A program made the translations under genes and the position numbers. From assembly GCA_020723325.1 (NCBI GenBank), contig DYJD01000004.1:124001-188000 (forward strand): a stretch of DNA of 64,000 nt, read 5' to 3'. The stretch comes from Desulfosudis oleivorans. GTDB lineage: Bacteria > Desulfobacterota > Desulfobacteria > Desulfobacterales > SURF-7. The notes beneath the pieces were generated by a model. It was not told the origin of the DNA, did not search any database, and worked only from the letters and a program-made list of their open reading frames with translations. Of this stretch, positions 1 through 64,000 are shown piece by piece (the first letter of the stretch is position 1; each line of letters begins with the position of its first letter).

Positions 1-188
1 ACGGCCTGCTTTTGGAAGTCCTAGGCGCCCTCCTGGGGCGCTTCTTTTTCATGAAACGCTATGGGGCCATGTGGCGGCAATACGCGCCGGTGCTGCTGGC
101 CGGATTCTCCTGCGGCATGGGACTCACCGGCATGTTCGCCATGGGATTCGCCTTGATCTTAAAATCCTTGACGCGCCTGACCTATTAA
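1..188 (+). CDS. C-terminal end of a multi-pass membrane protein (partial)
   Basis: The frame beginning at base 3 is open from the window edge to TAA at 186-188 and encodes about 61 residues. They contain a hydrophobic stretch followed by Arg/Lys-Tyr-Gly and Trp-Arg-Gln-Tyr-Ala-Pro, then a Gly-rich membrane helix ending in LKSLTRLTY. This looks like the last one or two helices of an integral membrane protein; it reminds me of the OPT-transporter-like DUF6784/DUF6785 proteins, but only the tail is visible. It runs in the same direction as the next four genes and is probably the same transcription unit. Confidence 0.55.
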   Translation, partial: GLLLEVLGALLGRFFFMKRYGAMWRQYAPVLLAGFSCGMGLTGMFAMGFALILKSLTRLTY

Positions 189-209
189 CAGTAAAGTAGA
201 GACGGAAAA

Positions 210-833
210 ATGAAAATAAAAACATTTGCGGTCCTGCCTTTCCTTATCCTGATTTCCGCCGGCATGAGCCGGGGACAAGACAGCCCCAGCCGATTGGGCG
301 GATTTATTCTGGGAACCGATATCAGCCAATATCAAAATCGGATCCAGGCAACCACGGTTCTGCCCATTCGCCACCAGGAATATCTTCAGGAAGTGGAAAT
401 CAAACCGGATCGATATTTTAAAAGCGGGTTGATCACTTACGGCAACTGCGACAAACCCGGTAAAATTATCCGGATTCGATTGAAATATGAAGATTCCGGC
501 CGGGAGATGTATGAACAATTACTGAGCCGCTTTAAAACCCGCTTCGGTGAACCAGTGGAATGGCGGGGCGACCCTTTTCAGGCTGTGCTGGCCTGGAAAT
601 GGTCTTTTAAAGACAAAGAAAGCAACAATGTCACGCTGATTCTGCAACACAACAGCAAGGACCGCGAACAAAAACTAGGTAATTCGGTGAAGCTGACCCT
701 CAACAGCCAAATCGAAAAGGAACGGGCCTGTTATGAAAGCCGCCATCCTCAACCCCCGGTTCCCAAAAACGAAAAAAAAGAAGCTCCTGTCCGGCCTGAT
801 GCGGTGGACTGGCAGACCCTTGTCCCATATTGA
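210..833 (+). CDS. secreted protein of unknown function
   Basis: The 207-residue product begins with a typical Sec signal peptide (MKIKTF, hydrophobic core, AGMSRGQ), so it is exported. The mature part starts with LGGFILGTDIS, is rich in alternating charged and hydrophobic residues, and includes a segment resembling small periplasmic proteins that compare an expected with an observed quantity (GLITYGNCDKPGKI, then KTRFGEPVEW). The last 40 residues are Pro/Lys-rich and probably disordered. I do not recognise a family. It follows the membrane protein by 21 bp, with a purine-rich GAGACGG before ATG. Confidence 0.6.
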   Translation: MKIKTFAVLPFLILISAGMSRGQDSPSRLGGFILGTDISQYQNRIQATTVLPIRHQEYLQEVEIKPDRYFKSGLITYGNCDKPGKIIRIRLKYEDSGREMYEQLLSRFKTRFGEPVEWRGDPFQAVLAWKWSFKDKESNNVTLILQHNSKDREQKLGNSVKLTLNSQIEKERACYESRHPQPPVPKNEKKEAPVRPDAVDWQTLVPY

Positions 834-913
834 TCGAGCAGGACTCTGAGGACCTCGCGTCATCCCATGAATGAACCGCTTCAAACCGTATGGATTGAAA
901 GACAATATAAATC

Positions 914-1822
914 ATGAACTATTCCATACCCAATGATTGGAAAGAAATCGCCTGGAACAACATCCGTTTTCATGCACCGGCCGATTGGGAGATTGCCAGC
1001 ATCGGCCAGCGCCATTTGGTACTGGCAGACGGGGAAGGCCCGGTACTGGAAATAAAATGGGGGCCGGTCAAGGACTCTTTTTCACACCAGCACCAATTGG
1101 AACGTCTTGCAGTGGAAAATCGCCGCAACAAAAACATCAGCTTCAACGCTTGCCCGGTGCCGGCAGCCTGGGAAAGCGCCCTGGACCGTTATAAACTGGC
1201 CGGGTTTTCCTGGCGGGACAACTCAATCACAGGCATCGGCGTGATTTTATTTTGTCCCCATTGCCGTCAGGCGGTCCTGATTCAATTTGTCACCAGGCAG
1301 AAAAACGTCACCCTGGGAACCACCAATTCCGTTTCCCAAAGGGTGATGGCTTCTTTCCGCGAACACACTGAAGGTCCTAAGCGCCTCTGGGCCGTGTACG
1401 ACATGCGGGCCGTCCTGCCCGCCGCCTCTCAGCTCCTGCGCTATCGTTTTGAAGCCGGCGTTTTTGAATTGCATTTCCGGTTCGAGGAAAAAATGCTTTC
1501 ATTATACCGCTGGGGCTTGCCGGCGGAGCGCCTGCATGAACTGGGGCCGGCCGGTTTTGCCGAAAAAGCCTTTGGTTTTACCAAACCCTCTCCCCGGCTC
1601 CTGCCTGGTGCCGGAAATGGCATCCTGAACTGGGAATATTCCGCCCCGTCCTGGTGGTCGCGCGTGCAATGCCGCTTGCAAGCCCAAGCTCCTTTTCAAT
1701 ATTATCGTCTCTGCCATTTGCAGGATCAGAACCGCCTTTTGGGTGTGCGTCTGACCGGGAAAAAGCCCCTTGCTTGGAATGAGTTTGAGAGCCTCGCGCA
1801 GTCTTATGAGGTTATTTCATAA
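914..1822 (+). CDS. unknown cytoplasmic protein, upstream partner of the PqqD-like gene
   Basis: A 302-residue protein without signal peptide or membrane helices. The first 150 residues read like a PsbP/DUF1795-type fold (opening IPNDWKEIAWNNIRFHAPADWEI, with a repeated WxxYxLAGFSW pattern), and the second half repeats a similar layout (LLRYRFEAGVFELHFRFEE). A Cys-Pro-His-Cys is at about residue 115. Its 3' end overlaps the PqqD-like gene, which implies translational coupling. No function can be assigned; the link with a PqqD-like protein and an exporter permease suggests a role in a modified-peptide or export pathway, which is inference. Confidence 0.6.
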   Translation: MNYSIPNDWKEIAWNNIRFHAPADWEIASIGQRHLVLADGEGPVLEIKWGPVKDSFSHQHQLERLAVENRRNKNISFNACPVPAAWESALDRYKLAGFSWRDNSITGIGVILFCPHCRQAVLIQFVTRQKNVTLGTTNSVSQRVMASFREHTEGPKRLWAVYDMRAVLPAASQLLRYRFEAGVFELHFRFEEKMLSLYRWGLPAERLHELGPAGFAEKAFGFTKPSPRLLPGAGNGILNWEYSAPSWWSRVQCRLQAQAPFQYYRLCHLQDQNRLLGVRLTGKKPLAWNEFESLAQSYEVIS

Positions 1823-2189
1823 AAAGCCGCCGGCGGCGCCCTTTGACCGCCGCCAGGCCCTGGCCTGTCGTCCAATTAAAAATTCAGAAGTGGCCTGTTC
1901 TCGCCTGGATTCCGGCGGGGTAATGCTGACCTACCCCATCCGGCTCCGGCCCTGGCTTGTCGCCCTTAACCGTTGGCTGGGCCCCGCGGCCCGGCAAGGC
2001 ATTGCCAAAAAGCTCGAACTCGATACCCTGGGAGCACTTGTGTGGGACCTCATCGACGGGCAGCACTCGGTCCAGGAAATCGCCGGCCGCCTGGCCGACC
2101 ATACCCACCTGCAAATCCGGGAAGCGGAAGTGGCCGTGACCGGCTTTCTGCGAGAATTGGGCAAGCGCGGTTTAATCGGGCTGGGGTGA
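1806..2189 (+). CDS. PqqD-like peptide-binding protein
   Basis: PqqD-family domains (RiPP recognition elements) bind a precursor peptide and present it to a radical SAM enzyme. The C-terminal 85 residues carry the family pattern: a strand leading to LELDTLGALVWDLIDGQHSV, then a helix EIAGRLADHT and a winged-helix-like EAEVAVTGFLRELGKRGLI. The ATG at 1806 is preferred, overlapping the upstream gene by 17 bp; an upstream TTG at 1770 would add 12 residues. No precursor peptide or radical SAM gene lies next to it, so this is an orphan PqqD-like protein; many such proteins in Desulfobacterota sit beside ABC exporters. Confidence 0.75.
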   Translation: MRLFHKKPPAAPFDRRQALACRPIKNSEVACSRLDSGGVMLTYPIRLRPWLVALNRWLGPAARQGIAKKLELDTLGALVWDLIDGQHSVQEIAGRLADHTHLQIREAEVAVTGFLRELGKRGLIGLG

Positions 2190-2199
2190 TGGTCATCTT

Positions 2200-2622
2200 T
2201 CACGCCCTCTGATTTCGGCTCTGAAAACGAGCCCGATACAGTCTTTCGGTAAAACCGCCCTCCTCAAGAAAGTCTTTTCCCAATGCCCGCAATTGCCGAT
2301 CAAGCAGATAGTTTGCCTGATGAATCAGGCAAACCAGCGTGTTGGCGGCGATTTCAGGCGGGCCGTTTTCAATATTGGTCTTATAAGTCGAATAGGACCT
2401 ATTTTTTTTGAAGCACAACCCCCGAACCGCCCTGGATTGCGGGTGGTCCTTTCCCCAAAGCCGCAGCCCTTTCTGCCGCAAAAAATCCTTGTAATCCAGC
2501 AGCAGTTCCTCCAGGCTGGCCCGGGCCACACCGATGAGCTTCAACTCGGTTTTTTTGGAAGTACCGGAAGCCATGCTGCCCTCGGCAATATTCTGTTTGC
2601 CGCTGCGGGCTGCCTGTACCAT
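2200..2622 (-). pseudogene. four-helix-bundle 'suffix domain' protein, 5'-truncated
   Basis: The 140 residues match the distinctive family that opens its core with DQMVQAARSGKQNIAEGS and continues with ARASLEELLLDYKDFLRQ, a Trp-Gly-Lys-Asp loop and an ANTLVCLIHQANYLLDRQ helix, ending in DFLEEGG. These belong to the S23/four-helix-bundle superfamily that includes 23S rRNA intervening-sequence proteins. Full-length members have roughly 60 more residues at the N-terminus. Here the frame is open for only 18 codons above the ATG, running into the antisense permease gene, before a stop at about 2677-2679. It lies antisense between two genes of an otherwise collinear operon, so I read it as a truncated insertion remnant. 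Whether it is still made is unknown. Confidence 0.7.
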
Positions 2623-2643
2623 CTGATCATGAAAGGGAAAAAC

Positions 2644-4341
2644 ATGCGTGCCATTATTGCCTTGATCATTCCACGCTTAAAAACCCTTAGGGCCAAGGGT
2701 CGCCAGGTAAAAAGCTCCAGCCGTTTCAATCCCCTGCTCATACTAGGATCCATGGGACTGCTGTTCTGGGGGGGGATTTTTGCCGTCTCCTTACGGGTGT
2801 TGTTTTATTTCAAAAGCATCGAAGCCCTGGGCGACATCCTGGCCTTTAAACTGCTTTCCATGGTACTGGTCACGCTCTTTTCCCTGCTGATCTTCAGCAG
2901 CATTCTCACCAATCTTTCCAAGCTGTATTTGTCCCGGGATTTGCCCCTGGTCCACGCCCTGCCGGTGCCCGGCTATCAGATCTTCATTGCCCGCTTTTTG
3001 GAAAGCACTGTGGACAGCTCCTGGATGGTGATTGTATATACCCTGCCGGTGTTCATCGCCTTTGGGATAGCCTACCAGGCGGGGATGCTGTATTACAGCG
3101 GTACCCTGGCCGCCATCCTCCTGCTGGCCCTGCTGGCCTCAGCCCTCAGCGCCCTCCTGATCATGCCGGCGGCCCTCGTGATTCCGGCCGGAGGGATGCG
3201 CACCATCATCATCTTTCTCGGAATTATTGTGTTTGTCGTGCTTTTCATCGCTTTTCGCGTGCTGCGGCCGGAGCGCTTGGTGGAACCGGAGGTTTTCAAA
3301 ACCACCTTGCAATATCTGGCGGCCCTGAAAACCCCGGATGCGCCTTTCTACCCCACCACCTGGGCCTTTGACGGTCTCAAGGCCGCCCTGTCCGGCCGAA
3401 CGGCCCAGTCCTTGTTTCATTTCAGCCTGCTGCTTTCCGGGACCTGCACATTAATATTTATTTCCATCCTGACTGCCGCTTATACTTATTTTCAAGGCTT
3501 GTCCCGCACCGAAGCCGCAGCCCGGCGCCTGCGGACGGCACCCGCCATAAAGCGCTTCTCATGGGGGATGCCCGGCGGTACGACCAAAGCCTTTGTTCTC
3601 AAGGAACTGAGAACATTCATGCGGGATCAGACCCAATGGACCCAGATTTTCCTGATCATCGGACTGATCGCCGTCTATATTTACAATTTTTCTGTTTTGC
3701 CGCTGGAGCGCGCACCCATCAAGGCCGTCTATCTCCAAAACCTCTTCTCCTTTCTCAACATGGGCTTGGCGGCCTTTGTCCTGACGGCCATCACGGCCCG
3801 TTTTGCCTTTCCGGCCGTCAGCCAGGAAAAGGACGCCATCTGGGTGGTATATGCGGCCCCGGTTTCCAGAAAGACCTTTCTGTGGATCAAATACATAGTA
3901 TATCTCCTGCCCCTGTTGCTGCTCACGGAAATCCTGATCATCGCCACTAATCTGCTCCTGCGCGTCACGCCCTTCATGATGGTTCTGTCCATTGCCACCA
4001 TTTTTTGCATAACACCAGGGGTGGTGGCCCTGGGAATCGGTCTGGGGGCCGCCCATCCGGATTATAAAGCGGAAAACCCCATCCAGACCGTCACCAGTTT
4101 TGGCGGATTTCTATTCATGCTGCTGGCGGGAATATACATTGCCGGAATCATCCTGCTGGAGGCCGGGCCCGTATACCGGATTTTCATGGCCGGAATCAAA
4201 GGGCGCCCGCTGACCTGGCTGGATTGGGCCTGGGGAATAGCGGCCTTCAGCACTGCTTTTCTGGTGAGTATCGCCATGGTAGTTGTTCCCATGCGACACG
4301 GCGTGAAATGCCTGGATAAAAGCCTTGGTTTTAAAAGTTAA
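2644..4341 (+). CDS. ABC-2 type exporter permease
   Basis: The product is about 565 residues with some 12 hydrophobic segments arranged as two similar halves, each starting with an amphipathic region followed by a tight pair of helices. The opening MRAIIALIIPRLKTLR and the motif LSRDLPLVHALPVPGYQIFIARFLE are typical of bacterial ABC exporter permeases that have no fused ATPase. The reading frame is open upstream to 2293, but 2644 (or ATG 2629) fits the family start, and the upstream part is shadow of the antisense gene. The partner ATPase is not in the window and may lie upstream of it. The stop overlaps the converging methyltransferase stop by 4 bp. Confidence 0.75.
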   Translation: MRAIIALIIPRLKTLRAKGRQVKSSSRFNPLLILGSMGLLFWGGIFAVSLRVLFYFKSIEALGDILAFKLLSMVLVTLFSLLIFSSILTNLSKLYLSRDLPLVHALPVPGYQIFIARFLESTVDSSWMVIVYTLPVFIAFGIAYQAGMLYYSGTLAAILLLALLASALSALLIMPAALVIPAGGMRTIIIFLGIIVFVVLFIAFRVLRPERLVEPEVFKTTLQYLAALKTPDAPFYPTTWAFDGLKAALSGRTAQSLFHFSLLLSGTCTLIFISILTAAYTYFQGLSRTEAAARRLRTAPAIKRFSWGMPGGTTKAFVLKELRTFMRDQTQWTQIFLIIGLIAVYIYNFSVLPLERAPIKAVYLQNLFSFLNMGLAAFVLTAITARFAFPAVSQEKDAIWVVYAAPVSRKTFLWIKYIVYLLPLLLLTEILIIATNLLLRVTPFMMVLSIATIFCITPGVVALGIGLGAAHPDYKAENPIQTVTSFGGFLFMLLAGIYIAGIILLEAGPVYRIFMAGIKGRPLTWLDWAWGIAAFSTAFLVSIAMVVVPMRHGVKCLDKSLGFKS

Positions 4342-5228
4342 AATTCGGCTTCCACCACATACATCAATTCCAGGGCTGGTGCATGGTCGATCTTAAGATG
4401 TTCCGAAGCCGCAAGGCCCAGGGCGTATTCCCACATGGTGGTGAGGCTGTTCACCTGAAAGCCTTTGGCCGCAAGGAATCCAGGCATGTTTTTCGGATGG
4501 CAACCCCACAGGAAGCACTCGCCGCGCTCAAGACCGTATCGGCAGATTTTTTTTAAAACCGGGTCATTGCTTTCAGGGTCTGCGATCCCTTGGGGAAACA
4601 TGTCAAAAACAATCCTGCTGCCGGCAGGGGCCAATCGCTGTATGCATTCCAGGGTATAGCATACGGCGGATTCAGGCAGATAGTAGCCGACCCCTTCCCA
4701 GATGAAAATTGTCGTCAGATCCGGGCTCCAACCCGCCGCCATGACTTCCCCCAACCACTCTCCGCGAAAATCCGCGGAAATATAGCGCACGCCGGCAATC
4801 GGTCCCCCCAGAACCTCGGCCAGCCTTGCACATTTTTCCTTTTGGGTAAGAGGGTGGTCGATCTCGACGAACTCCATTTTTTCCTGCTGAAAGCGCATGG
4901 GCCGGGAATCATAGCCGGCCCCGAGAATGACTGTCCTACCGATGCCGTCCTTACAGGCCCGCAAGAGGCATTCATCCATGCAGCGGTGCCGCAAAGCGAT
5001 TTGGACTGCGCCGCCCGGACAAATCATGTCCGCTATCATTTGGCTCATGGGATAAAAAAAAGGATTCAGCGACCCCAATTCAATAACCCATTTCTGCACC
5101 AACCAATTCGGCGGCAACAATCTGAGGGCATAGGGATCATTTAGAATCCTGCATGCTTGGGGCGCCAGACTCGCTATGGCCCGGGCAGCCAGCGTATCCA
5201 GGGCGGTCTCGCTTGGTCTGTCCTGCAT
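4338..5228 (-). CDS. class I SAM-dependent methyltransferase, leucine carboxyl methyltransferase-like family
   Basis: The 296-residue product has the features of the LCM/PPM methyltransferase family (TIGR00027-like, often annotated as O-methyltransferase): an N-terminal helical cap, then VILGAGYDSRPMRF as SAM motif I, FVEIDHPLTQKEK as motif II with the acidic residue, and IWEGVGYYLPESAV as the family-specific motif. The substrate is unknown. I use ATG 5228, which has AGGAG seven bases upstream; a TTG at 5255 overlapping the preceding stop is the alternative. It follows the secreted-protein gene directly and is probably cotranscribed with it. Confidence 0.8.
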   Translation of the reverse strand: MQDRPSETALDTLAARAIASLAPQACRILNDPYALRLLPPNWLVQKWVIELGSLNPFFYPMSQMIADMICPGGAVQIALRHRCMDECLLRACKDGIGRTVILGAGYDSRPMRFQQEKMEFVEIDHPLTQKEKCARLAEVLGGPIAGVRYISADFRGEWLGEVMAAGWSPDLTTIFIWEGVGYYLPESAVCYTLECIQRLAPAGSRIVFDMFPQGIADPESNDPVLKKICRYGLERGECFLWGCHPKNMPGFLAAKGFQVNSLTTMWEYALGLAASEHLKIDHAPALELMYVVEAEF

Positions 5229-5251
5229 TTTGCCGCTCCTATCACCGGAAA

Positions 5252-5983
5252 TCAAAAACGCATGGTGCAGTAAACCGCCCGCGGATGAATCGCAACGAAA
5301 AACCGGTCATGGAAAAAGGAGTTCTTGCTAGAAATCGAGGAACCTTTGGCCGCCATGGCAGAATACTCTTTCCAGTCACCCATGGCCCGGGTGGGCATGG
5401 TAAAGATCTGGATTTCCGAAACCAGCATTCCGGTCGCAAAAGACAGCGCGCCGTCGCCGCCCCGGCCCCCATCGGCGGCAATGGCAATGCCGGCCAGAAG
5501 GTTGACAAGCGCCGCGGCGGCATGGGGCTTCCAGGAACGGCCGTATTCCTCCCGCCCGGCGCATTCGCGCAGAAGCTGCTCTGCGTATTGGAGTTTCGCC
5601 TTTTTCGTATCCATGGTTCCGGCCGGACAAGCCCGCAGTTTATCCGCGGCATTCCAGGCCGTAAGGGGATTCACGATCATATCGCCCACAGCCAAGGCGC
5701 TGGTGATGCCACCGACAATATAATCGTGGCGGTCCTCCTCCTGGTCCTTATTCCGCATCCCGGCCGCAAAACCGAACTGCAAACCACTTGAAACTCCGTG
5801 GACGGCTGTCCAGGAATACTGCCAATAAGCGGCGGCGGTTGTGCCCTGATCCAGACGATCTTGTATAAAATCAATGCGGCGATCGATTTCTTGCTCATCC
5901 GTGAGGGAATCCGCAAACACCGCCGCAATTGACAGCCAAGCATACACCAGCACGAAAACAACCGTCAGCGGCCGTCTATTCAT
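5252..5983 (-). CDS. secreted or membrane-anchored protein of unknown function
   Basis: The 243-residue product starts MNRRPLTVVFVLVYAWLSIAAVFA, a signal peptide with cleavage expected after AVFA, followed by an acidic coil (DEQEIDRRIDFIQDRLDQG). The remainder has three moderately hydrophobic Ala/Gly-rich segments (VHGVSSGLQFGFAAG, VGGITSALAVGDMIVNP, ALVNLLAGIAIAADGG) and a pair of Cys (ACPAG, RECAG). A purine-rich GGAGAGGG precedes ATG 5983, so I prefer it over ATG 6016. No family recognised. Confidence 0.6.
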   Translation of the reverse strand: MNRRPLTVVFVLVYAWLSIAAVFADSLTDEQEIDRRIDFIQDRLDQGTTAAAYWQYSWTAVHGVSSGLQFGFAAGMRNKDQEEDRHDYIVGGITSALAVGDMIVNPLTAWNAADKLRACPAGTMDTKKAKLQYAEQLLRECAGREEYGRSWKPHAAAALVNLLAGIAIAADGGRGGDGALSFATGMLVSEIQIFTMPTRAMGDWKEYSAMAAKGSSISSKNSFFHDRFFVAIHPRAVYCTMRF

Positions 5984-6186
5984 CCACAGCCCTCTCCTCC
6001 CCTCCTTGAAAACCATTTAGCTCCCCCACTTTCGAATTTTTCTGATCGGCACGTCCCTCCTATATCAGCATCCCGGCCATTAGAAAAGATGCTTTTGGAA
6101 AAAAGCCACGGCCGGCTTGCTGATGAAATCTAGTGCATATTTTTCATTTCAGGCGTATCATGGAGCCAGTGAAAGGAATATAGATC

Positions 6187-6696
6187 ATGAACATCTCACC
6201 CATTCAAAAAGGTATCGGGGTTCTATCGGTTTGGCTTTTGGTATTCTTTTCGACCTTGGCGGTGGGCGGCTGCGGCGATGATGACAAGTCGGACCGCTCT
6301 GCCACCAATAGCGACCTCTCCCGGCTCGAACAGAGCGTTTTTTCCCAAATCAATCAGTATCGCCAGAGCCAGGGATTTTCAGCCCTGGTTTGGGACGAAA
6401 CCATCGCCACCTACTGCCGCATTCACAGCATGGATATGGCTACCGGCCGAACAGCCTTTGGTCATGACGGCTTTCAGGAGCGAATTGACGCCATCAGCGG
6501 CTCCCTGTCCGTGAGCGCGGCGGCTGAAAATGTGGCCTACAACAACCATTCCAATCCCGATGTTATCGCCGTGAACGGCTGGCTGGATAGTCGCGGCCAT
6601 CTTGAAAATATCGAGGGCGATTACGATGTTACCGGAGTCGGTGTTGCCCTGAGCGGTGGCGGCAATTATTATTTCACCCAAATTTTCATTCGCTAG
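6187..6696 (+). CDS. CAP (SCP/PR-1) domain lipoprotein
   Basis: The protein is 169 residues. Its signal peptide ends in a lipobox (AVGGC, Cys29), so it should be lipid-anchored. The mature part is a short CAP domain as found in bacterial secreted proteins: QINQYRQSQGFSALVW, then ATYCRIHSMDMATG with the conserved His, FGHDGFQERI, AAENVAYN and VNGWLDSRGHLENI, where the two His and Glu form the usual CAP cavity. Bacterial CAP proteins have no single known reaction. It stands alone between divergent and convergent neighbours; AAAGGAA precedes the ATG. Confidence 0.85.
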   Translation: MNISPIQKGIGVLSVWLLVFFSTLAVGGCGDDDKSDRSATNSDLSRLEQSVFSQINQYRQSQGFSALVWDETIATYCRIHSMDMATGRTAFGHDGFQERIDAISGSLSVSAAAENVAYNNHSNPDVIAVNGWLDSRGHLENIEGDYDVTGVGVALSGGGNYYFTQIFIR

Positions 6697-6702
6697 CCGG
6701 AT

Positions 6703-7164
6703 TCAGCGTTCAAAGCAGACTTCCATGAAAAAGCGCCCGTCCGGGGTGGAAAAGGGGATAGCAATCTTGGGACCATCGGTGAAATGACGCACCTGGTGGC
6801 CCTCGCCCCTGGCAATGGTAGGAATGGCGCCGGTACACAAAAACCCGGCCGCTTCCATTTTCATGCGGGCCTGGCCGGAAACCATATTGGCCAGCTCACC
6901 CACAGCGTCCACCGTGTAGGAATTCAGTTCATTCACTTCTTCCATGAACATATTCGAAGCGATTTTCAGAATGCATTTTTTTTCAAAGCTCAATGAAAAA
7001 GAACCGGTGGGGACCCCGGTGAGGCCGACAATACTACTCACATCACCGATGGCCACATCGTCTTTTTTCAAATAGGGCTTATCCGGCGTGGCCTGGACCG
7101 AAGCCATGGTTTTCAGCACACTGACCATGGCATGAATAAAAGGATTGATGTGTTCCGCTCGCAT
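6703..7164 (-). CDS. CheX-like chemotaxis phosphatase family protein
   Basis: This 153-residue protein has the CheC/CheX/FliY-type fold signature: MRAEHINPFIHAMVSVLKTM at the N-terminus, SFEKKCILKIASNMF, and the ELANMVSGQARMKME helix with the conserved Glu and Asn (ExxN) that catalyse dephosphorylation of CheY in characterised CheX proteins. It ends in IPFSTPDGRFFMEVCFE, also typical. No chemotaxis genes are nearby, so its partner response regulator is unknown; stand-alone CheX homologues are common in this lineage. Confidence 0.8.
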   Translation of the reverse strand: MRAEHINPFIHAMVSVLKTMASVQATPDKPYLKKDDVAIGDVSSIVGLTGVPTGSFSLSFEKKCILKIASNMFMEEVNELNSYTVDAVGELANMVSGQARMKMEAAGFLCTGAIPTIARGEGHQVRHFTDGPKIAIPFSTPDGRFFMEVCFER

Positions 7165-7227
7165 TCTTTAATGATATATGGTCCGGGTTTTATTTGCAAA
7201 TGGTTTTTCGCTGCATTCAGTCCGCAT

Positions 7228-7896
7228 CTACCGGGATTGTTTTTTGGCAGCCAACTGGCGGGACAGATTTTGAACCAACTGCCGGACGGCCTTTTCCGCT
7301 GCCGTGTTGAGCAGCGTCTCTGCCGGTGAAACATCGCCGGTGACGGCTCCCAAAGCCACTTTTATTTCCTGGATCTCGGTTCCGGCGGCATTGGCCGCCG
7401 CAATGACTTCGCCATGAGCCGGATCAATCAAACGCCCTTGCAGGACAACCTCAAAACCTTTGGTATCCCGCCACATGAAGCCCAGGGAGTCGCGTTTTTC
7501 AATGGGCTTAACTGCCGTGAGGCTGCCGATCAGAATCAATTCGGCCCCCAGTTGCTTGCCAATTCGGCCGGCAATTTGATCGTCGATCACTCCCCGCTGG
7601 CCCAGCTCTACTTCCTTCAGCACCGCTTCCATCCGGCTTCTTTCCACCAGACGAAAGCGGCCGGTTTGCAGCATGGCTTCCATGGCCAAATCTTCCAGCT
7701 TGCGACTTAAATTGCCGTATTCTACCTGCTCGGCTTTAGAGATAAAGGGCGGCACGGCGGTCAAATACCGCTCCTGAAAGGCAAAGGCCGGTAGGGTTTC
7801 ACCGTCCGTCCCTGCCGGTTGATTGGCTGCGCAGGCAATCAGTTCAAGCAGCATAATGCCGAGGGCCAATGCCCGCGTGCTGAACTTTTGTTTCAA
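7228..7896 (-). CDS. CsgG-like outer-membrane lipoprotein
   Basis: The 222-residue product has a lipobox (ELIAC, Cys22) and a domain of the CsgG/curli-assembly and LpoB-like type: FQERYLTAVPPF, KLEDLAMEAMLQTGRFRLVERSRMEAVLKE, a Gln-rich turn and AELILIGSLTAV, then a long strand region and an Ala-rich C-terminal helix. CsgG itself forms an outer-membrane export pore, while shorter homologues act as periplasm-facing lipoproteins; which applies is not clear. The start is TTG with GAGGGGGA upstream. It is divergent from the large gene at 8114, so the roughly 215 bp between them should hold both promoters. Confidence 0.75.
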   Translation of the reverse strand: MKQKFSTRALALGIMLLELIACAANQPAGTDGETLPAFAFQERYLTAVPPFISKAEQVEYGNLSRKLEDLAMEAMLQTGRFRLVERSRMEAVLKEVELGQRGVIDDQIAGRIGKQLGAELILIGSLTAVKPIEKRDSLGFMWRDTKGFEVVLQGRLIDPAHGEVIAAANAAGTEIQEIKVALGAVTGDVSPAETLLNTAAEKAVRQLVQNLSRQLAAKKQSR

Positions 7897-8113
7897 TTCT
7901 TCCCCCTCAAGACGTCAAATGATTTGTACCCGACTATACTGAAATGTGGTCCGAATGGCAAGTCGTCCACAGAGGAAATTCAGGGGAATCGCATGTAGTT
8001 TTTTCTGGATCGGGGTCGGTAACGGATTGTTGTTGAACCCAATGTGCAACTACGCTATATAATACCTGGTTTTAACCGGATCGACTCAACCCTGCCCCTC
8101 CAAGGTGAACATT

Positions 8114-11100
8114 ATGAACGTTCTGCGCTGCCTGCTGCCGTTGCTTTTTTGTTGCGTCTCAAGCCTGGCTTGGTCCCAATCCCAAGTGCAGGTGCCTCCG
8201 GATCTTGCCCCCTGGCAAGCCTTTGCCGTTTACGGCAAGGAACAGTTTTTTTGTCCGGGATTATACGACAACGCCGAGGCCCGTCAATGCCGCTGGCCGG
8301 AATTACTCGAACTCAATTTTGCAAATGAAGGCGGCAATTTCAAACAGACCTGGACCATTCTCACCCAAACCTGGCTGCCCCTGCCCGGCGATGAAAAATA
8401 TTGGCCGCAAAACGTGACCGTGGACGGCCGGCCGGCGGCGGTTGTTCTCCATGATGGTGTTCCGGCTATCTTTGTTGAAAAAGGAAGATATTTCCTTTCA
8501 GGGGAATTCAAATGGGGGCAATTGCCCCAATCCTTTCCCGTTCCCCGTCTATCCGGACTGATCAGCCTGAAAGTCAACGGCGAAAAGGTCGCGGCCCCTT
8601 TTCTAGATGAGACCGGCCGGCTTTGGATTCAAAAACGGGATACACCTATATTGGGTCAGAAGCGGGAAAATCTGTTGGAAGTGCGCATATTCCGACTGAT
8701 AGAAGACGACCTGCCTTTTACTATCACCACCCTGGTGCGGCTCACCGTGGCCGGGGAAACCCGGCGGGAACAGATCAGCGCGGCGTTGCTGAAAGGCTCC
8801 CAACCCTTGCGCATCACGAGCCCCTTGCCGGTCAAGCTGTCGGAAAACCAGGACTTGTGGGTTGAAGTCCGGCCCGGTCAGTGGGAGATCCGGTTGCTGT
8901 CTCTGATCCATTCCCCGGTTTCCGAACTCGGTCCGCTGGAAGCCCCCTATGGCGAAGAAATCTGGTCTTTCAAAGCCGTTCCCCGCTTGCGCATGGCCAT
9001 GCTGGAAGGGCTCAAGCCGGTGGACCCGTCCCAGACCACCCTGCCGCCGGAATGGCATTCCTATCCCGCGTTTCTGGCAGCCAAGGATGATCGCGCCCGG
9101 ATCAAGGAATCCCAGCGCGGGATGTCAAAAACCATTCCGGATGCCCTGCAATTGGAACGGGAATTTTGGCTCGATTTCAACGGCGGCGGCGCCACGGTGC
9201 GGGACCAAGTCGGCGGCCGCCTGGGGATGCGGCGTTTTCTGGGCCTGAACAAAGCCGATTATCAATTGGGGCGGCTGAGCTCCAACGGCAGGGATCAATT
9301 GATCACCTGCTTTGGCGAAGACCTGCACGGGATCGAAATGGAGAAAGGTCCCACGGATTTCAGCGCGGTCGCCCGGGTGGAAAACCTTTCTTCCGGTAGC
9401 GCCTTCCCCTTGGGATGGAACTGCGAATTTCAGGAAGCAAACGGCAGGCTGCATTTGCCGCCGGGCTGGCGCCTGCTGGGAATCCGCGGCGGGACCGTGC
9501 CGGATGGAAGCTCCTGGATCACCCAATGGTCCTTACTGGATTTTTTTATGATTTTGATCATTGCCCTGGCAGTGGGTAAATTGCGCCATTGGCGCTGGGC
9601 CGCGCTTTTCTGGGTGGGCCTGGCCTTGACCTGGCAGGAGCCCTATGCCCCCCGATACGTCTGGATGGTGCTGGTTCTGACAACCGCCTTGCTGCGGGTT
9701 TTGCAACAACGCCAGGACCAGACTGTTTCCTTTTTCAAAACCACAAACATCAAAATCCTGCATGTGCTTGTCCTGATTTTCCTCTTTGCGAATGCCCTGG
9801 TTTTCGGCATGACCCAACTTAGGACGGCCCTTTATCCGCAATTGGCCCAGTCCGGACTTGAGGGACAAATGTCTCTCATTCAGACCAAATCCGAAGTCAT
9901 GAACATTGCCCCGGCGCCGATGCAAGCCATACCAATCCAGGAAAAGGAGGAAGAAACCGAGGGCGAGACCCTGCAATGGCGACACCCCCTGAAACCCGCC
10001 CCAACCTCAAAATATGATGTGACTCCCAATCAAAACGCCATCACCCAAACCGGCCCGGGCCTGCCGGCCTGGTCCTGGCAGACCGTGAACATCCGTTTCG
10101 GGATGGTCGGCGGCGACCAATTGACCGCCTTCTGGCTGCTGTCCCCGGCCCTCAATTCCCTGGCGGCGGTGCTGCGGGTGCTGTTGTTGATCCTGCTGAT
10201 CCTCTTCTTTTTCGATTTGCGCCTGCGGGAGTCCTGGAAACAGAAAAGCCTGGTGGGCAGCTTCACCCTGGCGCTGCTGATCATCCTGCCGGCCTTCTTC
10301 CCTGCCCAAGCCCGGGCTGATTTTCCACCGGACAGCCTGCTGAAGGAATTGGAACAAAGGCTGCTCAAACCCCACGAATGTTACCCCCATTGCGCCGCCA
10401 TTAATCAACTGAATATTGAGGTAACACCGGCCGGCGATACGGTTGAGGAACTGCCGGCCGTGGAGCTGCGCTTTTTCGTCAGCGCCGCCGCCGATACCGC
10501 CATTCCCCTGCCGGCCGGTGAGGACACCTGGGCGCCCCTGGAGCTGCTGCTGGACGGCCAGCAACGCAATGCGATCCTGCGGGAAAACGGCCGTTTGTAC
10601 ATGCTCATGCCCGAAGGCTTTCATAAGGTTCAGCTAAAGGCCCAGGCCCTGACTCCCCAGCAGCTCCGCTTTGTCTTTCCGCTCGCCCCCTATCTTGTGA
10701 CCATATCAGCGCCGGATTGGCGTTTCAGCGGCCTGGACGAAACCGGACGGGTGGAAAACATGCTGCAATTGGACCGGGACTTCAACGATCAAAAAACCCA
10801 GGATTCTTTTTTCAGCAATTCCCAGAACCATCTGATGGACTTCCTGCGGGTGCGGCGAGAACTGGTTTTGGGTTTGGAATGGAAGGTCAGCACTTGCGTG
10901 GAACGCTTCATTTCTGTCAGGGATCAGCGCGCCATATCCGTTTCCATCCCCTTGCTGCCGGGCGAACTGGTTCGCACAGAAGGGCTGGAAGTCAAAGACG
11001 GCCGGCTCCTCCTGGAAATGCCCGGCCAGGCGGATCGCATCATGTGGGAATCCTCCCTGCCCATTTCCCAGGGGCTCGAGCTGGAAGCCCCCTCCCACGG

Positions 11101-12229
11101 GAAATGGTCCGAGACCTGGCGATTGCAGGCTTCGCCCTGGTGGCATTGCACGTTTGAAGGTATTCCGGCCGTTGCCGAAGAAGGCACCGAGGGAATTTCC
11201 TGGCAGCCCTGGCCGGGTGAAAAGCTGCACCTCGCTTTTTCCCAACTGAATCCGGCCCCCGGCCGTTCCCTGACCATCGATGCTGTAAAAGCCGACTATC
11301 ACATCGGCGAAAGTTACAACCGCCTGCTGGTAAGGGCACAGATTCGCACCAGCAAAGGCGGCTCTCATGAAATCACCCCGCCGGAAGGCGCGGTGTTGAA
11401 ACAGGTTAAAGTCAATGACCTGGTTCTGCCCCTAAATACCGATGCCAAGACCGTTTCCCTGCCTCTGCAACCCGGCAGCCAGCAGGTGGAACTGGAGTGG
11501 CATCAACCGGTCAAATGGCAGGCGCGCTGGTTTACCGGTCTTTTTCAACCCTTGAAAATCCGCTTTCCGGCCTTGAATTGGCATGCTGAAACCAGCAACA
11601 TCGATATTTACATGCATCTGCCGGTGCGTTTCTGGCTGTTGTTGAGCAATGGTCCGCGCCTGGGTCCGGCCATCCTGATCTGGAGCCTCATGGGAACAGT
11701 GGCCTTGCTGGCCCTGATCTTGGGCAAATTCGCCCAGGCCCCCCTGTCCACCTATAAATGGCTGTTGTTGGGCCTGGGACTGATCACCCTGGACGCCTTT
11801 TCCTGTGTGCTGGCGGCCGCCTGGTTTTTGGCCATGGAGGCCCGCAAAAAATATGCCCCAACCAGGGCCTTGCCCTTTAATCTCATGCAAATCGGCTTGT
11901 TCCTGCTCACTCTTTTAATGGTCGTCACCCTGTATCGGGCCGTGGCCCAGGGTTTGCTGGGCGTGCCGGACATGCAGGTGGAGGGCAACGGCTCCACCCA
12001 GGTTTTGCTCCATTGGACCCAGGACCGGGCCGCCGACCTGCTGCCCCAACCCTGGGTGCTGGTATGTTCCATGTATGTTTACCGCATGGTCATGTTCCTC
12101 TGGGCCCTTTGGCTGGCCGGGAACGTCCTGGAATGGTCCGCCTGGGCCTTTGCCACCTTCCGGCAGGACGGGGCCTGGAAAAAAATCACCTGGCGGCGGC
12201 CTGCCGACGCCAAAGCACCCCAGTCCTGA
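8114..12229 (+). CDS. very large envelope protein with signal peptide and internal and C-terminal membrane segments
   Basis: The 1371-residue product starts MNVLRCLLPLLFCCVSSLAWS, a signal peptide. About 450 residues of beta-rich, Trp-rich exported sequence follow. Then come several membrane helices (residues about 470-600), another long exported beta-rich region from about 740 (preceded by FFPAQARADFPP, which resembles an internal signal-cleavage site), and at least four further helices from about 1180 to the end. I do not recognise a named family. The alternation suggests two periplasmic beta-sandwich modules held by membrane bundles. A GTG three codons upstream is an alternative start. The gene is not closely linked to the FabH-like gene downstream. 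Confidence 0.7.
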   Translation: MNVLRCLLPLLFCCVSSLAWSQSQVQVPPDLAPWQAFAVYGKEQFFCPGLYDNAEARQCRWPELLELNFANEGGNFKQTWTILTQTWLPLPGDEKYWPQNVTVDGRPAAVVLHDGVPAIFVEKGRYFLSGEFKWGQLPQSFPVPRLSGLISLKVNGEKVAAPFLDETGRLWIQKRDTPILGQKRENLLEVRIFRLIEDDLPFTITTLVRLTVAGETRREQISAALLKGSQPLRITSPLPVKLSENQDLWVEVRPGQWEIRLLSLIHSPVSELGPLEAPYGEEIWSFKAVPRLRMAMLEGLKPVDPSQTTLPPEWHSYPAFLAAKDDRARIKESQRGMSKTIPDALQLEREFWLDFNGGGATVRDQVGGRLGMRRFLGLNKADYQLGRLSSNGRDQLITCFGEDLHGIEMEKGPTDFSAVARVENLSSGSAFPLGWNCEFQEANGRLHLPPGWRLLGIRGGTVPDGSSWITQWSLLDFFMILIIALAVGKLRHWRWAALFWVGLALTWQEPYAPRYVWMVLVLTTALLRVLQQRQDQTVSFFKTTNIKILHVLVLIFLFANALVFGMTQLRTALYPQLAQSGLEGQMSLIQTKSEVMNIAPAPMQAIPIQEKEEETEGETLQWRHPLKPAPTSKYDVTPNQNAITQTGPGLPAWSWQTVNIRFGMVGGDQLTAFWLLSPALNSLAAVLRVLLLILLILFFFDLRLRESWKQKSLVGSFTLALLIILPAFFPAQARADFPPDSLLKELEQRLLKPHECYPHCAAINQLNIEVTPAGDTVEELPAVELRFFVSAAADTAIPLPAGEDTWAPLELLLDGQQRNAILRENGRLYMLMPEGFHKVQLKAQALTPQQLRFVFPLAPYLVTISAPDWRFSGLDETGRVENMLQLDRDFNDQKTQDSFFSNSQNHLMDFLRVRRELVLGLEWKVSTCVERFISVRDQRAISVSIPLLPGELVRTEGLEVKDGRLLLEMPGQADRIMWESSLPISQGLELEAPSHGKWSETWRLQASPWWHCTFEGIPAVAEEGTEGISWQPWPGEKLHLAFSQLNPAPGRSLTIDAVKADYHIGESYNRLLVRAQIRTSKGGSHEITPPEGAVLKQVKVNDLVLPLNTDAKTVSLPLQPGSQQVELEWHQPVKWQARWFTGLFQPLKIRFPALNWHAETSNIDIYMHLPVRFWLLLSNGPRLGPAILIWSLMGTVALLALILGKFAQAPLSTYKWLLLGLGLITLDAFSCVLAAAWFLAMEARKKYAPTRALPFNLMQIGLFLLTLLMVVTLYRAVAQGLLGVPDMQVEGNGSTQVLLHWTQDRAADLLPQPWVLVCSMYVYRMVMFLWALWLAGNVLEWSAWAFATFRQDGAWKKITWRRPADAKAPQS

Positions 12230-12250
12230 TCATTTGGGTGTTGAAAATTA

Positions 12251-12425
12251 GCAACTACTCAGGTAATTAGACCGAAGGCTGAAGGCTGAAGGGTTTTGAA
12301 CTGAAGCATACGATGTTCATCAGAACTTTGAATTATGGAAAGGCCTTTTGAGTGATATGGTCATTGTCTAATAAACGTCTTTACCTTCAGTCTTCAGACT
12401 TCAGACTTAACACCTGAGCAGTTAC
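12251..12425. repeat. MITE-like element with ~42-bp imperfect terminal inverted repeats
   Basis: The left end (12251-12292) begins GCAACTACTCAGGT and runs into a heptamer-like series of CTGAAGG units. The right end (12384-12425), read on the other strand, begins GTAACTGCTCAGGT and runs into CTGAAG units too. The two arms are the same length and differ at a minority of positions. The 90 bp between them carry no reading frame. The structure is that of a small non-autonomous element; no transposase is visible in the window. A partial relative of the right arm is at 52916-52955. Confidence 0.65.
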
Positions 12426-12495
12426 GAAAATCGTTTTTGATTTTTTGAAAATCGCTTGGATAATTTGCCGGTATCAAACAGAAAGGTAAAAATAG

Positions 12496-13515
12496 ATGAA
12501 CAAAAAAGCTTATATTCGCACTTCCGGGATGTATGTTCCGGACAAGGTTGTAACCAATGACGATCTCTCCAAACTGATGACCACCAGCGACGAGTGGATC
12601 CAGCGCCGTTCCGGCATCTGCGAGCGACGATACGCGGCCGAAGGGGATCGCTGCTCGGATCTGGCCAAACATTCGGTGATCAACATGCTGGATAAGGGCG
12701 AGGTCACGGCCGAGGAAATCGATGCCATCATTTATGCCACCTTGAGCCCGGATTTTCACTTTCCCGGTTCCGGGGTCATCCTGCAGGAAAAGATGGGCTG
12801 GGCCGACCGGCACATCCCCTGCTATGACATCCGCCAGCAATGCAGCGGCTTCATCTATGGTTTGCAGATGGCCCAGGCTTTTGTCGAGGCCGGCATGTAT
12901 CAGAATATTCTGCTGGTGGGCGCCGAACTCCATTCCAATGCCCTGGAATACAACGACCGCGGCCGGGCCGTAACCGTGCTTTTCGGCGACGGCGCTGCTT
13001 CGGTGGTGGTTTCCCCGTCCCCTGATGAAAAATCAGCCATTCTCACCACGGAAGTCCACGCCGACGGCGGTGGTGCTCTGGACGGGGTCCATCTGATCCT
13101 GTTCGACATCGGTAAAAAACCCATTGTCTATTACGATCCCAAAGACGAATCCCAAAACGTGGTGCTGTTTCCGGAAATGCCCAATCCCAAAAACCTGTTC
13201 ACCAACGCGGTGCGCCGCATGGTGGAAGTGAGCCTGTCCTGCCTCAACCGCCTGGGCATGACCGTGGCGGACGTAGATTGGGTGCTGCCCCATCAGGCCA
13301 ACAAGCGCATCAATAACATGGCGGCCGAATACCTGAGCATCCCCACGGAAAAAGTGCTGTACAATATCCACAAATACGGCAACACCACCGCCGCCACCAT
13401 CCCGCTGCTCCTGGACGAATTCTCCATGAACGGCACCATCAAACGCGGGGATATCCTGCTGATGGTGGGCTTCGGGTCCGGATTTACCTGGGGCGCGGGG
13501 GTGGTTAGATACTAA
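12496..13515 (+). CDS. 3-oxoacyl-ACP synthase III-like (FabH-like) condensing enzyme
   Basis: Members condense an acyl-CoA with malonyl-ACP in the cytoplasm. The 339-residue product has the full thiolase-fold layout and the complete triad: Cys116 in QQCSGFIYG, His266 in LPHQANKRI and Asn296 in KYGNTTAATIP. The N-terminal TSDEWIQRRSGICERR is also diagnostic. It differs from housekeeping FabH in the middle loop (KPIVYYDPKDESQNVVLFPEM), so it may use a special acyl group. It lies upstream of amino-sugar genes, where FabH-like enzymes sometimes prepare acyl groups for sugars; this link is inference, because 340 bp separate them. Confidence 0.9.
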   Translation: MNKKAYIRTSGMYVPDKVVTNDDLSKLMTTSDEWIQRRSGICERRYAAEGDRCSDLAKHSVINMLDKGEVTAEEIDAIIYATLSPDFHFPGSGVILQEKMGWADRHIPCYDIRQQCSGFIYGLQMAQAFVEAGMYQNILLVGAELHSNALEYNDRGRAVTVLFGDGAASVVVSPSPDEKSAILTTEVHADGGGALDGVHLILFDIGKKPIVYYDPKDESQNVVLFPEMPNPKNLFTNAVRRMVEVSLSCLNRLGMTVADVDWVLPHQANKRINNMAAEYLSIPTEKVLYNIHKYGNTTAATIPLLLDEFSMNGTIKRGDILLMVGFGSGFTWGAGVVRY

Positions 13516-13854
13516 TCAAGAAGACCTGGCGGAAATGACACCAGCGGAACGGGCCTTCAAGCAGAAGCAATTCCGCCAAGTGATCCATCCGCCGGCAGCG
13601 GCCTGGCCGATGGTTCAGCGCGCCGAGCAGCATTCGGACCAGGCGCAGGCGCCATAGTATTTCTATTACTGATCTTATTTCGATAATCCACTACCAAATT
13701 GCTTGATAAAGGTCGTTTTTCTGCTCTAAAAAGATAGCTTTCTTTTTTGGATGGACTTGTCAAGGCAAAAATATTGTAAGCTTTACGAAGCGCATTATAT
13801 TTGGTAAGGTCGAAGACGCCTGTTGCGAATCCAAGGCTGATGGAAAAATATATT
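13516..13854. other. intergenic region with a possible C-terminal gene remnant
   Basis: The first 140 bp are GC-rich and hold a 40-codon frame (ATG 13535 to TAG 13657) whose product MTPAERAFKQKQFRQVIHPP and onward has protein-like composition and codon use but no recognisable domain; it may be the remains of a deleted gene. From about 13658 the sequence becomes AT-rich and probably contains the promoter of the sugar cassette. A weak TTGTCA lies near 13768, but no convincing -10 box follows, so I do not call a promoter. Confidence 0.4.
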
Positions 13855-14580
13855 ATGAAATTAATGCTTTTTGCTCTTACCGGCATGGGCAATGAAATTG
13901 TTGAAAAGGCCGCGCAATCCAGTGCAATACAGGACATGCTGGTTGTCACCCGCAAGGAAAACGGCCCGTTCCCTTACTATGATTGTCAGCAGTTGGATGC
14001 CCTATGCCGAAGGTCCGGGGTCCCCTATCACTATGCCCATGAATATGATTCCGCCACAGCCTTAACCCGATCGGTTGCGCAGTTCGCGCCGGACATCATC
14101 GCAACCTGCACATTTCATATGATTTTGCCTGAAGCGCTTATTCGACATGCCAAAACCGCTGCCATAAATTTCCACCCCTCCCTGCTGCCGCACTATCGCG
14201 GTCCTACACCGACCCACTGGGCCATCATCCATGGTGAATCCCATGCCGGTGTGACCATCCACCGGCTGACTTCAAAAGTGGACAACGGCGAGGTGTTGTT
14301 GCAACAAAAAATCAGGCTTATCAATCAAACCGATGGTGAATTGCGGCAGGAACTGTACCAGCTCGCCGGCCGAATGTTTGTGGATCTGGTGGATGGGCTT
14401 TCCAATCAGGCCCTCACGGCCGCGCCCATGCCCAAAGGCGGCAGCATTTATCCTGGGATCAATTCAAAAGCCGGCCGGACTTTACTGCACTCCGGCAATT
14501 TCCTGCGGAAAAATCTTGAAAGGGGCCTGACGCCTTACCCCGGCCATATTATATTGGAAAAGGATAATCATGACCTATAA
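13855..14580 (+). CDS. sugar N-formyltransferase (methionyl-tRNA formyltransferase-like fold)
   Basis: Family members transfer the formyl group of N10-formyl-tetrahydrofolate to an amine. The 241-residue protein has the catalytic Asn105, His107 (NFHPSLLPHYRG) and Asp143 (KVDNGEVLL), matching the Asn-His-Asp triad. It is shorter than methionyl-tRNA formyltransferase and lacks the C-terminal tRNA-binding domain, as do enzymes that formylate NDP-4-amino sugars (VioF/WlaRD type). The neighbouring dehydratase and aminotransferase would supply such a substrate. The start is ATG 13855; ATG 13840 is possible. It overlaps the next gene by 11 bp. Confidence 0.85.
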   Translation: MKLMLFALTGMGNEIVEKAAQSSAIQDMLVVTRKENGPFPYYDCQQLDALCRRSGVPYHYAHEYDSATALTRSVAQFAPDIIATCTFHMILPEALIRHAKTAAINFHPSLLPHYRGPTPTHWAIIHGESHAGVTIHRLTSKVDNGEVLLQQKIRLINQTDGELRQELYQLAGRMFVDLVDGLSNQALTAAPMPKGGSIYPGINSKAGRTLLHSGNFLRKNLERGLTPYPGHIILEKDNHDL

Positions 14581-15523
14581 AAGCGACATTCAAAAAGCGG
14601 ATCGCACAACCGAAGCAACGGATTTTCCAAAGGTTGTGCTCATCGACAATACCAATGCCTGCAATCTGCGCTGCTCCATGTGCGACCATAAGAACATGCG
14701 GCAATACCGCAAGGTTCAGGTCATGGCCATGGACTTGTACCGGAAAATCATCGACGAGATTGCCCTGGAAAATCCCACGGCCCGGATTTGGCAGATTTTT
14801 TTCGGTGATCCATTTTTATGCAAGGACATGGATGAAAGAATCCGCTATGCCAAAGACAAAGGGCTTACCGATGTGGTTCTCAATACCAACGGCCTGCTCA
14901 TGACCCGAGAGCGGGCCTTGCCCCTGATCGAGGCCGGTCTGGATGCCATATATGTCGGCATCGACGCGGCCCGGGCCGACACCTATGAAAAAATCCGGGT
15001 GGGCGGGGATTTCCAAAAGGTCGTGGACAATGTGCTGACCTACAGGGACCTGTTGAAGACAGCCGGTCGCCAAGGACAGCAATTATTCGTCCAATTCGTG
15101 GTGAGTGACATCAATGAGGCCCAGGTTGACATGTTCAAGGAATTTTGGGAAAAGCACGGAGTGGCGGTAAAAATCAGGCCCAAAGTCAGTTGGGCCGGCC
15201 TGGTGGAAGCTGCCAATCTTCAGGCCAATTCGAACCTGGTCCGCCGACCCTGCTATTGGCTTATGCGCACCATCAACATTTGTGCTGACGGCAGGGTGGC
15301 CCTATGTTCTGTGGATGTGCACTGCCGGGTACCCTGCGGCAATGTCGCCGAAGAAAGCATCAAGACCCTTTGGCAAAAAGGACTTTTGCAACACTATCGC
15401 CGCATGCATTTGGAAAACCGCTTTCATGAACTGCCGGACATGTGCCGCAACTGTGCGGACTGGCAATCTGGCTATGCGGAATTTCATATTCCCAAAACGA
15501 TTGCAGCAGGAGAGAAAGCATGA
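14570..15523 (+). CDS. radical SAM/SPASM protein (first of a pair)
   Basis: The 317-residue protein has the radical SAM cluster motif CNLRCSMC (Cys31, Cys35, Cys38) and a C-terminal SPASM-like set: RRPCYWL, ICADGRVALCSVDVHC, CGN and MCRNCADWQ, for one or two auxiliary iron-sulfur clusters. Members modify peptides or small molecules through a 5'-deoxyadenosyl radical; the substrate here is unknown. It is translationally coupled to both neighbours (11 bp overlap upstream, ATGA overlap downstream), so it belongs with the amino-sugar cassette. Radical SAM/SPASM proteins recur in O-antigen clusters without assigned reactions. Confidence 0.9.
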   Translation: MTYKSDIQKADRTTEATDFPKVVLIDNTNACNLRCSMCDHKNMRQYRKVQVMAMDLYRKIIDEIALENPTARIWQIFFGDPFLCKDMDERIRYAKDKGLTDVVLNTNGLLMTRERALPLIEAGLDAIYVGIDAARADTYEKIRVGGDFQKVVDNVLTYRDLLKTAGRQGQQLFVQFVVSDINEAQVDMFKEFWEKHGVAVKIRPKVSWAGLVEAANLQANSNLVRRPCYWLMRTINICADGRVALCSVDVHCRVPCGNVAEESIKTLWQKGLLQHYRRMHLENRFHELPDMCRNCADWQSGYAEFHIPKTIAAGEKA

Positions 15524-16494
15524 ACAAACCCGATATCCAGCACACCCAGGATGCTTACGGCATGCGGGAACAGGCCCAGGAATTTCCCATGATGGTGGTG
15601 CTGTCTTTTATTTATGTCTGCAATGCGGGCTGCCCCAACTGCCCTTACAACAATTCGGATATCCGGCGGGCATACAAGGACGCCATGCTCATGCCGGAAG
15701 ATGTTTTCAAGCGCATCGCCGATGAATGCGGTGTCTATAACAGCCTGCTGCGGCTTTCCGGCGGTGGCGAACCCATGCTGCACCCCAAAGCCGTGGAGCT
15801 CATTCAGTATGCCCTGGAAAAAGGCTGCCGAGTGGGACTGATCACCAACGGCTCGCGTTTTTCAGAAACCAATCTGCGCTCCATCATTGAGGCCGGCATC
15901 GACGCCATTGAATTCAGTGTGGATGCCGGCGACCCGGAAACCTATGCCCTGGTACGGCCCTTGCTGGACTGGGAAGCCTTGAACCGCAACGTCAAAACCG
16001 CCCTTGCCATTCGCAACGAACTAAAGGCCCCTACCCGCATCGTGGCCAGCATCATCAACCAGCAAGGCGTGGATGTGGCCGCGGCCCAAGGCTACTGGGA
16101 AAAAATCGTGGACAAGGTCCAGGTTCGCAAATTCCTCACCTGGGGCTACAACGAGGATCATTCGGCGGATGCCACACCTTACCTGCCGCCGGAGGAGCGC
16201 CTGCCCTGCCCATGGCTTTTTGAACGTCTCAACATCGATTCCCGCGGGGATGTGACCCTTTGCGGCGAAGATATTGCTTTTGGGGAGAAGTTCGCCAACA
16301 TCATGGAGCGTTCCATTAAAGAAATCTGGCAGGGAAAGGAATTCACCCGCTTCCGGGAAAAGCACCTGGGCAGAAAAGGTGACGAGATTCCTATCTGCTC
16401 CCGCTGTCCGGACTGGCAATATCGTTCCTGGCAATACAATTACTGGAAAGTGCTGCAGGATGCCGAAGCCACCAGAACAAGGAGGAATCGTTGA
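15520..16494 (+). CDS. radical SAM/SPASM protein (second of a pair)
   Basis: The 324-residue product has CNAGCPNCPY (Cys34, Cys38, Cys41) for the catalytic cluster, the GGGEPMLHP motif for SAM binding, and a C-terminal SPASM region (LPCPWLFERLNIDSRGDVTL, LCGED, ICSRCPDWQ). It is a diverged paralogue of the preceding protein with the same domain order. ATG 15520 overlaps the upstream stop (ATGA) and has AGGAG nine bases before it. Two SPASM enzymes in a row could act sequentially or on two positions of one substrate; no peptide substrate gene is visible, which favours a carbohydrate or amino-acid substrate (inference). Confidence 0.9.
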   Translation: MNKPDIQHTQDAYGMREQAQEFPMMVVLSFIYVCNAGCPNCPYNNSDIRRAYKDAMLMPEDVFKRIADECGVYNSLLRLSGGGEPMLHPKAVELIQYALEKGCRVGLITNGSRFSETNLRSIIEAGIDAIEFSVDAGDPETYALVRPLLDWEALNRNVKTALAIRNELKAPTRIVASIINQQGVDVAAAQGYWEKIVDKVQVRKFLTWGYNEDHSADATPYLPPEERLPCPWLFERLNIDSRGDVTLCGEDIAFGEKFANIMERSIKEIWQGKEFTRFREKHLGRKGDEIPICSRCPDWQYRSWQYNYWKVLQDAEATRTRRNR

Positions 16495-17246
16495 TTTCCG
16501 GTGCAAATCGGCCTGCGGACAATCCGGGTGAAGCAAATGAAATGGTGATCGGCATTCTCCAACCCAGCTATCTTCCGTGGCTGGGTTTTCTCGAACAGAT
16601 GCACCAGGTGGATTGTTTTGTATATTACGATGATGTCCAGTTTGAAAAAGGCTCCTGGCGCAACCGCAACCGCATCAAGACCGCCCAAGGCCCCCAGTGG
16701 CTGACCGTGCCGGTTTTGACCAAGGGCGGCAACTTCCCCCTGATCAAGGATATCCAAATCAACAACCGCGAAGCCTGGTCTAAAAAACACATCAAGGCCA
16801 TTGCCCTGAATTACGCCAAGGCGCCCTATTTCGAAACCTACGCCCCGGGCTTATTTCATATCCTGGACAGCACCTGGAACCGGTTGCTTGATCTCAACCT
16901 CACGGTGTTGGACTGGCTGAAGACCCGGCTCGGCATCACCACGCCCACGGTCTTGTCTTCCAGTCTTAAGGTGCCGGGCCGCAATGTGGAACGCCTCATC
17001 GGCATTATCCGGCATCTTGGCGGCAATGTGTTTTATGAAGGCAAAGCCGGGGTAAATTATATCGATCCGGCGATTTTTATGGATGCAGGCATCACCGTGC
17101 GTTTTCAGGATTACGCCCACCCAACCTATCCCCAGCTTTATGGAGAATTTATTTCACACCTATCCATTATCGATCTTTTATTTAATTGCGGACCGGATAG
17201 CCTGGCCAGGCTATCCGGCACAGACCTGAAAAGGAATCAAGCATGA
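16491..17246 (+). CDS. WbqC-like family protein
   Basis: The 251-residue product (234 from ATG 16542) has the WbqC signature from its start: IGILQPSYLPWLGFLEQM, then VYYDDVQFEKGSWRNRNRI and LTVPVLTKGG. WbqC-like proteins occur in O-antigen and exopolysaccharide clusters and in some amino-acid modification clusters; the reaction is not established to my knowledge. A TTG at 16491 overlaps the upstream stop (TTGA) with GGAGG five bases upstream, which supports it, while the family N-terminus supports 16542. It ends four bases into the dehydratase gene. Confidence 0.85.
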   Translation: MISGANRPADNPGEANEMVIGILQPSYLPWLGFLEQMHQVDCFVYYDDVQFEKGSWRNRNRIKTAQGPQWLTVPVLTKGGNFPLIKDIQINNREAWSKKHIKAIALNYAKAPYFETYAPGLFHILDSTWNRLLDLNLTVLDWLKTRLGITTPTVLSSSLKVPGRNVERLIGIIRHLGGNVFYEGKAGVNYIDPAIFMDAGITVRFQDYAHPTYPQLYGEFISHLSIIDLLFNCGPDSLARLSGTDLKRNQA

Positions 17247-18277
17247 AAACCATTCTTATCACCGGCGGGGCCGGCTTCATCGGATCGGCCTTTGTGCATT
17301 ATCTTTTTGAAAACTATCCGCAATACCGGATCATCGTGGTCGACGCCCTGACCTATGCCGGTTCGGTTGAGAACATGCCGGTCAAGCTCGGCGAAAAGGA
17401 GGATGAGCGTCTTCAGTTCTGGTATGGCGACGTTCAAAACGGCGAGCTCATGGACACCCTGGTGTCCCAGGCGGATATCGTGGTTCATTTTGCGGCGGAA
17501 AGCCATGTCACCCGTTCCATCTACGACAACACCCGTTTTTTCAGGACCGATGTCCTGGGCACCCAGATCGTGGCCAATGCCGTCTGCAAATACAAGGACC
17601 GGGTGGAACGCCTGATCCACATTTCGACTTCGGAAGTATATGGAACTGCCTTATCCGACAAGATGGATGAAGACCACGCCCTGAATCCCCTCAGCCCTTA
17701 CGCCGCTGCCAAGGCCGGAGCCGACCGGCTGGTGTACTCCTATTGGCGGACCTACGGCATTCCGGCGGTGATCATCCGGCCTTTCAACAACTACGGACCG
17801 CGCCAGCACCTGGAAAAAGTCATCCCGCGCTTTATCACCAGCGTCATTCTCAAAGAGATGTTGCGGGTTCACGGTGACGGCCAGGCGGCCCGGGATTTCA
17901 TCCATGTCACCGATACCTGCCGGGCCGTGGATCTGGTCATGCACGCCCCACCGGAACAGGTGGTCGGCCAGGTGTTCAACATCGGCAGCGGTCAACACCG
18001 CACGATTCTCTCCATTGCCAGGGACATCATCGGCCTGATGTGTCCAGGCAATGAATGCCGCATGCACATCGGCGACCGCCCCGGCCAGGTCCTGCGTCAT
18101 ACTGCCGATACCTCTAAAATCAAGCAAGTCCTGGGCTGGTCGCCCCGGATGGACTGGACCGAAGGCCTGAAAAACACCATTCAATGGTATTGGGAAAACG
18201 AGGAATGGTGGCGCAAACAGCTCTGGATGCGCGACATCCCCATCATCACCAGCGAGGGCAAACGGGAGTTGCATTAA
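17243..18277 (+). CDS. NDP-sugar 4,6-dehydratase (extended SDR)
   Basis: The 344-residue protein has the Rossmann motif TGGAGFIGSAF, HFAAESHVTRSI, the Ser/Thr-Tyr-Lys set (ISTSEVYGT, Tyr153 and Lys157 in PYAAAKAG) and FNNYGPRQ. It would oxidise, dehydrate and reduce an NDP-hexose to a 4-keto-6-deoxy sugar, the substrate of the following aminotransferase. It resembles dTDP-glucose 4,6-dehydratases in SHVTRSI and YGPRQ, but TSEVYG is more like LegB-type or GDP/UDP-sugar enzymes, so the nucleotide is left open. It overlaps the WbqC-like gene by 4 bp. Confidence 0.88.
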   Translation: MKTILITGGAGFIGSAFVHYLFENYPQYRIIVVDALTYAGSVENMPVKLGEKEDERLQFWYGDVQNGELMDTLVSQADIVVHFAAESHVTRSIYDNTRFFRTDVLGTQIVANAVCKYKDRVERLIHISTSEVYGTALSDKMDEDHALNPLSPYAAAKAGADRLVYSYWRTYGIPAVIIRPFNNYGPRQHLEKVIPRFITSVILKEMLRVHGDGQAARDFIHVTDTCRAVDLVMHAPPEQVVGQVFNIGSGQHRTILSIARDIIGLMCPGNECRMHIGDRPGQVLRHTADTSKIKQVLGWSPRMDWTEGLKNTIQWYWENEEWWRKQLWMRDIPIITSEGKRELH

Positions 18278-18280
18278 ATT

Positions 18281-19411
18281 ATGATGAAAATTGAATTTTA
18301 CAAGCATAACCTGGAACAAAGCGATATCGAGAATGTTTGCAAGACCCTGCGTTCCATTTTTCTGACCACCGGTCCGGTTACTGCTGAATTTGAAAAGCGC
18401 TTTTGCGAGTATACCGGCCTCGGCCATACCGTGGCCCTCAATTCCTGCACGGCGGCCTTGCATCTGGCCCTTTTGGCCCTGGGCATCGGGCCGGGCGATG
18501 AAGTCATCACCACCCCCATGACCTTTATCGCCACAGCCACGGCCATCATGCACACTGGTGCAGTACCGGTCTTTGTGGATGTGGAACCGGCTACCGGCTT
18601 GCTGGACGTGCGTCGGCTGGAGCAAGCCATAACCCCGCGCACCAAGGCCGTGCTGCCGGTCCATCTCTACGGCAACATGGTGGATATGCGCGCGCTGAAC
18701 GCGGTTGCTGAGCGGCACGGGCTGAAAATCGTGGAGGATTGCGCCCATTGCATCGAAGCGGAACGGGATGGAATCCGACCAGGACAATTGAGCGCAGCCG
18801 CCTGCTACAGCTTTTATGCCACCAAAAATCTCACCTGCGGCGAAGGCGGCGCCCTCTGCACCAATGATCCGGCCCTGGCGGAACGCGTGAACATCCTCAA
18901 ACTCCACGGCATGTCCAAAGACGCGGCCGCGCGCTATTCCGGCAAATACAAGCACTGGGACATGGTTTTGGAAGGCTGGAAATACAATCTGAGCGACATC
19001 CTTTCCGCCCTGATGGTGGATCAAATCAGCAGGCTGGACGGCTATCTGGAAAAACGCGCGGCCATATGGGAACGTTACAATCAGGCCTTTATCGGACGTC
19101 CCGGCCTGACCGTCCCTAGCATTCATGGCAAAAGCGCCCGCCATCTTTATACGCTTTGGGTGGCTCCGGATCAACGGGATGCCATCCTGCACGGCTTGCA
19201 GGACGAGGGCATCGGCGTGGCCGTTAACTACCGGGCCATTCATACCCTCACCTTTTTCCGGGAACGTTTCGACTTCCGGCCCGAGGATTTCCCCATCGCC
19301 CATGATATCGGCAACCGCACCATTTCTCTCCCACTCTATCCGGCATTATCCGATTCGGAATCGGAGCGGGTGGTTGCTGCGGTTTTGAAAGTATTAGGAA
19401 CCAAGGCATAA
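18281..19411 (+). CDS. PLP-dependent sugar aminotransferase (DegT/DnrJ/EryC1/StrS family)
   Basis: The 376-residue protein carries the family markers: FLTTGPVTAEFEKRF, ALNSCTAALHLALLAL, the PMTFIATATAI loop, VEDCAHCIEA and the PLP-binding Lys182 in FYATKNLTCGEGG. It ends with the HLYTLWV and FFRERF segments that close the active site. These enzymes aminate keto sugars. After a 4,6-dehydratase and with a formyltransferase in the same cassette, 4-amination is the likely job. It begins three bases after the dehydratase stop and is the last gene of the cassette. Confidence 0.9.
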   Translation: MMKIEFYKHNLEQSDIENVCKTLRSIFLTTGPVTAEFEKRFCEYTGLGHTVALNSCTAALHLALLALGIGPGDEVITTPMTFIATATAIMHTGAVPVFVDVEPATGLLDVRRLEQAITPRTKAVLPVHLYGNMVDMRALNAVAERHGLKIVEDCAHCIEAERDGIRPGQLSAAACYSFYATKNLTCGEGGALCTNDPALAERVNILKLHGMSKDAAARYSGKYKHWDMVLEGWKYNLSDILSALMVDQISRLDGYLEKRAAIWERYNQAFIGRPGLTVPSIHGKSARHLYTLWVAPDQRDAILHGLQDEGIGVAVNYRAIHTLTFFRERFDFRPEDFPIAHDIGNRTISLPLYPALSDSESERVVAAVLKVLGTKA

Positions 19412-19458
19412 AAACTGGAAAGAATACTATGGTAAATCAAGATTTTCGATCTCCTTTA

Positions 19459-19494
19459 TTGACATTTTGACCACGATGCAATACAAATTGTATT
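19459..19494 (+). promoter_or_regulatory. promoter and palindromic operator of the toxin-antitoxin pair
   Basis: TTGACA at 19459-19464 is a perfect -35 box, followed after 17 bp by TACAAA (19482-19487) as a -10 box. The -10 lies inside a 15-bp palindrome, AATACAAATTGTATT (19480-19494), which is where a ribbon-helix-helix antitoxin would bind to repress its own operon. The antitoxin ATG is 24 bp further on. Confidence 0.6.
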
Positions 19495-19517
19495 ATCAAA
19501 ATACAGGGGTGTAATAC

Positions 19518-19757
19518 ATGTCGATCAGCATACGAATTCCTTCTGATAAGGAAAATAAGATAAATCAATTGGCTCGAAAAAGAGGAATGACCAAAACCGC
19601 CATTATCCTTGAAGCCATTGATGAAAAGCTTGGACTTAATAAAGATCGAGCTGCAACGATCCGAGATTCAGCCGGTTGGATGAAGGAACAAGAAGTGCAG
19701 CAATTGCGTCGCGACCTATCTTGCTTTGATGAGATACACGAAAAAGACTGGCCATGA
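19518..19757 (+). CDS. ribbon-helix-helix antitoxin (VapB-like)
   Basis: The 79-residue protein opens with the strand SISIRIPSDKENKI and a helix-turn-helix pair (LARKRGMTKTAIILEAIDEKL), the CopG/Arc ribbon-helix-helix pattern for DNA binding and dimerisation. The C-terminal tail (SCFDEIHEKDWP) would wrap the toxin. It overlaps the toxin gene by 4 bp, as is usual for such pairs. The sequence is less GC-rich than the sugar cassette, fitting a mobile module. Confidence 0.85.
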   Translation: MSISIRIPSDKENKINQLARKRGMTKTAIILEAIDEKLGLNKDRAATIRDSAGWMKEQEVQQLRRDLSCFDEIHEKDWP

Positions 19758-20152
19758 AGCTTGTTCTGGATACGAACTGTTACTGTGATTATGCCGAAGG
19801 TCGACCCAAAATAGTGGAACTTTTGGCAGCGTTTGGCGATACACTTTTTATACCGACTATCGTTCTAGGCGAGTTGCGCTACGGTTTTATGAGGGGCAAT
19901 CGTTATGAAAAAAACGAGCGGATACTTCTTGAAATTATTCGAAAGCTGGATATTACTGTCATCGATGTTTCCCAAGAAGTGACCTACAAATACGGACTGA
20001 TTTATTTATCTCTAATTCGCAAGGGGCGCAAAATCCCCATTAATGACGTTTGGATCGCCGCATCCTGCATGACTGTCGGAGGAACACTTTTAACCCGAGA
20101 TCAACATTTTTCTGAAGTCGAGCAAATTCAAAGCATAATTATAGACAATTAG
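19754..20152 (+). CDS. PIN-domain ribonuclease toxin (VapC-like)
   Basis: The 132-residue product has the acidic residues expected of a PIN nuclease: Asp6 in LVLDTN, Glu40 in VLGELRYG, Asp98 in INDVWIAA, and an Asp in LLTRDQHF. VapC toxins cleave tRNA or rRNA and are held inactive by the cognate antitoxin, here the gene just upstream. All key residues are present, so the toxin looks intact. Confidence 0.88.
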   Translation: MKLVLDTNCYCDYAEGRPKIVELLAAFGDTLFIPTIVLGELRYGFMRGNRYEKNERILLEIIRKLDITVIDVSQEVTYKYGLIYLSLIRKGRKIPINDVWIAASCMTVGGTLLTRDQHFSEVEQIQSIIIDN

Positions 20153-20214
20153 TGCTGAATTAAAATTGCGATTCGGGTAATACACTCCCGCTGGCCTTCC
20201 TTCAATTTTCCGTT

Positions 20215-20871
20215 TTACGCTTTTTCATTCCTTCTCCCGGCAATCACGATCAAATCATTGTAGAATGGATTCAGCCGATGGGTAAAGGAGAAGGTCGAAG
20301 AGCGCCAGGATGTGACGGCGGTGATGGTAAAACCTTCGGACATGCGGGCCAGATACTCTGCTCGGGTACGGATGTGACGTCCCTGCTCCAGGGCCATGAA
20401 CCACTTGTGCAGTCGGGATTCCCGTGAGCTTTCCACCTTCAGAATATCCACCAACAGGCAGATACCTTGGGGCGCGAGCCAATTGCCCATTTCATCCAGC
20501 TCCTGGGCCAGGACCTCATCCGGGATGTGATGGGTGCAGCAATTCATCAACACCAGATCAAAGGGCGCCCATTGCCGGACATCCTCTTTCCCGGAACTGA
20601 ACCGGGCCCAGGGATACAGACGTCGGGCAAAACCGATCAAGCGGGGATCAATGTCGTAACCCGCATACTGCATACCGAGTTTTTTAAACATCCCGGCAAA
20701 CAATGCCGTACCGCAACCGAAATCCAACACCCCCCGGCCTTTGGGGGGCAGGTTCAGCTTTGCCAGGAATCCGCTCAGCGCTATCCGCTGCTCATATTTG
20801 TTGGCCGTCAGAATCCGCTGGGCCATATCGTTGATCAAGGCATATAACACGGTATTCGCTCTAATCGTCAA
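20215..20871 (-). CDS. class I SAM-dependent methyltransferase
   Basis: The 218-residue protein has motif I VLDFGCGTALFAGMF, the acidic residue after motif II (YAGYDIDPRLI) and motif IV/post-IV FDLVLMNCCTHHIP. The fold is Methyltransf_11/25-like; the substrate is unknown, but its coupling (ATGA overlap) to a membrane-associated GT2 and a flippase-like protein suggests modification of a lipid-linked glycan. It is the last gene of a three-gene minus-strand unit starting at 22870. Confidence 0.85.
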   Translation of the reverse strand: MTIRANTVLYALINDMAQRILTANKYEQRIALSGFLAKLNLPPKGRGVLDFGCGTALFAGMFKKLGMQYAGYDIDPRLIGFARRLYPWARFSSGKEDVRQWAPFDLVLMNCCTHHIPDEVLAQELDEMGNWLAPQGICLLVDILKVESSRESRLHKWFMALEQGRHIRTRAEYLARMSEGFTITAVTSWRSSTFSFTHRLNPFYNDLIVIAGRRNEKA

Positions 20872-21764
20872 TCAATGGTTTTATCTTCCCATTCCGCCGG
20901 CTGCAAGCGGCGAATGGTCCCCTTGGTAATACGGCCGCGCTGCCCCAGAATAATCCAACGCCACCATAAACGAAAAATATCTGTGACGGATGCGCGAATC
21001 GCTTTGAATTTGGTTCCTTTGGCTTCCCCCTTCTGCCTAGGAATAAAAGAAATGGGCACCTCTACGATACTGGCACCGCGCCAATAGGCTTTAAGCAGCC
21101 CTTCTGGATTGACAAATGAACTTTTGGATTCATATTGAATAGACTGGATCATGCGTGTGGGAAAGAATACCACGTTTTGATAGTCGGAAAGCGGCATCCG
21201 AAAGAGAATACGCACCAGAATATAGTTGATCAAGGAAACGATCGCTTTTCCAACTGTGTCCGAACGCCGGGTTATGTGCTTCAGGCCAAAAAGCCGACCC
21301 ACAGCCAAAATCGGCTTGAGCCAACGGATGTTGTCCGCTATGATGACCGGGGCACGTCGTACGCCGGCCACAACATCATAGGATTTTAGAAGCTCCAGAA
21401 AAATCCGCAGCAAGGTGATATCGTAAGACCAGTCAATTGTCTGCCAAAAAAGAAATTCCTTAGATGCGCTGTGAATGGCTTTTTGAGAAGAAAGCCCCAC
21501 ATTCAAATTTTTTTCATTGCGGATAAGCCGGATTTCGGGGATGTGTTGCTGTAATCTGCTGACGATCTGATTGGTACGATCCGTGCTGCAATCATCCACC
21601 ACCACGATTTCATAATCCCGCACGGTTTGCCGGAGCATTGCGTCCGTTCGTAGCAGATAGTCTTCAATCAATTCTTCCTCGTTATAGGCCCAACAAAGCC
21701 AAGATACAGTCCGGTCAAATCTGGGTAGAGAGACAGCGTATTCCAAAGAGTATTTTGCCTTCAT
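20868..21764 (-). CDS. family 2 glycosyltransferase (polyprenyl-phosphate type)
   Basis: The 298-residue protein has the GT-A fold markers WAYNEEELIEDYLLR, EIVVVDDCSTDRT and NEKNLNVGLSSQKAI. Instead of a clear DxD it has WQTIDWSYD. Its C-terminal segment includes VPISFIPRQKGEAKG, as in DPMS-like enzymes that load a sugar on a lipid phosphate. It overlaps the upstream flippase-like gene by 4 bp and the downstream methyltransferase by 4 bp, so the three are translationally coupled. Confidence 0.85.
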   Translation of the reverse strand: MKAKYSLEYAVSLPRFDRTVSWLCWAYNEEELIEDYLLRTDAMLRQTVRDYEIVVVDDCSTDRTNQIVSRLQQHIPEIRLIRNEKNLNVGLSSQKAIHSASKEFLFWQTIDWSYDITLLRIFLELLKSYDVVAGVRRAPVIIADNIRWLKPILAVGRLFGLKHITRRSDTVGKAIVSLINYILVRILFRMPLSDYQNVVFFPTRMIQSIQYESKSSFVNPEGLLKAYWRGASIVEVPISFIPRQKGEAKGTKFKAIRASVTDIFRLWWRWIILGQRGRITKGTIRRLQPAEWEDKTID

Positions 21765-22870
21765 GTTATATTTGTACCCTTCTTTAATCTTTGTCGAGTC
21801 GCTTCAACTACATCACCGATCCGTAATCCAATAGCATAAAACGAAATGAATCCTAACAAAACCAATACCAGGACAGTAAGCATATGCCACACCAACGCTG
21901 CTGAAGCCACTGTCTCACCATCCAACTTGAGACCACCAGTGTAAATAAGTATAGGATACATTTCCGCAGCACCTACTTGAATAGGCGGCGATGGTAGAAG
22001 AAACAATACATTAAAAAAACAGGAAGCGATCACAGCCTGCAAATATGTTAAATGCAGACCGAAACCGGCAAGAAGACAGTAGTTTGCTAGACCATCCAAC
22101 AACAAAGCAACGAGGCTCAGAAAGGTTATCCCCAAAAACCGACGCCAACCATACGAAGAGAAATGGCATTTTCGTATGGTCGACTCCATATATTTTACAA
22201 AGCTATTATCAAATATGCTTCTGAATTTATCTCCTGCAAACCCAAGGTTCATGAAAAGCTTTTCTATAGAGCTTTTAATCCATTCCAAAACTCCGGCACC
22301 AAAAAACAAAAAAATTACCATACTAAAAATGAAAGTGCATAAAAACAGAAAAAATTTAACTGACCAATCACTGAAATGATATCCGACAAAAGGTGCTAAA
22401 CCAAGAAATAAGACGATAATAAGAAATAGAGTCAATTTCTCGATAATACTCGCAGCCGTCGAAGAACAATAATCAATTCCGGAAATGTTTTTAATTATTA
22501 TCAGCTTAAGTACTTCTCCAAGTCGGATCGGAAAAACAAAATTCGCAGCTTTCGATATCATACTCGTATGATATCCCTGAAGCCAGAGAAGCGGTTGATG
22601 AAAACGCACTGTTAAAACCCATCTACTGGCTCGCACCAAAAGGCCGACAATATAGGCTCCCGTTGCCCCTATTAGAAACACAAAGCTGACTTCGGATATA
22701 TTTTGGCAGAATGAGCCCCAATCAAAATAATACACTAGAAAAACATATAAGCCAACGATTCCGACAAGCCAGCCAGTGATGCGAATTGAGTTTTTCCATG
22801 CCGAGTTGTATTGAAGGGGAAAATTTTCAGTAGTTTTTCTTCTCTTTATAGCATAACGATTTGTCTTCAT
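21761..22870 (-). CDS. lysylphosphatidylglycerol synthase TM/flippase-like membrane protein (copy 1)
   Basis: The 369-residue protein has seven to eight membrane helices and the UPF0104/AglD-type pattern: RASRWVLTVRFHQPLLW, MISKAANFVFPIRLGEVLK, ASIIEKLTLFLIIV and the proline-rich FNVLFLLPSPPIQVGAAE before the last helices. Family members are integral proteins proposed to act on lipid-linked glycans or phospholipids. The gene is more AT-rich than most of the window. A close paralogue lies at 24687-25808 in the same direction. Confidence 0.85.
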   Translation of the reverse strand: MKTNRYAIKRRKTTENFPLQYNSAWKNSIRITGWLVGIVGLYVFLVYYFDWGSFCQNISEVSFVFLIGATGAYIVGLLVRASRWVLTVRFHQPLLWLQGYHTSMISKAANFVFPIRLGEVLKLIIIKNISGIDYCSSTAASIIEKLTLFLIIVLFLGLAPFVGYHFSDWSVKFFLFLCTFIFSMVIFLFFGAGVLEWIKSSIEKLFMNLGFAGDKFRSIFDNSFVKYMESTIRKCHFSSYGWRRFLGITFLSLVALLLDGLANYCLLAGFGLHLTYLQAVIASCFFNVLFLLPSPPIQVGAAEMYPILIYTGGLKLDGETVASAALVWHMLTVLVLVLLGFISFYAIGLRIGDVVEATRQRLKKGTNIT

Positions 22871-23074
22871 TCACTGGACCATGATTCCGATATGGCATTA
22901 AACGAATTCCAAAGCAAACGTTTGGAAACAAGCCCATAATCCAAAAATAGCAACATCATTGGTAAAAAAATAGAATGAACTGAATATCACATTTATCATT
23001 GCAAATACAACGCTTTTTCATTCATATAAGGCAAGGCGGCTGGCCCGATGATTTCAACTCATTCTTCAGCATTG

Positions 23075-23103
23075 TTGACACACCTGCGCTCTTGAAATAT
23101 GTT
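23075..23103 (+). promoter_or_regulatory. candidate sigma-70 promoter for the B12-type radical SAM gene
   Basis: TTGACA at 23075-23080 is followed after exactly 17 bp by TATGTT (23098-23103). It points at the gene starting at 23156 and lies in the gap shared with the divergent flippase-like gene. Confidence 0.45.
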
Positions 23104-23155
23104 CGGTTTTCAAAAAATGGTGTAACCTGATAAAAAGGGAGTCTGAATAGCGTCT

Positions 23156-24610
23156 ATGAGTAAAGAAAAAATTTTGCTGATTAATCCTGGATATAAAAAC
23201 AAATATATCGTCTATTTTCCATTAGGGTTGGGTTATCTTGCCGGAGCTTGTGCGCAAGAGGGAATAGAAGTTGAGTGCATAGATGTTAACGCCTCTAATT
23301 TTGATAAAATAAAAATACTTGAAATAATAAACAAGAATAATCACCATGTCGTCGGGATCGGTGGTTTCATAACTCAGCTTCGACTTTCCATCGAACTCAC
23401 TGATTTTATTAAAACCAGATGCCAAGACGTCAGTGTTATTTTAGGGGGCGGGCAGGTTGTTGGCTGTGAAGAGTTCATCATGAACTCATCAAAGGCAGAT
23501 ATCATCGGCGTAGGGGAATCAGAGCAAATACTTCCCCAAATAGTCCACGCTCTATATTCAGATAAAGACTACTCCAGGATACCGCAGATCGTTTATCGGA
23601 AAAACGGGGAAATAGTAAAATCTACAACTGATTGTTTGAAAAGAATGAATCTGGATGAAATCCCCCCCCCTAAATATGACATTTTTCAAATGGAGAAATA
23701 TATCACAAGCAATTATCATAGTATCCCGGGAAAAAGGACTATAGATTTTATATGTTCAAGAGGATGCGCATATAGCTGCAGTTATTGCATAAATTCAAAA
23801 AAAAAAGTTCAAGTTCGCTATCGAAGCCCGGAGAACATCCTTCAAGAAATCAGGTTTTTGAAAAAAAAATATTCGATCAGTGATTTTTCATTCAGCGATG
23901 AAAACTTTACAGTCAATAAAAACAGAGCGTATGAAATTTGTGAGGCTCTCAAAAATGAAAATATAACTTGGTTAACAAGCTCTAGAGCCGATAGTCTTGA
24001 TGGTGAGTTGATCTCTGCAATGAAGGACTCCGGCTGCCGAATGCTACTGATAGGTTTTGAATCCGGTTCGGAACCAATTTTAAAATTGATGAACAAGCGA
24101 GTCTCTCTCGAGGTATACTCCAATACTATTAATCTGTTGCGAGAAAAAGGCATGCTTTTTTATAGTAATTTTATGATTGGAATGCCTGGTGAGACAGAGG
24201 GGACAGTTCGGGAAACCGAAAAATTTTGTATTGATCATGGGCTTATATATGGACCTTCATATGCCACACCATTTCCTGGAACGATACTCTATGATGAAGT
24301 AAAAGAGCGAATAGTAGATAAAAAAAAATATCTATTCAGTTTAAGTGATATGGATTTCGCTAAAGAACCAATAGTCAATTTGACTGAAATGCCTACAAAA
24401 CAACTTACATTTATTCGTAACCGTACAGTTGTCAACACAATCGCTCACATCATCTCAGAGAAGCTGAAATTTATCCCCATGTCTTTAATTATGATAGCAT
24501 GTTGGTTTTATTTATATATCTTTAACCTTAAAGATCCAAGGATTTCAAGAGTCCTAAGAGTTATTAATAAGATTGTGCATCGAGTCGTTTCTCCATCTGC
24601 CAAAAACTAG
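23156..24610 (+). CDS. B12-binding domain radical SAM protein
   Basis: The 484-residue protein has an N-terminal cobalamin-binding-like Rossmann domain (LLINPGYKNKYI to GVGESEQILPQI) and a radical SAM core with CAYSCSYC, followed by DFSFSDENFTVN and the IGFESGSEPIL motif. The last 60 residues contain a hydrophobic segment. The architecture is that of BchE/HpnJ/Mag-type enzymes that methylate or rearrange unactivated carbons. It is clearly AT-rich and in opposite orientation between two flippase-like paralogues, so it looks inserted. A good Shine-Dalgarno at normal distance is missing; GGGAG is 14 bases away. Confidence 0.88.
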   Translation: MSKEKILLINPGYKNKYIVYFPLGLGYLAGACAQEGIEVECIDVNASNFDKIKILEIINKNNHHVVGIGGFITQLRLSIELTDFIKTRCQDVSVILGGGQVVGCEEFIMNSSKADIIGVGESEQILPQIVHALYSDKDYSRIPQIVYRKNGEIVKSTTDCLKRMNLDEIPPPKYDIFQMEKYITSNYHSIPGKRTIDFICSRGCAYSCSYCINSKKKVQVRYRSPENILQEIRFLKKKYSISDFSFSDENFTVNKNRAYEICEALKNENITWLTSSRADSLDGELISAMKDSGCRMLLIGFESGSEPILKLMNKRVSLEVYSNTINLLREKGMLFYSNFMIGMPGETEGTVRETEKFCIDHGLIYGPSYATPFPGTILYDEVKERIVDKKKYLFSLSDMDFAKEPIVNLTEMPTKQLTFIRNRTVVNTIAHIISEKLKFIPMSLIMIACWFYLYIFNLKDPRISRVLRVINKIVHRVVSPSAKN

Positions 24611-24686
24611 CTGATCAGAGTATAACTGTTTATCTTTGGATGCATTTGAGTGATTATAGGTTCTGAACTGAAATGAATCATTCCGT

Positions 24687-25808
24687 TCATATGTTTCCCC
24701 CGCGTGAGATCGGGCTTTGATAAGCCATTTTCGCGACTGTACTGATTCGCAATCCAACAGCGTAAAGTGAAACCAATCCCAATAAAGCCAATATAACGAC
24801 GGAAAGCATGTGACACACTATCGCCGAAGAAGCCACTACTGGTCCTGATAGCTTGAGTCCTGCTGTATAAATAACTATCGGAAACATTTCCGCCGTGCCA
24901 ACTTGCGCCGGCGGTGAAGGCAGCAAAAATAACATATTGAAAAAGCTAGCCGCTATCATGGCCTGGAGTAGGGTTAATTGCAAACCGAATGCAGATAGCA
25001 GGCAGTAGTTGGCGATGCCGTCCAGCGCCAGGGCAGAAAACCCCATGACGGCAATCCATAGAAATCGCCATCCGCTATACGAGGAATAATGGCACTGGCT
25101 CATTGTATCCTCAATATATTTTAACAAATTGTTTGCTAGTATGCGCTGCAAGCGATCCTCGCCGATCCCTCTTTTTTTTAAAAAGCTTTCTATGATTTTT
25201 TTATTCCAGGCGATGAAACTTGTTCCAAAAAACAGAAAAATCGCCGAGACAAATAAAAGCAAACCCAAGAACGGTAAAAACTTTGCCGACCAGTCGCTGA
25301 AATGATATCCTACAAAAGGAGCCAGACTTAAAAATACCACGATAATTAAAAACAGAGTCAGTTTTTCGATAATACTTGCTGCTGTGGAAGAACAATAATT
25401 GATTCCGAAGCTTTTCTTGACAATAACCAGTTTTAAAATTTCCCCCAGCCGTACTGGAAAGAGAAAATTAACAAAATTGGAAATCATAATCACATGGTAG
25501 CCCTGAATCCAGGAAAGCGGTTGATGGCAACGCACCATAAAAGTCCAACGGACGGCGCGCACTAACAGACCCAGAATATACGCCCCTACGAATCCTGAAA
25601 GAAGTGTCCAGTCGGCTTTAGATATGTTTGAGCAAAAAAAAGTCCAATCAAAATAATATTTTAAAAATATATATGAGGCCGCCGCCCCGATCAGCCAGCC
25701 GCTGATGCGAGCCAGTTTTCGCCAGCCGGATGTTTCCTGGGGCAGTCCGGCCAACGGCGCGTCCTGCTGATGTATGTCATTACAAGCGGTTTCCATATTG
25801 TTATCCAT
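24687..25808 (-). CDS. lysylphosphatidylglycerol synthase TM/flippase-like membrane protein (copy 2)
   Basis: The 373-residue protein shares the order and wording of its paralogue at 21761-22870 nearly throughout, for example RAVRWTFMVRCHQPLSW, FPVRLGEILKLVIVKK, NYCSSTAASIIEKLTLFLII and NMLFLLPSPPAQVGTAE. The two clearly arose by duplication and have since diverged. It is less AT-rich than copy 1. No Shine-Dalgarno is evident before ATG 25808. Confidence 0.85.
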   Translation of the reverse strand: MDNNMETACNDIHQQDAPLAGLPQETSGWRKLARISGWLIGAAASYIFLKYYFDWTFFCSNISKADWTLLSGFVGAYILGLLVRAVRWTFMVRCHQPLSWIQGYHVIMISNFVNFLFPVRLGEILKLVIVKKSFGINYCSSTAASIIEKLTLFLIIVVFLSLAPFVGYHFSDWSAKFLPFLGLLLFVSAIFLFFGTSFIAWNKKIIESFLKKRGIGEDRLQRILANNLLKYIEDTMSQCHYSSYSGWRFLWIAVMGFSALALDGIANYCLLSAFGLQLTLLQAMIAASFFNMLFLLPSPPAQVGTAEMFPIVIYTAGLKLSGPVVASSAIVCHMLSVVILALLGLVSLYAVGLRISTVAKMAYQSPISRGGNI

Positions 25809-25966
25809 CTATGATCAATTCAGCCGAATTATAGCAAAATCCCAAATAGGACCAATCGAATATCACATTCATCCGGTAAAAGCCAATCCCTTTTATCCAA
25901 GTTCAATACTACGCTTGTATCGAAGTCTTACTCAGTGCAGCAGTACTCATGTTTTGAAAAATTCCT

Positions 25967-26125
25967 AAATTTGAATATCGAAATACGAAACAAATTCAAA
26001 TTACTAAAATTCAAAATAAACATCAGCAAACAATTCGACCATGAAGGCAAAGCTTTTTGTTTTGGTTATTTGATTATTGAAATTTTGAATTTGTTTCGAA
26101 TTTCGGATTTCGACATTCGAATTTT
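25967..26125 (-). repeat. AT-rich inverted-terminus repeat, copy R1
   Basis: The left arm contains GAATATCGAAATACGAAAC and CAAATTC; the right arm mirrors it as GAATTTGTTTCGAATTTCGG. The inner core (minus strand) reads CAAATAACCAAAACAAAAAG, shared with copies R2, R3, R5 and R6. The element lies directly after the asparagine synthetase stop codon and fills the gap to copy 2 of the flippase-like gene. Confidence 0.8.
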
Positions 26126-26130
26126 ATTTA

Positions 26131-28008
26131 TTACTGCCTATATTCCCGAACCCATAGTGAAAAGCAAACCAAATTCCAGATTTTGGCGTTCACGGTCTCA
26201 TCCCCCTGGTCAAAACGCCCACATATCTGCCGCACAGCCTCATCCTGAAAGCAGTTCCGGGGCAATTCCGCCAGTAGATCCCGGGCCCATTTCCGCAAAG
26301 GCCCGTGCATCCAGGTATACACCGGCTGAACAAAGCCTTCCTTGGGTCGGTTGATTACCGTTTCCGGCAGGAGCCGGGCAACCGCTTGTTTGTGAATGTG
26401 TTTGACCACCTTGCCCCGGATCTTCATTTCGCCGGGCAATTGGTCGGCCAGCTCGATGATCCGGTAATCCAGGTAGGGCGAGCGTACCTCAATTGAATGG
26501 GCCATGGAAAGCCGGTCCACAAAAGGCAAAACCTCGTTGGGCAAAAGATCCAACTGATCCATCTCCAGGGCGCGATTCAGGGGATCCTTGGCAGAGGAAC
26601 GACCATAAAACGGATCCGCTCCTCCCACGGTCTGCCTCCCGGCTGCTTGCCGGAAGTCCTCTGCGAGCAAAGCCTCCCATTCCGCGTCCCGAAAAACCTG
26701 AAGTCGTTCCCGCCAAACACCCATGTCCGGGTGAGCCACCTGTTTCAGGAACTGAAACTGGGCCGGCGAATCAAAGGGGACCAGAAGCTGCCGCTCTTCC
26801 AGACTGAGGGCCGAAAGCTCGGTTTTACCTTGGGCCGAAAGCCGGGTATAGACGGCAATGGGCATGGCCAGCCGGTGAGCCAGATAGCTCCCGAAAAGCT
26901 CATCCGCGCCATCGCCGGACAAGGCCACCTTGACATGACGATGTATCAGGATGGACAGGAAAAAAGTGGACACGGTTCCGGAAAAGGGCTCGTCAAAGGC
27001 CTTCGTCACCAGGGGCATATTATCGGCGAACTGCCTTGCATCGATGATAAGTTCATGATGGTCCGTACCCAACAGGGCCGCCATTTCCCGGGCATGGTAA
27101 AGGTCCTGGGACTTGCCCTTGGATTGCGCCCCTTCCCCCAAGTCGGAATATCCCAGGCAAAATGTCTTGACCGGCTTGCCGGTCTGCCTGGCCATAATGG
27201 CCACCACCGCACTGGAATCCACACCACCGGACAAATAGGCGCCGTAGGGCACATCGCATTCCATGCGCAGTTTTACCGCGTCCGCCAGCAGGTCGTAAAG
27301 ACGGTCGGCGACTTCGCTATCCTTAAGCGCAATGCCGGTGGGCGTAAAATCCACCTGCCAATACTGAAAAAAATTGATTTCACCGTTCTTCCACTCCAAG
27401 CCGCAACCGGGCAACAACTGGCGGATCTGCCGAAAGGCGGTTTTGGGTGCACGGATATGCTTCCATTTAAAATACTCGCCAAGGCCGGCATAATCCCATT
27501 CCCGGGAAACATCCGGGTGTGCTATAAGCGCCTTGATTTCGGAACCGAAAATCAGGCGCTGTTGAGCCACGGCGAAATACAGCGGTTTCTTGCCGATGCG
27601 ATCCCGATATAAGGACAGCACCTTGTGGCGCTCATCCCAAACGGCGGCGCCGAACATGCCGTTGACATATTTAGGCCAGTTCCTTCCATATTCTTCATAC
27701 AAATGCACAATTACTTCCGTGTCACTGTGATGGGAGCGGAAGGCATGCCCTTTTTTCTCCAGATCGTTGCGTAGCGCTACATGGTTGTAAATTTCACCGT
27801 TCAGCACACAACTGATGCTCCGGTCCTCATTGAAAACCGGTTGACCGCCCGTGGTCAGGTCCACAATGGATAAACGCTGCATGGCCAGGCTGACCAGCGG
27901 CGTCTCATAAAGACCGGCGTCATCCGGCCCGCGATGAACCATCCGTTCCATCATCCGATTTAAAACCGCCTTGTTCTTCGTACCTGTAAACCCGCAAATA
28001 CCACACAT
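26131..28008 (-). CDS. asnB: asparagine synthetase (glutamine-hydrolysing) family amidotransferase
   Basis: The 625-residue protein has the class II glutaminase nucleophile Cys2 (MCGICGFTG), RMVHRGPDDAG, the ATP pyrophosphatase loop AYLSGGVDSSAVV and the SGDGADELFG motif, all intact. It would make an amide from a carboxylate, glutamine and ATP. Paralogues in surface glycan clusters are often annotated as asparagine synthetases but probably amidate sugar acids or act on aminoacylated glycans; the setting here favours that reading, without proof. It follows the membrane protein at 28032 by 23 bp. Confidence 0.9.
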   Translation of the reverse strand: MCGICGFTGTKNKAVLNRMMERMVHRGPDDAGLYETPLVSLAMQRLSIVDLTTGGQPVFNEDRSISCVLNGEIYNHVALRNDLEKKGHAFRSHHSDTEVIVHLYEEYGRNWPKYVNGMFGAAVWDERHKVLSLYRDRIGKKPLYFAVAQQRLIFGSEIKALIAHPDVSREWDYAGLGEYFKWKHIRAPKTAFRQIRQLLPGCGLEWKNGEINFFQYWQVDFTPTGIALKDSEVADRLYDLLADAVKLRMECDVPYGAYLSGGVDSSAVVAIMARQTGKPVKTFCLGYSDLGEGAQSKGKSQDLYHAREMAALLGTDHHELIIDARQFADNMPLVTKAFDEPFSGTVSTFFLSILIHRHVKVALSGDGADELFGSYLAHRLAMPIAVYTRLSAQGKTELSALSLEERQLLVPFDSPAQFQFLKQVAHPDMGVWRERLQVFRDAEWEALLAEDFRQAAGRQTVGGADPFYGRSSAKDPLNRALEMDQLDLLPNEVLPFVDRLSMAHSIEVRSPYLDYRIIELADQLPGEMKIRGKVVKHIHKQAVARLLPETVINRPKEGFVQPVYTWMHGPLRKWARDLLAELPRNCFQDEAVRQICGRFDQGDETVNAKIWNLVCFSLWVREYRQ

Positions 28009-28031
28009 GTATACTTACCTGATTAAAATAT

Positions 28032-30353
28032 CTAAAACGCCAACGGCGTGTTCTGCGGCAATCCGCCTCCATTTAACAAAGTCCTTGCAATGTCCGCGTA
28101 TTTATGATCCGGAGCTGTCTGTAAAAACCTCTCCAAATATGATTTCCATTCATAATTAATTTCCAAACCTGGTAATACAGGCCCGCTCGTCATGAATGCC
28201 GTTTTACTTCTTTCCATTTGTTGTATTCTGAATCCCAGAATACCGACATTATATAGTCCGTCTATATAACCGGGCTGCATTTGTAAAGTCGCGCTGATTT
28301 TATCATATGCCCCTTTTATATTTCCTTTGGAAATTAATTCCTTGGCTTTCCAATTGCGAAGATTTAACAGCGCCAATTCCAACCGCGCTGTTACAATCGC
28401 TTCTTTGGCGCTCTCCAACGCATCCAGGGCTTTCTGGTATTCGTGGTTTTGCAAGGCGACCAAGCCGTCATGCAGTTTTTGGCCCTTTTCCAATACCTCC
28501 TCGTATCCGTAAAAAAAAGAAAATTTTCTTCGGATCAAATCAAGCAAATAGGCCGAAGCATCTAAATCGCCGAGATTCTGGGCCACCATCAGTACGTTGC
28601 TGGCTTGTAGAATCGACTTCAAATCTTCGAACCGGTCCAAACTATCACTTTTAAAAGAATGATTAAAAGCTACGGTTTTTTTAACAAAAATCATGGCAGA
28701 GGGGCCGTAATGTACCGGCACCCAATCTTTGGCTCTCAAAAACTTGTATATCGGGCTTTCCGAAGTTTTGTAATCCACTATTGCCACATCAAATGGATAT
28801 TTCTTCTCAAATTCCATAATCGGTGTGCCACCGCTGTTGAAAGCCCAATACTCCTTATACCATTTATGATAGGGAAAGCCTCTAGGATCCATGAAAATCT
28901 TGTACGTCGGATAAAGAGCATGAAGCAAATATCCGCCGATGTCGTAGCTGTTGTATAGTTTCGTTCCCGGCTTGTGCTGTTTTAAGAACTGAGTTTCCGC
29001 TACCGGATTAAGATATCCAATGCCCAGACCGGTCCAATCAAGGCCTCTAGGTCTCGTAAGCCCCAAATAAAGTGTTTTATGCGATATAAATATAATCAAT
29101 ATGATTACGGCTAACTTCGGTAAGGTACTCCTCCCGAAAGATCGAAACAAGCGGCTATCTGGAAAGCTTCGCGTATAAATGATGCCCAAAGCCCAAAACA
29201 TGGGCAGGTAATAAACTGCACGTATCACTTGGATGTACATGTATGCCAGAAACAACAGCGGCAGAGTAAGCCCCCAATCAACGGCCCGCTGGTTCCAAAA
29301 ATGTTTAGCATAGTGGCCGAAAGAGAAGAGCAAAACGATGCATCCCACTAGGAGAAAGTCATAATAACTCCCGGATATGGCAAAATTATAATAGATTAGT
29401 AAAAGAAGCAGCGCCCCGATAAGCCATTGGTCAAAGGCACGTTCTTTCCAGAGCTTGCGGCTGCAGAAAGCCCATGCGATAATCAATAACACCAAACCGA
29501 TAAAAACCGAAAACGAGTATTCCGACCAAAGCGTCGATTTCCAGGCTTCAACGGTTGTTGCCAACAAGCGCATGTCTTTGGTCATGTTCATATAATTTTC
29601 AAATATATGAATATAAAGACGAATCCCATAGGGAGTGCCCAGTGAGGATGCCGCACTCAAGACACCCGCGGCAATCATGCGAAAAAACGAATCTGCCGGC
29701 AGGGCATTTTTGGGGCATAAATAATAATTAATGATTTCGCCTGTCACCATACATCCAAACATGGCCAGTCCGCTGAAAGCCACGCCATGGGTGTTGAACC
29801 ATATCAAATAAAACAGCGGCATTATATACCAGGCGAGGGAGGGAAGCAGTTTGGACTTCATGGCAAAATAGAGTCCGGCGGTCAATGCAAACAAAACATA
29901 TGATAAAATTTCAGGTTTAATGTATGCTGCGGAAGCCGAAATCAACTCCAGTACGAGGACCAATAAAAAGAGAAGAGGATCATTGATCTGCTTTGTGCGG
30001 TAGGCATACCAAAACAGCACTCCGACCGGAATGGCCATGCATAATATCTTAAAGACAAATGCCAGCGGAAGGCCGCCCAGTGAGTATATAAAAAAAAGAA
30101 TCAACTCAGTGATCCATGCACAGTAGATGATCGTATTATCAGTCGGTGTCCAGGAATAAATCGAATGATCGGGGATCAGTGTTTTATTCTCCCATAGATA
30201 CCTGCCATACTCCATTTGCCAGAAAAAATCCCCATCCTGGATTGGCTGAAGAAAGCAATAAATAAATACCGCACCAATAAGCAAAGCCAACACAAAGGTC
30301 AGATATTTGGACATCAGCCATGAATCAATCTTGTCGACGAATGCTTTAAGCAT
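28032..30353 (-). CDS. GT-C-like multi-pass membrane protein with TPR-like C-terminal domain
   Basis: The 773-residue protein has about 11 membrane helices in residues 15-440. Its first large loop reads QDGDFFWQMEYGRYLWENK and ends in WITELILFF, typical of GT-C fold proteins where an acidic residue in this loop is catalytic. A soluble part of about 300 residues follows, the second half of which looks helical and TPR-like (EYQKALDALESAKEAI, NIKGAYDKISATL). Function in glycan transfer is likely but not shown. AGGAGG lies six bases before the ATG. The gene is AT-rich. Confidence 0.75.
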   Translation of the reverse strand: MLKAFVDKIDSWLMSKYLTFVLALLIGAVFIYCFLQPIQDGDFFWQMEYGRYLWENKTLIPDHSIYSWTPTDNTIIYCAWITELILFFIYSLGGLPLAFVFKILCMAIPVGVLFWYAYRTKQINDPLLFLLVLVLELISASAAYIKPEILSYVLFALTAGLYFAMKSKLLPSLAWYIMPLFYLIWFNTHGVAFSGLAMFGCMVTGEIINYYLCPKNALPADSFFRMIAAGVLSAASSLGTPYGIRLYIHIFENYMNMTKDMRLLATTVEAWKSTLWSEYSFSVFIGLVLLIIAWAFCSRKLWKERAFDQWLIGALLLLLIYYNFAISGSYYDFLLVGCIVLLFSFGHYAKHFWNQRAVDWGLTLPLLFLAYMYIQVIRAVYYLPMFWALGIIYTRSFPDSRLFRSFGRSTLPKLAVIILIIFISHKTLYLGLTRPRGLDWTGLGIGYLNPVAETQFLKQHKPGTKLYNSYDIGGYLLHALYPTYKIFMDPRGFPYHKWYKEYWAFNSGGTPIMEFEKKYPFDVAIVDYKTSESPIYKFLRAKDWVPVHYGPSAMIFVKKTVAFNHSFKSDSLDRFEDLKSILQASNVLMVAQNLGDLDASAYLLDLIRRKFSFFYGYEEVLEKGQKLHDGLVALQNHEYQKALDALESAKEAIVTARLELALLNLRNWKAKELISKGNIKGAYDKISATLQMQPGYIDGLYNVGILGFRIQQMERSKTAFMTSGPVLPGLEINYEWKSYLERFLQTAPDHKYADIARTLLNGGGLPQNTPLAF

Positions 30354-30503
30354 TAAATCCTCCTGAACAATAGAATCTTTTGTTGTTCATCCTGCAAAAT
30401 CGGATGAACAGAAACAAATGAAGGTCAGTAAAGCACAACTTGAAGGAGAATTCCAGAGATTCCCTTTGAAAAACCAGGGGGAATATTCAATTGGTCGGAT
30501 ATT

Positions 30504-31682
30504 TTATCTTACGCCCGCAGATCCGAGACTTAGGATATAAAATTCATTGCCCATGGAAAAATCATTCGGCACATTCAGCAACGTAATGGCCACGGTATGT
30601 GTTGCGTTTTCGAGATCATCCGCTATCAAGACCGTATTTCGATAACTTCCCCAGGTTTCTTCAAACCAGCCGTCATGGGTGCTCCAGGATCGATCGTCCA
30701 CTGTCACCGATATTGTACCCATGTCCGCATGGTCTTTGATATAGGACAGCAGCAGGGCTTCCCCCTGCATCTGGAATGTGATCCTGCCACCCGGAGTGTT
30801 GCCGTGCCAGCATGTGCCTCCCAGTGGCGCTGCTTCCAAAGTCCAGCCGCTGTTTTCCACGGGAACCAGTTCCCCGGCTTCAAAGAGGCTGGTATATTGG
30901 TATTTATCCGAAAACAAGGGCGGCGGCAGGGCCGGTATTTCCGGCCGGGTCTCTTCAATAATAAAAAGATCTTTAAAATGGTTCAACATATTCTGCAACA
31001 GGCCGCCCGTGTAATAATGCCCCCGATCATTGGGGTGGATATGGTCCGGCGATACATCCGCCCAGGTCACTTGCCCGGAATCCATCAAGACCCTCAGGGC
31101 ATCCCGATAGCTTACCATGGGGATTCCATAGTAATAGCCGATTTCCGATTGTTGCTCCTGCCAGTTGATGCCCCGATCGTTGGTCATGAACAGCAGGATG
31201 ACCGCCGGTTCATTTTCCATACTGTAGATCTTACGAATCAGGCCCTCGTAGGTTTGCGAATAGTATAAGGAGTTGCCACCGTTGACCCCGAATTCCACGA
31301 TCACCAGGTCCGGCGCAGCATACAACAGGTCCCTTTCAGCCCGCAAGGCGCCATAATCCGACTTGGTCGCGCTCAGGCCGGCGTTCACTAAATTGATTTG
31401 AACATTAGGAAAATTCGTTTGCCACCATGAAACCACATGGGCGAGATAACGCTTATCCTCGCTGGAGGCCCAGGCTCCCTGGGTAATGGAACCGCCAATG
31501 GCGCCGATGGTAAAACTACTGCTGTATTGTGCTTTTTGAAGGGCCCGGTACATGCGACTTGGGTTGCCGAAGCTGACCACAGACCGGGTAATATAATCAT
31601 CCTTTGGATTTTCATGCCGTGAGTCACAAGCGACAAATAAAGCAATATACAGCACACAAAAAAAATATAGATTTCTTTTCAC
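30504..31682 (-). CDS. SGNH/GDSL hydrolase lipoprotein
   Basis: The 392-residue product has a lipobox (LFVAC, Cys19) and an SGNH hydrolase domain: GAIGGSITQG with the nucleophile Ser65, AGLSATKSDYGA with the oxyanion Gly, VIVEFGVNGG with the Asn, and DHIHPND with Asp and His. It then continues into a C-terminal beta-sandwich of about 120 residues (HADMGTISVTVDDRSW). Such enzymes remove acyl groups from polysaccharides or attach them. Its place between glycan genes supports an exopolysaccharide esterase. No clear Shine-Dalgarno. Confidence 0.85.
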   Translation of the reverse strand: MKRNLYFFCVLYIALFVACDSRHENPKDDYITRSVVSFGNPSRMYRALQKAQYSSSFTIGAIGGSITQGAWASSEDKRYLAHVVSWWQTNFPNVQINLVNAGLSATKSDYGALRAERDLLYAAPDLVIVEFGVNGGNSLYYSQTYEGLIRKIYSMENEPAVILLFMTNDRGINWQEQQSEIGYYYGIPMVSYRDALRVLMDSGQVTWADVSPDHIHPNDRGHYYTGGLLQNMLNHFKDLFIIEETRPEIPALPPPLFSDKYQYTSLFEAGELVPVENSGWTLEAAPLGGTCWHGNTPGGRITFQMQGEALLLSYIKDHADMGTISVTVDDRSWSTHDGWFEETWGSYRNTVLIADDLENATHTVAITLLNVPNDFSMGNEFYILSLGSAGVR

Positions 31683-31773
31683 CGATTGTTATTTCTTTTT
31701 CATTGATAGGGGGAAGCCGGCAAATTGCTCAGCGTAACGCAGGGGGATAAAAGAAAAATGAATTTCGTTTTTT

Positions 31774-32565
31774 TCATGATTTCTGGGAAACAAATACCCA
31801 ATTATTATAAATGCCGTATGCTTTTTCATCAAACGCATTTTCATGTGATGCAAAAATCTTTGTTGCACCAACAATAGCGCAATACTTGTCAACAATATCA
31901 GTACCAAAATCTGTATAAACTAGAATTCCTTCCGGTCTGTTTGGATCTCCATGATATACAGGCTCATGAATATTTTGGACATTGCCCTGATTTTTTGTTG
32001 CCCTAGTAACCGATTCAGACATAGACCAAAAAACAGGAATCGTAGCTACAGAATATCCACCTACTTTTAATATTCTTTTAGCTTCAAGAAAAGCTCTCTT
32101 AGGATCAGAAATATGTTCAAACACATCTTCTGTAATAATCAAATCAAAAGTGTTATCTTCATATGTTGTATTCTCTAAATCCTGGCAATGGACGCCCCCC
32201 CTGATTTCACCAGATTTAGCATTATCGTAGTACTCTGATACAATGTAATTTTTTGATAACTTCAGTGCTTCATGTATTGCTCCGTTTAAACATGTGTTTA
32301 AAATTCTAATGTCTGTCCTCAAAGCAAATTCATTCAAGCTAATTTCGCTTGATCCTGATTCAAATATCTCTATAATTACTTTTGCGATATGTCTATTTCT
32401 AGCAATTGATCCACATTTTTTGCAGAAAAAACTATTTCTTTTACATGGGAAATCAACTGGCTCCCACGAGAAAAAATGACTTTTTTCGCCACAGATCAGG
32501 CAAAAAGCTTCTATTGTTTCAATGGGCTTTCTCTCCTTAAGCATAATCGATAAAAATTCTTGCAT
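31774..32565 (-). CDS. class I SAM-dependent methyltransferase with N-terminal Cys pairs
   Basis: The 263-residue product has CLICG near residue 22 and CKKCG near residue 48, a likely zinc ribbon, followed by a Methyltransf_11-type core: a poorly conserved motif I (IRILNTCLNG), then HCQDLENTTYEDNTFDLIIT, EDVFEHISDP and RILKVGGYSVATIP. Proteins of this layout occur in glycan clusters. It is strongly AT-rich and stands apart from its neighbours, so recent acquisition is plausible. Confidence 0.75.
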   Translation of the reverse strand: MQEFLSIMLKERKPIETIEAFCLICGEKSHFFSWEPVDFPCKRNSFFCKKCGSIARNRHIAKVIIEIFESGSSEISLNEFALRTDIRILNTCLNGAIHEALKLSKNYIVSEYYDNAKSGEIRGGVHCQDLENTTYEDNTFDLIITEDVFEHISDPKRAFLEAKRILKVGGYSVATIPVFWSMSESVTRATKNQGNVQNIHEPVYHGDPNRPEGILVYTDFGTDIVDKYCAIVGATKIFASHENAFDEKAYGIYNNWVFVSQKS

Positions 32566-33319
32566 AATTCACCAATAGAAACTTACACTGCTGTCCGGTT
32601 AAACTAATATTATACTGATCCAACCGTTGTTTGCTGTCATAGAAAATTGATTAAGGACTATTGTAACTACCTCCCTATATTTTTTTTATTTTAAGAAGCT
32701 GTAATCAGTTATAGATCAGATAGGCAAGCCCACCATAATCAGAGTCATTTTATTTTCCCTTAAATAGTGCCTGAACGGTAATTATAAAAACGCAACCTAC
32801 GCGTGAAATTATGGTGTGTTTTTATGATTGAATATTTTTCGGGTCGATGCATTTTTTGCTTGCATCTACTACTCATAGCTATTATGCCGAATTCAAAAAG
32901 AAACTATATTTTCGGCGATTCCCAAAATCGAACCTTTTAAGCCAACCCCGAAAAATCTTCGAGAAAAATGTTATACGAAAAATAACAGCAGGTTTATTAA
33001 ACTTGGCCAGGTCACTTCTCAGAAAATCAAGATCTACATCTCCTAAACTAGCTTATAGCCTAAATTACTATTAACCTGTTTGTTTCTGAAAACATATGTT
33101 ATGAAGATAGCCGTGTCAAGCGCGCTATCAATTGAGGGTGACTTCGTTTATAAAAATACCCCTTGTAATTATTGGAGTAAAATAGTAGCTTCTCCATTCA
33201 TCCGGTAATTACCCGGATAACCATTTATTTTAAATAGAAATAATAAAAACTAATTTCATAGTTTTTTATAATGCCAAGACATAATATGATAAGAAATTTT
33301 AACTATATTAAATGATACA
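32566..33319. other. AT-rich intergenic region
   Basis: This 750-bp stretch has no convincing gene. A 75-codon frame at 32847-33074 has no Shine-Dalgarno and an unusual Lys/Arg/Ser composition, although LLNLARSLLRKSR-like wording leaves the remnant of a gene possible. The last 150 bp are very AT-rich and should carry the promoter of the gene at 33320. I see no hairpin terminator. Confidence 0.5.
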
Positions 33320-35089
33320 ATGACAGCGAGAAAGTACACCCCATTATTTTTGTTATTTGTATTGCTTTCTGTTTTCGGTATCGCCATTTATCGGCATGCT
33401 TTGCTCTCCACGCACCCGCCTTTCTGGGATGCTTTTTCCTATGTGCAGAAAGCCAAAAATTTTTGGACGGCTGTGGACGCACGAAAATGGTTCAATCCAT
33501 TGGATCTCGAGCCCACCGTGCGCGCGCCGGGAACGGTACTTATGTCCTATCCGCTGGGGTTCTCACAGAATTTTCAGGATTTTTATTTTCGCTCAATTTT
33601 CATTCCGCTACTACTGTTTGTAGCCGGCCTGTGGGTCATCACCGGCCCATACTGCCGCGACACGCGCACTAGCTGGATGCGGGTGTGGGTTTGCCTTGCG
33701 TTTGCAACCCTGCCCTTATTTTATCATTTTGAGCACAGCGAACGCATCCCTTCCACCAGCTTCTGGGGGATGGTGGACTGCTACTTGGCCGGGATGTCGG
33801 CCTTAGCTTGCGCTTTGCTGGTACGGGGTGTTTCCGACCGCTCCCTATCCTATACCATGGTGGGAATCGTCGCCAGCGGCTTCTGCCTCTGGATCAAACC
33901 GGCTGCCATGGTCCTGATGGCAGTCAATCTAATGACATGGATCGTTTGCGCTGCAAGCCAATTTCTTCAAAAGAACAAACAGCCATCCTGCGCAAAAGCG
34001 CTCCCAATCTTTTGGTATTGCTTGTTGAGCTTGATTTTCTTTTGCGTCATCTACAGCACGGTTTTTTATTTATCCATGAAATCTAGTTATCTATCTCAAG
34101 AAAATTGGAATGTGGGCCGGCGTTCCATGGAGCTGTTGCACAAAGAATGGTTCATTGAAAACTGGTTCCCCCTGTTCAAAATTCAGATGCATACTTCATT
34201 GGGGTGGCACTGGTCGATGGTCCTTCTGGCAGTATGCCTTCTCACCATCGGGACAAAAAATATCTCTGTTACTTTCCCAGATATTGCCCTTTCCGTTGGA
34301 ATTTTTTGTGCTGGACTCTGGTTTTGGTTTGTTCCCACCGGCCAATCCCAAACCCGTTACTTCTATCCTTTTATCCTGATTTCCGTCACCTTGTGCATTC
34401 CAAGGACTCTGCTCTATTTTTCCCGGTTGCATGAAAAATTCGCTAAAGCCATAACGTTTGCATTGGTCGGCCCGTTTCTACTACTGCTCTGTTTACTGGT
34501 GCCTGCGGATGCGCCGCCAATGCTCCAGAAAATAATGGGCGTCAACTTGACTTCCGGCTCGCTGAAGGAAGAGTGTAAACAAGCCCAAGCCATTATCAAA
34601 AAATCCAGGGTGCAGCAGCGCGAACCGAAGGTCTATTTGTTCTGGCCGGATTATCTGCATGGGGTGTTTTACGGCGCGGCCCAGTACGCCAAATTGATCG
34701 AACCGCAACTGCCGGCTTTCACCCCCATGAATGCCGTGAACTGGGTCAATGACTCCGTCCTGCGATTTTCCGATATTGCCGCATGCGACTATCTGGTTTT
34801 CGCGCCCTTACAAGATCCGGCCGCCCAAGACGAGGCGGTTCGACAAAAGGAAGTATCGAGCTTTTTTTCCGAAGTGCAACTGATGCGCGCCGTGCTCAGT
34901 AAATATCCGCAGTCCATGGGCCTTGAAATTGTGTCAAAAAATGCCTTGGCGGTTGCAAGGGTTGCCGATGCACAGCGTTTTTTGGAATTTCTGGAGCAAT
35001 TGAGATCAGAGCACCGATGGCGGGACATCTTTAACGAGGCCAATGGCCCATCCCGGCAAGCGGCATTATTGGATGTCGGTGTCGAATAA
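33320..35089 (+). CDS. GT-C-like multi-pass membrane protein
   Basis: The 589-residue protein has about ten membrane helices in residues 5-400. The first periplasmic loop contains [18 protein letters not shown], the place and wording of the acidic residue in PMT/ArnT-like glycosyltransferases. The last 190 residues are soluble and include [20 protein letters not shown] and YLVFAPLQD. It probably uses a lipid-linked sugar, but donor and acceptor cannot be told. Its stop overlaps the converging GT4-acyltransferase fusion gene by 24 bp. Confidence 0.75.
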
Positions 35090-37000
35090 CGGGAAATAGC
35101 GGGAGCGGTAACGAATGTCCCGGTTGCGTGCTTTGATGACTTTGGCCGGGTTGCCTGCGGCAATGGAATAGGCCGGAACATCCCTTGTTACCACAGCCCC
35201 GGCGCCGATCACGGCCCCTTCGCCGATGGTCACGCCGGGCATAATGATGGCCCGGGCGCCGATCCAGGCATGATCCTGAACTACTACAGGTCTTTCCAAA
35301 CAAACAAAATCAGGATTCTGCGGATCGTGGGTAAGGGTGTGAATGAGCACATAGTGGGAAACATTCACGTTGTTGCCGATGGTCAGGGGCACCCGGCCGT
35401 CCAGGTAGACATACCGGTTGATCACCGTGTTATTGCCGATGGTGATGCGCGGGCCGGCCACATAGCAATAATTCAGAATACTGGAATCCCTGCCGATTTG
35501 GATTTTACAGCATCTTCGTAAAAAACCATGCCGCAGCCGATAGGACGGCAGCCGCATGAACAAAGCATTGGCCAGGTAAAAGCACAAGGCCGGCAGCCAG
35601 CGCCGCCTCAAACCCTCGCCAATGCGGCCTTGAACCCACGGCCGCAGTTTATTTTTCACCGGCAGGGGTGTCAGCAATTTCAACGCCGCCGTAATATCAC
35701 CTGCCGCCGCTGTTTTAGCCGCCTGCTTGAACTTACCGAAATAATCCGCCCACCGGCTTGACTTCCGAACCACAGCTTCATCCACCGGACCTGAAACGCG
35801 TTTGGGCTTCTGCATGATCTCCAAAAACAGCTTTTCATATTGGGCCACCACTGTATCAAAACGGTGGTGAGCAAGCACTTTCCGGCGGCCGGCTTTCCCG
35901 GCTTCCTTCCAATAATCGCGCTGCTCGGCAAAGGCAAGCATGGCCTCGGCCAAGGCCCGGGCGCTGTTGAACTCGCGCTGATCATAGGCAATGGCATCCA
36001 GGCGGCGCGAATCCAGACTGAGGATGTCGCCGTATTCATTCTCCACAAGGATGCCGATGTCATTGTTCACAATGACTTCGGCCGCGGCCCCGGTGTCTGT
36101 TAAAATCATGGGCTTTTCGTAAAACATGGCTTCGGTCATGGCAATGCTCCAGCCTTCGATCAGGGAAGGCATTATAAAGGCATCGGCCATTTTGTAAAAA
36201 CCGGTGGTGTTCTCAAAATACCCCGGCATGAGGATGTGTTGATCCAACTTTTTTTCCCTTAGATACGCCTGAAATTGAGCAACATGGGGCGGATAAATCG
36301 TGTTGCCGATGCAGACGATTTTAATGCCCCGCCGCCGGGCCAGAATCCTGCCCATGGCATCGGCCATGATATAATGGCCTTTGTGCAGATTATAACTGGC
36401 CACATTCAGAAAGATATAATCACTATCTTGTAATCCCAGGCTGGCCCGGGCCACCTTTGGAATGGCCTGCTCCAATTCCAAATGCTGATCCACCAGCAAA
36501 CCATTCCCGATGACACTCATTTTTCCCAGGCCCACACCCAATTTTTCTTGGGCATAGCGCGCGGCGTTCCTGGAAACCGCGATATAATGATCCACATAAC
36601 GATCCGCGTTCAGAAAACCTTGCAGGGCTTCTCCTTGCAAAAAGGCATAAACATTGTGGATGAAGGTGATATTGGGAATGCCCAGGCGCTGATAAACCGG
36701 ATAGCCGAAGTAGGAGAAATGGGAGCAGCTCAGATTGATGCGCCGGGCCTGCAAAACGGCCGCGAACTCCTCTTCCCTGGGTGGCTGCTCCAGGCCGATG
36801 ACTTCCAGTCCCTGTTTTCGGGCTTCCCCGGCCAAAAAACCGGTATGGCCGATGCTTACGATGGTGGTCTGAATCCCGTGCCGGTGAAACAGCAAGGCCG
36901 AATCCAACACGACCTTTTCAAGCCCGCCCTTGTCAAAGCCTTGCAACTCGATGAGCAGCCGCAGGTCCCTGAAATCCGTTTGCTTCAACCTAGCAGACAA
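35066..37000 (-). CDS. GT4 glycosyltransferase fused to a left-handed beta-helix acyltransferase
   Basis: Residues 1-390 form a GT-B glycosyltransferase of family 4: [37 protein letters not shown] and the [20 protein letters not shown] motif with its Glu residues. Residues about 475-640 are a hexapeptide-repeat acyltransferase ([68 protein letters not shown]), probably an O-acetyltransferase. The two activities are usually separate genes. The start is TTG with AGGAGA seven bases upstream, overlapping the GT2 gene by 16 bp. It is the last gene of the exporter operon. Confidence 0.88.
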
Positions 37001-37908
37001 GTCAGTTTCTCCTTGAATTCCTTTTGATAAACATTTTCATAAAAGCGGCGGCGATCACCGCTTGCGAGATAGACCGGCATGAGGCCGGTCAGCAGATCGG
37101 AAAAATTTTTATTACGCAAGAACTCCTTGAACAGTCGCACTTGTTTGGGCGCCCCCTGGGCAAACAGGCTTTGGCGGCCTTCCATGAGATAAACGGCGGT
37201 GACGGCCGCGATTTCCACCCGAATTTTGCTTAAATCCTCGGCAATGGTGTTGCCGGGGTGCACCCGGTAACGGATGTGGACGGCTTTTTCGTCAAAATAC
37301 GCTTTGCCTTTCAGAGCGGCCGCCAGCAAGAAATCCAAATCATGACAGTAGCGCAATGGTTGAAAACCGCCGCTTTCCTCCCATAGTCGTTTGGTAAAAA
37401 GCATATTGGAAGTCGTGGCGATAAAATTTTCATTCAAAAGGGACAAAGACAAATCCCCGGATCTTCTGAAATAATCCAAGGCGCGCTTCTGCCAATCAAC
37501 CGCCACACCGGCGGACTGGACCACCCCCTCGGTGTTCATGATTTCCACCCTGCCGGCCACCAGCTCTGCGCCGGGATTGGCGGCCAGTATCTCCAGGCAG
37601 CGCTCGATCTTATCCGGTAAAAAAAGATCATCCGAATTCAGTACGGCGATGAGATCGCCGCGGGCCTCGCGAATACCGCGGTTGATGGCATTGTGGGCGC
37701 CTTCATTTTTTTGAATAAACAACCGGATCAATGGATGTCTCTGCTGCAATTCCCGGCAGAGCCGGACGCTATCATCCCTGGAGCCGTCGTCTACAATGAC
37801 AATTTCAGCAAACGGCCTGGTTTGTTCGAGAACGCTTTGAATCGTTCCGGCCAGATAGCGTCCATGATTATAAGAAGGAATGACCACACTGACTTTGGAA
37901 TAGTCCAT
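36985..37908 (-). CDS. family 2 glycosyltransferase
   Basis: The 307-residue protein has [33 protein letters not shown], and the DxD-type [12 protein letters not shown], then [18 protein letters not shown] and [14 protein letters not shown]. It is a standard GT-A inverting enzyme using an NDP-sugar in the cytoplasm. It lies 21 bp after the large multidomain gene and is coupled to the following GT4 gene. Confidence 0.9.
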
Positions 37909-37929
37909 CTAATCCTCTCTCATGTCTGC

Positions 37930-40900
37930 TCAGCCGCCGGCCGCGGATGAATCGAGCCCGAGGGTTTCAATCAATTGTAGGATCTTCTGCCGGCCGGCTT
38001 CCAGGGAATAGTTCTTGCGCACAAATTCAAGCCCGTTTTCCGAAAGACGCTGCCACAAGTCTTCCTGCTCATGCAACCTTACTACGGCCTTTGCAAAAGC
38101 TTCAGGATCATCGGCAATGAGGATATCTTCATTATTCTTCAGGCCGGTGCCCTCCACTGCCATGGCCGTGGCCACACAAGGCACTCCATGGCCCAGACTG
38201 GTGACCACCTTGCCCTTCAAACCGGCGCCGTACCGCAGGGGCGCCACCGCCACCCGACAGGCTGAAAAATGGGGTTTCAAATCCGGCACATGACCCAATA
38301 ATCTAATATCCGGGCCGGCCAACTTCTTGATCACTGCCGGCAAATGATCACCGATGACGAAAAAGGAAATCCGGGGCAGGGATTTTTTCACCTCCGGCCA
38401 AATCTCCGATATGAAATAAACCACCGCATCCACATTGGGCTGGTGCTGAAACCCGCCGATAAACACTACACCCCCACGATCGTGAAACAAGACCTCGCTG
38501 CCGGGGATTTCATTGCGGATGATGGGAATGACAAAAAGATCATGGGAAGATACCGAAGGTTCCCGGAGCAGAATTTCCCGCTCCACCGGGCTGATGATGA
38601 TGGTGGCATCCACATTGCGGATCAGGGACAGCTCCAGTTCCTTGGTCTCGGCCGCCTGCCCGGCCAGTTGGACCGAATTCTCAATGGCTGCCTGACGCTC
38701 TTCCCGCAGATAATGCAGATCCACTGTGTTGAAAATAATTTTGGCCTGGGGACAGAAACGCCGCACCGGCTGAAGATGGGCAGCGGCGCAATGGGCCCGA
38801 TAGAGCATGACCACCTGGAATTCGGCGCCATGCTCCGCAAGATAACTACCGATATCCGTCACAAAGGGCTGATACAGGCATTGCACGCCGCTGCGTTGCA
38901 GATCCCGCGTGTATTTTTCAATATATCTCAGGTCGGCAGCCGGGATAAACGTGATGTTGAATCCCAGGGAGCGAAAAATCAGAAAATAGGCAAAAATATC
39001 CTGGGAACCGGAGTCCTGATCCGGTCTGGGGGTCCAAACATCAATTACCAAAAGATTGCCCCGGGCTGGTGCGGCTTTCATCATTTGCTCTTCAATACCC
39101 CTTGCGAATTGGATCTTCATCAGCCGGTGGTCGTCTTCCCCGACCATCGCATCCGGATTCAGCACCACCTGGGACAGGGGTTGGTAAAAGATCTTCCGGC
39201 CCGCTGCTCTGACGGCCAGGGCCAGACCGATGCCCGCTTCTTCAGGAACATGGCCGGCCAGGGCTTCATGGGCAAAACTCAAGAACAGTTCCTTGGGCAG
39301 CATGCACGCCCCTGCCGGACAAAAATCAACTTCGCGTAAATGGCTAATAGTCGGATGGGCTTGATCTTTGCCGGCACCGGTTCGGTCCCATTTGCCATCA
39401 TCACCAATCTCCCCGCCCGCGGCCCAGATGCAGCCATCCGGCCGGATGATTTTGGCGCCCGCAAGACCTGCTTCCGGAATGTGCTGGAAAACCCATTCCA
39501 ATTCCTGAAAGCAATCGGGAAGCACATGTACATCCCCACGCAACAGCAGCAGCAATTCCCCCCCGGCTGCCTGGGCACCCGTGAACCATGCCGCCGCTTC
39601 ACCTTGACTGCATTGCAATGTGACGGCCCCCTCAATCCGTGAAAAAAGCCCCTGTTGTTCTTTTTCAGAAAGACCGGCCGCCACCAGAATCAACTCATAT
39701 AGTTCATCCTTCCAGATTTGCTTCAGGGATTTGAGATTGCGCAGAGTCATCTCCGACTCGCGCTGAAGAACAACGACAACCGTTGTCCGCGGTTTGGCAG
39801 GCTGCGCAAAGGACAAACATTCATCGGCGGCGACACTGGGGGCTTCTAAGCCGACGACCTCCAACCTGCTTCCACAAGCGCCTTCTTCATGGGCCTTCCA
39901 GGCCTGATAAGAACGCGTATGTCGAAAGATCCGGCCGGTATGCCGAAAGACCGCTGAACGCAAACGGTAGCGTGTATCATAGGACATGGGCAGTGCCTGG
40001 TACAGGCTGCGTAGCGGCCGCCATACGCAAAAATCAGTCACGGCCTGGGCCGATTTTTTAATGCCCCGTATGGGCGCGGTAATCCGCCAACTGGTGGAAG
40101 CCTGTAAATCCGTCACCGTTTGTTGAAGGGCTTGGATCTGACGATGCAATTCCATGGATTGCAGCGAAAACAGCGCCTTCTGCTTTTCTTGCTCAACCAG
40201 AAGCTGTTGGATGCTACATTCCCTGTCGGCTACGGTCTGATTCAGGGCTTGAATTCGGTCCGCCTGATCCACGACCACCTCTTCAATTTCCACAATCCGG
40301 CGATCTTTTTCAGTCAAAACGTGCTCAAGACCGCTGATCCGCTGATCCTTCTCCACCGAAGCCTGGGCCATATCGCTGATCCGCCGATCACGCTCAATCA
40401 GATTTTGTCCCAGGCCCAGTGCTTTCTGCTCCAATTCAGCAGTCCGCCATTCAAATTCAATCCCCCGCCCCATCTTGCCGAAGAACCGCCGGATAAGCTG
40501 GCCCTGTCCCATTTGTGAGCACTCATGCCAAATCTGTTGCAGGCTTTCGGGTTGCTCCTTGCCCAAGAGCAGCACGCCAAGCCCGTGGCTGTGATCAAAA
40601 GCGATGTGCGGATAATCGCTCGAAAGTTCTTCCCACAACCGCCAGACACCGAAATCCCGCTCACGCACATTCGTATCATGAAAAACCACGATGGCCCGCT
40701 CGGAACATTTGGGCTGCCAGTTCTCAAAATCATGTTTTACTGCCTCATAGGTATGCAGGCCATCGATATGCAGCAAGTCGATGGTCCCGTCACTGAAATA
40801 AAGTGCCGCCGCATCAAAGGTCATGCGCAAGAGGCTTGAAAATACGCTGTAATACCGCTGGTTGTGCTCGCTGACCGATTCAAAAACTTCTTCGCCGTAA

Positions 40901-41151
40901 GCCCCGCTCTGCTCGTCACCGCGCCAGGTGTCTACCGCAAAACAACGGGTCGGGAGATTGTTCGCTGCCACGGCCTGGCAAAAAGAAAAATACGAATTGC
41001 CGGTGTGGGTGCCGAGTTCGACAAGCATGCGCGGTTCGGTTTGTTCCACCAGCCATGCGGCAAACGGTATATGCCCGACCCATGAATAAGGACTCTGCAC
41101 CCGCGCGGGCTGCATCATTGCGGATTTGGTGAGGATAAAACTATGACTCAT
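37930..41151 (-). CDS. multidomain methyltransferase / coiled coil / GT2-like / GT4 protein
   Basis: The 1073-residue protein joins four parts. Residues 20-215 are a CmcI/Methyltransf_24-type domain (MLVELGTHTGNSYFSF, DLLHIDGLHTYEAVKHD, VVFHDTNV). Residues about 230-360 form a coiled coil of repeated EKDxRIxxLE units. Residues about 460-700 are a GT2-like fold (TTVVVVLQRESEMTLRNL, LLLLRGDVHVLPDC, GGELLLL). Residues about 700-1060 are a GT4 domain (FNTVDLHYLREER, VVFIGGFQHQPNVDAV, APLRYGAGLKGKVVTSLGHG). The layout, with a coiled coil as ruler between methyltransferase and transferases, recalls chain-terminating WbdD-type proteins of ABC-exported O antigens. Confidence 0.85.
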   Translation of the reverse strand: MSHSFILTKSAMMQPARVQSPYSWVGHIPFAAWLVEQTEPRMLVELGTHTGNSYFSFCQAVAANNLPTRCFAVDTWRGDEQSGAYGEEVFESVSEHNQRYYSVFSSLLRMTFDAAALYFSDGTIDLLHIDGLHTYEAVKHDFENWQPKCSERAIVVFHDTNVRERDFGVWRLWEELSSDYPHIAFDHSHGLGVLLLGKEQPESLQQIWHECSQMGQGQLIRRFFGKMGRGIEFEWRTAELEQKALGLGQNLIERDRRISDMAQASVEKDQRISGLEHVLTEKDRRIVEIEEVVVDQADRIQALNQTVADRECSIQQLLVEQEKQKALFSLQSMELHRQIQALQQTVTDLQASTSWRITAPIRGIKKSAQAVTDFCVWRPLRSLYQALPMSYDTRYRLRSAVFRHTGRIFRHTRSYQAWKAHEEGACGSRLEVVGLEAPSVAADECLSFAQPAKPRTTVVVVLQRESEMTLRNLKSLKQIWKDELYELILVAAGLSEKEQQGLFSRIEGAVTLQCSQGEAAAWFTGAQAAGGELLLLLRGDVHVLPDCFQELEWVFQHIPEAGLAGAKIIRPDGCIWAAGGEIGDDGKWDRTGAGKDQAHPTISHLREVDFCPAGACMLPKELFLSFAHEALAGHVPEEAGIGLALAVRAAGRKIFYQPLSQVVLNPDAMVGEDDHRLMKIQFARGIEEQMMKAAPARGNLLVIDVWTPRPDQDSGSQDIFAYFLIFRSLGFNITFIPAADLRYIEKYTRDLQRSGVQCLYQPFVTDIGSYLAEHGAEFQVVMLYRAHCAAAHLQPVRRFCPQAKIIFNTVDLHYLREERQAAIENSVQLAGQAAETKELELSLIRNVDATIIISPVEREILLREPSVSSHDLFVIPIIRNEIPGSEVLFHDRGGVVFIGGFQHQPNVDAVVYFISEIWPEVKKSLPRISFFVIGDHLPAVIKKLAGPDIRLLGHVPDLKPHFSACRVAVAPLRYGAGLKGKVVTSLGHGVPCVATAMAVEGTGLKNNEDILIADDPEAFAKAVVRLHEQEDLWQRLSENGLEFVRKNYSLEAGRQKILQLIETLGLDSSAAGG

Positions 41152-41217
41152 TCAATGTTTCCTTCAGGTTCCGTTTGCGCTTCGATGTCGCGCGCCCTTT
41201 GAAACAGCTTTGGCCGA

Positions 41218-42240
41218 TTACTTTCCGGCCGATGGCTTTCCATGGGGTGTTTCATTCAGTCTCAATCGCAGGCGTTTGTCAAGCCGGCGCCAGATCGCAT
41301 TCACGGAAACCGTCCGCTGTCTCTGAATTCCCAGGCGCTTGTGCCACATGCCCGCAATACCCTTGAGGGCATCCCGTTTGGCGCGCAATATGGTGCGGCC
41401 TTGTCCACGCAAAACAAATCGCACGACAACGATGGCATTCATAAGCACAAAAAGCGGCATAAGCAGCCAAAAAAGAAGCCCCGGCATATTTTTCACATAG
41501 CACCAGACCAGGTTGCGATGACCGTGATAAACCGCGAAATCGCTTTTCGGCCCTCCGCTGGCGGCCGACCCCACATGCCGGGCAATTGCCGTAGGTACCA
41601 ACCGGCATTCACAGCCCCTCAAGCGCAGACGAAAAGCCAGATCCACATCTTCGAAATAGCAAAAAAAATCATCATCAAAACCGCCGACTTGCATCAATAC
41701 CTCCCGCCGATAAAGGGCGGCGGCGGCACAGGGGCCGAACACCTCCCCTTCCATCAGGGTGTGGCTTTTGCATAGGGACCCATGGCCGCGGCGCCAAGCA
41801 ATACCGCTGATGTGCAAGACATCTCCGGCACCGTCCAGCCTGTCCGGCTGCTCGGCTTTAACCAGACAACCGGCAAAAACCGGCACAGCCGGATAGCGGC
41901 GCACTGCATCCATGAGCAACTTGAGCCATGTGGGTTGCAGAAAAGCATCCGGATTCACCAGGGCAACCCAATCACAATCGGTTAAATAATCCAAGGCGAT
42001 GTTATTGGCCCTTGCAAAACCATGATTCTGATCAAGTTTGATATAGGTCAGGCCTTGCAGGCTTGAAGCCGTCCATGGTTTTACAGGGGGCACACTGCCG
42101 TTATCCACCACCACCACCCGGGTGAAGGGCAGTTCCTGTCCGGCAATGGCCTCAAGGCACTGCTGCAAATATTCCCAGGAATTCCAATTCACTATTACTG
42201 CGCCTACGGAAGGAGTTCCGCCGAGCCCGGAATCCATCAT
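41218..42240 (-). CDS. family 2 glycosyltransferase (rhamnosyltransferase WbbL-like)
   Basis: The 340-residue protein begins VGAVIVNWNSWEYLQQCLEA and has VVVVDNGS, FARANNIALDYL, WVALVNPDAFL and the FDDDFFCYFEDVDLAFRLR acceptor-site segment, all marks of the WbbL/dTDP-Rha:polyprenyl-type group. A hydrophobic helix near residue 260 may anchor it to the membrane. It lies 14 bp from the upstream methyltransferase gene in the exporter operon. The donor sugar is not proven. Confidence 0.88.
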   Translation of the reverse strand: MMDSGLGGTPSVGAVIVNWNSWEYLQQCLEAIAGQELPFTRVVVVDNGSVPPVKPWTASSLQGLTYIKLDQNHGFARANNIALDYLTDCDWVALVNPDAFLQPTWLKLLMDAVRRYPAVPVFAGCLVKAEQPDRLDGAGDVLHISGIAWRRGHGSLCKSHTLMEGEVFGPCAAAALYRREVLMQVGGFDDDFFCYFEDVDLAFRLRLRGCECRLVPTAIARHVGSAASGGPKSDFAVYHGHRNLVWCYVKNMPGLLFWLLMPLFVLMNAIVVVRFVLRGQGRTILRAKRDALKGIAGMWHKRLGIQRQRTVSVNAIWRRLDKRLRLRLNETPHGKPSAGK

Positions 42241-42253
42241 TCTGTCTTCCTCC

Positions 42254-42862
42254 TCAGCCCATTCCCAAGGTCAGGGCACGATGCTGGAGCATGCGTTTGA
42301 ATCTGCTTTTAAGGGCCTGCCGGAAACCCAGCATCGGCTTCCGGCAGATCAAGAGGGAATCATGCCACTGATCACTGTCATCCGCATATCCCGCGTTTTC
42401 CCACTGGGTGGCAGCCTCCAGCACCTCCAGCCGGGAAAAATCCGCCAGTGCCCGCATTCCGTCTGGATAGAACCGCCAGCAGTCATACGGATATCGATGT
42501 TCAGGACCGCCGGCGGGTGCCAGAATACAGCAGATGCCGCCGGGTTTCAGGATCCGCGCAATCTCCAATATCGTGATCCAGAAATAGCGGATATGCTCAA
42601 AAGCCTGGCCGGAAATCACCACATCCGCCGAATCCGAAGCCACCTCCCGGAACACATAGGGATTATGCAAGACAATATCCACATTCCGGCCGGGTGCCAT
42701 GTCGATCCCCACATAATGCCAGGCGGGCGCGCTGAATATCGGCCGGTAGCTGCCGTTGACATCCTGGCTGCCCAGGTCATAAATCAACAGCGGTTCATCC
42801 CCATGTGCGCAAAGAAACCGGTCCCGAAACCGGACCATTTTGTCATAGGAGCTTTGGTGCAT
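42254..42862 (-). CDS. class I SAM-dependent methyltransferase
   Basis: The 202-residue protein has YDLGSQDVNGSYRPIF as motif I, VGIDMAPGRNVDIVL as motif II, SADVVISGQAFEHI and ILKPGGICCILAPAGGP, followed by CWRFYPDGMRALA. This DxGSxDVNG-type methyltransferase group is common in polysaccharide clusters. It sits two bases from the ATPase gene and is cotranscribed with it. Confidence 0.88.
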   Translation of the reverse strand: MHQSSYDKMVRFRDRFLCAHGDEPLLIYDLGSQDVNGSYRPIFSAPAWHYVGIDMAPGRNVDIVLHNPYVFREVASDSADVVISGQAFEHIRYFWITILEIARILKPGGICCILAPAGGPEHRYPYDCWRFYPDGMRALADFSRLEVLEAATQWENAGYADDSDQWHDSLLICRKPMLGFRQALKSRFKRMLQHRALTLGMG

Positions 42863-42864
42863 CT

Positions 42865-44250
42865 TTATCCTGTTGTTTCCGTCCCAGCGCTGTTCAACAG
42901 TTGTATTTCAATATTGCTCATGGGCAATCCGATCAGCCCCAAGGAAACCGCACTGGAATGCACGGTGAATACCACGGCCTCATGCAACCAGTGGTGCTGA
43001 ATATGTTCCTGCTGGGTGCCCTCGGCCACGGCGGCGGCAATCGCATAGTCGCCCCTGGGCATCAGCGGCATGCGAAAGGAAAAACTCGCCTGGAAATCCC
43101 TGCCGGCCGGAATCTGCAATTGTGAACCGATATATGTGAGATAGGTATTGTCGGCAAACAGGATTTGCCCCAACCGATCCTTTACCACAAAACCGGCAAT
43201 GGGATTGAGCAAATCCTTATTGGCCCGGCATTGAACATTCAAGGTCACCATTTCGCCACCCACCACCCATGCCAGACTATGCCCGCTTTCATCGCACAAG
43301 ATTACGGATGTTACCGTGGCCCCGCCCTTGCCGAATTGGGTCCTGTCCGGCATAAATGCAAACAATTCAATGTCGTTGCGATATGGCGTGGCATTGATGA
43401 AGTCTTGTCGCATATCCCGCGGCGGTCCCTGGTCCTTCCCGGCCGCATTCCTTTTTACAGCGGCCGGAGCCATGCTTGCTCCTTGCTGGGCCTCATAGCA
43501 TGCCGTAAGATAATTTGCCACGACATCTTTTGGCGCGCCGCACTCCTGAATAATGCCCTTTTCAAGTCGAATGGCGGTGTGGCAAAGGCTGGTCACCGCG
43601 CTGGTATCGTGACTGACGAAGACGATGGTTCCCTGCTCCATGAACCGTCGCAGAAAGCGCATGCATTTTTGAACAAAAAATGCATCGCCCACGGCCAAGG
43701 CCTCGTCGATGATCAGAATGTCGGCATCCACATGGGCTATGACGGCAAAAGCGAGCCGCACATACATCCCGCTGGAATAAGTCTTCACCGGCTGCTCGAT
43801 GAAATCACCGATGTCGGCAAATTCGGCAATGGCATCGAAACGAGCATGGATTTCCGCTGTACTCAGCCCCAAGACCGCCGCATTCATGTAAACATTTTCA
43901 CGGCCGGTGAACTCCGGGTTGAAGCCGGAGCCCAGTTCCAATAAGGCCGCCACCCGGCCGAAGGTCTCCACTGTTCCGCCGGTGGGCGACAAGGTGCCGC
44001 AAATAATTTGCAAGAGGGTGGATTTGCCGGAACCGTTGCGGCCGATGATGCCCACCGTCTCGCCCCGCCGAACCTCAAAACTCACATCCTGCAGGGCCCG
44101 GAACTCACGGTAGTACTGACGCGGCTGTCTCCCGGCCAGTCGCTGAAAGCGGGGAAAAACAAACTGTTTCAGACGGTCCCGGGGTGTGTTGTAGATCTGA
44201 TAGCCTTTACTGAGATGGGATACCCGGATGGCAATGGGTTCAGATGACAT
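42865..44250 (-). CDS. wzt: ABC transporter ATPase of polysaccharide export, with C-terminal Wzt domain
   Basis: The 461-residue protein (from ATG 44250) has Walker [10 protein letters not shown] (residues 70-78), the signature [12 protein letters not shown], Walker [10 protein letters not shown] and the switch His in FVSHDT. The last 150 residues are a beta-rich Wzt C-terminal domain ([13 protein letters not shown] to VVFTVHSS), which in characterised systems recognises the modified end of the finished glycan. The presence of this domain together with the methyltransferase/coiled-coil protein downstream suggests a chain-end-dependent export mechanism. The start overlaps the permease end by 11 bp. 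Confidence 0.93.
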
Positions 44251-45070
44251 CGGCAAACCCCTTGCGCGTTTTTTGAAACCAGGCAAAACCCAGCCAGGCA
44301 AAGGCCAAGGCCGCGATTGAATAGACCCCCAGGCCGGTCCAACCGGGCGCCCGTCCCCAGATGAGGACTTCCCGGGCCTGTTCAATAATAAAAGTCAGGG
44401 GATTGGCCATGAGCCAGGGCCGATATGCTTCCGGCAAAGAAGTAACGGGATAAAAGACGGGAGAAATAAACAAAAGGACAGCCGTGATGATCCCGATAAC
44501 CTGGCCCATGTCGCGGATATACACACCGACGGCGGCAAGGCCCCAGGACAAGCCGATGGTGACCATCACCAGGGGCAACAATACCAGGGGAAACAACAGC
44601 ACAGTCCAAGGCAGAAAACCGTTGAACAAATAAATCGCCGCCAGGAGCACCACCAGACTGACCAGGCTGTGGAACAGGGTTGCACCCACCACCACCACCG
44701 GCAAGATCTCCAGGGGGAAAACCACTTTTTTGACATAGTTGGCGTTGGCCAAGATGATGCCGGGTGCACGGTTGGCGGCTTCTGCCAGCAGGTTGTAAAC
44801 GATCAGACCGGCAAACAGTACAAGGGCGAACTGGGTCCTGGATTCCGCGGCCCCGATCCCCCAGCGCGCTTTGAAAACCACGGAAAAAACAAAGGTGTAT
44901 ACCGCCAGCATGAGAATCGGATTGGAAAACGACCATACCAATCCCAGGATGGAGCCGCGATAGCGGCCGATGACTTCCCGCTTGGTCATCTGCCGGATCA
45001 GACCACGGTTGCGCCACAAACAGGCGAATAACGCCGCAAAAGATGCTGGATGGGCTTGATGCGGGTTCAT
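44240..45070 (-). CDS. wzm: ABC-2 permease of polysaccharide export
   Basis: The 276-residue inner-membrane protein has six helices and the Wzm/TagG pattern: [20 protein letters not shown] near the N-terminus, [18 protein letters not shown], and [16 protein letters not shown] before ISPVFYPV. With the ATPase it would export a polyprenyl-linked polysaccharide across the inner membrane. It lies 14 bp after the radical SAM gene. Confidence 0.93.
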
Positions 45071-45084
45071 GGTTGATTAAAATG

Positions 45085-46056
45085 TCAATCCGTTAAATTG
45101 ATGGCGCCGCAGCCGTTGATGTCCAGTTTCAAACCCAGCGCCCTGGCCTGTTCCCGGGCGAATGCGATACAGATTTGCATCTCTTTTGTAAGCACTGGAT
45201 GAAAGGCATCCACATCCAGCACCACATGATGCACGCCCACCCGGCTGGAACGCTCTAGAAATGCAATGATTTCTCCGGAATCAGTATTGCCCGGAACCAG
45301 GATATATTTGGTGACCAGGGTTTTTCCGCCGGCCGCATAGTCGGCCAGATTTTCCCATACCGCCTCATACTGATCACCCTGTTTGAGTTTGCGATAGGTT
45401 TCCCGGGTGCCTGCATCCACGGAGCAGATGATGGTCAGGTTCGCAAGCGGGGTTTTAGCCAGGGTATGGTTGAATCTGGTGCCGTTGGTGGTCAGGGTCA
45501 CCCATGGTCCGTATTCCAAGATCAGTTGCAGCAAATCCCCGAATCCGGGCATCAGCGTGGGCTCCCCCCCTCCCCAGAAGACTTCCGCCTGGGGCGATAG
45601 GAATCCGCTTGATATAAACTGTCTGAAAACAGGCAACAAATCCACGGGCGAATGCCCGTATCGAACCTGCTGGTCATCATTCCACCAGGCAGTGGCGCAG
45701 CGTTCTTTTTGAAGATAACAATAGGTGCAATGAAGATTACAAGCAGTGAAATGACTCAGATTGACTTTGCGAAGTATGAAATCCCCATTGTCCCGCGGAT
45801 AGTTTTTCAACAATGGGCAACTCCGGCATTGTAACGCCCGGTCTGTATTCAGGGCCGCCGCCAGATCCGCCCTGGCGGACAAAAACCGCCCGATATCAAA
45901 TGTTCCCCCCTGGAATTCAAAGAGCAGCGGCCAGCCCAAATCCCCATGATGCAAGACACAACAAGCGTGCACGGAACGAGGCGCAAAAGCCAGACCATGT
46001 TCAATCCATTCACAGCTCAAGCGCGCATGTTTGCCGCTTTGCACAAAGCAATCCAT
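45085..46056 (-). CDS. radical SAM protein with an N-terminal SPASM-like cysteine domain
   Basis: The 323-residue protein has the catalytic motif CNLHCTYC (Cys106, Cys110, Cys113), WGGGEPTLMPGF and SVDAGTRETY. Unusually, about 100 residues precede this motif and contain Cys15, Cys32-Cys33, Cys77 and Cys80 in the spacing of a SPASM/twitch domain (CEWIEHGLAF, HACCVL, CRSCPLL), which normally lies at the C-terminus. The C-terminus here ends shortly after the barrel (NGCGAINLTD). Its stop is followed by the exporter permease, and its start codon shares a base with the upstream stop. Confidence 0.85.
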   Translation of the reverse strand: MDCFVQSGKHARLSCEWIEHGLAFAPRSVHACCVLHHGDLGWPLLFEFQGGTFDIGRFLSARADLAAALNTDRALQCRSCPLLKNYPRDNGDFILRKVNLSHFTACNLHCTYCYLQKERCATAWWNDDQQVRYGHSPVDLLPVFRQFISSGFLSPQAEVFWGGGEPTLMPGFGDLLQLILEYGPWVTLTTNGTRFNHTLAKTPLANLTIICSVDAGTRETYRKLKQGDQYEAVWENLADYAAGGKTLVTKYILVPGNTDSGEIIAFLERSSRVGVHHVVLDVDAFHPVLTKEMQICIAFAREQARALGLKLDINGCGAINLTD

Positions 46057-46796
46057 TATGGTACTTGTGTTTTACCGGTTTTAACAGACCCAACCAACTC
46101 CCGAATCCTTTGGACAGCCGGTTCATACCCTTTGTCAGCCGATGAGCGATACAGATCAAGAGCCTTGTTCAGATCCCTTTCCAAGCCGCCCAATCCGTTT
46201 TCATGCAAATCACCCAAATGAAACAGCGCTTCGGCATTTCCCTGGATCGCCGCTTTTTCATACCAAAATTTGGCCTTGGCAAGATCCTTTTGTACCCCCC
46301 CCTCACCATTATAGTACATCACACCAAGTGCATTCTGGGCATCATAATTGCCCTTTTGGGAAGCTTTTTGAAAATAGTCGAGGGCCTTGGTCTTATCCGA
46401 CTCGGTCGCGCCGGCCCCGAGATAATAAATTACGCCGCAAAAAAACTCACCGACCCCGTTACCGGTTGCGGCGCTTTTTAAAAACAACTCCAACGCACGA
46501 TCCGGATTCGCTTCCAGGCCGGCAAGCCCCTGGAAATACATAACACCCAAACGATTCATGGCCGGTACATGGCCTTGGCCGGCCGCCATGTCATACCATT
46601 GCCGCGCCTTGACCAGGTCCTGTGAAAAGCCCTGCTCGCCCTTCTCACACATCAAGCCCAAGTAATAGGCTCTATCCGGGTCCAAAGGGACGGAAGCATC
46701 CGGTTTGATCGTATCCGCCGAACTCAATGCCGAAAACAGAACCAGGCCGAAAACAAGCCCATTCCAGTGATTGAACAGCCGCGACCATGCTTTCAT
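46056..46796 (-). CDS. secreted Sel1-like repeat protein
   Basis: The 246-residue product has a signal peptide (hydrophobic GLVFGLVLFSALSSA) and five Sel1-type repeats of about 36 residues from residue 40 to 235, each with AxxxLGxxYxxGxGG and KAxxWYxxAAxxG wording (for example NALGVMYYNGEGGVQKD). Sel1 repeats mediate protein contacts in the periplasm. It is the first gene of the exporter operon, so it may act as a scaffold or regulator for the envelope step. Confidence 0.88.
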   Translation of the reverse strand: MKAWSRLFNHWNGLVFGLVLFSALSSADTIKPDASVPLDPDRAYYLGLMCEKGEQGFSQDLVKARQWYDMAAGQGHVPAMNRLGVMYFQGLAGLEANPDRALELFLKSAATGNGVGEFFCGVIYYLGAGATESDKTKALDYFQKASQKGNYDAQNALGVMYYNGEGGVQKDLAKAKFWYEKAAIQGNAEALFHLGDLHENGLGGLERDLNKALDLYRSSADKGYEPAVQRIRELVGSVKTGKTQVP

Positions 46797-46923
46797 TTTT
46801 TAATTTACCCCTTTCGACCATGGCGCAATTCTGCGCGCATTTATCCCTTGCATAAAATACGGTTCTATGGCATTTATACGACCTTCGGTAATTTTGCAAT
46901 ACCATTTCCAAGGAGATTTATAG

Positions 46924-47922
46924 ATGTACTCTAATATGATGCGGCTTATTGCTTGTGCTTTTCTATTATTTTTAATTACTGTAACCTGGACTGCCGAACA
47001 GGCATTATGTTCTTCCCCGGAAAACTCCAAAACCGCAGAACAGTATTTTTTAGAGGCGGATGGATTTCTAAAAAATGGCCAACTCGATAAAGCAAAAGCC
47101 GCCTTTGATGCCGCTTCCCAAAAAAAACCGGATCTGGCCGGCAAAGCTCATTTTGCCATGGGAACCGCCTATGCCCGCGCCAAACAAATGGACAAAGCAG
47201 TGGCTGAATATGAAAAGGCTGCTGAACTGGAACCAAATGTCATGATGGTGCATCTGAACCTGGCCAATGCCTATCTGGCTGCCGGAAAGATTGAAAATGG
47301 TGTTGAAACCTTTAAAAAAATCGCCGAGATGGAACCCAAAGCAGCCTGGCCCCAATACAACCTGGCCAATGTCTATATTAATTTACAGCGCTATCCCGAG
47401 GCTGTTGCCGCTTACAAAAAAGCCCTAGAAATCGATCCCAACGAACCCATTGACGTACATTTCAATTTGGGCTTTGCCTACCAGCAAATGCGCGCTCCGG
47501 ATTTGGCCCTGGCCGAATACCAAAAAGCCATTGATAAAAACCCGAAGCATTATATGGCATACTATAATATGGGCCTGACCTATGAGCTGAAAAAGGACAA
47601 TGACCAGGCAGTCGCAGCCTATTACAACGCCCTGAAAATCAAGCCGGATTATGCCGAAGCCTTTGCCAATATCGGCTTGATTCATTACCGCCGGGATGAA
47701 TATCCCTTGGCCACACGAAATCTGCAAAAAGCCATGGATATCAAACCCAATCTTCCTGAAGCTCTTTTCGGCATGGCCCTGGTTTTCGACAAACAGGAAA
47801 ACTATGAAAAAGCCTGGGAATATACCCAGAAGGCCATAGCCAACGGCAGTGTCGTCGCTCAACAATTTATTGACGACCTCAAGAAGAAATTAGACGAGAA
47901 GACCAACGCGAAGGGCAAATAA
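46924..47922 (+). CDS. secreted TPR-repeat protein
   Basis: The 332-residue product has a signal peptide (MMRLIACAFLLFLITVTW, cut near EQALCSS) and about eight TPR units from residue 38 to 320, with typical lines such as NLANVYINLQRYPEAVAAYK and FANIGLIHYRRDEYPLATRN. It is probably a periplasmic or outer-membrane-associated scaffold. AAGGAG lies nine bases before ATG 46924. It is divergent from the Sel1-repeat gene, and the 127 bp between them should hold both promoters. Confidence 0.88.
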   Translation: MYSNMMRLIACAFLLFLITVTWTAEQALCSSPENSKTAEQYFLEADGFLKNGQLDKAKAAFDAASQKKPDLAGKAHFAMGTAYARAKQMDKAVAEYEKAAELEPNVMMVHLNLANAYLAAGKIENGVETFKKIAEMEPKAAWPQYNLANVYINLQRYPEAVAAYKKALEIDPNEPIDVHFNLGFAYQQMRAPDLALAEYQKAIDKNPKHYMAYYNMGLTYELKKDNDQAVAAYYNALKIKPDYAEAFANIGLIHYRRDEYPLATRNLQKAMDIKPNLPEALFGMALVFDKQENYEKAWEYTQKAIANGSVVAQQFIDDLKKKLDEKTNAKGK

Positions 47923-47957
47923 AGGCCTCGGTAAAATATTGTTCCGTCGTAGAAAAT

Positions 47958-48132
47958 TAAATTCGAATATCGAAATCCGAAATTCGAAACAAATTCAAAA
48001 TTTCAATGATCAAATAACCAAAACAAAAAGCAGCGACTTTCATTGGCCGTGTATTGTTTGCCAATGTTGTCTTATTTGAATTTTGATAATTAGAATTTGT
48101 TTTGTATTTCGATATTCGAATTTCGAATTTTT
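47958..48132 (+). repeat. AT-rich inverted-terminus repeat, copy R2
   Basis: The ends read ATTCGAATATCGAAATCCG and, mirrored, ATTTCGATATTCGAATTTCG. The core has CAAATAACCAAAACAAAAAG followed by CAGCG and, on the far side, TATTGTTTGCCAATGTTGT. This is the clearest full copy and lies between the TPR gene and the converging lipoprotein gene. Confidence 0.85.
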
Positions 48133-48182
48133 CCGCGACCGGCCGAAACAATAATCAAGTCCCATGTTTCGGCCGGCAAAAA

Positions 48183-48629
48183 CTATTTGCGTTTTTCAAA
48201 TGGATTTTGGCTATGGGACATGAGAACCAAACGCCATTCGTCCTCCTCCAAAACCCAGGTTTCAGCTATTTGTATATTACTAATTTTTATTCCCATTTTC
48301 CGGGTGGTAAAACGAATTGTGGCCTTAGCGAATTTTTCTTCAGAAGCCATCTCTATTTTCTCAATAGCAAAATCAAGGACGTCTAAATTGGTTCGCCTTA
48401 AAAATTCATCCCGTGAAATTTTGCTCTGAGAATCAACCGAGGCCATTTCCCATACAATACCCCATTTGTTTTCCACTTTGGACTGCCAGGCCATACTCAC
48501 CCGCTCACTTAAACTGCTTTTAGGCCGGCCGGGCTGATGGGCGCATCCGCTTTGCAACAGGAATCCCCACCCCCAAAAAACCATTATAACTAAAACGTAT
48601 GGGTTAATTCGGCTGAACATTCGATTCAT
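48183..48629 (-). CDS. lipoprotein of unknown function, possibly NTF2-like
   Basis: The 148-residue product has a long signal peptide and lipobox (LQSGC, Cys29). The remaining 115 residues, with a first long helix (SERVSMAWQSKVENKWGIVW), FLRRTNLDVLDFAIEKIEM and paired strands ATIRFTTRKMG and ETWVLEEDEWRLVLMS, have the order of an NTF2-like alpha+beta fold, which I cannot confirm. It overlaps the selenoprotein gene by 26 bp and is probably made from the same mRNA. Confidence 0.65.
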   Translation of the reverse strand: MNRMFSRINPYVLVIMVFWGWGFLLQSGCAHQPGRPKSSLSERVSMAWQSKVENKWGIVWEMASVDSQSKISRDEFLRRTNLDVLDFAIEKIEMASEEKFAKATIRFTTRKMGIKISNIQIAETWVLEEDEWRLVLMSHSQNPFEKRK

Positions 48630-49665
48630 GGCGTCGGCTCTCGCTTTGATTCATATAGTCTATAAATTCTTGCGGGCTCATCTTCCGGAATTGCTCCACT
48701 TCTTCTTTCATCTTCTGTTCGCGCCGGAGTCGCTCCTCTTCATGTCGTCTGTATTTCTCCTGATCATATTGGGTCTCCAGACTCTTGTGCTCCAAGGATA
48801 CCTGGATATCAGCGGACAGTTCTTTCATTTCCCCTTCTGCCGCCGCGATTTTTTTCTTGCGATCCAGAAAGATGTTGATGATTCCGAGTTGCTTTCCCTG
48901 TCTGGTGCTTTTGAACAAGTAACGCTGCCCGATTTTCTCAGGGACTAGATCTGTAAAATAGTCATTGCCGACCATGGCAATATTGATCTCCGGGACAGCC
49001 TGCATGACCTCCAGCGTGTTTTGCCACCCGCTGTTTGATAAAAGCACCAGCAAATCCACTTGCGGGCCGATTTTCGCCGCCAGATCCTTTGCCGACGATA
49101 CAGGCGATTTTAGAGAAACGCCTTCCCTGTCCAGAATTTCGGACTTCAGCCCTTCCCCGCTTGCAATCCCGATTACGCCCACCCGCAACCCGCTGGAAAC
49201 TTGTTTGATAATATATGGTTGCCATAGCGGCAAGCCTTTTATCGCCAGATTGGATCCGATCAACAATGGTTTCAAACCGGCCGCCAGATTATTGAATGCG
49301 TCAAGACCGAACAGCAGCTCTCCTTCTGCAACGTTCAACACATCATATTTCATAGCCGTAATGGCCTTGGCCGCAAACTCGGCTTTCAGCTCCCCATCCT
49401 CCTGGGGCCAGAAAAAACTACCGAGATCCACCAGCAGGATATCTTTATGAGTATTCCGCAATTGTTGAATCATACTGGCCCTACGGGCCAGTCCGCCGGA
49501 GGCGCCTGACGCTCAACCTTCACAATTAATGGCACTGTGGGTGTCGCCGGTGTACAGAATCACCAGATCCGGCACCTTATCAGACCCATGACACATCATC
49601 GGCATAAAGACAATGATCATCCATATGAAGAACAGCATTCCACAAGACGTTTTTCGAAATTGCAT
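48604..49665 (-). CDS. UshA-like metallophosphatase-family selenoprotein (UGA read as Sec51)
   Basis: The frame begins at ATG 49665, preceded by GAGGTG, and has an in-frame UGA at 49515-49513 as codon 51; reading through gives 353 residues. The N-terminus is a signal peptide (MLFFIWMIIVFMPMMCHG), then LVILYTGDTHSAINCEG, Sec, ASGASGGLARRAS. Relatives of 5'-nucleotidase/UshA type have a Cys at this position in a CGC-like motif before GGLARRA, so Sec replaces Cys. Upstream of the UGA the D-x-H metal motif is intact, but the usual GD and N-H metal residues are changed (LGSFFWP, NVAEGELLFG), so phosphatase activity is doubtful. A charged coiled tail ends the protein. From memory, family models named UshA-like (seleno)protein exist. 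Confidence 0.85.
49474..49492 (-). promoter_or_regulatory. bacterial SECIS-like hairpin downstream of the UGA codon
   Basis: On the mRNA the sequence ACTGGCCC GTA GGGCCAGT forms a perfect 8-bp stem with a three-base loop starting G-U. The loop lies 28 nt after the UGA, within the roughly 16-37 nt spacing reported for bacterial SECIS elements, and has the G at the first loop position. It is part of the coding sequence (GLARRAS). Confidence 0.75.
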
Positions 49666-49698
49666 CTGCACCTCACTTTTCACACTTAAATAATTATT

Positions 49699-52134
49699 TC
49701 ATTCTACCGTCAAAGGATACAAATCAGCTCCGCTCAGGAGTTTCATATCATTACTGCCGAACAAAAACAGTCCGGCAATGGCCTGATTTACAGTGGTGTG
49801 TACATGAATCCAGGAAATACGGGCAATGGCAGCCTCATTCCAGATTGTTCGCGCTTCAAAGGCGGTTTTGGCAAAGGCTGATAGTTCAATGGCATGTATG
49901 GCCTCGGTGACGGGATTGCCTTCCGCGTCATAGGGTGTCAGCGTAACTATTGCTTTCTCCTGTCCTGCATTGAACAGGGCGATCCCGGTCCACCAGATAT
50001 TATCCGCTGCAATATGGGGAATGGTAAAACCGCTGCCGAGCTTCTTCCGCGCCATCAGCGGAAAAGAAGCGGAAGAAGCGCCTTGAGCATAGGTGAAATA
50101 ACCGGTTAAATCGCCCTGGCCTTGCAGAATCAAGGCCGCCTGATCCAGGACCGCCCCACTCAGATCCGGAAACAATTCCATGACCTTCAACACCTGTTTT
50201 TGATTGGGAGCGAATAAACGCGTTGCCCGATAAGTGAAATCGCCATTGGTCAGCAAGAATTCGACGCTGTTATCCATACCGGCCATATTCATCAGGGTGA
50301 TTTCCGTGACCCAAGGACTCGATCCGGCCACATGGGGCAAAACCAGGCAATCCCCGCCGGCGGATAAGGCATACATGGATTCCTTGCCCCCCAGCCGGTC
50401 GTTACTCCACTGAATAACCCCCTTGATTTTCTCAGAGGAGGTGATCATCACCCAGCCCTCGTCCACACTGGCATAAAATGGATTGTTGCTGGGCGTATAG
50501 GCCACCATCCCCGGACCTGGAATGGTAACCTGGGTCCGGCCGATTCGTTCTCCGCCGGCATTGTAATTTATCAATTCCGCGGTGGCGACGGTTTTGCTTT
50601 GGTTGATCAATCCCCAGGTGACATATTTGCGGGAATCAAACATCCGCGATGTATCCGGTACGATGATCAGGGTTTCGGCAGGTGTGTCGGCGAACCCGTT
50701 CATTTCGGCTTTGTTGTTGCCGCTGCCCAGATACAGCAAATCTATTTTTTCAGGGCTGATGATTTTCACGGAATGAATCAAACCTTTTTCATGGAGCCTG
50801 ATATTCATGTTGCCGAGCAAAAGGGTTTGTTTTTGGCCCGGTGCCAGGGTTAAAGGGCCTTGAATGGTCGAAAGGGGCTTGTTGGCTGCGTCATAGGTGG
50901 TAACCACAATTGAATCGATCTGATTCTGGGAGGTGTTGGTAAGCGCAAATCCGTCCCAGCCCTGATCTCCATAAGTTTTTGGCACCCAGAATGAATGCTC
51001 GGCGACCAGATCATAGTTCAAATTATAGACCGCCCCCTGCTGATAATCCGCCATGGAAATGGTTAAAGTATATGGCGGTCTCTCCGCCGTTATCGCGAAT
51101 TCCAGCGTGTCGCTGAACGTATTCTCGTAAACCGTCTGTTGATCCGCATCCGTAATCAGGACATGTTTTGATTCATTGGGCTGATCAAGACCCTGCAGAG
51201 TGAAAATCAGTTTGTCGCCGGGATTGCATTCCAACCTGTAAACATCCGGGTTCAACAATACCAGGTTGTAATTACCGGGCCAAAGGGTTGCCGGTTCCGG
51301 ACTTTCCAAAAAATCATCCTGATGTCGGGCCAGGGTTCGAACCACATTATAATCCAGATAGGGGCTGGTGGGCTTGGCGGCAAGCGGCAGAAAGATGGAC
51401 TTTGGATGCAGGCCGACACTACCGCCGGTCCATTCGCCGCCGATAATGACATCGCCGGCCAAGAACAGGTCGTACGTAAAGCCGGCAAATTCCTCTCTGG
51501 TGCCTTGAAAATCCGGCTGCACGTGATCATCGGCGTAATACACCAGGCAGGTGACACTTAATCTGCCCCCGGCCACAACCGTTGTTTGCATCTCGTACTT
51601 ATATACGGGATAAAACCAGGCTTCGCTGGGACCACCCAGGTCAGCCACAAAAGCCTTGCCCTGATCCTTGATATAGGTCAACAACCATTCATGAAAGACT
51701 TTGGGATCACTGCCCGAATCCCTTATAGCCGGATCACTGCCATGGCAGGCGGTCAGCAGTCCTTTCTTATCACCCACACGAAAGATAATGTTGTTGATGG
51801 ATGAAGGTTTGAAATCTATTGCTTCAAAGGCAGCGGCGGCGGCAAAGGCGTGACATTGGCCATACCAAGAAAGGGCGTCCGGGTCGTAAAAATTTTCCAA
51901 CTCCCATTGGGTGGCCGCTCCCGGGTAGCGGCCGGTTGTATATAATTCGTATTTTTCAAGAGGCGCCGGTCTGCCCCACGGGTGGTACCCATTGGCAAGA
52001 CCGCCGCTCTGTGAAGGCCACCAGTAACCGGACCAGGGAATAACTTGGGCCCGGGCCGTATCATATTCCGCGTAAACTTTTGCTGCGAAAACAAAATCGA
52101 CCAACAACAAAATAACGCATACCATTTGAATCAT
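49699..52134 (-). CDS. large secreted protein with transglutaminase-like N-terminal domain and repeated beta domains
   Basis: The 811-residue product has a signal peptide (VCVILLLVDFVFAAKVYA). Residues 35-290 resemble the transglutaminase/elicitor-type papain-like fold: GYHPWGRPAPLEKYELYT, then WYGQCHAFAAAAAF with candidate nucleophile Cys94, and later TYDLFLAGDVIIGGEW. Residues 290-400 are a beta domain. From 400 on there are at least three related beta modules, each with a Trp-containing VPHIA/LPHVA-like start (for example IPHIAADNIWWTGIALFN) and an NxTxxTYDAxGNP strand pair. The catalytic assignment is tentative; it could crosslink or bind envelope proteins. The selenoprotein gene follows by 33 bp. 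Confidence 0.7.
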   Translation of the reverse strand: MIQMVCVILLLVDFVFAAKVYAEYDTARAQVIPWSGYWWPSQSGGLANGYHPWGRPAPLEKYELYTTGRYPGAATQWELENFYDPDALSWYGQCHAFAAAAAFEAIDFKPSSINNIIFRVGDKKGLLTACHGSDPAIRDSGSDPKVFHEWLLTYIKDQGKAFVADLGGPSEAWFYPVYKYEMQTTVVAGGRLSVTCLVYYADDHVQPDFQGTREEFAGFTYDLFLAGDVIIGGEWTGGSVGLHPKSIFLPLAAKPTSPYLDYNVVRTLARHQDDFLESPEPATLWPGNYNLVLLNPDVYRLECNPGDKLIFTLQGLDQPNESKHVLITDADQQTVYENTFSDTLEFAITAERPPYTLTISMADYQQGAVYNLNYDLVAEHSFWVPKTYGDQGWDGFALTNTSQNQIDSIVVTTYDAANKPLSTIQGPLTLAPGQKQTLLLGNMNIRLHEKGLIHSVKIISPEKIDLLYLGSGNNKAEMNGFADTPAETLIIVPDTSRMFDSRKYVTWGLINQSKTVATAELINYNAGGERIGRTQVTIPGPGMVAYTPSNNPFYASVDEGWVMITSSEKIKGVIQWSNDRLGGKESMYALSAGGDCLVLPHVAGSSPWVTEITLMNMAGMDNSVEFLLTNGDFTYRATRLFAPNQKQVLKVMELFPDLSGAVLDQAALILQGQGDLTGYFTYAQGASSASFPLMARKKLGSGFTIPHIAADNIWWTGIALFNAGQEKAIVTLTPYDAEGNPVTEAIHAIELSAFAKTAFEARTIWNEAAIARISWIHVHTTVNQAIAGLFLFGSNDMKLLSGADLYPLTVE

Positions 52135-52191
52135 TTTGCTACTAACTTCTAATTTTAATTTCGGTTTTCGAATAATTTGGTTGTCCCTGTT

Positions 52192-52911
52192 CTATGGCCG
52201 TATCAAGTAGGAACGCCGCACCGGCGTTTCTTCAAAAAGCCACCAGTCCATGTTGTCGGCCCATAATTGCCTAACCATCAGGCGCGCATCTTGCCGGATG
52301 CTGATCAAGCGCAGCCGCGTGGCTGCAATTCCCGCAGGCAGGAGCGCATCGGTTGAGATCATCCCCTGGGAACGCGCCTCAGCCAAGGATAGGTATTCGA
52401 TGCTGCGGTTCAGCTTATATCCAAAAACGCTCCCACCGGCATTTTTCTTTACAACCACATCCGTAAGCTCTGTATTTCCCGGATTCAGATCATCATATGG
52501 GAAGGGATGTCCCCAGGATAGAACAATTGGAGCCCCGGGCTGCTGGCTGTTCAAGGATTGGCCGGCAGATACATCCAGGACTTCCGATAGAAGGCCGTCC
52601 GGCGTATAGGTTAGTTGATAGGCCGGCTGCTTATCGGAAAGATCCGCCCATATCTTGATTAGACGTTGCCTTGAATCCTGCACGCAAAACCATTGAATGG
52701 TCTGGCGCCAGGTTTGATCCACAGGATCTCGGTATTGGGATTGTATCTGCCGTCTGGTTTGCTCTGCCGGTTCCCCCCCCGACAGGGGCAACGACCAGCC
52801 GAAAATCAAAAAAAGTATGAACACAGAATACGCAAAGGGCGTTGCCCTAAATTTTCGGGTTTGCGTCTTGATCACGGGCAAGACCTTTTGAATGGTGTGT
52901 TTGTTGCTCAT
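52192..52911 (-). CDS. secreted protein of unknown function
   Basis: The 239-residue product has a late, hydrophobic N-terminal signal (FAYSVFILFLIFGWSLPLSGG) after a basic stretch, so it is exported or anchored. The mature part contains TWRQTIQWFCVQDSRQRLIK, YQLTYTPDGLLSEVLDVS and ATRLRLISIRQDARLMVRQL. No domain recognised. It lies between the S-layer-like and transglutaminase-like genes on the same strand, after the terminator, and probably opens the unit with them. Confidence 0.6.
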   Translation of the reverse strand: MSNKHTIQKVLPVIKTQTRKFRATPFAYSVFILFLIFGWSLPLSGGEPAEQTRRQIQSQYRDPVDQTWRQTIQWFCVQDSRQRLIKIWADLSDKQPAYQLTYTPDGLLSEVLDVSAGQSLNSQQPGAPIVLSWGHPFPYDDLNPGNTELTDVVVKKNAGGSVFGYKLNRSIEYLSLAEARSQGMISTDALLPAGIAATRLRLISIRQDARLMVRQLWADNMDWWLFEETPVRRSYLIRP

Positions 52912-52915
52912 TCTA

Positions 52916-52955
52916 TTTTACCTTCAGCCTTCAGCCTTCAGTCTTCAGTGTCTTA
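52916..52955. repeat. partial relative of the 12.3-kb MITE-like element
   Basis: The stretch holds the CTTCAG series (ACCTTCAGCCTTCAGCCTTC and on) followed by a degraded version of the outer end (CTTACCACCT). It matches the right arm at 12384-12425 in order and spacing but has no second arm, so it is a solo remnant. Confidence 0.45.
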
Positions 52956-52981
52956 CCACCTAACCAGTTCCACTCTTCGCC

Positions 52982-53018
52982 AAAAAGGAAGGGGGCCTGA
53001 AAAACCCGACCCCCTTCC
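52982..53018 (-). terminator. intrinsic terminator after the S-layer-like gene
   Basis: On the minus strand a perfect 9-bp stem GGAAGGGGG/CCCCCTTCC with a 14-nt loop is followed by TTTTT. It lies about 60 bp after the stop of the S-layer-like gene. Confidence 0.85.
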
Positions 53019-53075
53019 CGGTTTTGATATGTTTTCAGCCCTCAGATTATCGATTGAGAGCCGAATCGCATATTT

Positions 53076-55004
53076 TTAGTACTTCCATTCAGCCTTGTTA
53101 AGTCTGACGTTGGCGAGTGTACTGGCCTGACCATTAGCAACATAGCCGGTACTGTCGGCACCGTTGCCCATCATGCCGAAACCGCCGGCTGAGGCGAAAT
53201 TGCAATCCACGATGATGTGGCTGCGGGTATTACCCATCACGCCGCCGCCTGTGCTGGACACGGTGGTCCAGGTTAGGGCCAACAGATCGGCATTGGACAG
53301 GGTGACCATGTCACCGGCGGCCAAAGAGGTACCGGCAGAGCTGAACGAATCACCGTCATCTTCATATACGTAAATGGTGTACGTACCGGCTGCGGAGGAC
53401 GGGTTGCAGAAGCTCATGCCGAACCACCAGCCGTCGTTGCTGGCGGCTGCGAAGGGAGTGGCATAGGGGAACAGCAGCGAAGTAACCGGTGTGGCCGACG
53501 GACAGCTTGAAACAAACTGGGCCAGTACACGGGTGCCGGTGAAGATCGTGCCGCAGGGCAGTCTCTGCAGGGTGACCGTGGCGGTAACCTGGTTGCCGTT
53601 GGTGAAAGATGCCGGGGAGTAAACAACACCGGGCAGGTCCACTTCCAGCAGATTAGAGGTATCGATGCTGCTGAATGAAGCACTGGTGAGGGTCTTCCAC
53701 TGTGATCCGGCCGCAATCGTACCGCAGCCCACGCCGGTGGCGGCGGTGGTGGAGGCCACGCCTGTTTCCGTGGTGATTGTATAGGCACCGCCGGTCAGGT
53801 TGCCGCTTGCGCCAGCGCCCACAGCATGCGCGTTACAGTAGGTCGTGTTGCCGGAGGGATATGCATATACCCCGGCGGAACTGCTTCCCCAATATGCGCC
53901 GTTGCCGGAAATGGTCAGCACCAGTTTGAAATTGTCACCGTTGTTGTAGAAGGTGCCGCTGGTGTTGCTGATCAAGACCTTGTTGCCGGTAACCGTGGAG
54001 GCGGTGAAAGTATTCGGGCTCACGTCCGTGCAGTAACCGGTCGCAGCCTCATAATCGAAGGTACAGGTGCCGGCCTGACCGCCGGTCAGGCTCACATAGC
54101 CGTATTCATCCGGTTTACATTTGGCCAAGCTGATGGCTGTTGCGGAGATGCGATGTGCGATCTGCGGGTTGGTGGGCAGGAAGGTCAGGAAGTTGCTGCC
54201 GCTGACGCCACCGGAGTTGATGCTGATGTTCACTGTCTGTGAGGTGTAGGCTGTGCCGTCCACACTGATACAGTAGGCGTTGTCCCAATCGGCTCCGCCG
54301 GAGGTCAAGGTGTCGCCGGCGTCTTCACCGTAGATGCCGTAGCCCACACCGGTGGAAACGTCGGTATCCTTGTAAGCCCACACGCCGGCAATACCTTCGG
54401 TGCCGTCATGTTTCTTGGTGTCCAGAATCTTGATCTGGAACTGGGCGCCCGCGCTGACCGTAATCGTGGTGCCACCGTTGTAGTTGGCCGCGTTGTTCCA
54501 GGTGGTGGTATCATCCATATCATAGGCGCCCAGGCGGATGCGTTGGGTGCCGGAAGTACCGGTCACGCGGAAGAACATGCGGCTTGTGCCCGCAACCGTT
54601 ATGTTGCCGTTAAGACCATCGCCGGAGACCGTGTCTTTCACTTTCCAGATACCGCGGTCCAATTCCTCGCCTGCGTCGGCCGGAACTGCGGCGGCATTGA
54701 TGGTGCCGTTGAAACCGCCGGTGGCGCTGGGAACAGACGTGGTGGCCGTGCCGATAATCACATAATCAAGATTCCGGCAAAGGGTTACGCCCTGGGGCAG
54801 GTCCATGGTCCACCAGTCACCATCCTTGATGATCGTGCCGGCGTCAAAAACAAAGGTCAACGAACCGGCTTTTTCACAAGCGCCGGTTTGGGCCGTGATG
54901 GGCTCGGAGTTGGCAGTTACGGTTACGTTGAAAGCAGCCATGGCTCCGGTGCCGAAAGCAAGCACCATGGCCAGCGCCAACAGAAGGGTACACGTTTTTT
55001 TCAT
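53076..55004 (-). CDS. S-layer-like major surface protein candidate
   Basis: The 642-residue product has a classical signal peptide (KKTCTLLLALAMVLAFGTGAMA) and a mature part rich in Thr, Gly, Ser, Ala and Asn with about 20 Cys, almost no Lys/Arg and many short beta strands (LTSGGADWDNAYCISV, NGDNFKLVLTISGNG). A strong AAGGAGG, a leader hairpin, its own terminator and a narrow codon choice (ACC, GGC, CTG) indicate high expression. I read it as a secreted, abundant surface-layer-like or matrix protein; no named domain is certain. Confidence 0.75.
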   Translation of the reverse strand: MKKTCTLLLALAMVLAFGTGAMAAFNVTVTANSEPITAQTGACEKAGSLTFVFDAGTIIKDGDWWTMDLPQGVTLCRNLDYVIIGTATTSVPSATGGFNGTINAAAVPADAGEELDRGIWKVKDTVSGDGLNGNITVAGTSRMFFRVTGTSGTQRIRLGAYDMDDTTTWNNAANYNGGTTITVSAGAQFQIKILDTKKHDGTEGIAGVWAYKDTDVSTGVGYGIYGEDAGDTLTSGGADWDNAYCISVDGTAYTSQTVNISINSGGVSGSNFLTFLPTNPQIAHRISATAISLAKCKPDEYGYVSLTGGQAGTCTFDYEAATGYCTDVSPNTFTASTVTGNKVLISNTSGTFYNNGDNFKLVLTISGNGAYWGSSSAGVYAYPSGNTTYCNAHAVGAGASGNLTGGAYTITTETGVASTTAATGVGCGTIAAGSQWKTLTSASFSSIDTSNLLEVDLPGVVYSPASFTNGNQVTATVTLQRLPCGTIFTGTRVLAQFVSSCPSATPVTSLLFPYATPFAAASNDGWWFGMSFCNPSSAAGTYTIYVYEDDGDSFSSAGTSLAAGDMVTLSNADLLALTWTTVSSTGGGVMGNTRSHIIVDCNFASAGGFGMMGNGADSTGYVANGQASTLANVRLNKAEWKY

Positions 55005-55036
55005 TATTTCCTCCTTAATAATAATTTAGTTGCCTC

Positions 55037-55088
55037 TTTGCGTTTATTCTTCTTGCAAATTTCCTCTGACTATTCCGTTAAACGCAAA
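55037..55088 (-). promoter_or_regulatory. leader stem-loop of the S-layer-like mRNA
   Basis: TTTGCGTTTA at 55037-55046 pairs perfectly with TAAACGCAAA at 55079-55088. The hairpin lies 33-84 bases before ATG 55004, whose Shine-Dalgarno AAGGAGG follows. A 5' stem of this type is typical of very stable, highly translated mRNAs. Confidence 0.55.
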
Positions 55089-55419
55089 AAAATTACATTC
55101 CAAATCTATTTCCATTTGCTTCATTCAGTTTTTCCCGGCTCACCTCCTTTTTTATTCACATGGTTGAAATTGGATGTAAAACAGGATCATTGATTATAGA
55201 TCCCGGCATTCGCATTTTTTTCTATGTTCGGTTTGCTATACTGACTCTATTGCATATTGAATGCGCCTTGTCCGCGGCGCTACTTATGAATGGACGGATA
55301 ATCGACCTTAGCCAAATCGAATATTCTGTCCTCTTTAGCAACTTTTTTTCAAGCCGTCAAGCCAAACATCTTACGAATACTTATCCTGAACCGTTAAATC
55401 ATTTATCCGCGGGCCTTGG

Positions 55420-55463
55420 TCCTCTTTTCGGCCTTATCGCGGCTGGAAGCCGCTCCCACAACT
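55420..55463 (-). repeat. REP-like palindrome
   Basis: The minus strand reads GTTGTGGGAGCGGCTTCCAG followed by CCGCGATAAGG. GCGGCT and AGCCGC form a 6-bp stem with loop TCC. The wording GTGGGAGCGGCTTCCAGCCG is that of widespread bacterial REP sequences. It lies just after the CAP-domain gene. Confidence 0.55.
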
Positions 55464-55483
55464 GAGGATGCCGAAACTAATGA

Positions 55484-56953
55484 TCAAGGCCCATCCGCGG
55501 CATCAGGCGGCAGGGCGATATCCGCCCATACCGGCCTATCCTGCGGGCATACCCATTGCTCAACCGTTTCATTTTGCCACTGAACCGTAAGACGCGTGTC
55601 CCCCCGGCCCGAAGCCAGACTGAATTCACCGAACCGACCGGTTTCCACAAGCAAATCCCGGGCAGGACTGTCAACAAGTAGTGCATGTCCCGCCAGTCCT
55701 TCGCCAGGCGAATAAAGACCATCGGCATTCTGATCCACATAGATAACCCCCAGGATCACTTCATCCCGAGGACTATCCGCCGGAGTGATCGACAAATCCA
55801 GGGTTGCCATATAGGCGACTTTCGGCAACCCATCCACCATTACCTTGCCGAAGGCAATCGCCAGGCCCATTTCGCTGTACTGGTCCTGAAAAAACTGCGA
55901 TGCCGTCATATTGGTTATAGTTCTGAAAATTTCACCGTTAAACATATAGTGGTATAATTGTAGAGCAGCGGCCTGGGGCGACAAGAATTCGTCACTCAAC
56001 ACGATCCCAAGCACTTCGCCGGTTTTCGCAGGATCATAGGAACTCCCCTCAAATCGCGAAGCAAAATCCTTGCCGTCCGATGTTCCGGAATCCAGGACCA
56101 GACTGCCTAGCATATCCTCGGCATGGGCTCTGGCGATGACCGTCAACTCCGGCGACTCGACCAATGGAGCGTTGCCTACCAACCAGGATTGCAGTCCGGC
56201 ATTATCCTTGAACTGCGGCCAGGCGGCCTCGCGGATTGCAGCCTGGGGATATACCCGGGCCTGATTCAATAAAAGCTTCAATTCCGATTCGATAAGCGCT
56301 TTGAATTTTTGGGAAGAATATCCGGTATCCGCTTGGAGAGCAAAATCACAAACCGCCAGATACGCATTGGTTTTTCGGCCGTTCAGAACATATTTGCCGG
56401 CAACATAACCGATGCCGACGGCCCTGAATTCCGGATTCAAAATCGTACGGGAGTTCCGGCCGGAGGGCTCCAGCTCCGCCTTCAACATATTGCTGAAAAG
56501 GATGGTTACGGCGGTCTTGGCCGGGAAAAAATTCATAAAAGTGACAATGCCGAGGGATTCCCCTCCGGCATACGGCTCAAATCCGCTTTGACGCATACGT
56601 GCCAAAGGCCCGATACCTTCTGGTGAAATCCGTGACAAATAGCCTCTGTCCAACATATCCGCCGCATGCTTCAAAGCGGAATCCACTAATGCCGGATGCG
56701 GTGCGAGCGGTGCCAGGCCATGTAAAAATACATCCGCCAGCTCGGGCGATTGCCCGAGCACTTGATCCGGATCCATGCCCAAATCCACCACTGCCTGACG
56801 GGGATTCTGCCTGGCCTTGTTGATCATTTCCAGCAGCAAGCCCTCCTCCTCGTTGAAAAGGGCCTCGGCCGACTCCGTGCCAAAAGAGCTGATCGGAGTG
56901 AGCCATATCAGCATGGTGATCAACAGAGTCGCTATGGAAAATCCCGTCTTCAT
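55484..56953 (-). CDS. secreted protein with two CAP-like domains and a C-terminal SdrD B-like domain
   Basis: The 489-residue product (ATG 56953, AGGAG upstream) has a signal peptide. Residues 30-205 form a first CAP-like domain (LEMINKARQNPRQAVVDLG, ALKHAADMLDRGYLSRISPEG with His and Glu, AGGESLGIV). Residues 215-395 form a second copy (LLLNQARVYPQAAIREAAW, IARAHAEDMLGSLV, TGEVLGIVLSD). Residues 405-485 are a short beta domain starting VIYVDQNADGLYSPGEGLAG, an SdrD B/CNA B-like calcium or linker module. It is probably surface-exposed; the reaction is unknown. Confidence 0.8.
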   Translation of the reverse strand: MKTGFSIATLLITMLIWLTPISSFGTESAEALFNEEEGLLLEMINKARQNPRQAVVDLGMDPDQVLGQSPELADVFLHGLAPLAPHPALVDSALKHAADMLDRGYLSRISPEGIGPLARMRQSGFEPYAGGESLGIVTFMNFFPAKTAVTILFSNMLKAELEPSGRNSRTILNPEFRAVGIGYVAGKYVLNGRKTNAYLAVCDFALQADTGYSSQKFKALIESELKLLLNQARVYPQAAIREAAWPQFKDNAGLQSWLVGNAPLVESPELTVIARAHAEDMLGSLVLDSGTSDGKDFASRFEGSSYDPAKTGEVLGIVLSDEFLSPQAAALQLYHYMFNGEIFRTITNMTASQFFQDQYSEMGLAIAFGKVMVDGLPKVAYMATLDLSITPADSPRDEVILGVIYVDQNADGLYSPGEGLAGHALLVDSPARDLLVETGRFGEFSLASGRGDTRLTVQWQNETVEQWVCPQDRPVWADIALPPDAADGP

Positions 56954-57056
56954 GGCTCCTGACAAACAGCAAAAGACATGCCACAGGATGTTTTCCATTC
57001 CGAACGAAATTCAAAACATCCTGGGGCTTGATCATTGTAGCTGCGGCTCTAAAAAT

Positions 57057-57222
57057 AAAATTCGAATATCGAAATACGAAATTCTAAACAAATTCAAAAT
57101 ATTAATGATCAAATAACCAAAATAAAAAGCAGCGCATATTGACTGTATTGTTTGCCGATGTTGTTTTATTTGAATTTGGGTAATTCGAATTTGTTTCGTA
57201 TTTCGATATTCAAATTTCGAAT
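57057..57222 (+). repeat. AT-rich inverted-terminus repeat, copy R3
   Basis: The ends read ATTCGAATATCGAAATACG and mirrored CGTATTTCGATATTCAAAT. The core has CAAATAACCAAAATAAAAAG and TATTGTTTGCCGATGTTGT. It occupies most of the gap between the CAP-domain gene and the TonB receptor gene. Confidence 0.85.
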
Positions 57223-57293
57223 CTATTTGACCGGATTTGGTCAGATCTCGTCAATATTGGTCAAATATAGCCAAATAGGTCAAATACAGCCAA
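57222..57293. repeat. short direct repeats after the TonB receptor gene
   Basis: TTGGTCAAATATAGCCAA is followed by TAGGTCAAATACAGCCAA, and two looser TTGGTCA/CGTCAAT units precede them. Four to five copies of a GGTCA core lie about 15-19 bp apart. The meaning is unknown. Confidence 0.4.
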
Positions 57294-57298
57294 CTCTC

Positions 57299-59467
57299 TC
57301 ACCATTTCTTCCGCAAGCCGATCTCGATCCGCAGGCCCTCGGTCTTAATAAGGCTGTAGGTACCGGGGAGTTCGTATTTGCGGTCAAACACATTGGCGGC
57401 ATTCAAGTCCAGATTCAGATCCGGGTATACACAGTTTTCCACGGTGAAACCCAGGTCGAAACGGGAAAAGGGGGGTACGGAAAACAAGGTGTTGTCCGTG
57501 GGAAAGGTGAATTCCTGGGAGCCGCAATGACGCATTCGGATACGAGCTGAAAAATCATCCCTGGGTTTAAAAATCATCTGAATATTGCCGAAGGTTCTGG
57601 GCCCGGTGACAAAGGGATACAAAATATCCACATAATGGCGCAAGGGGGACCCATCCGGATTGATGATGGTGTAGTCGTTATACCGGTATTTTTCAAGCGG
57701 ACCGGCATTGTTCATCAGGGTCCAGTCAGCGGACAAGGTCAGGTTCCCAAGTACCTGTACGCGGCCGTCCAACTCGATGCCGTTCAGGGTCTGTTCATTG
57801 GGAATGGAAAGACCGGCATAGGCATCTTCCCGGGTATGATCACCGACACGACTTGTAAATCCGGTTAGGGTGAATTCGGCCTTCTCAACCGGCCGGAAAC
57901 CGGCCTGCAAATTCCAGCTTTCAATGTTTTCCAACTCCGGTACACCATCGTTAAAAAGCTGGCGGGCAAAAGGAGTGCGGTAGGCCGTGCCGTACAATAA
58001 TTTGAAAACCCATGCATGGGTGGGGTTCCAGCCGATACCGGAAGTAAAACTGAGATGGTCCTGATAGCTGTCATGATCGTCGTTGCGCAGACCGCACCAG
58101 ATATCCACCTCGCCGATTTTATGGGTGTATTGACCGAAAACCGACAACAACCGAGTGTTGTAGTCTTCCTGGGTGAGCTGTGGCAAAAAACTTTCATTTT
58201 CCGAGCCCAGGTAAGCCGGCAAAAAACTATCCCAGATGGGCGCGTTTTTCACCCGTCGATCGCGGTAGGAAATCCCGCTGGTAAAAAGGCCCCGGCCGGA
58301 CCAAAGGGAATGATCAATCAGAACTTCTCCATAAGTCGTATTCTCAGAGGGTTCCAGGGTCCGATCCAAAATTTCATTCCTGCACTTCAGCCAGGACAGA
58401 TAACCGCTGAGGGTCAATTTAAAATCATAGCCCATTTTCTTTTGGGTGGCGGCATGGATAAAACCATTGTTTCCTCCCTGGCTTTCATGCCAGGTATTCT
58501 CCGCCCCCAGGTCGGAAATCCCATAGGGGCGGTTGAAGTCGGAAAGATGGGCGCTGATTTTCAGGTGGTCCCGGTATGAAAAATTGGCGTCCGCCTGGAG
58601 ATATTCAGCCGCTTCCGGATCAGCATGACCGAAACGTTGCTCAGGGGGCACCGGGTTCTCGGCGCCGCCTCCCCAGAAACGGATCAAATCAACGGAACGT
58701 TCATCCTCCCTGCCACGGCGACCGCTCATGGAAATGAAGCCCTGCCACAGTCCCTGATCGGTTCCGGCATTCAGATATGCGCCGGCATGATCCCCCGGCG
58801 ATGCGTGCAGGATTCCGGTTTCCACGCCGTTCAGATCCTTTCCGGTCATGGGCACCACATTGACAATACCGGCAAACGCATCCGGCCCCCACAAAACCGA
58901 ACCCGGTCCGCGCATGACTTCAACCCGTTTGATCCCTGCCAGGGAAAGCTCATTTCCCAGAGGATAGAAACGCTTGCTCAGGTCCGATCCCTGGGGGACT
59001 GTGTCGTACAGCAGCAGCATGGAATCCGGGATCCCGCGCAAAAATGGCTGCACGCCCCCTTCCTTTTCCGCCATATAAAATCCCGGCTGGCGGTCCAGAA
59101 TATGCGCCAAAGTGGAACCCCCTTCTTTCAGAAAATCGGATCTGGAAACCACTCCGGCAACCGCCGGGGCCTTGCGGGCACTCTCTTCCCGGCGGGAAGC
59201 GATGACGACCACATCCAAATCCTCCCCGACGAAAACCAGCATGGTCGGCTCCTTGGGCTTTTCCGCTTGCTCATCAGCGGCCCAAACCGGAACCGTCAGC
59301 AAAACTATAGCTATAATAGTATAAAAAATACGAAATCCGAATATCGAATTTCGAAACAAATTCAAATAACTGAAATTCAAATAATAAAAGCAATCGTCTG
59401 CAATAAATCCGAAGCGAACCGACTGTTGAATTTGTTTTTTTTGTTTGGAATATTGAGTCATTGGCAT
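57299..59467 (-). CDS. TonB-dependent outer-membrane receptor
   Basis: The 722-residue frame contains a TonB-box-like start (TMLVFVGEDLDVVVIASRRE), the plug domain (GVVSRSDFLKEGGSTLAHIL, GIPDSMLLLYDTVPQG, RGPGSVLWGPDAFAGIVNVV) and a 22-strand barrel ending in Trp (IEIGLRKKW). It imports a siderophore, metal complex or other solute with energy from TonB. Residues 1-48 come from repeat R4, no Shine-Dalgarno precedes ATG 59467, and the natural signal peptide seems to be TIIAIVLLTVPVWA, so the original start was probably lost. The operon context with an NtrC regulator and substrate-binding protein hints at regulated uptake. Confidence 0.88.
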   Translation of the reverse strand: MPMTQYSKQKKQIQQSVRFGFIADDCFYYLNFSYLNLFRNSIFGFRIFYTIIAIVLLTVPVWAADEQAEKPKEPTMLVFVGEDLDVVVIASRREESARKAPAVAGVVSRSDFLKEGGSTLAHILDRQPGFYMAEKEGGVQPFLRGIPDSMLLLYDTVPQGSDLSKRFYPLGNELSLAGIKRVEVMRGPGSVLWGPDAFAGIVNVVPMTGKDLNGVETGILHASPGDHAGAYLNAGTDQGLWQGFISMSGRRGREDERSVDLIRFWGGGAENPVPPEQRFGHADPEAAEYLQADANFSYRDHLKISAHLSDFNRPYGISDLGAENTWHESQGGNNGFIHAATQKKMGYDFKLTLSGYLSWLKCRNEILDRTLEPSENTTYGEVLIDHSLWSGRGLFTSGISYRDRRVKNAPIWDSFLPAYLGSENESFLPQLTQEDYNTRLLSVFGQYTHKIGEVDIWCGLRNDDHDSYQDHLSFTSGIGWNPTHAWVFKLLYGTAYRTPFARQLFNDGVPELENIESWNLQAGFRPVEKAEFTLTGFTSRVGDHTREDAYAGLSIPNEQTLNGIELDGRVQVLGNLTLSADWTLMNNAGPLEKYRYNDYTIINPDGSPLRHYVDILYPFVTGPRTFGNIQMIFKPRDDFSARIRMRHCGSQEFTFPTDNTLFSVPPFSRFDLGFTVENCVYPDLNLDLNAANVFDRKYELPGTYSLIKTEGLRIEIGLRKKW

Positions 59468-59510
59468 TTTGAATTTGTTTCGTATTTCGTATTTCGATAT
59501 TCGAATTTCA
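59325..59510 (-). repeat. AT-rich inverted-terminus repeat, degenerate copy R4, across the receptor start
   Basis: The ends read ACGAAATCCGAATATCGAAT and mirrored TATTTCGATATTCGAATTTC. The core is degraded but keeps TTGTTTGG and GTCATTGG. The element covers the first 48 codons of the TonB receptor frame and ends 22 bp from the regulator stop. Confidence 0.75.
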
Positions 59511-59531
59511 ATAAGGCCGCCATGCGGGGCA

Positions 59532-60875
59532 TCAACCTACTTTTTTTATAAGTACCCGGAATTTGGCGCGTGTGAGCCCCAGCAATTTGGCGGCCGACGA
59601 TTGGTTACCGGCTGCGGCGGATAGGGCCTGGCGAGCCAGGTCCGCCTCCAGATCTTCCAGGGATATTCCCCCGGGCGGCAGTGTTATAGTTTTTGGGCCG
59701 GCAACGACCGGATTTTCCGGCCGCAGGAAGGCCAATGTTTCCGCCGTCACCGCACCCCGATCTCGTGATAGAATCACGGCCCGTTCAATGGCGTTCATCA
59801 GTTCACGCACATTGCCCGGCCAGGGATAATCGCTCAGCATGCGTTTGGCTCCGTCCGTCAGCGTGATCTTTTCACTGCAACCGAAACGTTTCAAAAAATG
59901 CTCGGCCAGAGGAATAATGTCGCTCTTGCGTTTACGCAAAGGCGGCGGTTCCAGGGGGAAGACATTGATACGAAAGTACAGGTCCTGACGGAATCCGTTT
60001 CCAGCCACCAGTTCCTTCAAATCCCGGTTCGTGGCGCAGACGACCCGCACATCCACCGGAATCTCTTCATTGCCGCCCACCCGCTGCACTTTCTTTTCCT
60101 GCAGGGCCCGCAACAGCTTGGCCTGTACTTCCAGGGGCAGATCGCCGATTTCATCCAGGAATATCGTGCCCCCCGCGGCGAATTCGAATTTTCCCTGGGT
60201 CCTGCGATCAGCGCCGGTAAACGCCCCTTTTTCATGGCCGAAAAGCTCGGATTCCACTAGATGGGCGGAGATGGCCGCGCAGTTCACCGGGACAAAACGC
60301 CCCCGCCGGCGCTTGCCGTTCTCATGAATAAAACGGGCCAAAAGCTCCTTCCCGGTCCCGGATTCGCCGGTGATCAGCACCGCCGCATCGCTGTCGGCCA
60401 CTTGTTTGGCAAGCTCCATGACCGCACTCATTTCCTTGGAGAAATGCACGATATTATCCGTTCCCACTGCCTGGGCCAGTTCTTTCCGCAGATAGCGGTT
60501 CTCCACCATCATGCGGGAAAGATTCAGGGTACGCTCCACGGCCTCCATGATCCGGGCCTCATCAAAGGGCTTGGTGATATAGTCCGCGGCCCCCCGGCGC
60601 ATGACTTCCACTGCAGAATCCACCGTGGCAAAGGCCGTGATGAACACCACTGGGCAGGGGATGTTTTCCTCCTTGATTTTTTGAAGCAATCCATTGCCGT
60701 CCAGCCGCGGCATTTTCATGTCCGTCACCATCATATCATAGGGCGTGGAGCGCACCATCTCAAGGGCCGCTGCCCCGTCGCCGGCCTGATCCACCCGAAA
60801 GCCCCTGCGTTCCAGCATGATGGAAAGCAGATGACGGATTTTGGCTTCGTCGTCCACTACTAGGATGTGGGCCAT
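59532..60875 (-). CDS. sigma-54-dependent response regulator (NtrC type)
   Basis: The 447-residue protein has a receiver domain with phospho-acceptor Asp52 (MMVTDMKMPRLDG), an AAA+ domain with Walker A GESGTGKE (170-177) and the sigma-54 contact loop GAFTGA (217-222), and a short helix-turn-helix end (AAAGNQSSAAKLLGLTRAKF). It would activate sigma-54 promoters when phosphorylated by the kinase at 61802. The first 35 bases of the gene are contained in a 239-bp tandem duplication upstream. Confidence 0.93.
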   Translation of the reverse strand: MAHILVVDDEAKIRHLLSIMLERRGFRVDQAGDGAAALEMVRSTPYDMMVTDMKMPRLDGNGLLQKIKEENIPCPVVFITAFATVDSAVEVMRRGAADYITKPFDEARIMEAVERTLNLSRMMVENRYLRKELAQAVGTDNIVHFSKEMSAVMELAKQVADSDAAVLITGESGTGKELLARFIHENGKRRRGRFVPVNCAAISAHLVESELFGHEKGAFTGADRRTQGKFEFAAGGTIFLDEIGDLPLEVQAKLLRALQEKKVQRVGGNEEIPVDVRVVCATNRDLKELVAGNGFRQDLYFRINVFPLEPPPLRKRKSDIIPLAEHFLKRFGCSEKITLTDGAKRMLSDYPWPGNVRELMNAIERAVILSRDRGAVTAETLAFLRPENPVVAGPKTITLPPGGISLEDLEADLARQALSAAAGNQSSAAKLLGLTRAKFRVLIKKVG

Positions 60876-60902
60876 TACCTTATCCCCGATTCACATTATA
60901 AT

Positions 60903-61071
60903 AAATTCGAAACTCGAATATCGAAATACGAAACAAATTCGAATTACTAAAATTCAAATAAAACAACACTGACAAACAATTGTACCATTGAGCCGCTGCT
61001 TTTTGTTTTGGTTATTTGGTCATTGTAATTTTGAATTTGTTTCGAGTTTCGTATTTCGATATTCGGATTTT
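60903..61071 (-). repeat. AT-rich inverted-terminus repeat, copy R5
   Basis: The ends read ACTCGAATATCGAAATACG and mirrored CGTATTTCGATATTCGGAT; the core (minus strand) reads CAAATAACCAAAACAAAAAG, then CAGCGGCTCAATGG. Identical to R6 within the duplication. Confidence 0.9.
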
Positions 61072-61141
61072 ATTATTACTTGGCTTCGTCGTCCACTACT
61101 AGAATGTGGGCCATTGCCTTATCCCCGATTCACATTATAAT

Positions 61142-61310
61142 AAATTCGAAACTCGAATATCGAAATACGAAACAAATTCGAATTACTAAAATTCAAATAA
61201 AACAACACTGACAAACAATTGTACCATTGAGCCGCTGCTTTTTGTTTTGGTTATTTGGTCATTGTAATTTTGAATTTGTTTCGAGTTTCGTATTTCGATA
61301 TTCGGATTTT
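61142..61310 (-). repeat. AT-rich inverted-terminus repeat, copy R6
   Basis: The duplicate of R5, 239 bp away. Its right end touches the stop codon of the four-helix-bundle gene. Confidence 0.9.
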
Positions 61311-61314
61311 ATTA

Positions 61315-61680
61315 TTACTTGCATTTCACTAAAATTGAGCCAAATATATTCATCAGCTCCGATGCCTCTGTGATTAATTGCTGCTTCCGCGAATCGAGAT
61401 CATGACTGTTATCTATTTCAATCAGCCTCAACCAGTATCGACTTTCTTTCGATTCTTTGCGGCAAATCTTGATGCGCATAAGAAAGTCCTTTTTACTCAA
61501 AGCTTCATTGGCCTCAATATAGTTAGCGCCGACCGACCCTGATGATCGGATCAACTGCTTTCCGTCTTCAAGATTTGCCATTGTTTTTGGCAACTCTTTT
61601 ATAAGCGCCCTTACGCTTTCAGCAAACTCAAACGTTCGATCTTCCAGATCGAATGTTTTTCTCTTTTGAGTTTCTATCAT
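61315..61680 (-). CDS. four-helix-bundle protein (S23/IVS-like family)
   Basis: The 121-residue protein matches the family in FDLEDRTFEFAESVRALIKE, QLIRSSGSVGANYIEANEAL, FLMRIKICRKESKESRYWLR and the last helix TEASELMNIFGSIL. Members include proteins encoded in 23S rRNA intervening sequences and relatives of the diversity-generating retroelement accessory protein Avd; most have no known function. The gene is flanked by R6 on one side and half-copy R7 on the other and interrupts the space between the regulator and the kinase, so it looks mobile. Confidence 0.88.
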   Translation of the reverse strand: MIETQKRKTFDLEDRTFEFAESVRALIKELPKTMANLEDGKQLIRSSGSVGANYIEANEALSKKDFLMRIKICRKESKESRYWLRLIEIDNSHDLDSRKQQLITEASELMNIFGSILVKCK

Positions 61681-61729
61681 TTCACCCCCCCTATATGAAA
61701 CTTGAATTCCAGCAAGGAAGAGCCGTTGT

Positions 61730-61796
61730 TTTATTCATTCGAATTTCTGTAATTTGAATTTGTTTCGAATTTCGAAATTCGAATTTCGGATTTTCA
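61730..61796 (-). repeat. AT-rich repeat, half-copy R7
   Basis: Only one arm is present: on the minus strand TTTCGAAATTCGAAACAAAT, then TCAAATTACAGAAATTCG and AATAAAACAAC, which is the outer arm of R5/R6. The core and the second arm are missing; the four-helix-bundle gene begins about 50 bp further. Confidence 0.7.
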
Positions 61797-61801
61797 AAAA
61801 A

Positions 61802-63229
61802 CTATTTGGATAATTTGTCCACCTCTCCGATCGGCAACCGCACCACAAACTCCGCCCCATCCCCTGTTTCACCGCTTCGCGCCGTAACCGTTCCCTCATG
61901 GGCTTCAATCACCTGGCGGGTAAAGGCCAGACCCAATCCGGTCCCTTTGGTGCGGGTGGTGAAAAAAGGTTCGAATATTTTTTCCATCAGTTCCGGCTCA
62001 ATGCCTTCACCCTGATCCGCGATGGTCATGATCCAGCTTTCCCCCTCTATGCGGACATCCACCTGGATCGCTCCGTCCTCGCCGTTGGCTTCGGCGGCAT
62101 TCTTGAGGATGTTGCTGAAAGCGCGGGCGAGCAAATCCGCGTCCGCCATGGCCTGGCATGGACCGGCGGGAATGCGGCGCTCGAACCGCAGGGGACAATT
62201 AGTATATTGCACTTCGAAGCGTCCCACTATATCCTTCACCAGAGCGTTCAAATCCACCGTGCGGAAAACTGGATTGGCCGGTCGCGCAAAGGCCAGAAAG
62301 CCTTCGATCAATGCATTCAAACGCCGGACTTCATCCTCGATGTAGGCCGCCATAAGATCGTCGTCCGGAATCTGCCGGTCTTTTTTCATGATATCCAGGG
62401 AGCTTTTGATGATGCTCAAAGGGTTCTTGACTTCATGGGCGATCATCATGGAAAATTTGCCCCGCTCTGCCAAAGTTTTTTGCCGGACCACCTCCTGGTT
62501 GACTTTTTTCAAGACATCCCGGTTGCGCTCCAGGGAATCCAGCATGGCGTTCATAGCCAGGGCCAACTGGGCCGTTTCCGGCAGGTTCCCGGGCTTGGCG
62601 CGCAAGTCCATATCGCCGCGTTCCACTTGCTGCGCGGTCTCCACCAGGCGGGTAACATCCACTACAATGGAACGGGAAACGAAGAAAAAGACCACGGCTG
62701 CAATCAAAGTCAACCCCGCTGAAAACAAAGCGAACTGCTTGGTAATCACCACCAGGAAGCGATCGACGCTGTGCGTGCTGAACTGAATCCGCACCTTGCC
62801 GATGCTGTCCACGGCCTCTATTTTCTGCGGACCGAAGGGGGTCGAACGCACGGCGCTGAACAGCAGATTCTCATCATGGGTACGCTTAAAAACAACCGGG
62901 GTCTCCACCCAAGAAAGAGGTCCCTGCACCGGCCTTTCCAGATCCACCAATTGATTGTCATGGTTGTCCAGAATCATCACCCGGGCAACGTCTTCCTCGC
63001 CTAGTAGATTCAAGGCCAGACTTTTCAGGCCGGTTTTATCGCCGATCAGGACACCGACTTCGGAATTTAAGGCCAAGTATCGCGCCAGAAAGGAAATGCG
63101 GTCCTTGAAACGGCTGTGCATGAAACGCTTGGTGATGATCATCCCCAGCAAGTCCAGGGTAAAGGCCGTGGCGATGATCAACAGAAAGGCGGAAATCATG
63201 ATGCGGGCATGAATCCCCAAACGCTTCAT
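61802..63229 (-). CDS. HAMP-domain sensor histidine kinase
   Basis: The 475-residue protein has two membrane helices (about 10-33 and 165-188) enclosing a periplasmic sensor of about 130 residues, a HAMP segment, the H-box MIAHEVKNPLS with His265, and an HATPase domain with NILKNAAEA, DQGEGIE and GTGLGLAFTR. It is the probable partner of the NtrC-type regulator at 59532, from which it is now separated by the four-helix-bundle gene and repeats. It overlaps the substrate-binding gene upstream by 4 bp. Confidence 0.92.
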   Translation of the reverse strand: MKRLGIHARIMISAFLLIIATAFTLDLLGMIITKRFMHSRFKDRISFLARYLALNSEVGVLIGDKTGLKSLALNLLGEEDVARVMILDNHDNQLVDLERPVQGPLSWVETPVVFKRTHDENLLFSAVRSTPFGPQKIEAVDSIGKVRIQFSTHSVDRFLVVITKQFALFSAGLTLIAAVVFFFVSRSIVVDVTRLVETAQQVERGDMDLRAKPGNLPETAQLALAMNAMLDSLERNRDVLKKVNQEVVRQKTLAERGKFSMMIAHEVKNPLSIIKSSLDIMKKDRQIPDDDLMAAYIEDEVRRLNALIEGFLAFARPANPVFRTVDLNALVKDIVGRFEVQYTNCPLRFERRIPAGPCQAMADADLLARAFSNILKNAAEANGEDGAIQVDVRIEGESWIMTIADQGEGIEPELMEKIFEPFFTTRTKGTGLGLAFTRQVIEAHEGTVTARSGETGDGAEFVVRLPIGEVDKLSK

Positions 63230-64000
63230 GGCTTCGCCTCCCCTGATTCGGGCCGCGTTCGGAGCTTGAGGCCCAGCATCTTCACTACCTGGTGGTTGAT
63301 CTCCAGATTAAAGGCCGGCACCGACAGGGAACAGTCCTTACCGGCCGACAGGTTCAGAACGATCTCGCCGGTCTGTCTTCCGATTTCCCGATAATCCATC
63401 ACCAGTGAAAGGGCCGCACCACTCTCGATAAAAAAGCGATTATAACCGATGCAGCCCACCCGATTGGTAATGGCCTCTTTAATGATGTACTGCACAAGAC
63501 TTTCCTGGCTGACGGTCTGGTCCGGGATAAACCACAGATAATCGATTTTCACCCAGGCCTCCTGCAGCATCTGAGGGATATCCTTTGGTGAAGCGACCCG
63601 GATGGGTATCAAAGTCAAGCCGTTTTTTTCCGCTGCAACCGTAGCGGCTCTGAAAAAAACATCATTGTTGTTTGGATCAAAAAGCAGGCCCACCCTTGCG
63701 CCGTTGGTCATCAGACCGGTTATCAATTCCACTTGTCGCCCGGCCGGAATCCGCAGGGAGACACCCCAGAGTAGTTCTTCTTCCGGCAGAATCTCCTCAG
63801 GGTTGAGGAGCATGGTATAAATGCGACGACGCGTCATGGACCTCAATTCCTGCCGGGCGAAACGGGTCGCTTCAGGTCCCACTGTGACCGCCATGGAAAA
63901 CTTGCTCTCGCTGATCTCATTGACCAGCAGAGCCGCACTTTTACCCTGATAATCCTCCAGAAAAAAAATCCGTGCCTCCACTTTGACGTCTTGAGTCAAA
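63226..64000 (-). CDS. ABC substrate-binding-like protein (partial, N-terminus outside the window)
   Basis: At least 257 residues of a periplasmic-binding-protein fold of the ABC_sub_bind (PF04392-like) type are visible: VTVGPEATRFARQEL, TRRRIYTMLLNPEEIL, NGARVGLLFDPNNND, WFIPDQTVSQESLVQYII and CIGYNRFFIESGAALS. The frame continues past the window edge, where the signal peptide should be. It is translationally coupled to the histidine kinase, so it may act as the ligand sensor for it rather than in transport (inference). Confidence 0.8.
   Translation of the reverse strand, partial: LTQDVKVEARIFFLEDYQGKSAALLVNEISESKFSMAVTVGPEATRFARQELRSMTRRRIYTMLLNPEEILPEEELLWGVSLRIPAGRQVELITGLMTNGARVGLLFDPNNNDVFFRAATVAAEKNGLTLIPIRVASPKDIPQMLQEAWVKIDYLWFIPDQTVSQESLVQYIIKEAITNRVGCIGYNRFFIESGAALSLVMDYREIGRQTGEIVLNLSAGKDCSLSVPAFNLEINHQVVKMLGLKLRTRPESGEAKP

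Follow-up and report, generated by a model that had tools for sequence, protein, structure and literature searches.

A gene on the reverse strand of the window, the 64,000-nucleotide stretch of Desulfosudis oleivorans DNA analysed in this work, almost certainly encodes an UshA-like selenoprotein in which the UGA at 49515-49513 specifies selenocysteine (Sec). The call was supported by the sel genes of the genome, by the presence of Sec or Cys at the UGA position in relatives with homology across the codon, and by a bacterial SECIS (bSECIS) hairpin found in Sec-type but mostly not in Cys-type relatives. A previous sequence-only reading had named a probable selenoprotein at this place. That call is supported; absent from it were the facts that the kind is already catalogued (NF041198, NF049981) and that the gene is part of a cassette conserved elsewhere. 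Coordinates of the gene, its elements and its neighbours are collected in Table 1.

Table 1. Features of the putative selenoprotein gene and its cassette (window positions; strand; basis or remark)
Feature	Position	Strand	Remark
UshA-like gene, full length, predicted selenoprotein	48604..49665	-	353 aa with Sec51; sequence and read-through translation
Domains of the UshA-like protein			leader ~1-28; UshA-like metallophosphoesterase-fold ~30-285; C-terminal helices 291-349
In-frame UGA, codon 51, predicted to be read as Sec	49513..49515	-	aligned Sec/Cys in relatives
Putative bSECIS hairpin, 8-bp stem	49474..49492	-	GUA loop at 49484-49482; folding, recoding, comparison
TPR protein, convergent, cassette end	46924..47922	+	Pfam; tblastn comparison
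NTF2-like small lipoprotein (by eye)	48183..48629	-	start overlaps 3' end of the UshA-like gene by 26 nt
811-aa secreted protein, transglutaminase-elicitor domain	49699..52134	-	Pfam PF16683, E 2e-10; conserved neighbour
239-aa secreted protein	52192..52911	-	conserved in cassette; no family match
642-aa secreted Cys-rich protein	53076..55004	-	7 Cys invariant in 3 homologues
CAP-domain secreted protein	55484..56998	-	Pfam PF00188; conserved

Read-through translation bore out the earlier proposal that the frame is interrupted by a single internal UGA, running otherwise from 49665 to a TAA terminator at 48606-48604. The ATG at 49665 was accompanied, as had been claimed, by a Shine-Dalgarno motif (GAGG 7-10 nt 5') and by codons for a hydrophobic leader. 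A mechanical table-11 ORF list started the gene at ATG 49473, the point at which automatic callers had been expected to begin, giving a product of 289 aa that lost the leader and the first loop. The motif of the window protein was CxxU (C48-E-G-U51; NCEGU), whereas most relatives presented the CxU/PCGU order.

The column of the UGA contained Sec or Cys in 9 of 9 rows of one alignment (A1) and in 21 of 21 rows of another (A4). Across 62 aligned members the residue was U in 41, C in 20 and R in one, so that the conserved Cys recognised earlier near GGLARRA was present as Sec/Cys in 61 of 62 relatives; the sole exception seen was a heme-fused protein with Arg (L068, G168:C168; DPSGR). UGA occurred at the same aligned residue in a paralogue (L025) and in L011, L031, L013, L027, L079, L090 and L093, and Cys in L010, L026 and others; homologues with neither residue at position 51 and terminating at this codon had been named beforehand as grounds for rejecting the call, and the alignment returned both UGA-bearing and Cys-type relatives. 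The tree grouped the window protein with L079 (CxxU, UGA) and L010 (Cys) with support of 100/99, again in a second tree, and Sec was kept or regained across many branches of the family. In the phylum sample, 224 of 395 genomes held a relative and, among the matches listed, most had one internal TGA. Homology on both sides of the UGA is the decisive evidence. The paralogue L025 (G000:C61:3936-4853), located in the same genome in another gene context, represents a second UshA-like selenoprotein, with a PCGU motif and most metal residues kept.

Downstream of the UGA, a hairpin of 19 nt (49492-49474) was formed by ACUGGCCC / GUA / GGGCCAGU, with a loop of 3 nt. Sequence and folding confirmed the perfect 8-bp pairing reported from the letters, the stem starting 20 nt and the loop 28 nt past the UGA. 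Folded alone it reached -14.9 kcal/mol, and equal stability was obtained in 0 of 200 shuffles. The rules for bSECIS elements call for a loop of 3-9 nt, a stem of 4-16 bp, a G within the first two loop positions, a distance of 16-37 nt from the UGA and an MFE <= -7.5, and all these constraints were satisfied (PMC13188914). By itself the hairpin was only modest evidence for recoding, because in 11 genes nearby 3.6% of the codon positions had a comparable hairpin at <= -7.5, and 160 of 5000 (3.2%) synonymous versions of the 17 codons in question produced one as stable; in part it simply follows from the codons for GGLARRA. Sec members displayed a median of -8.1, with 20 of 31 at <= -7.5 kcal/mol, whereas the median was -3.5 in Cys members, with 2 of 21 at that level (Mann-Whitney p 3.6e-6, an optimistic value because the members share kinship); this comparison counts perfect stems only and underscores members with bulged stems (L077, L054 group). 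When nine Sec members were compared, both-sided changes appeared at 4 of the 8 stem pairs. The search of Rfam gave no match to the hairpin, which says little because bacterial SECIS elements are very diverse.

A search of the genome for selA, selB, selC (tRNA-Sec) and selD, the absence of which had also been set as a refuting result, found the complete set. The selD gene (L045, G000:C52:221071-221997), which has its own in-frame TGA, lies on the contig of the window ~48 kb from the selenoprotein gene. Two SelB-like proteins were present (L001, G000:C92:43990-45882; L002, G000:C1:57856-59757), with 30.6% identity over 644 residues, and the only tRNA-Sec gene in the genome adjoins the copy on C1. 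From sequence, comparison and machinery, we propose that SelB and Sec-tRNA would read the UGA as Sec with the help of the downstream hairpin. An ordinary stop at this UGA, or decay of the gene, with what follows being a remnant or a frame that starts at ATG 49473, is scarcely credible: degeneration of the metal site has gone further in the window protein than in its closest relatives L079 and L010, and the species is represented by one genome (a single assembly of 113 contigs, the relatives being mostly MAGs), but conservation of the UGA in other genomes (shared by L025, L079, L011, L031, L090, L013 and L027, with Cys in L010 and L026) already makes this unlikely, and 302 open codons follow the UGA, the hairpin is retained and covaries, and the Sec machinery is complete.

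UshA-like selenoproteins of COG0737 with a CxU motif were described from the GOS metagenome in 2008 (PMC2398784) and recent reviews list them (PMC9312934, PMC13188914), so that the selenoprotein in the window is of a known kind. The window protein has the UshA domain and the Sec/Cys before GGLARR by which UshA-like (seleno)proteins of COG0737 type are broadly recognised. Its nearest NCBIfam model was NF041198 (UshA_like_PCGU), with 150.6 bits over profile positions 6-332 and under the cut-off of 275, followed by NF049981 (UshA_like_Sel_2), with 52.3 bits and under the cut-off of 140; the SoxB model TIGR04486 gave 28.2 bits, under its cut-off of 550. With NF041198 it has in common the domain, Sec at the same residue and the GGLARRA segment, but it differs in lacking the C-terminal tetraheme cytochrome region, in having CxxU instead of CxU/PCGU and in the loss of metal residues. 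With NF049981, given as CxxU (PMC13188914), it shares the spacing and the short protein but not the score. All heme-less relatives tested were under the NF041198 cut-off (130-257), and heme-fused L054 scored 450. Judged from these profiles, the window protein is a divergent UshA-like (seleno)protein without the fused tetraheme cytochrome domain. It stands for a class of selenoproteins that escapes curated models because the heme domain is lacking; ordinary gene callers, moreover, cut the genes of this class short. In mostly open-access texts, searches for the function of UshA-like selenoproteins, and for UshA together with selenocysteine or cytochrome c554, found selenoproteome surveys and no function; selenoprotein combined with transglutaminase and Desulfobacterota likewise gave such surveys only.

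An AlphaFold2 model built from 14 sequences had a pLDDT of 88.3, with values under 50 at residues 50-53, and the loop of Sec51 is thus placed with low confidence. Structure matches were the catalytic domains of CD73, UshA, SoxB and NadN (Z ~29-33; ~31-33 for the first three). The catalytic-domain fold is shared with UshA/CD73 5'-nucleotidases and cyclic-nucleotide phosphodiesterases (Z 29-33), whereas, compared with UshA/CD73, the window protein is without the catalytic His, most metal ligands and the substrate-/nucleotide-binding C-terminal domain, and carries Sec in its first loop. SoxB thiosulfohydrolase presents the same fold (2wdc, Z 31.7) and a weak profile match, but the window protein lacks the dinuclear metal site, and no SoxYZ partner was seen. 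Only D41 and H43 remained of the metal site; in the alignment S83, G115, N211 and N234 stood at the positions of D84, H117, H217 and H252, a numbering (D41 included) that we take to be that of E. coli UshA and that rests on motif alignment. Pfam gave no match to a C-terminal substrate-binding domain in the window protein, which ends after two helices. Among the 62 members D41, D84, H217 and H252 each varied, several relatives kept all four, and the canonical GNHE His was almost always gone; the alteration of metal residues pointed out earlier therefore applies to the window protein and, unevenly, to the whole family. Since these residues vary while Sec/Cys stays, the comparison argues that the selenol/thiol is the conserved functional group of the family.

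The cassette followed the order CAP, Cys-rich, 239-aa, transglutaminase-elicitor-like, UshA-like Sec, NTF2-like lipoprotein and TPR, with 33 nt between the transglutaminase-elicitor-like gene and the selenoprotein gene downstream of it. By tblastn it was found whole or in part in G020 (L103), G354 (L109) and G091 (L108) and around L079 and L090, with some variation in order and strand. The NTF2-like lipoprotein, named by eye, had no Pfam match and, when searched in the taxonomic family of the window, was found in this genome only; NTF2-like homologues adjoin UshA-like genes, and L012 consists of an NTF2-like segment fused to an UshA-like protein. In four homologues of the transglutaminase-like protein a Cys-His-Asp set was recognised by eye. 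Its gene occurred 16 times, in 15 of 395 phylum genomes, and had an UshA-like neighbour in 13 cases; two of the three exceptions lie at contig ends and the third, in G386 (L129), is without such a neighbour. The linked UshA-like proteins numbered 17 (4 found from the UshA side), with degenerate metal sites, 16 of them having Sec and one Cys; nine were heme-fused and a tenth was truncated by the end of its contig; all ten stand on a branch far from the heme-less one of the window. A single clade of cassette-linked proteins was considered and dropped, the tree showing two distant branches, heme-fused and heme-less. Because linked members of both forms occur on distant branches, the linkage is with the Sec domain and not with the heme domain. 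The fixed place of an UshA-like selenoprotein in a surface-protein cluster, by a transglutaminase-like enzyme, appears to be undescribed, and the linkage (13/16) offers a genetic handle on partners and substrates.

In several branches of the family the protein was joined to a tetraheme domain of the Cytochrome_C554 family (Pfam E 4e-14 to 5e-17), and a thioredoxin-domain gene adjoins L010, the Cys-type close relative; these may be regarded as associations with redox chemistry. The resolving Cys is not conserved, some Sec members (L013, L027, L050, L060) having no Cys shortly before Sec. Cys-type proteins L081-L091, mostly from Omnitrophota, have long C-terminal extensions with CxxC segments, by eye reminiscent of thioredoxin; these segments were not used as evidence because Pfam found no thioredoxin domain in the C-termini of the four scanned.

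All these features taken together suggest that the window protein is probably an exported Sec-dependent redox protein built on a dead phosphoesterase scaffold. The leader would direct its export, and Sec51 would lie in the loop that follows the first strand, next to what was once the metal site; Cys48 precedes it by three residues. Sec51 would be the reactive group, probably paired with Cys48 in a selenenyl-sulfide or attacking a thiol or disulfide substrate, and the protein would act as an extracytoplasmic redox protein and not as a phosphatase. Several other branches carry their own electron-transfer module, the tetraheme cytochrome; no electron donor was visible in the heme-less window protein, whose partner would have to be a separate protein. 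The substrate may be sought among surface proteins because the conserved cassette consists of them, candidates being the 642-aa Cys-rich protein or, in the transglutaminase-like protein, the Cys of the active site. A service in cell-surface protein assembly is put forward tentatively. Equally speculative is the idea that Desulfobacterota and their relatives possess an as yet undescribed system of cell-surface assembly. In it a secreted transglutaminase-like enzyme might act jointly with an NTF2-like lipoprotein and an UshA-derived selenoprotein, heme-less or tetraheme-fused, and Sec would govern the redox state either of cysteines in surface proteins or of the active site of the transglutaminase. 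If true, surface cross-linking would possibly be tied to extracytoplasmic electron flow. A phosphatase site that decays freely while Sec/Cys stays, with tetraheme cytochrome fusions in several branches, also suggests a reason for the presence of Sec.

SoxB-type chemistry, in which Sec would attack S-S or S-sulfonate bonds on small molecules or carriers (sulfur relay, polysulfide, thiosulfate), is a rather unlikely alternative: SoxB gave a top structural match (2wdc), was among the better profile matches of several relatives (104 bits for L090), and a DsrC-like gene, identified by eye, adjoins L026, but the window protein itself matched SoxB weakly (28 bits), no SoxYZ-like carrier was seen in the cassette, and the cassette is made up of surface proteins and not of sulfur enzymes. 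In human CD73 the corresponding loop region contains Cys residues. The loss of the metal site and the location of Sec in the loop before GGLARRA would also fit a non-catalytic structural or binding protein in which Sec/Cys merely stabilises the loop; we consider this unlikely as well, since Sec is costly and unexpected where a structural Cys suffices, and it has been kept or regained in many branches, some fused to tetraheme cytochrome. A working metallophosphoesterase or nucleotidase, with Sec as an accessory or metal ligand, is very improbable in spite of the 5'-nucleotidase/UshA fold, the D41 and H43 of the window protein and the four residues retained by several relatives, because S, G, N and N stand at the positions of D84, H117, H217 and H252, the substrate-binding domain is absent, and most cassette-linked relatives have lost D41 and D84 and kept Sec.

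D41 and D84 have also largely disappeared from the heme-fused UshA-like Sec proteins encoded next to the transglutaminase-like gene (L130-L137, L119 and L126; family f94 and G139), yet PCGU is present in all of them. Downstream of the cassette, positions 42865-46056 of the window hold genes for a Wzt-type polysaccharide ABC transporter and a radical SAM protein, with a permease-like ORF neighbouring the transporter.
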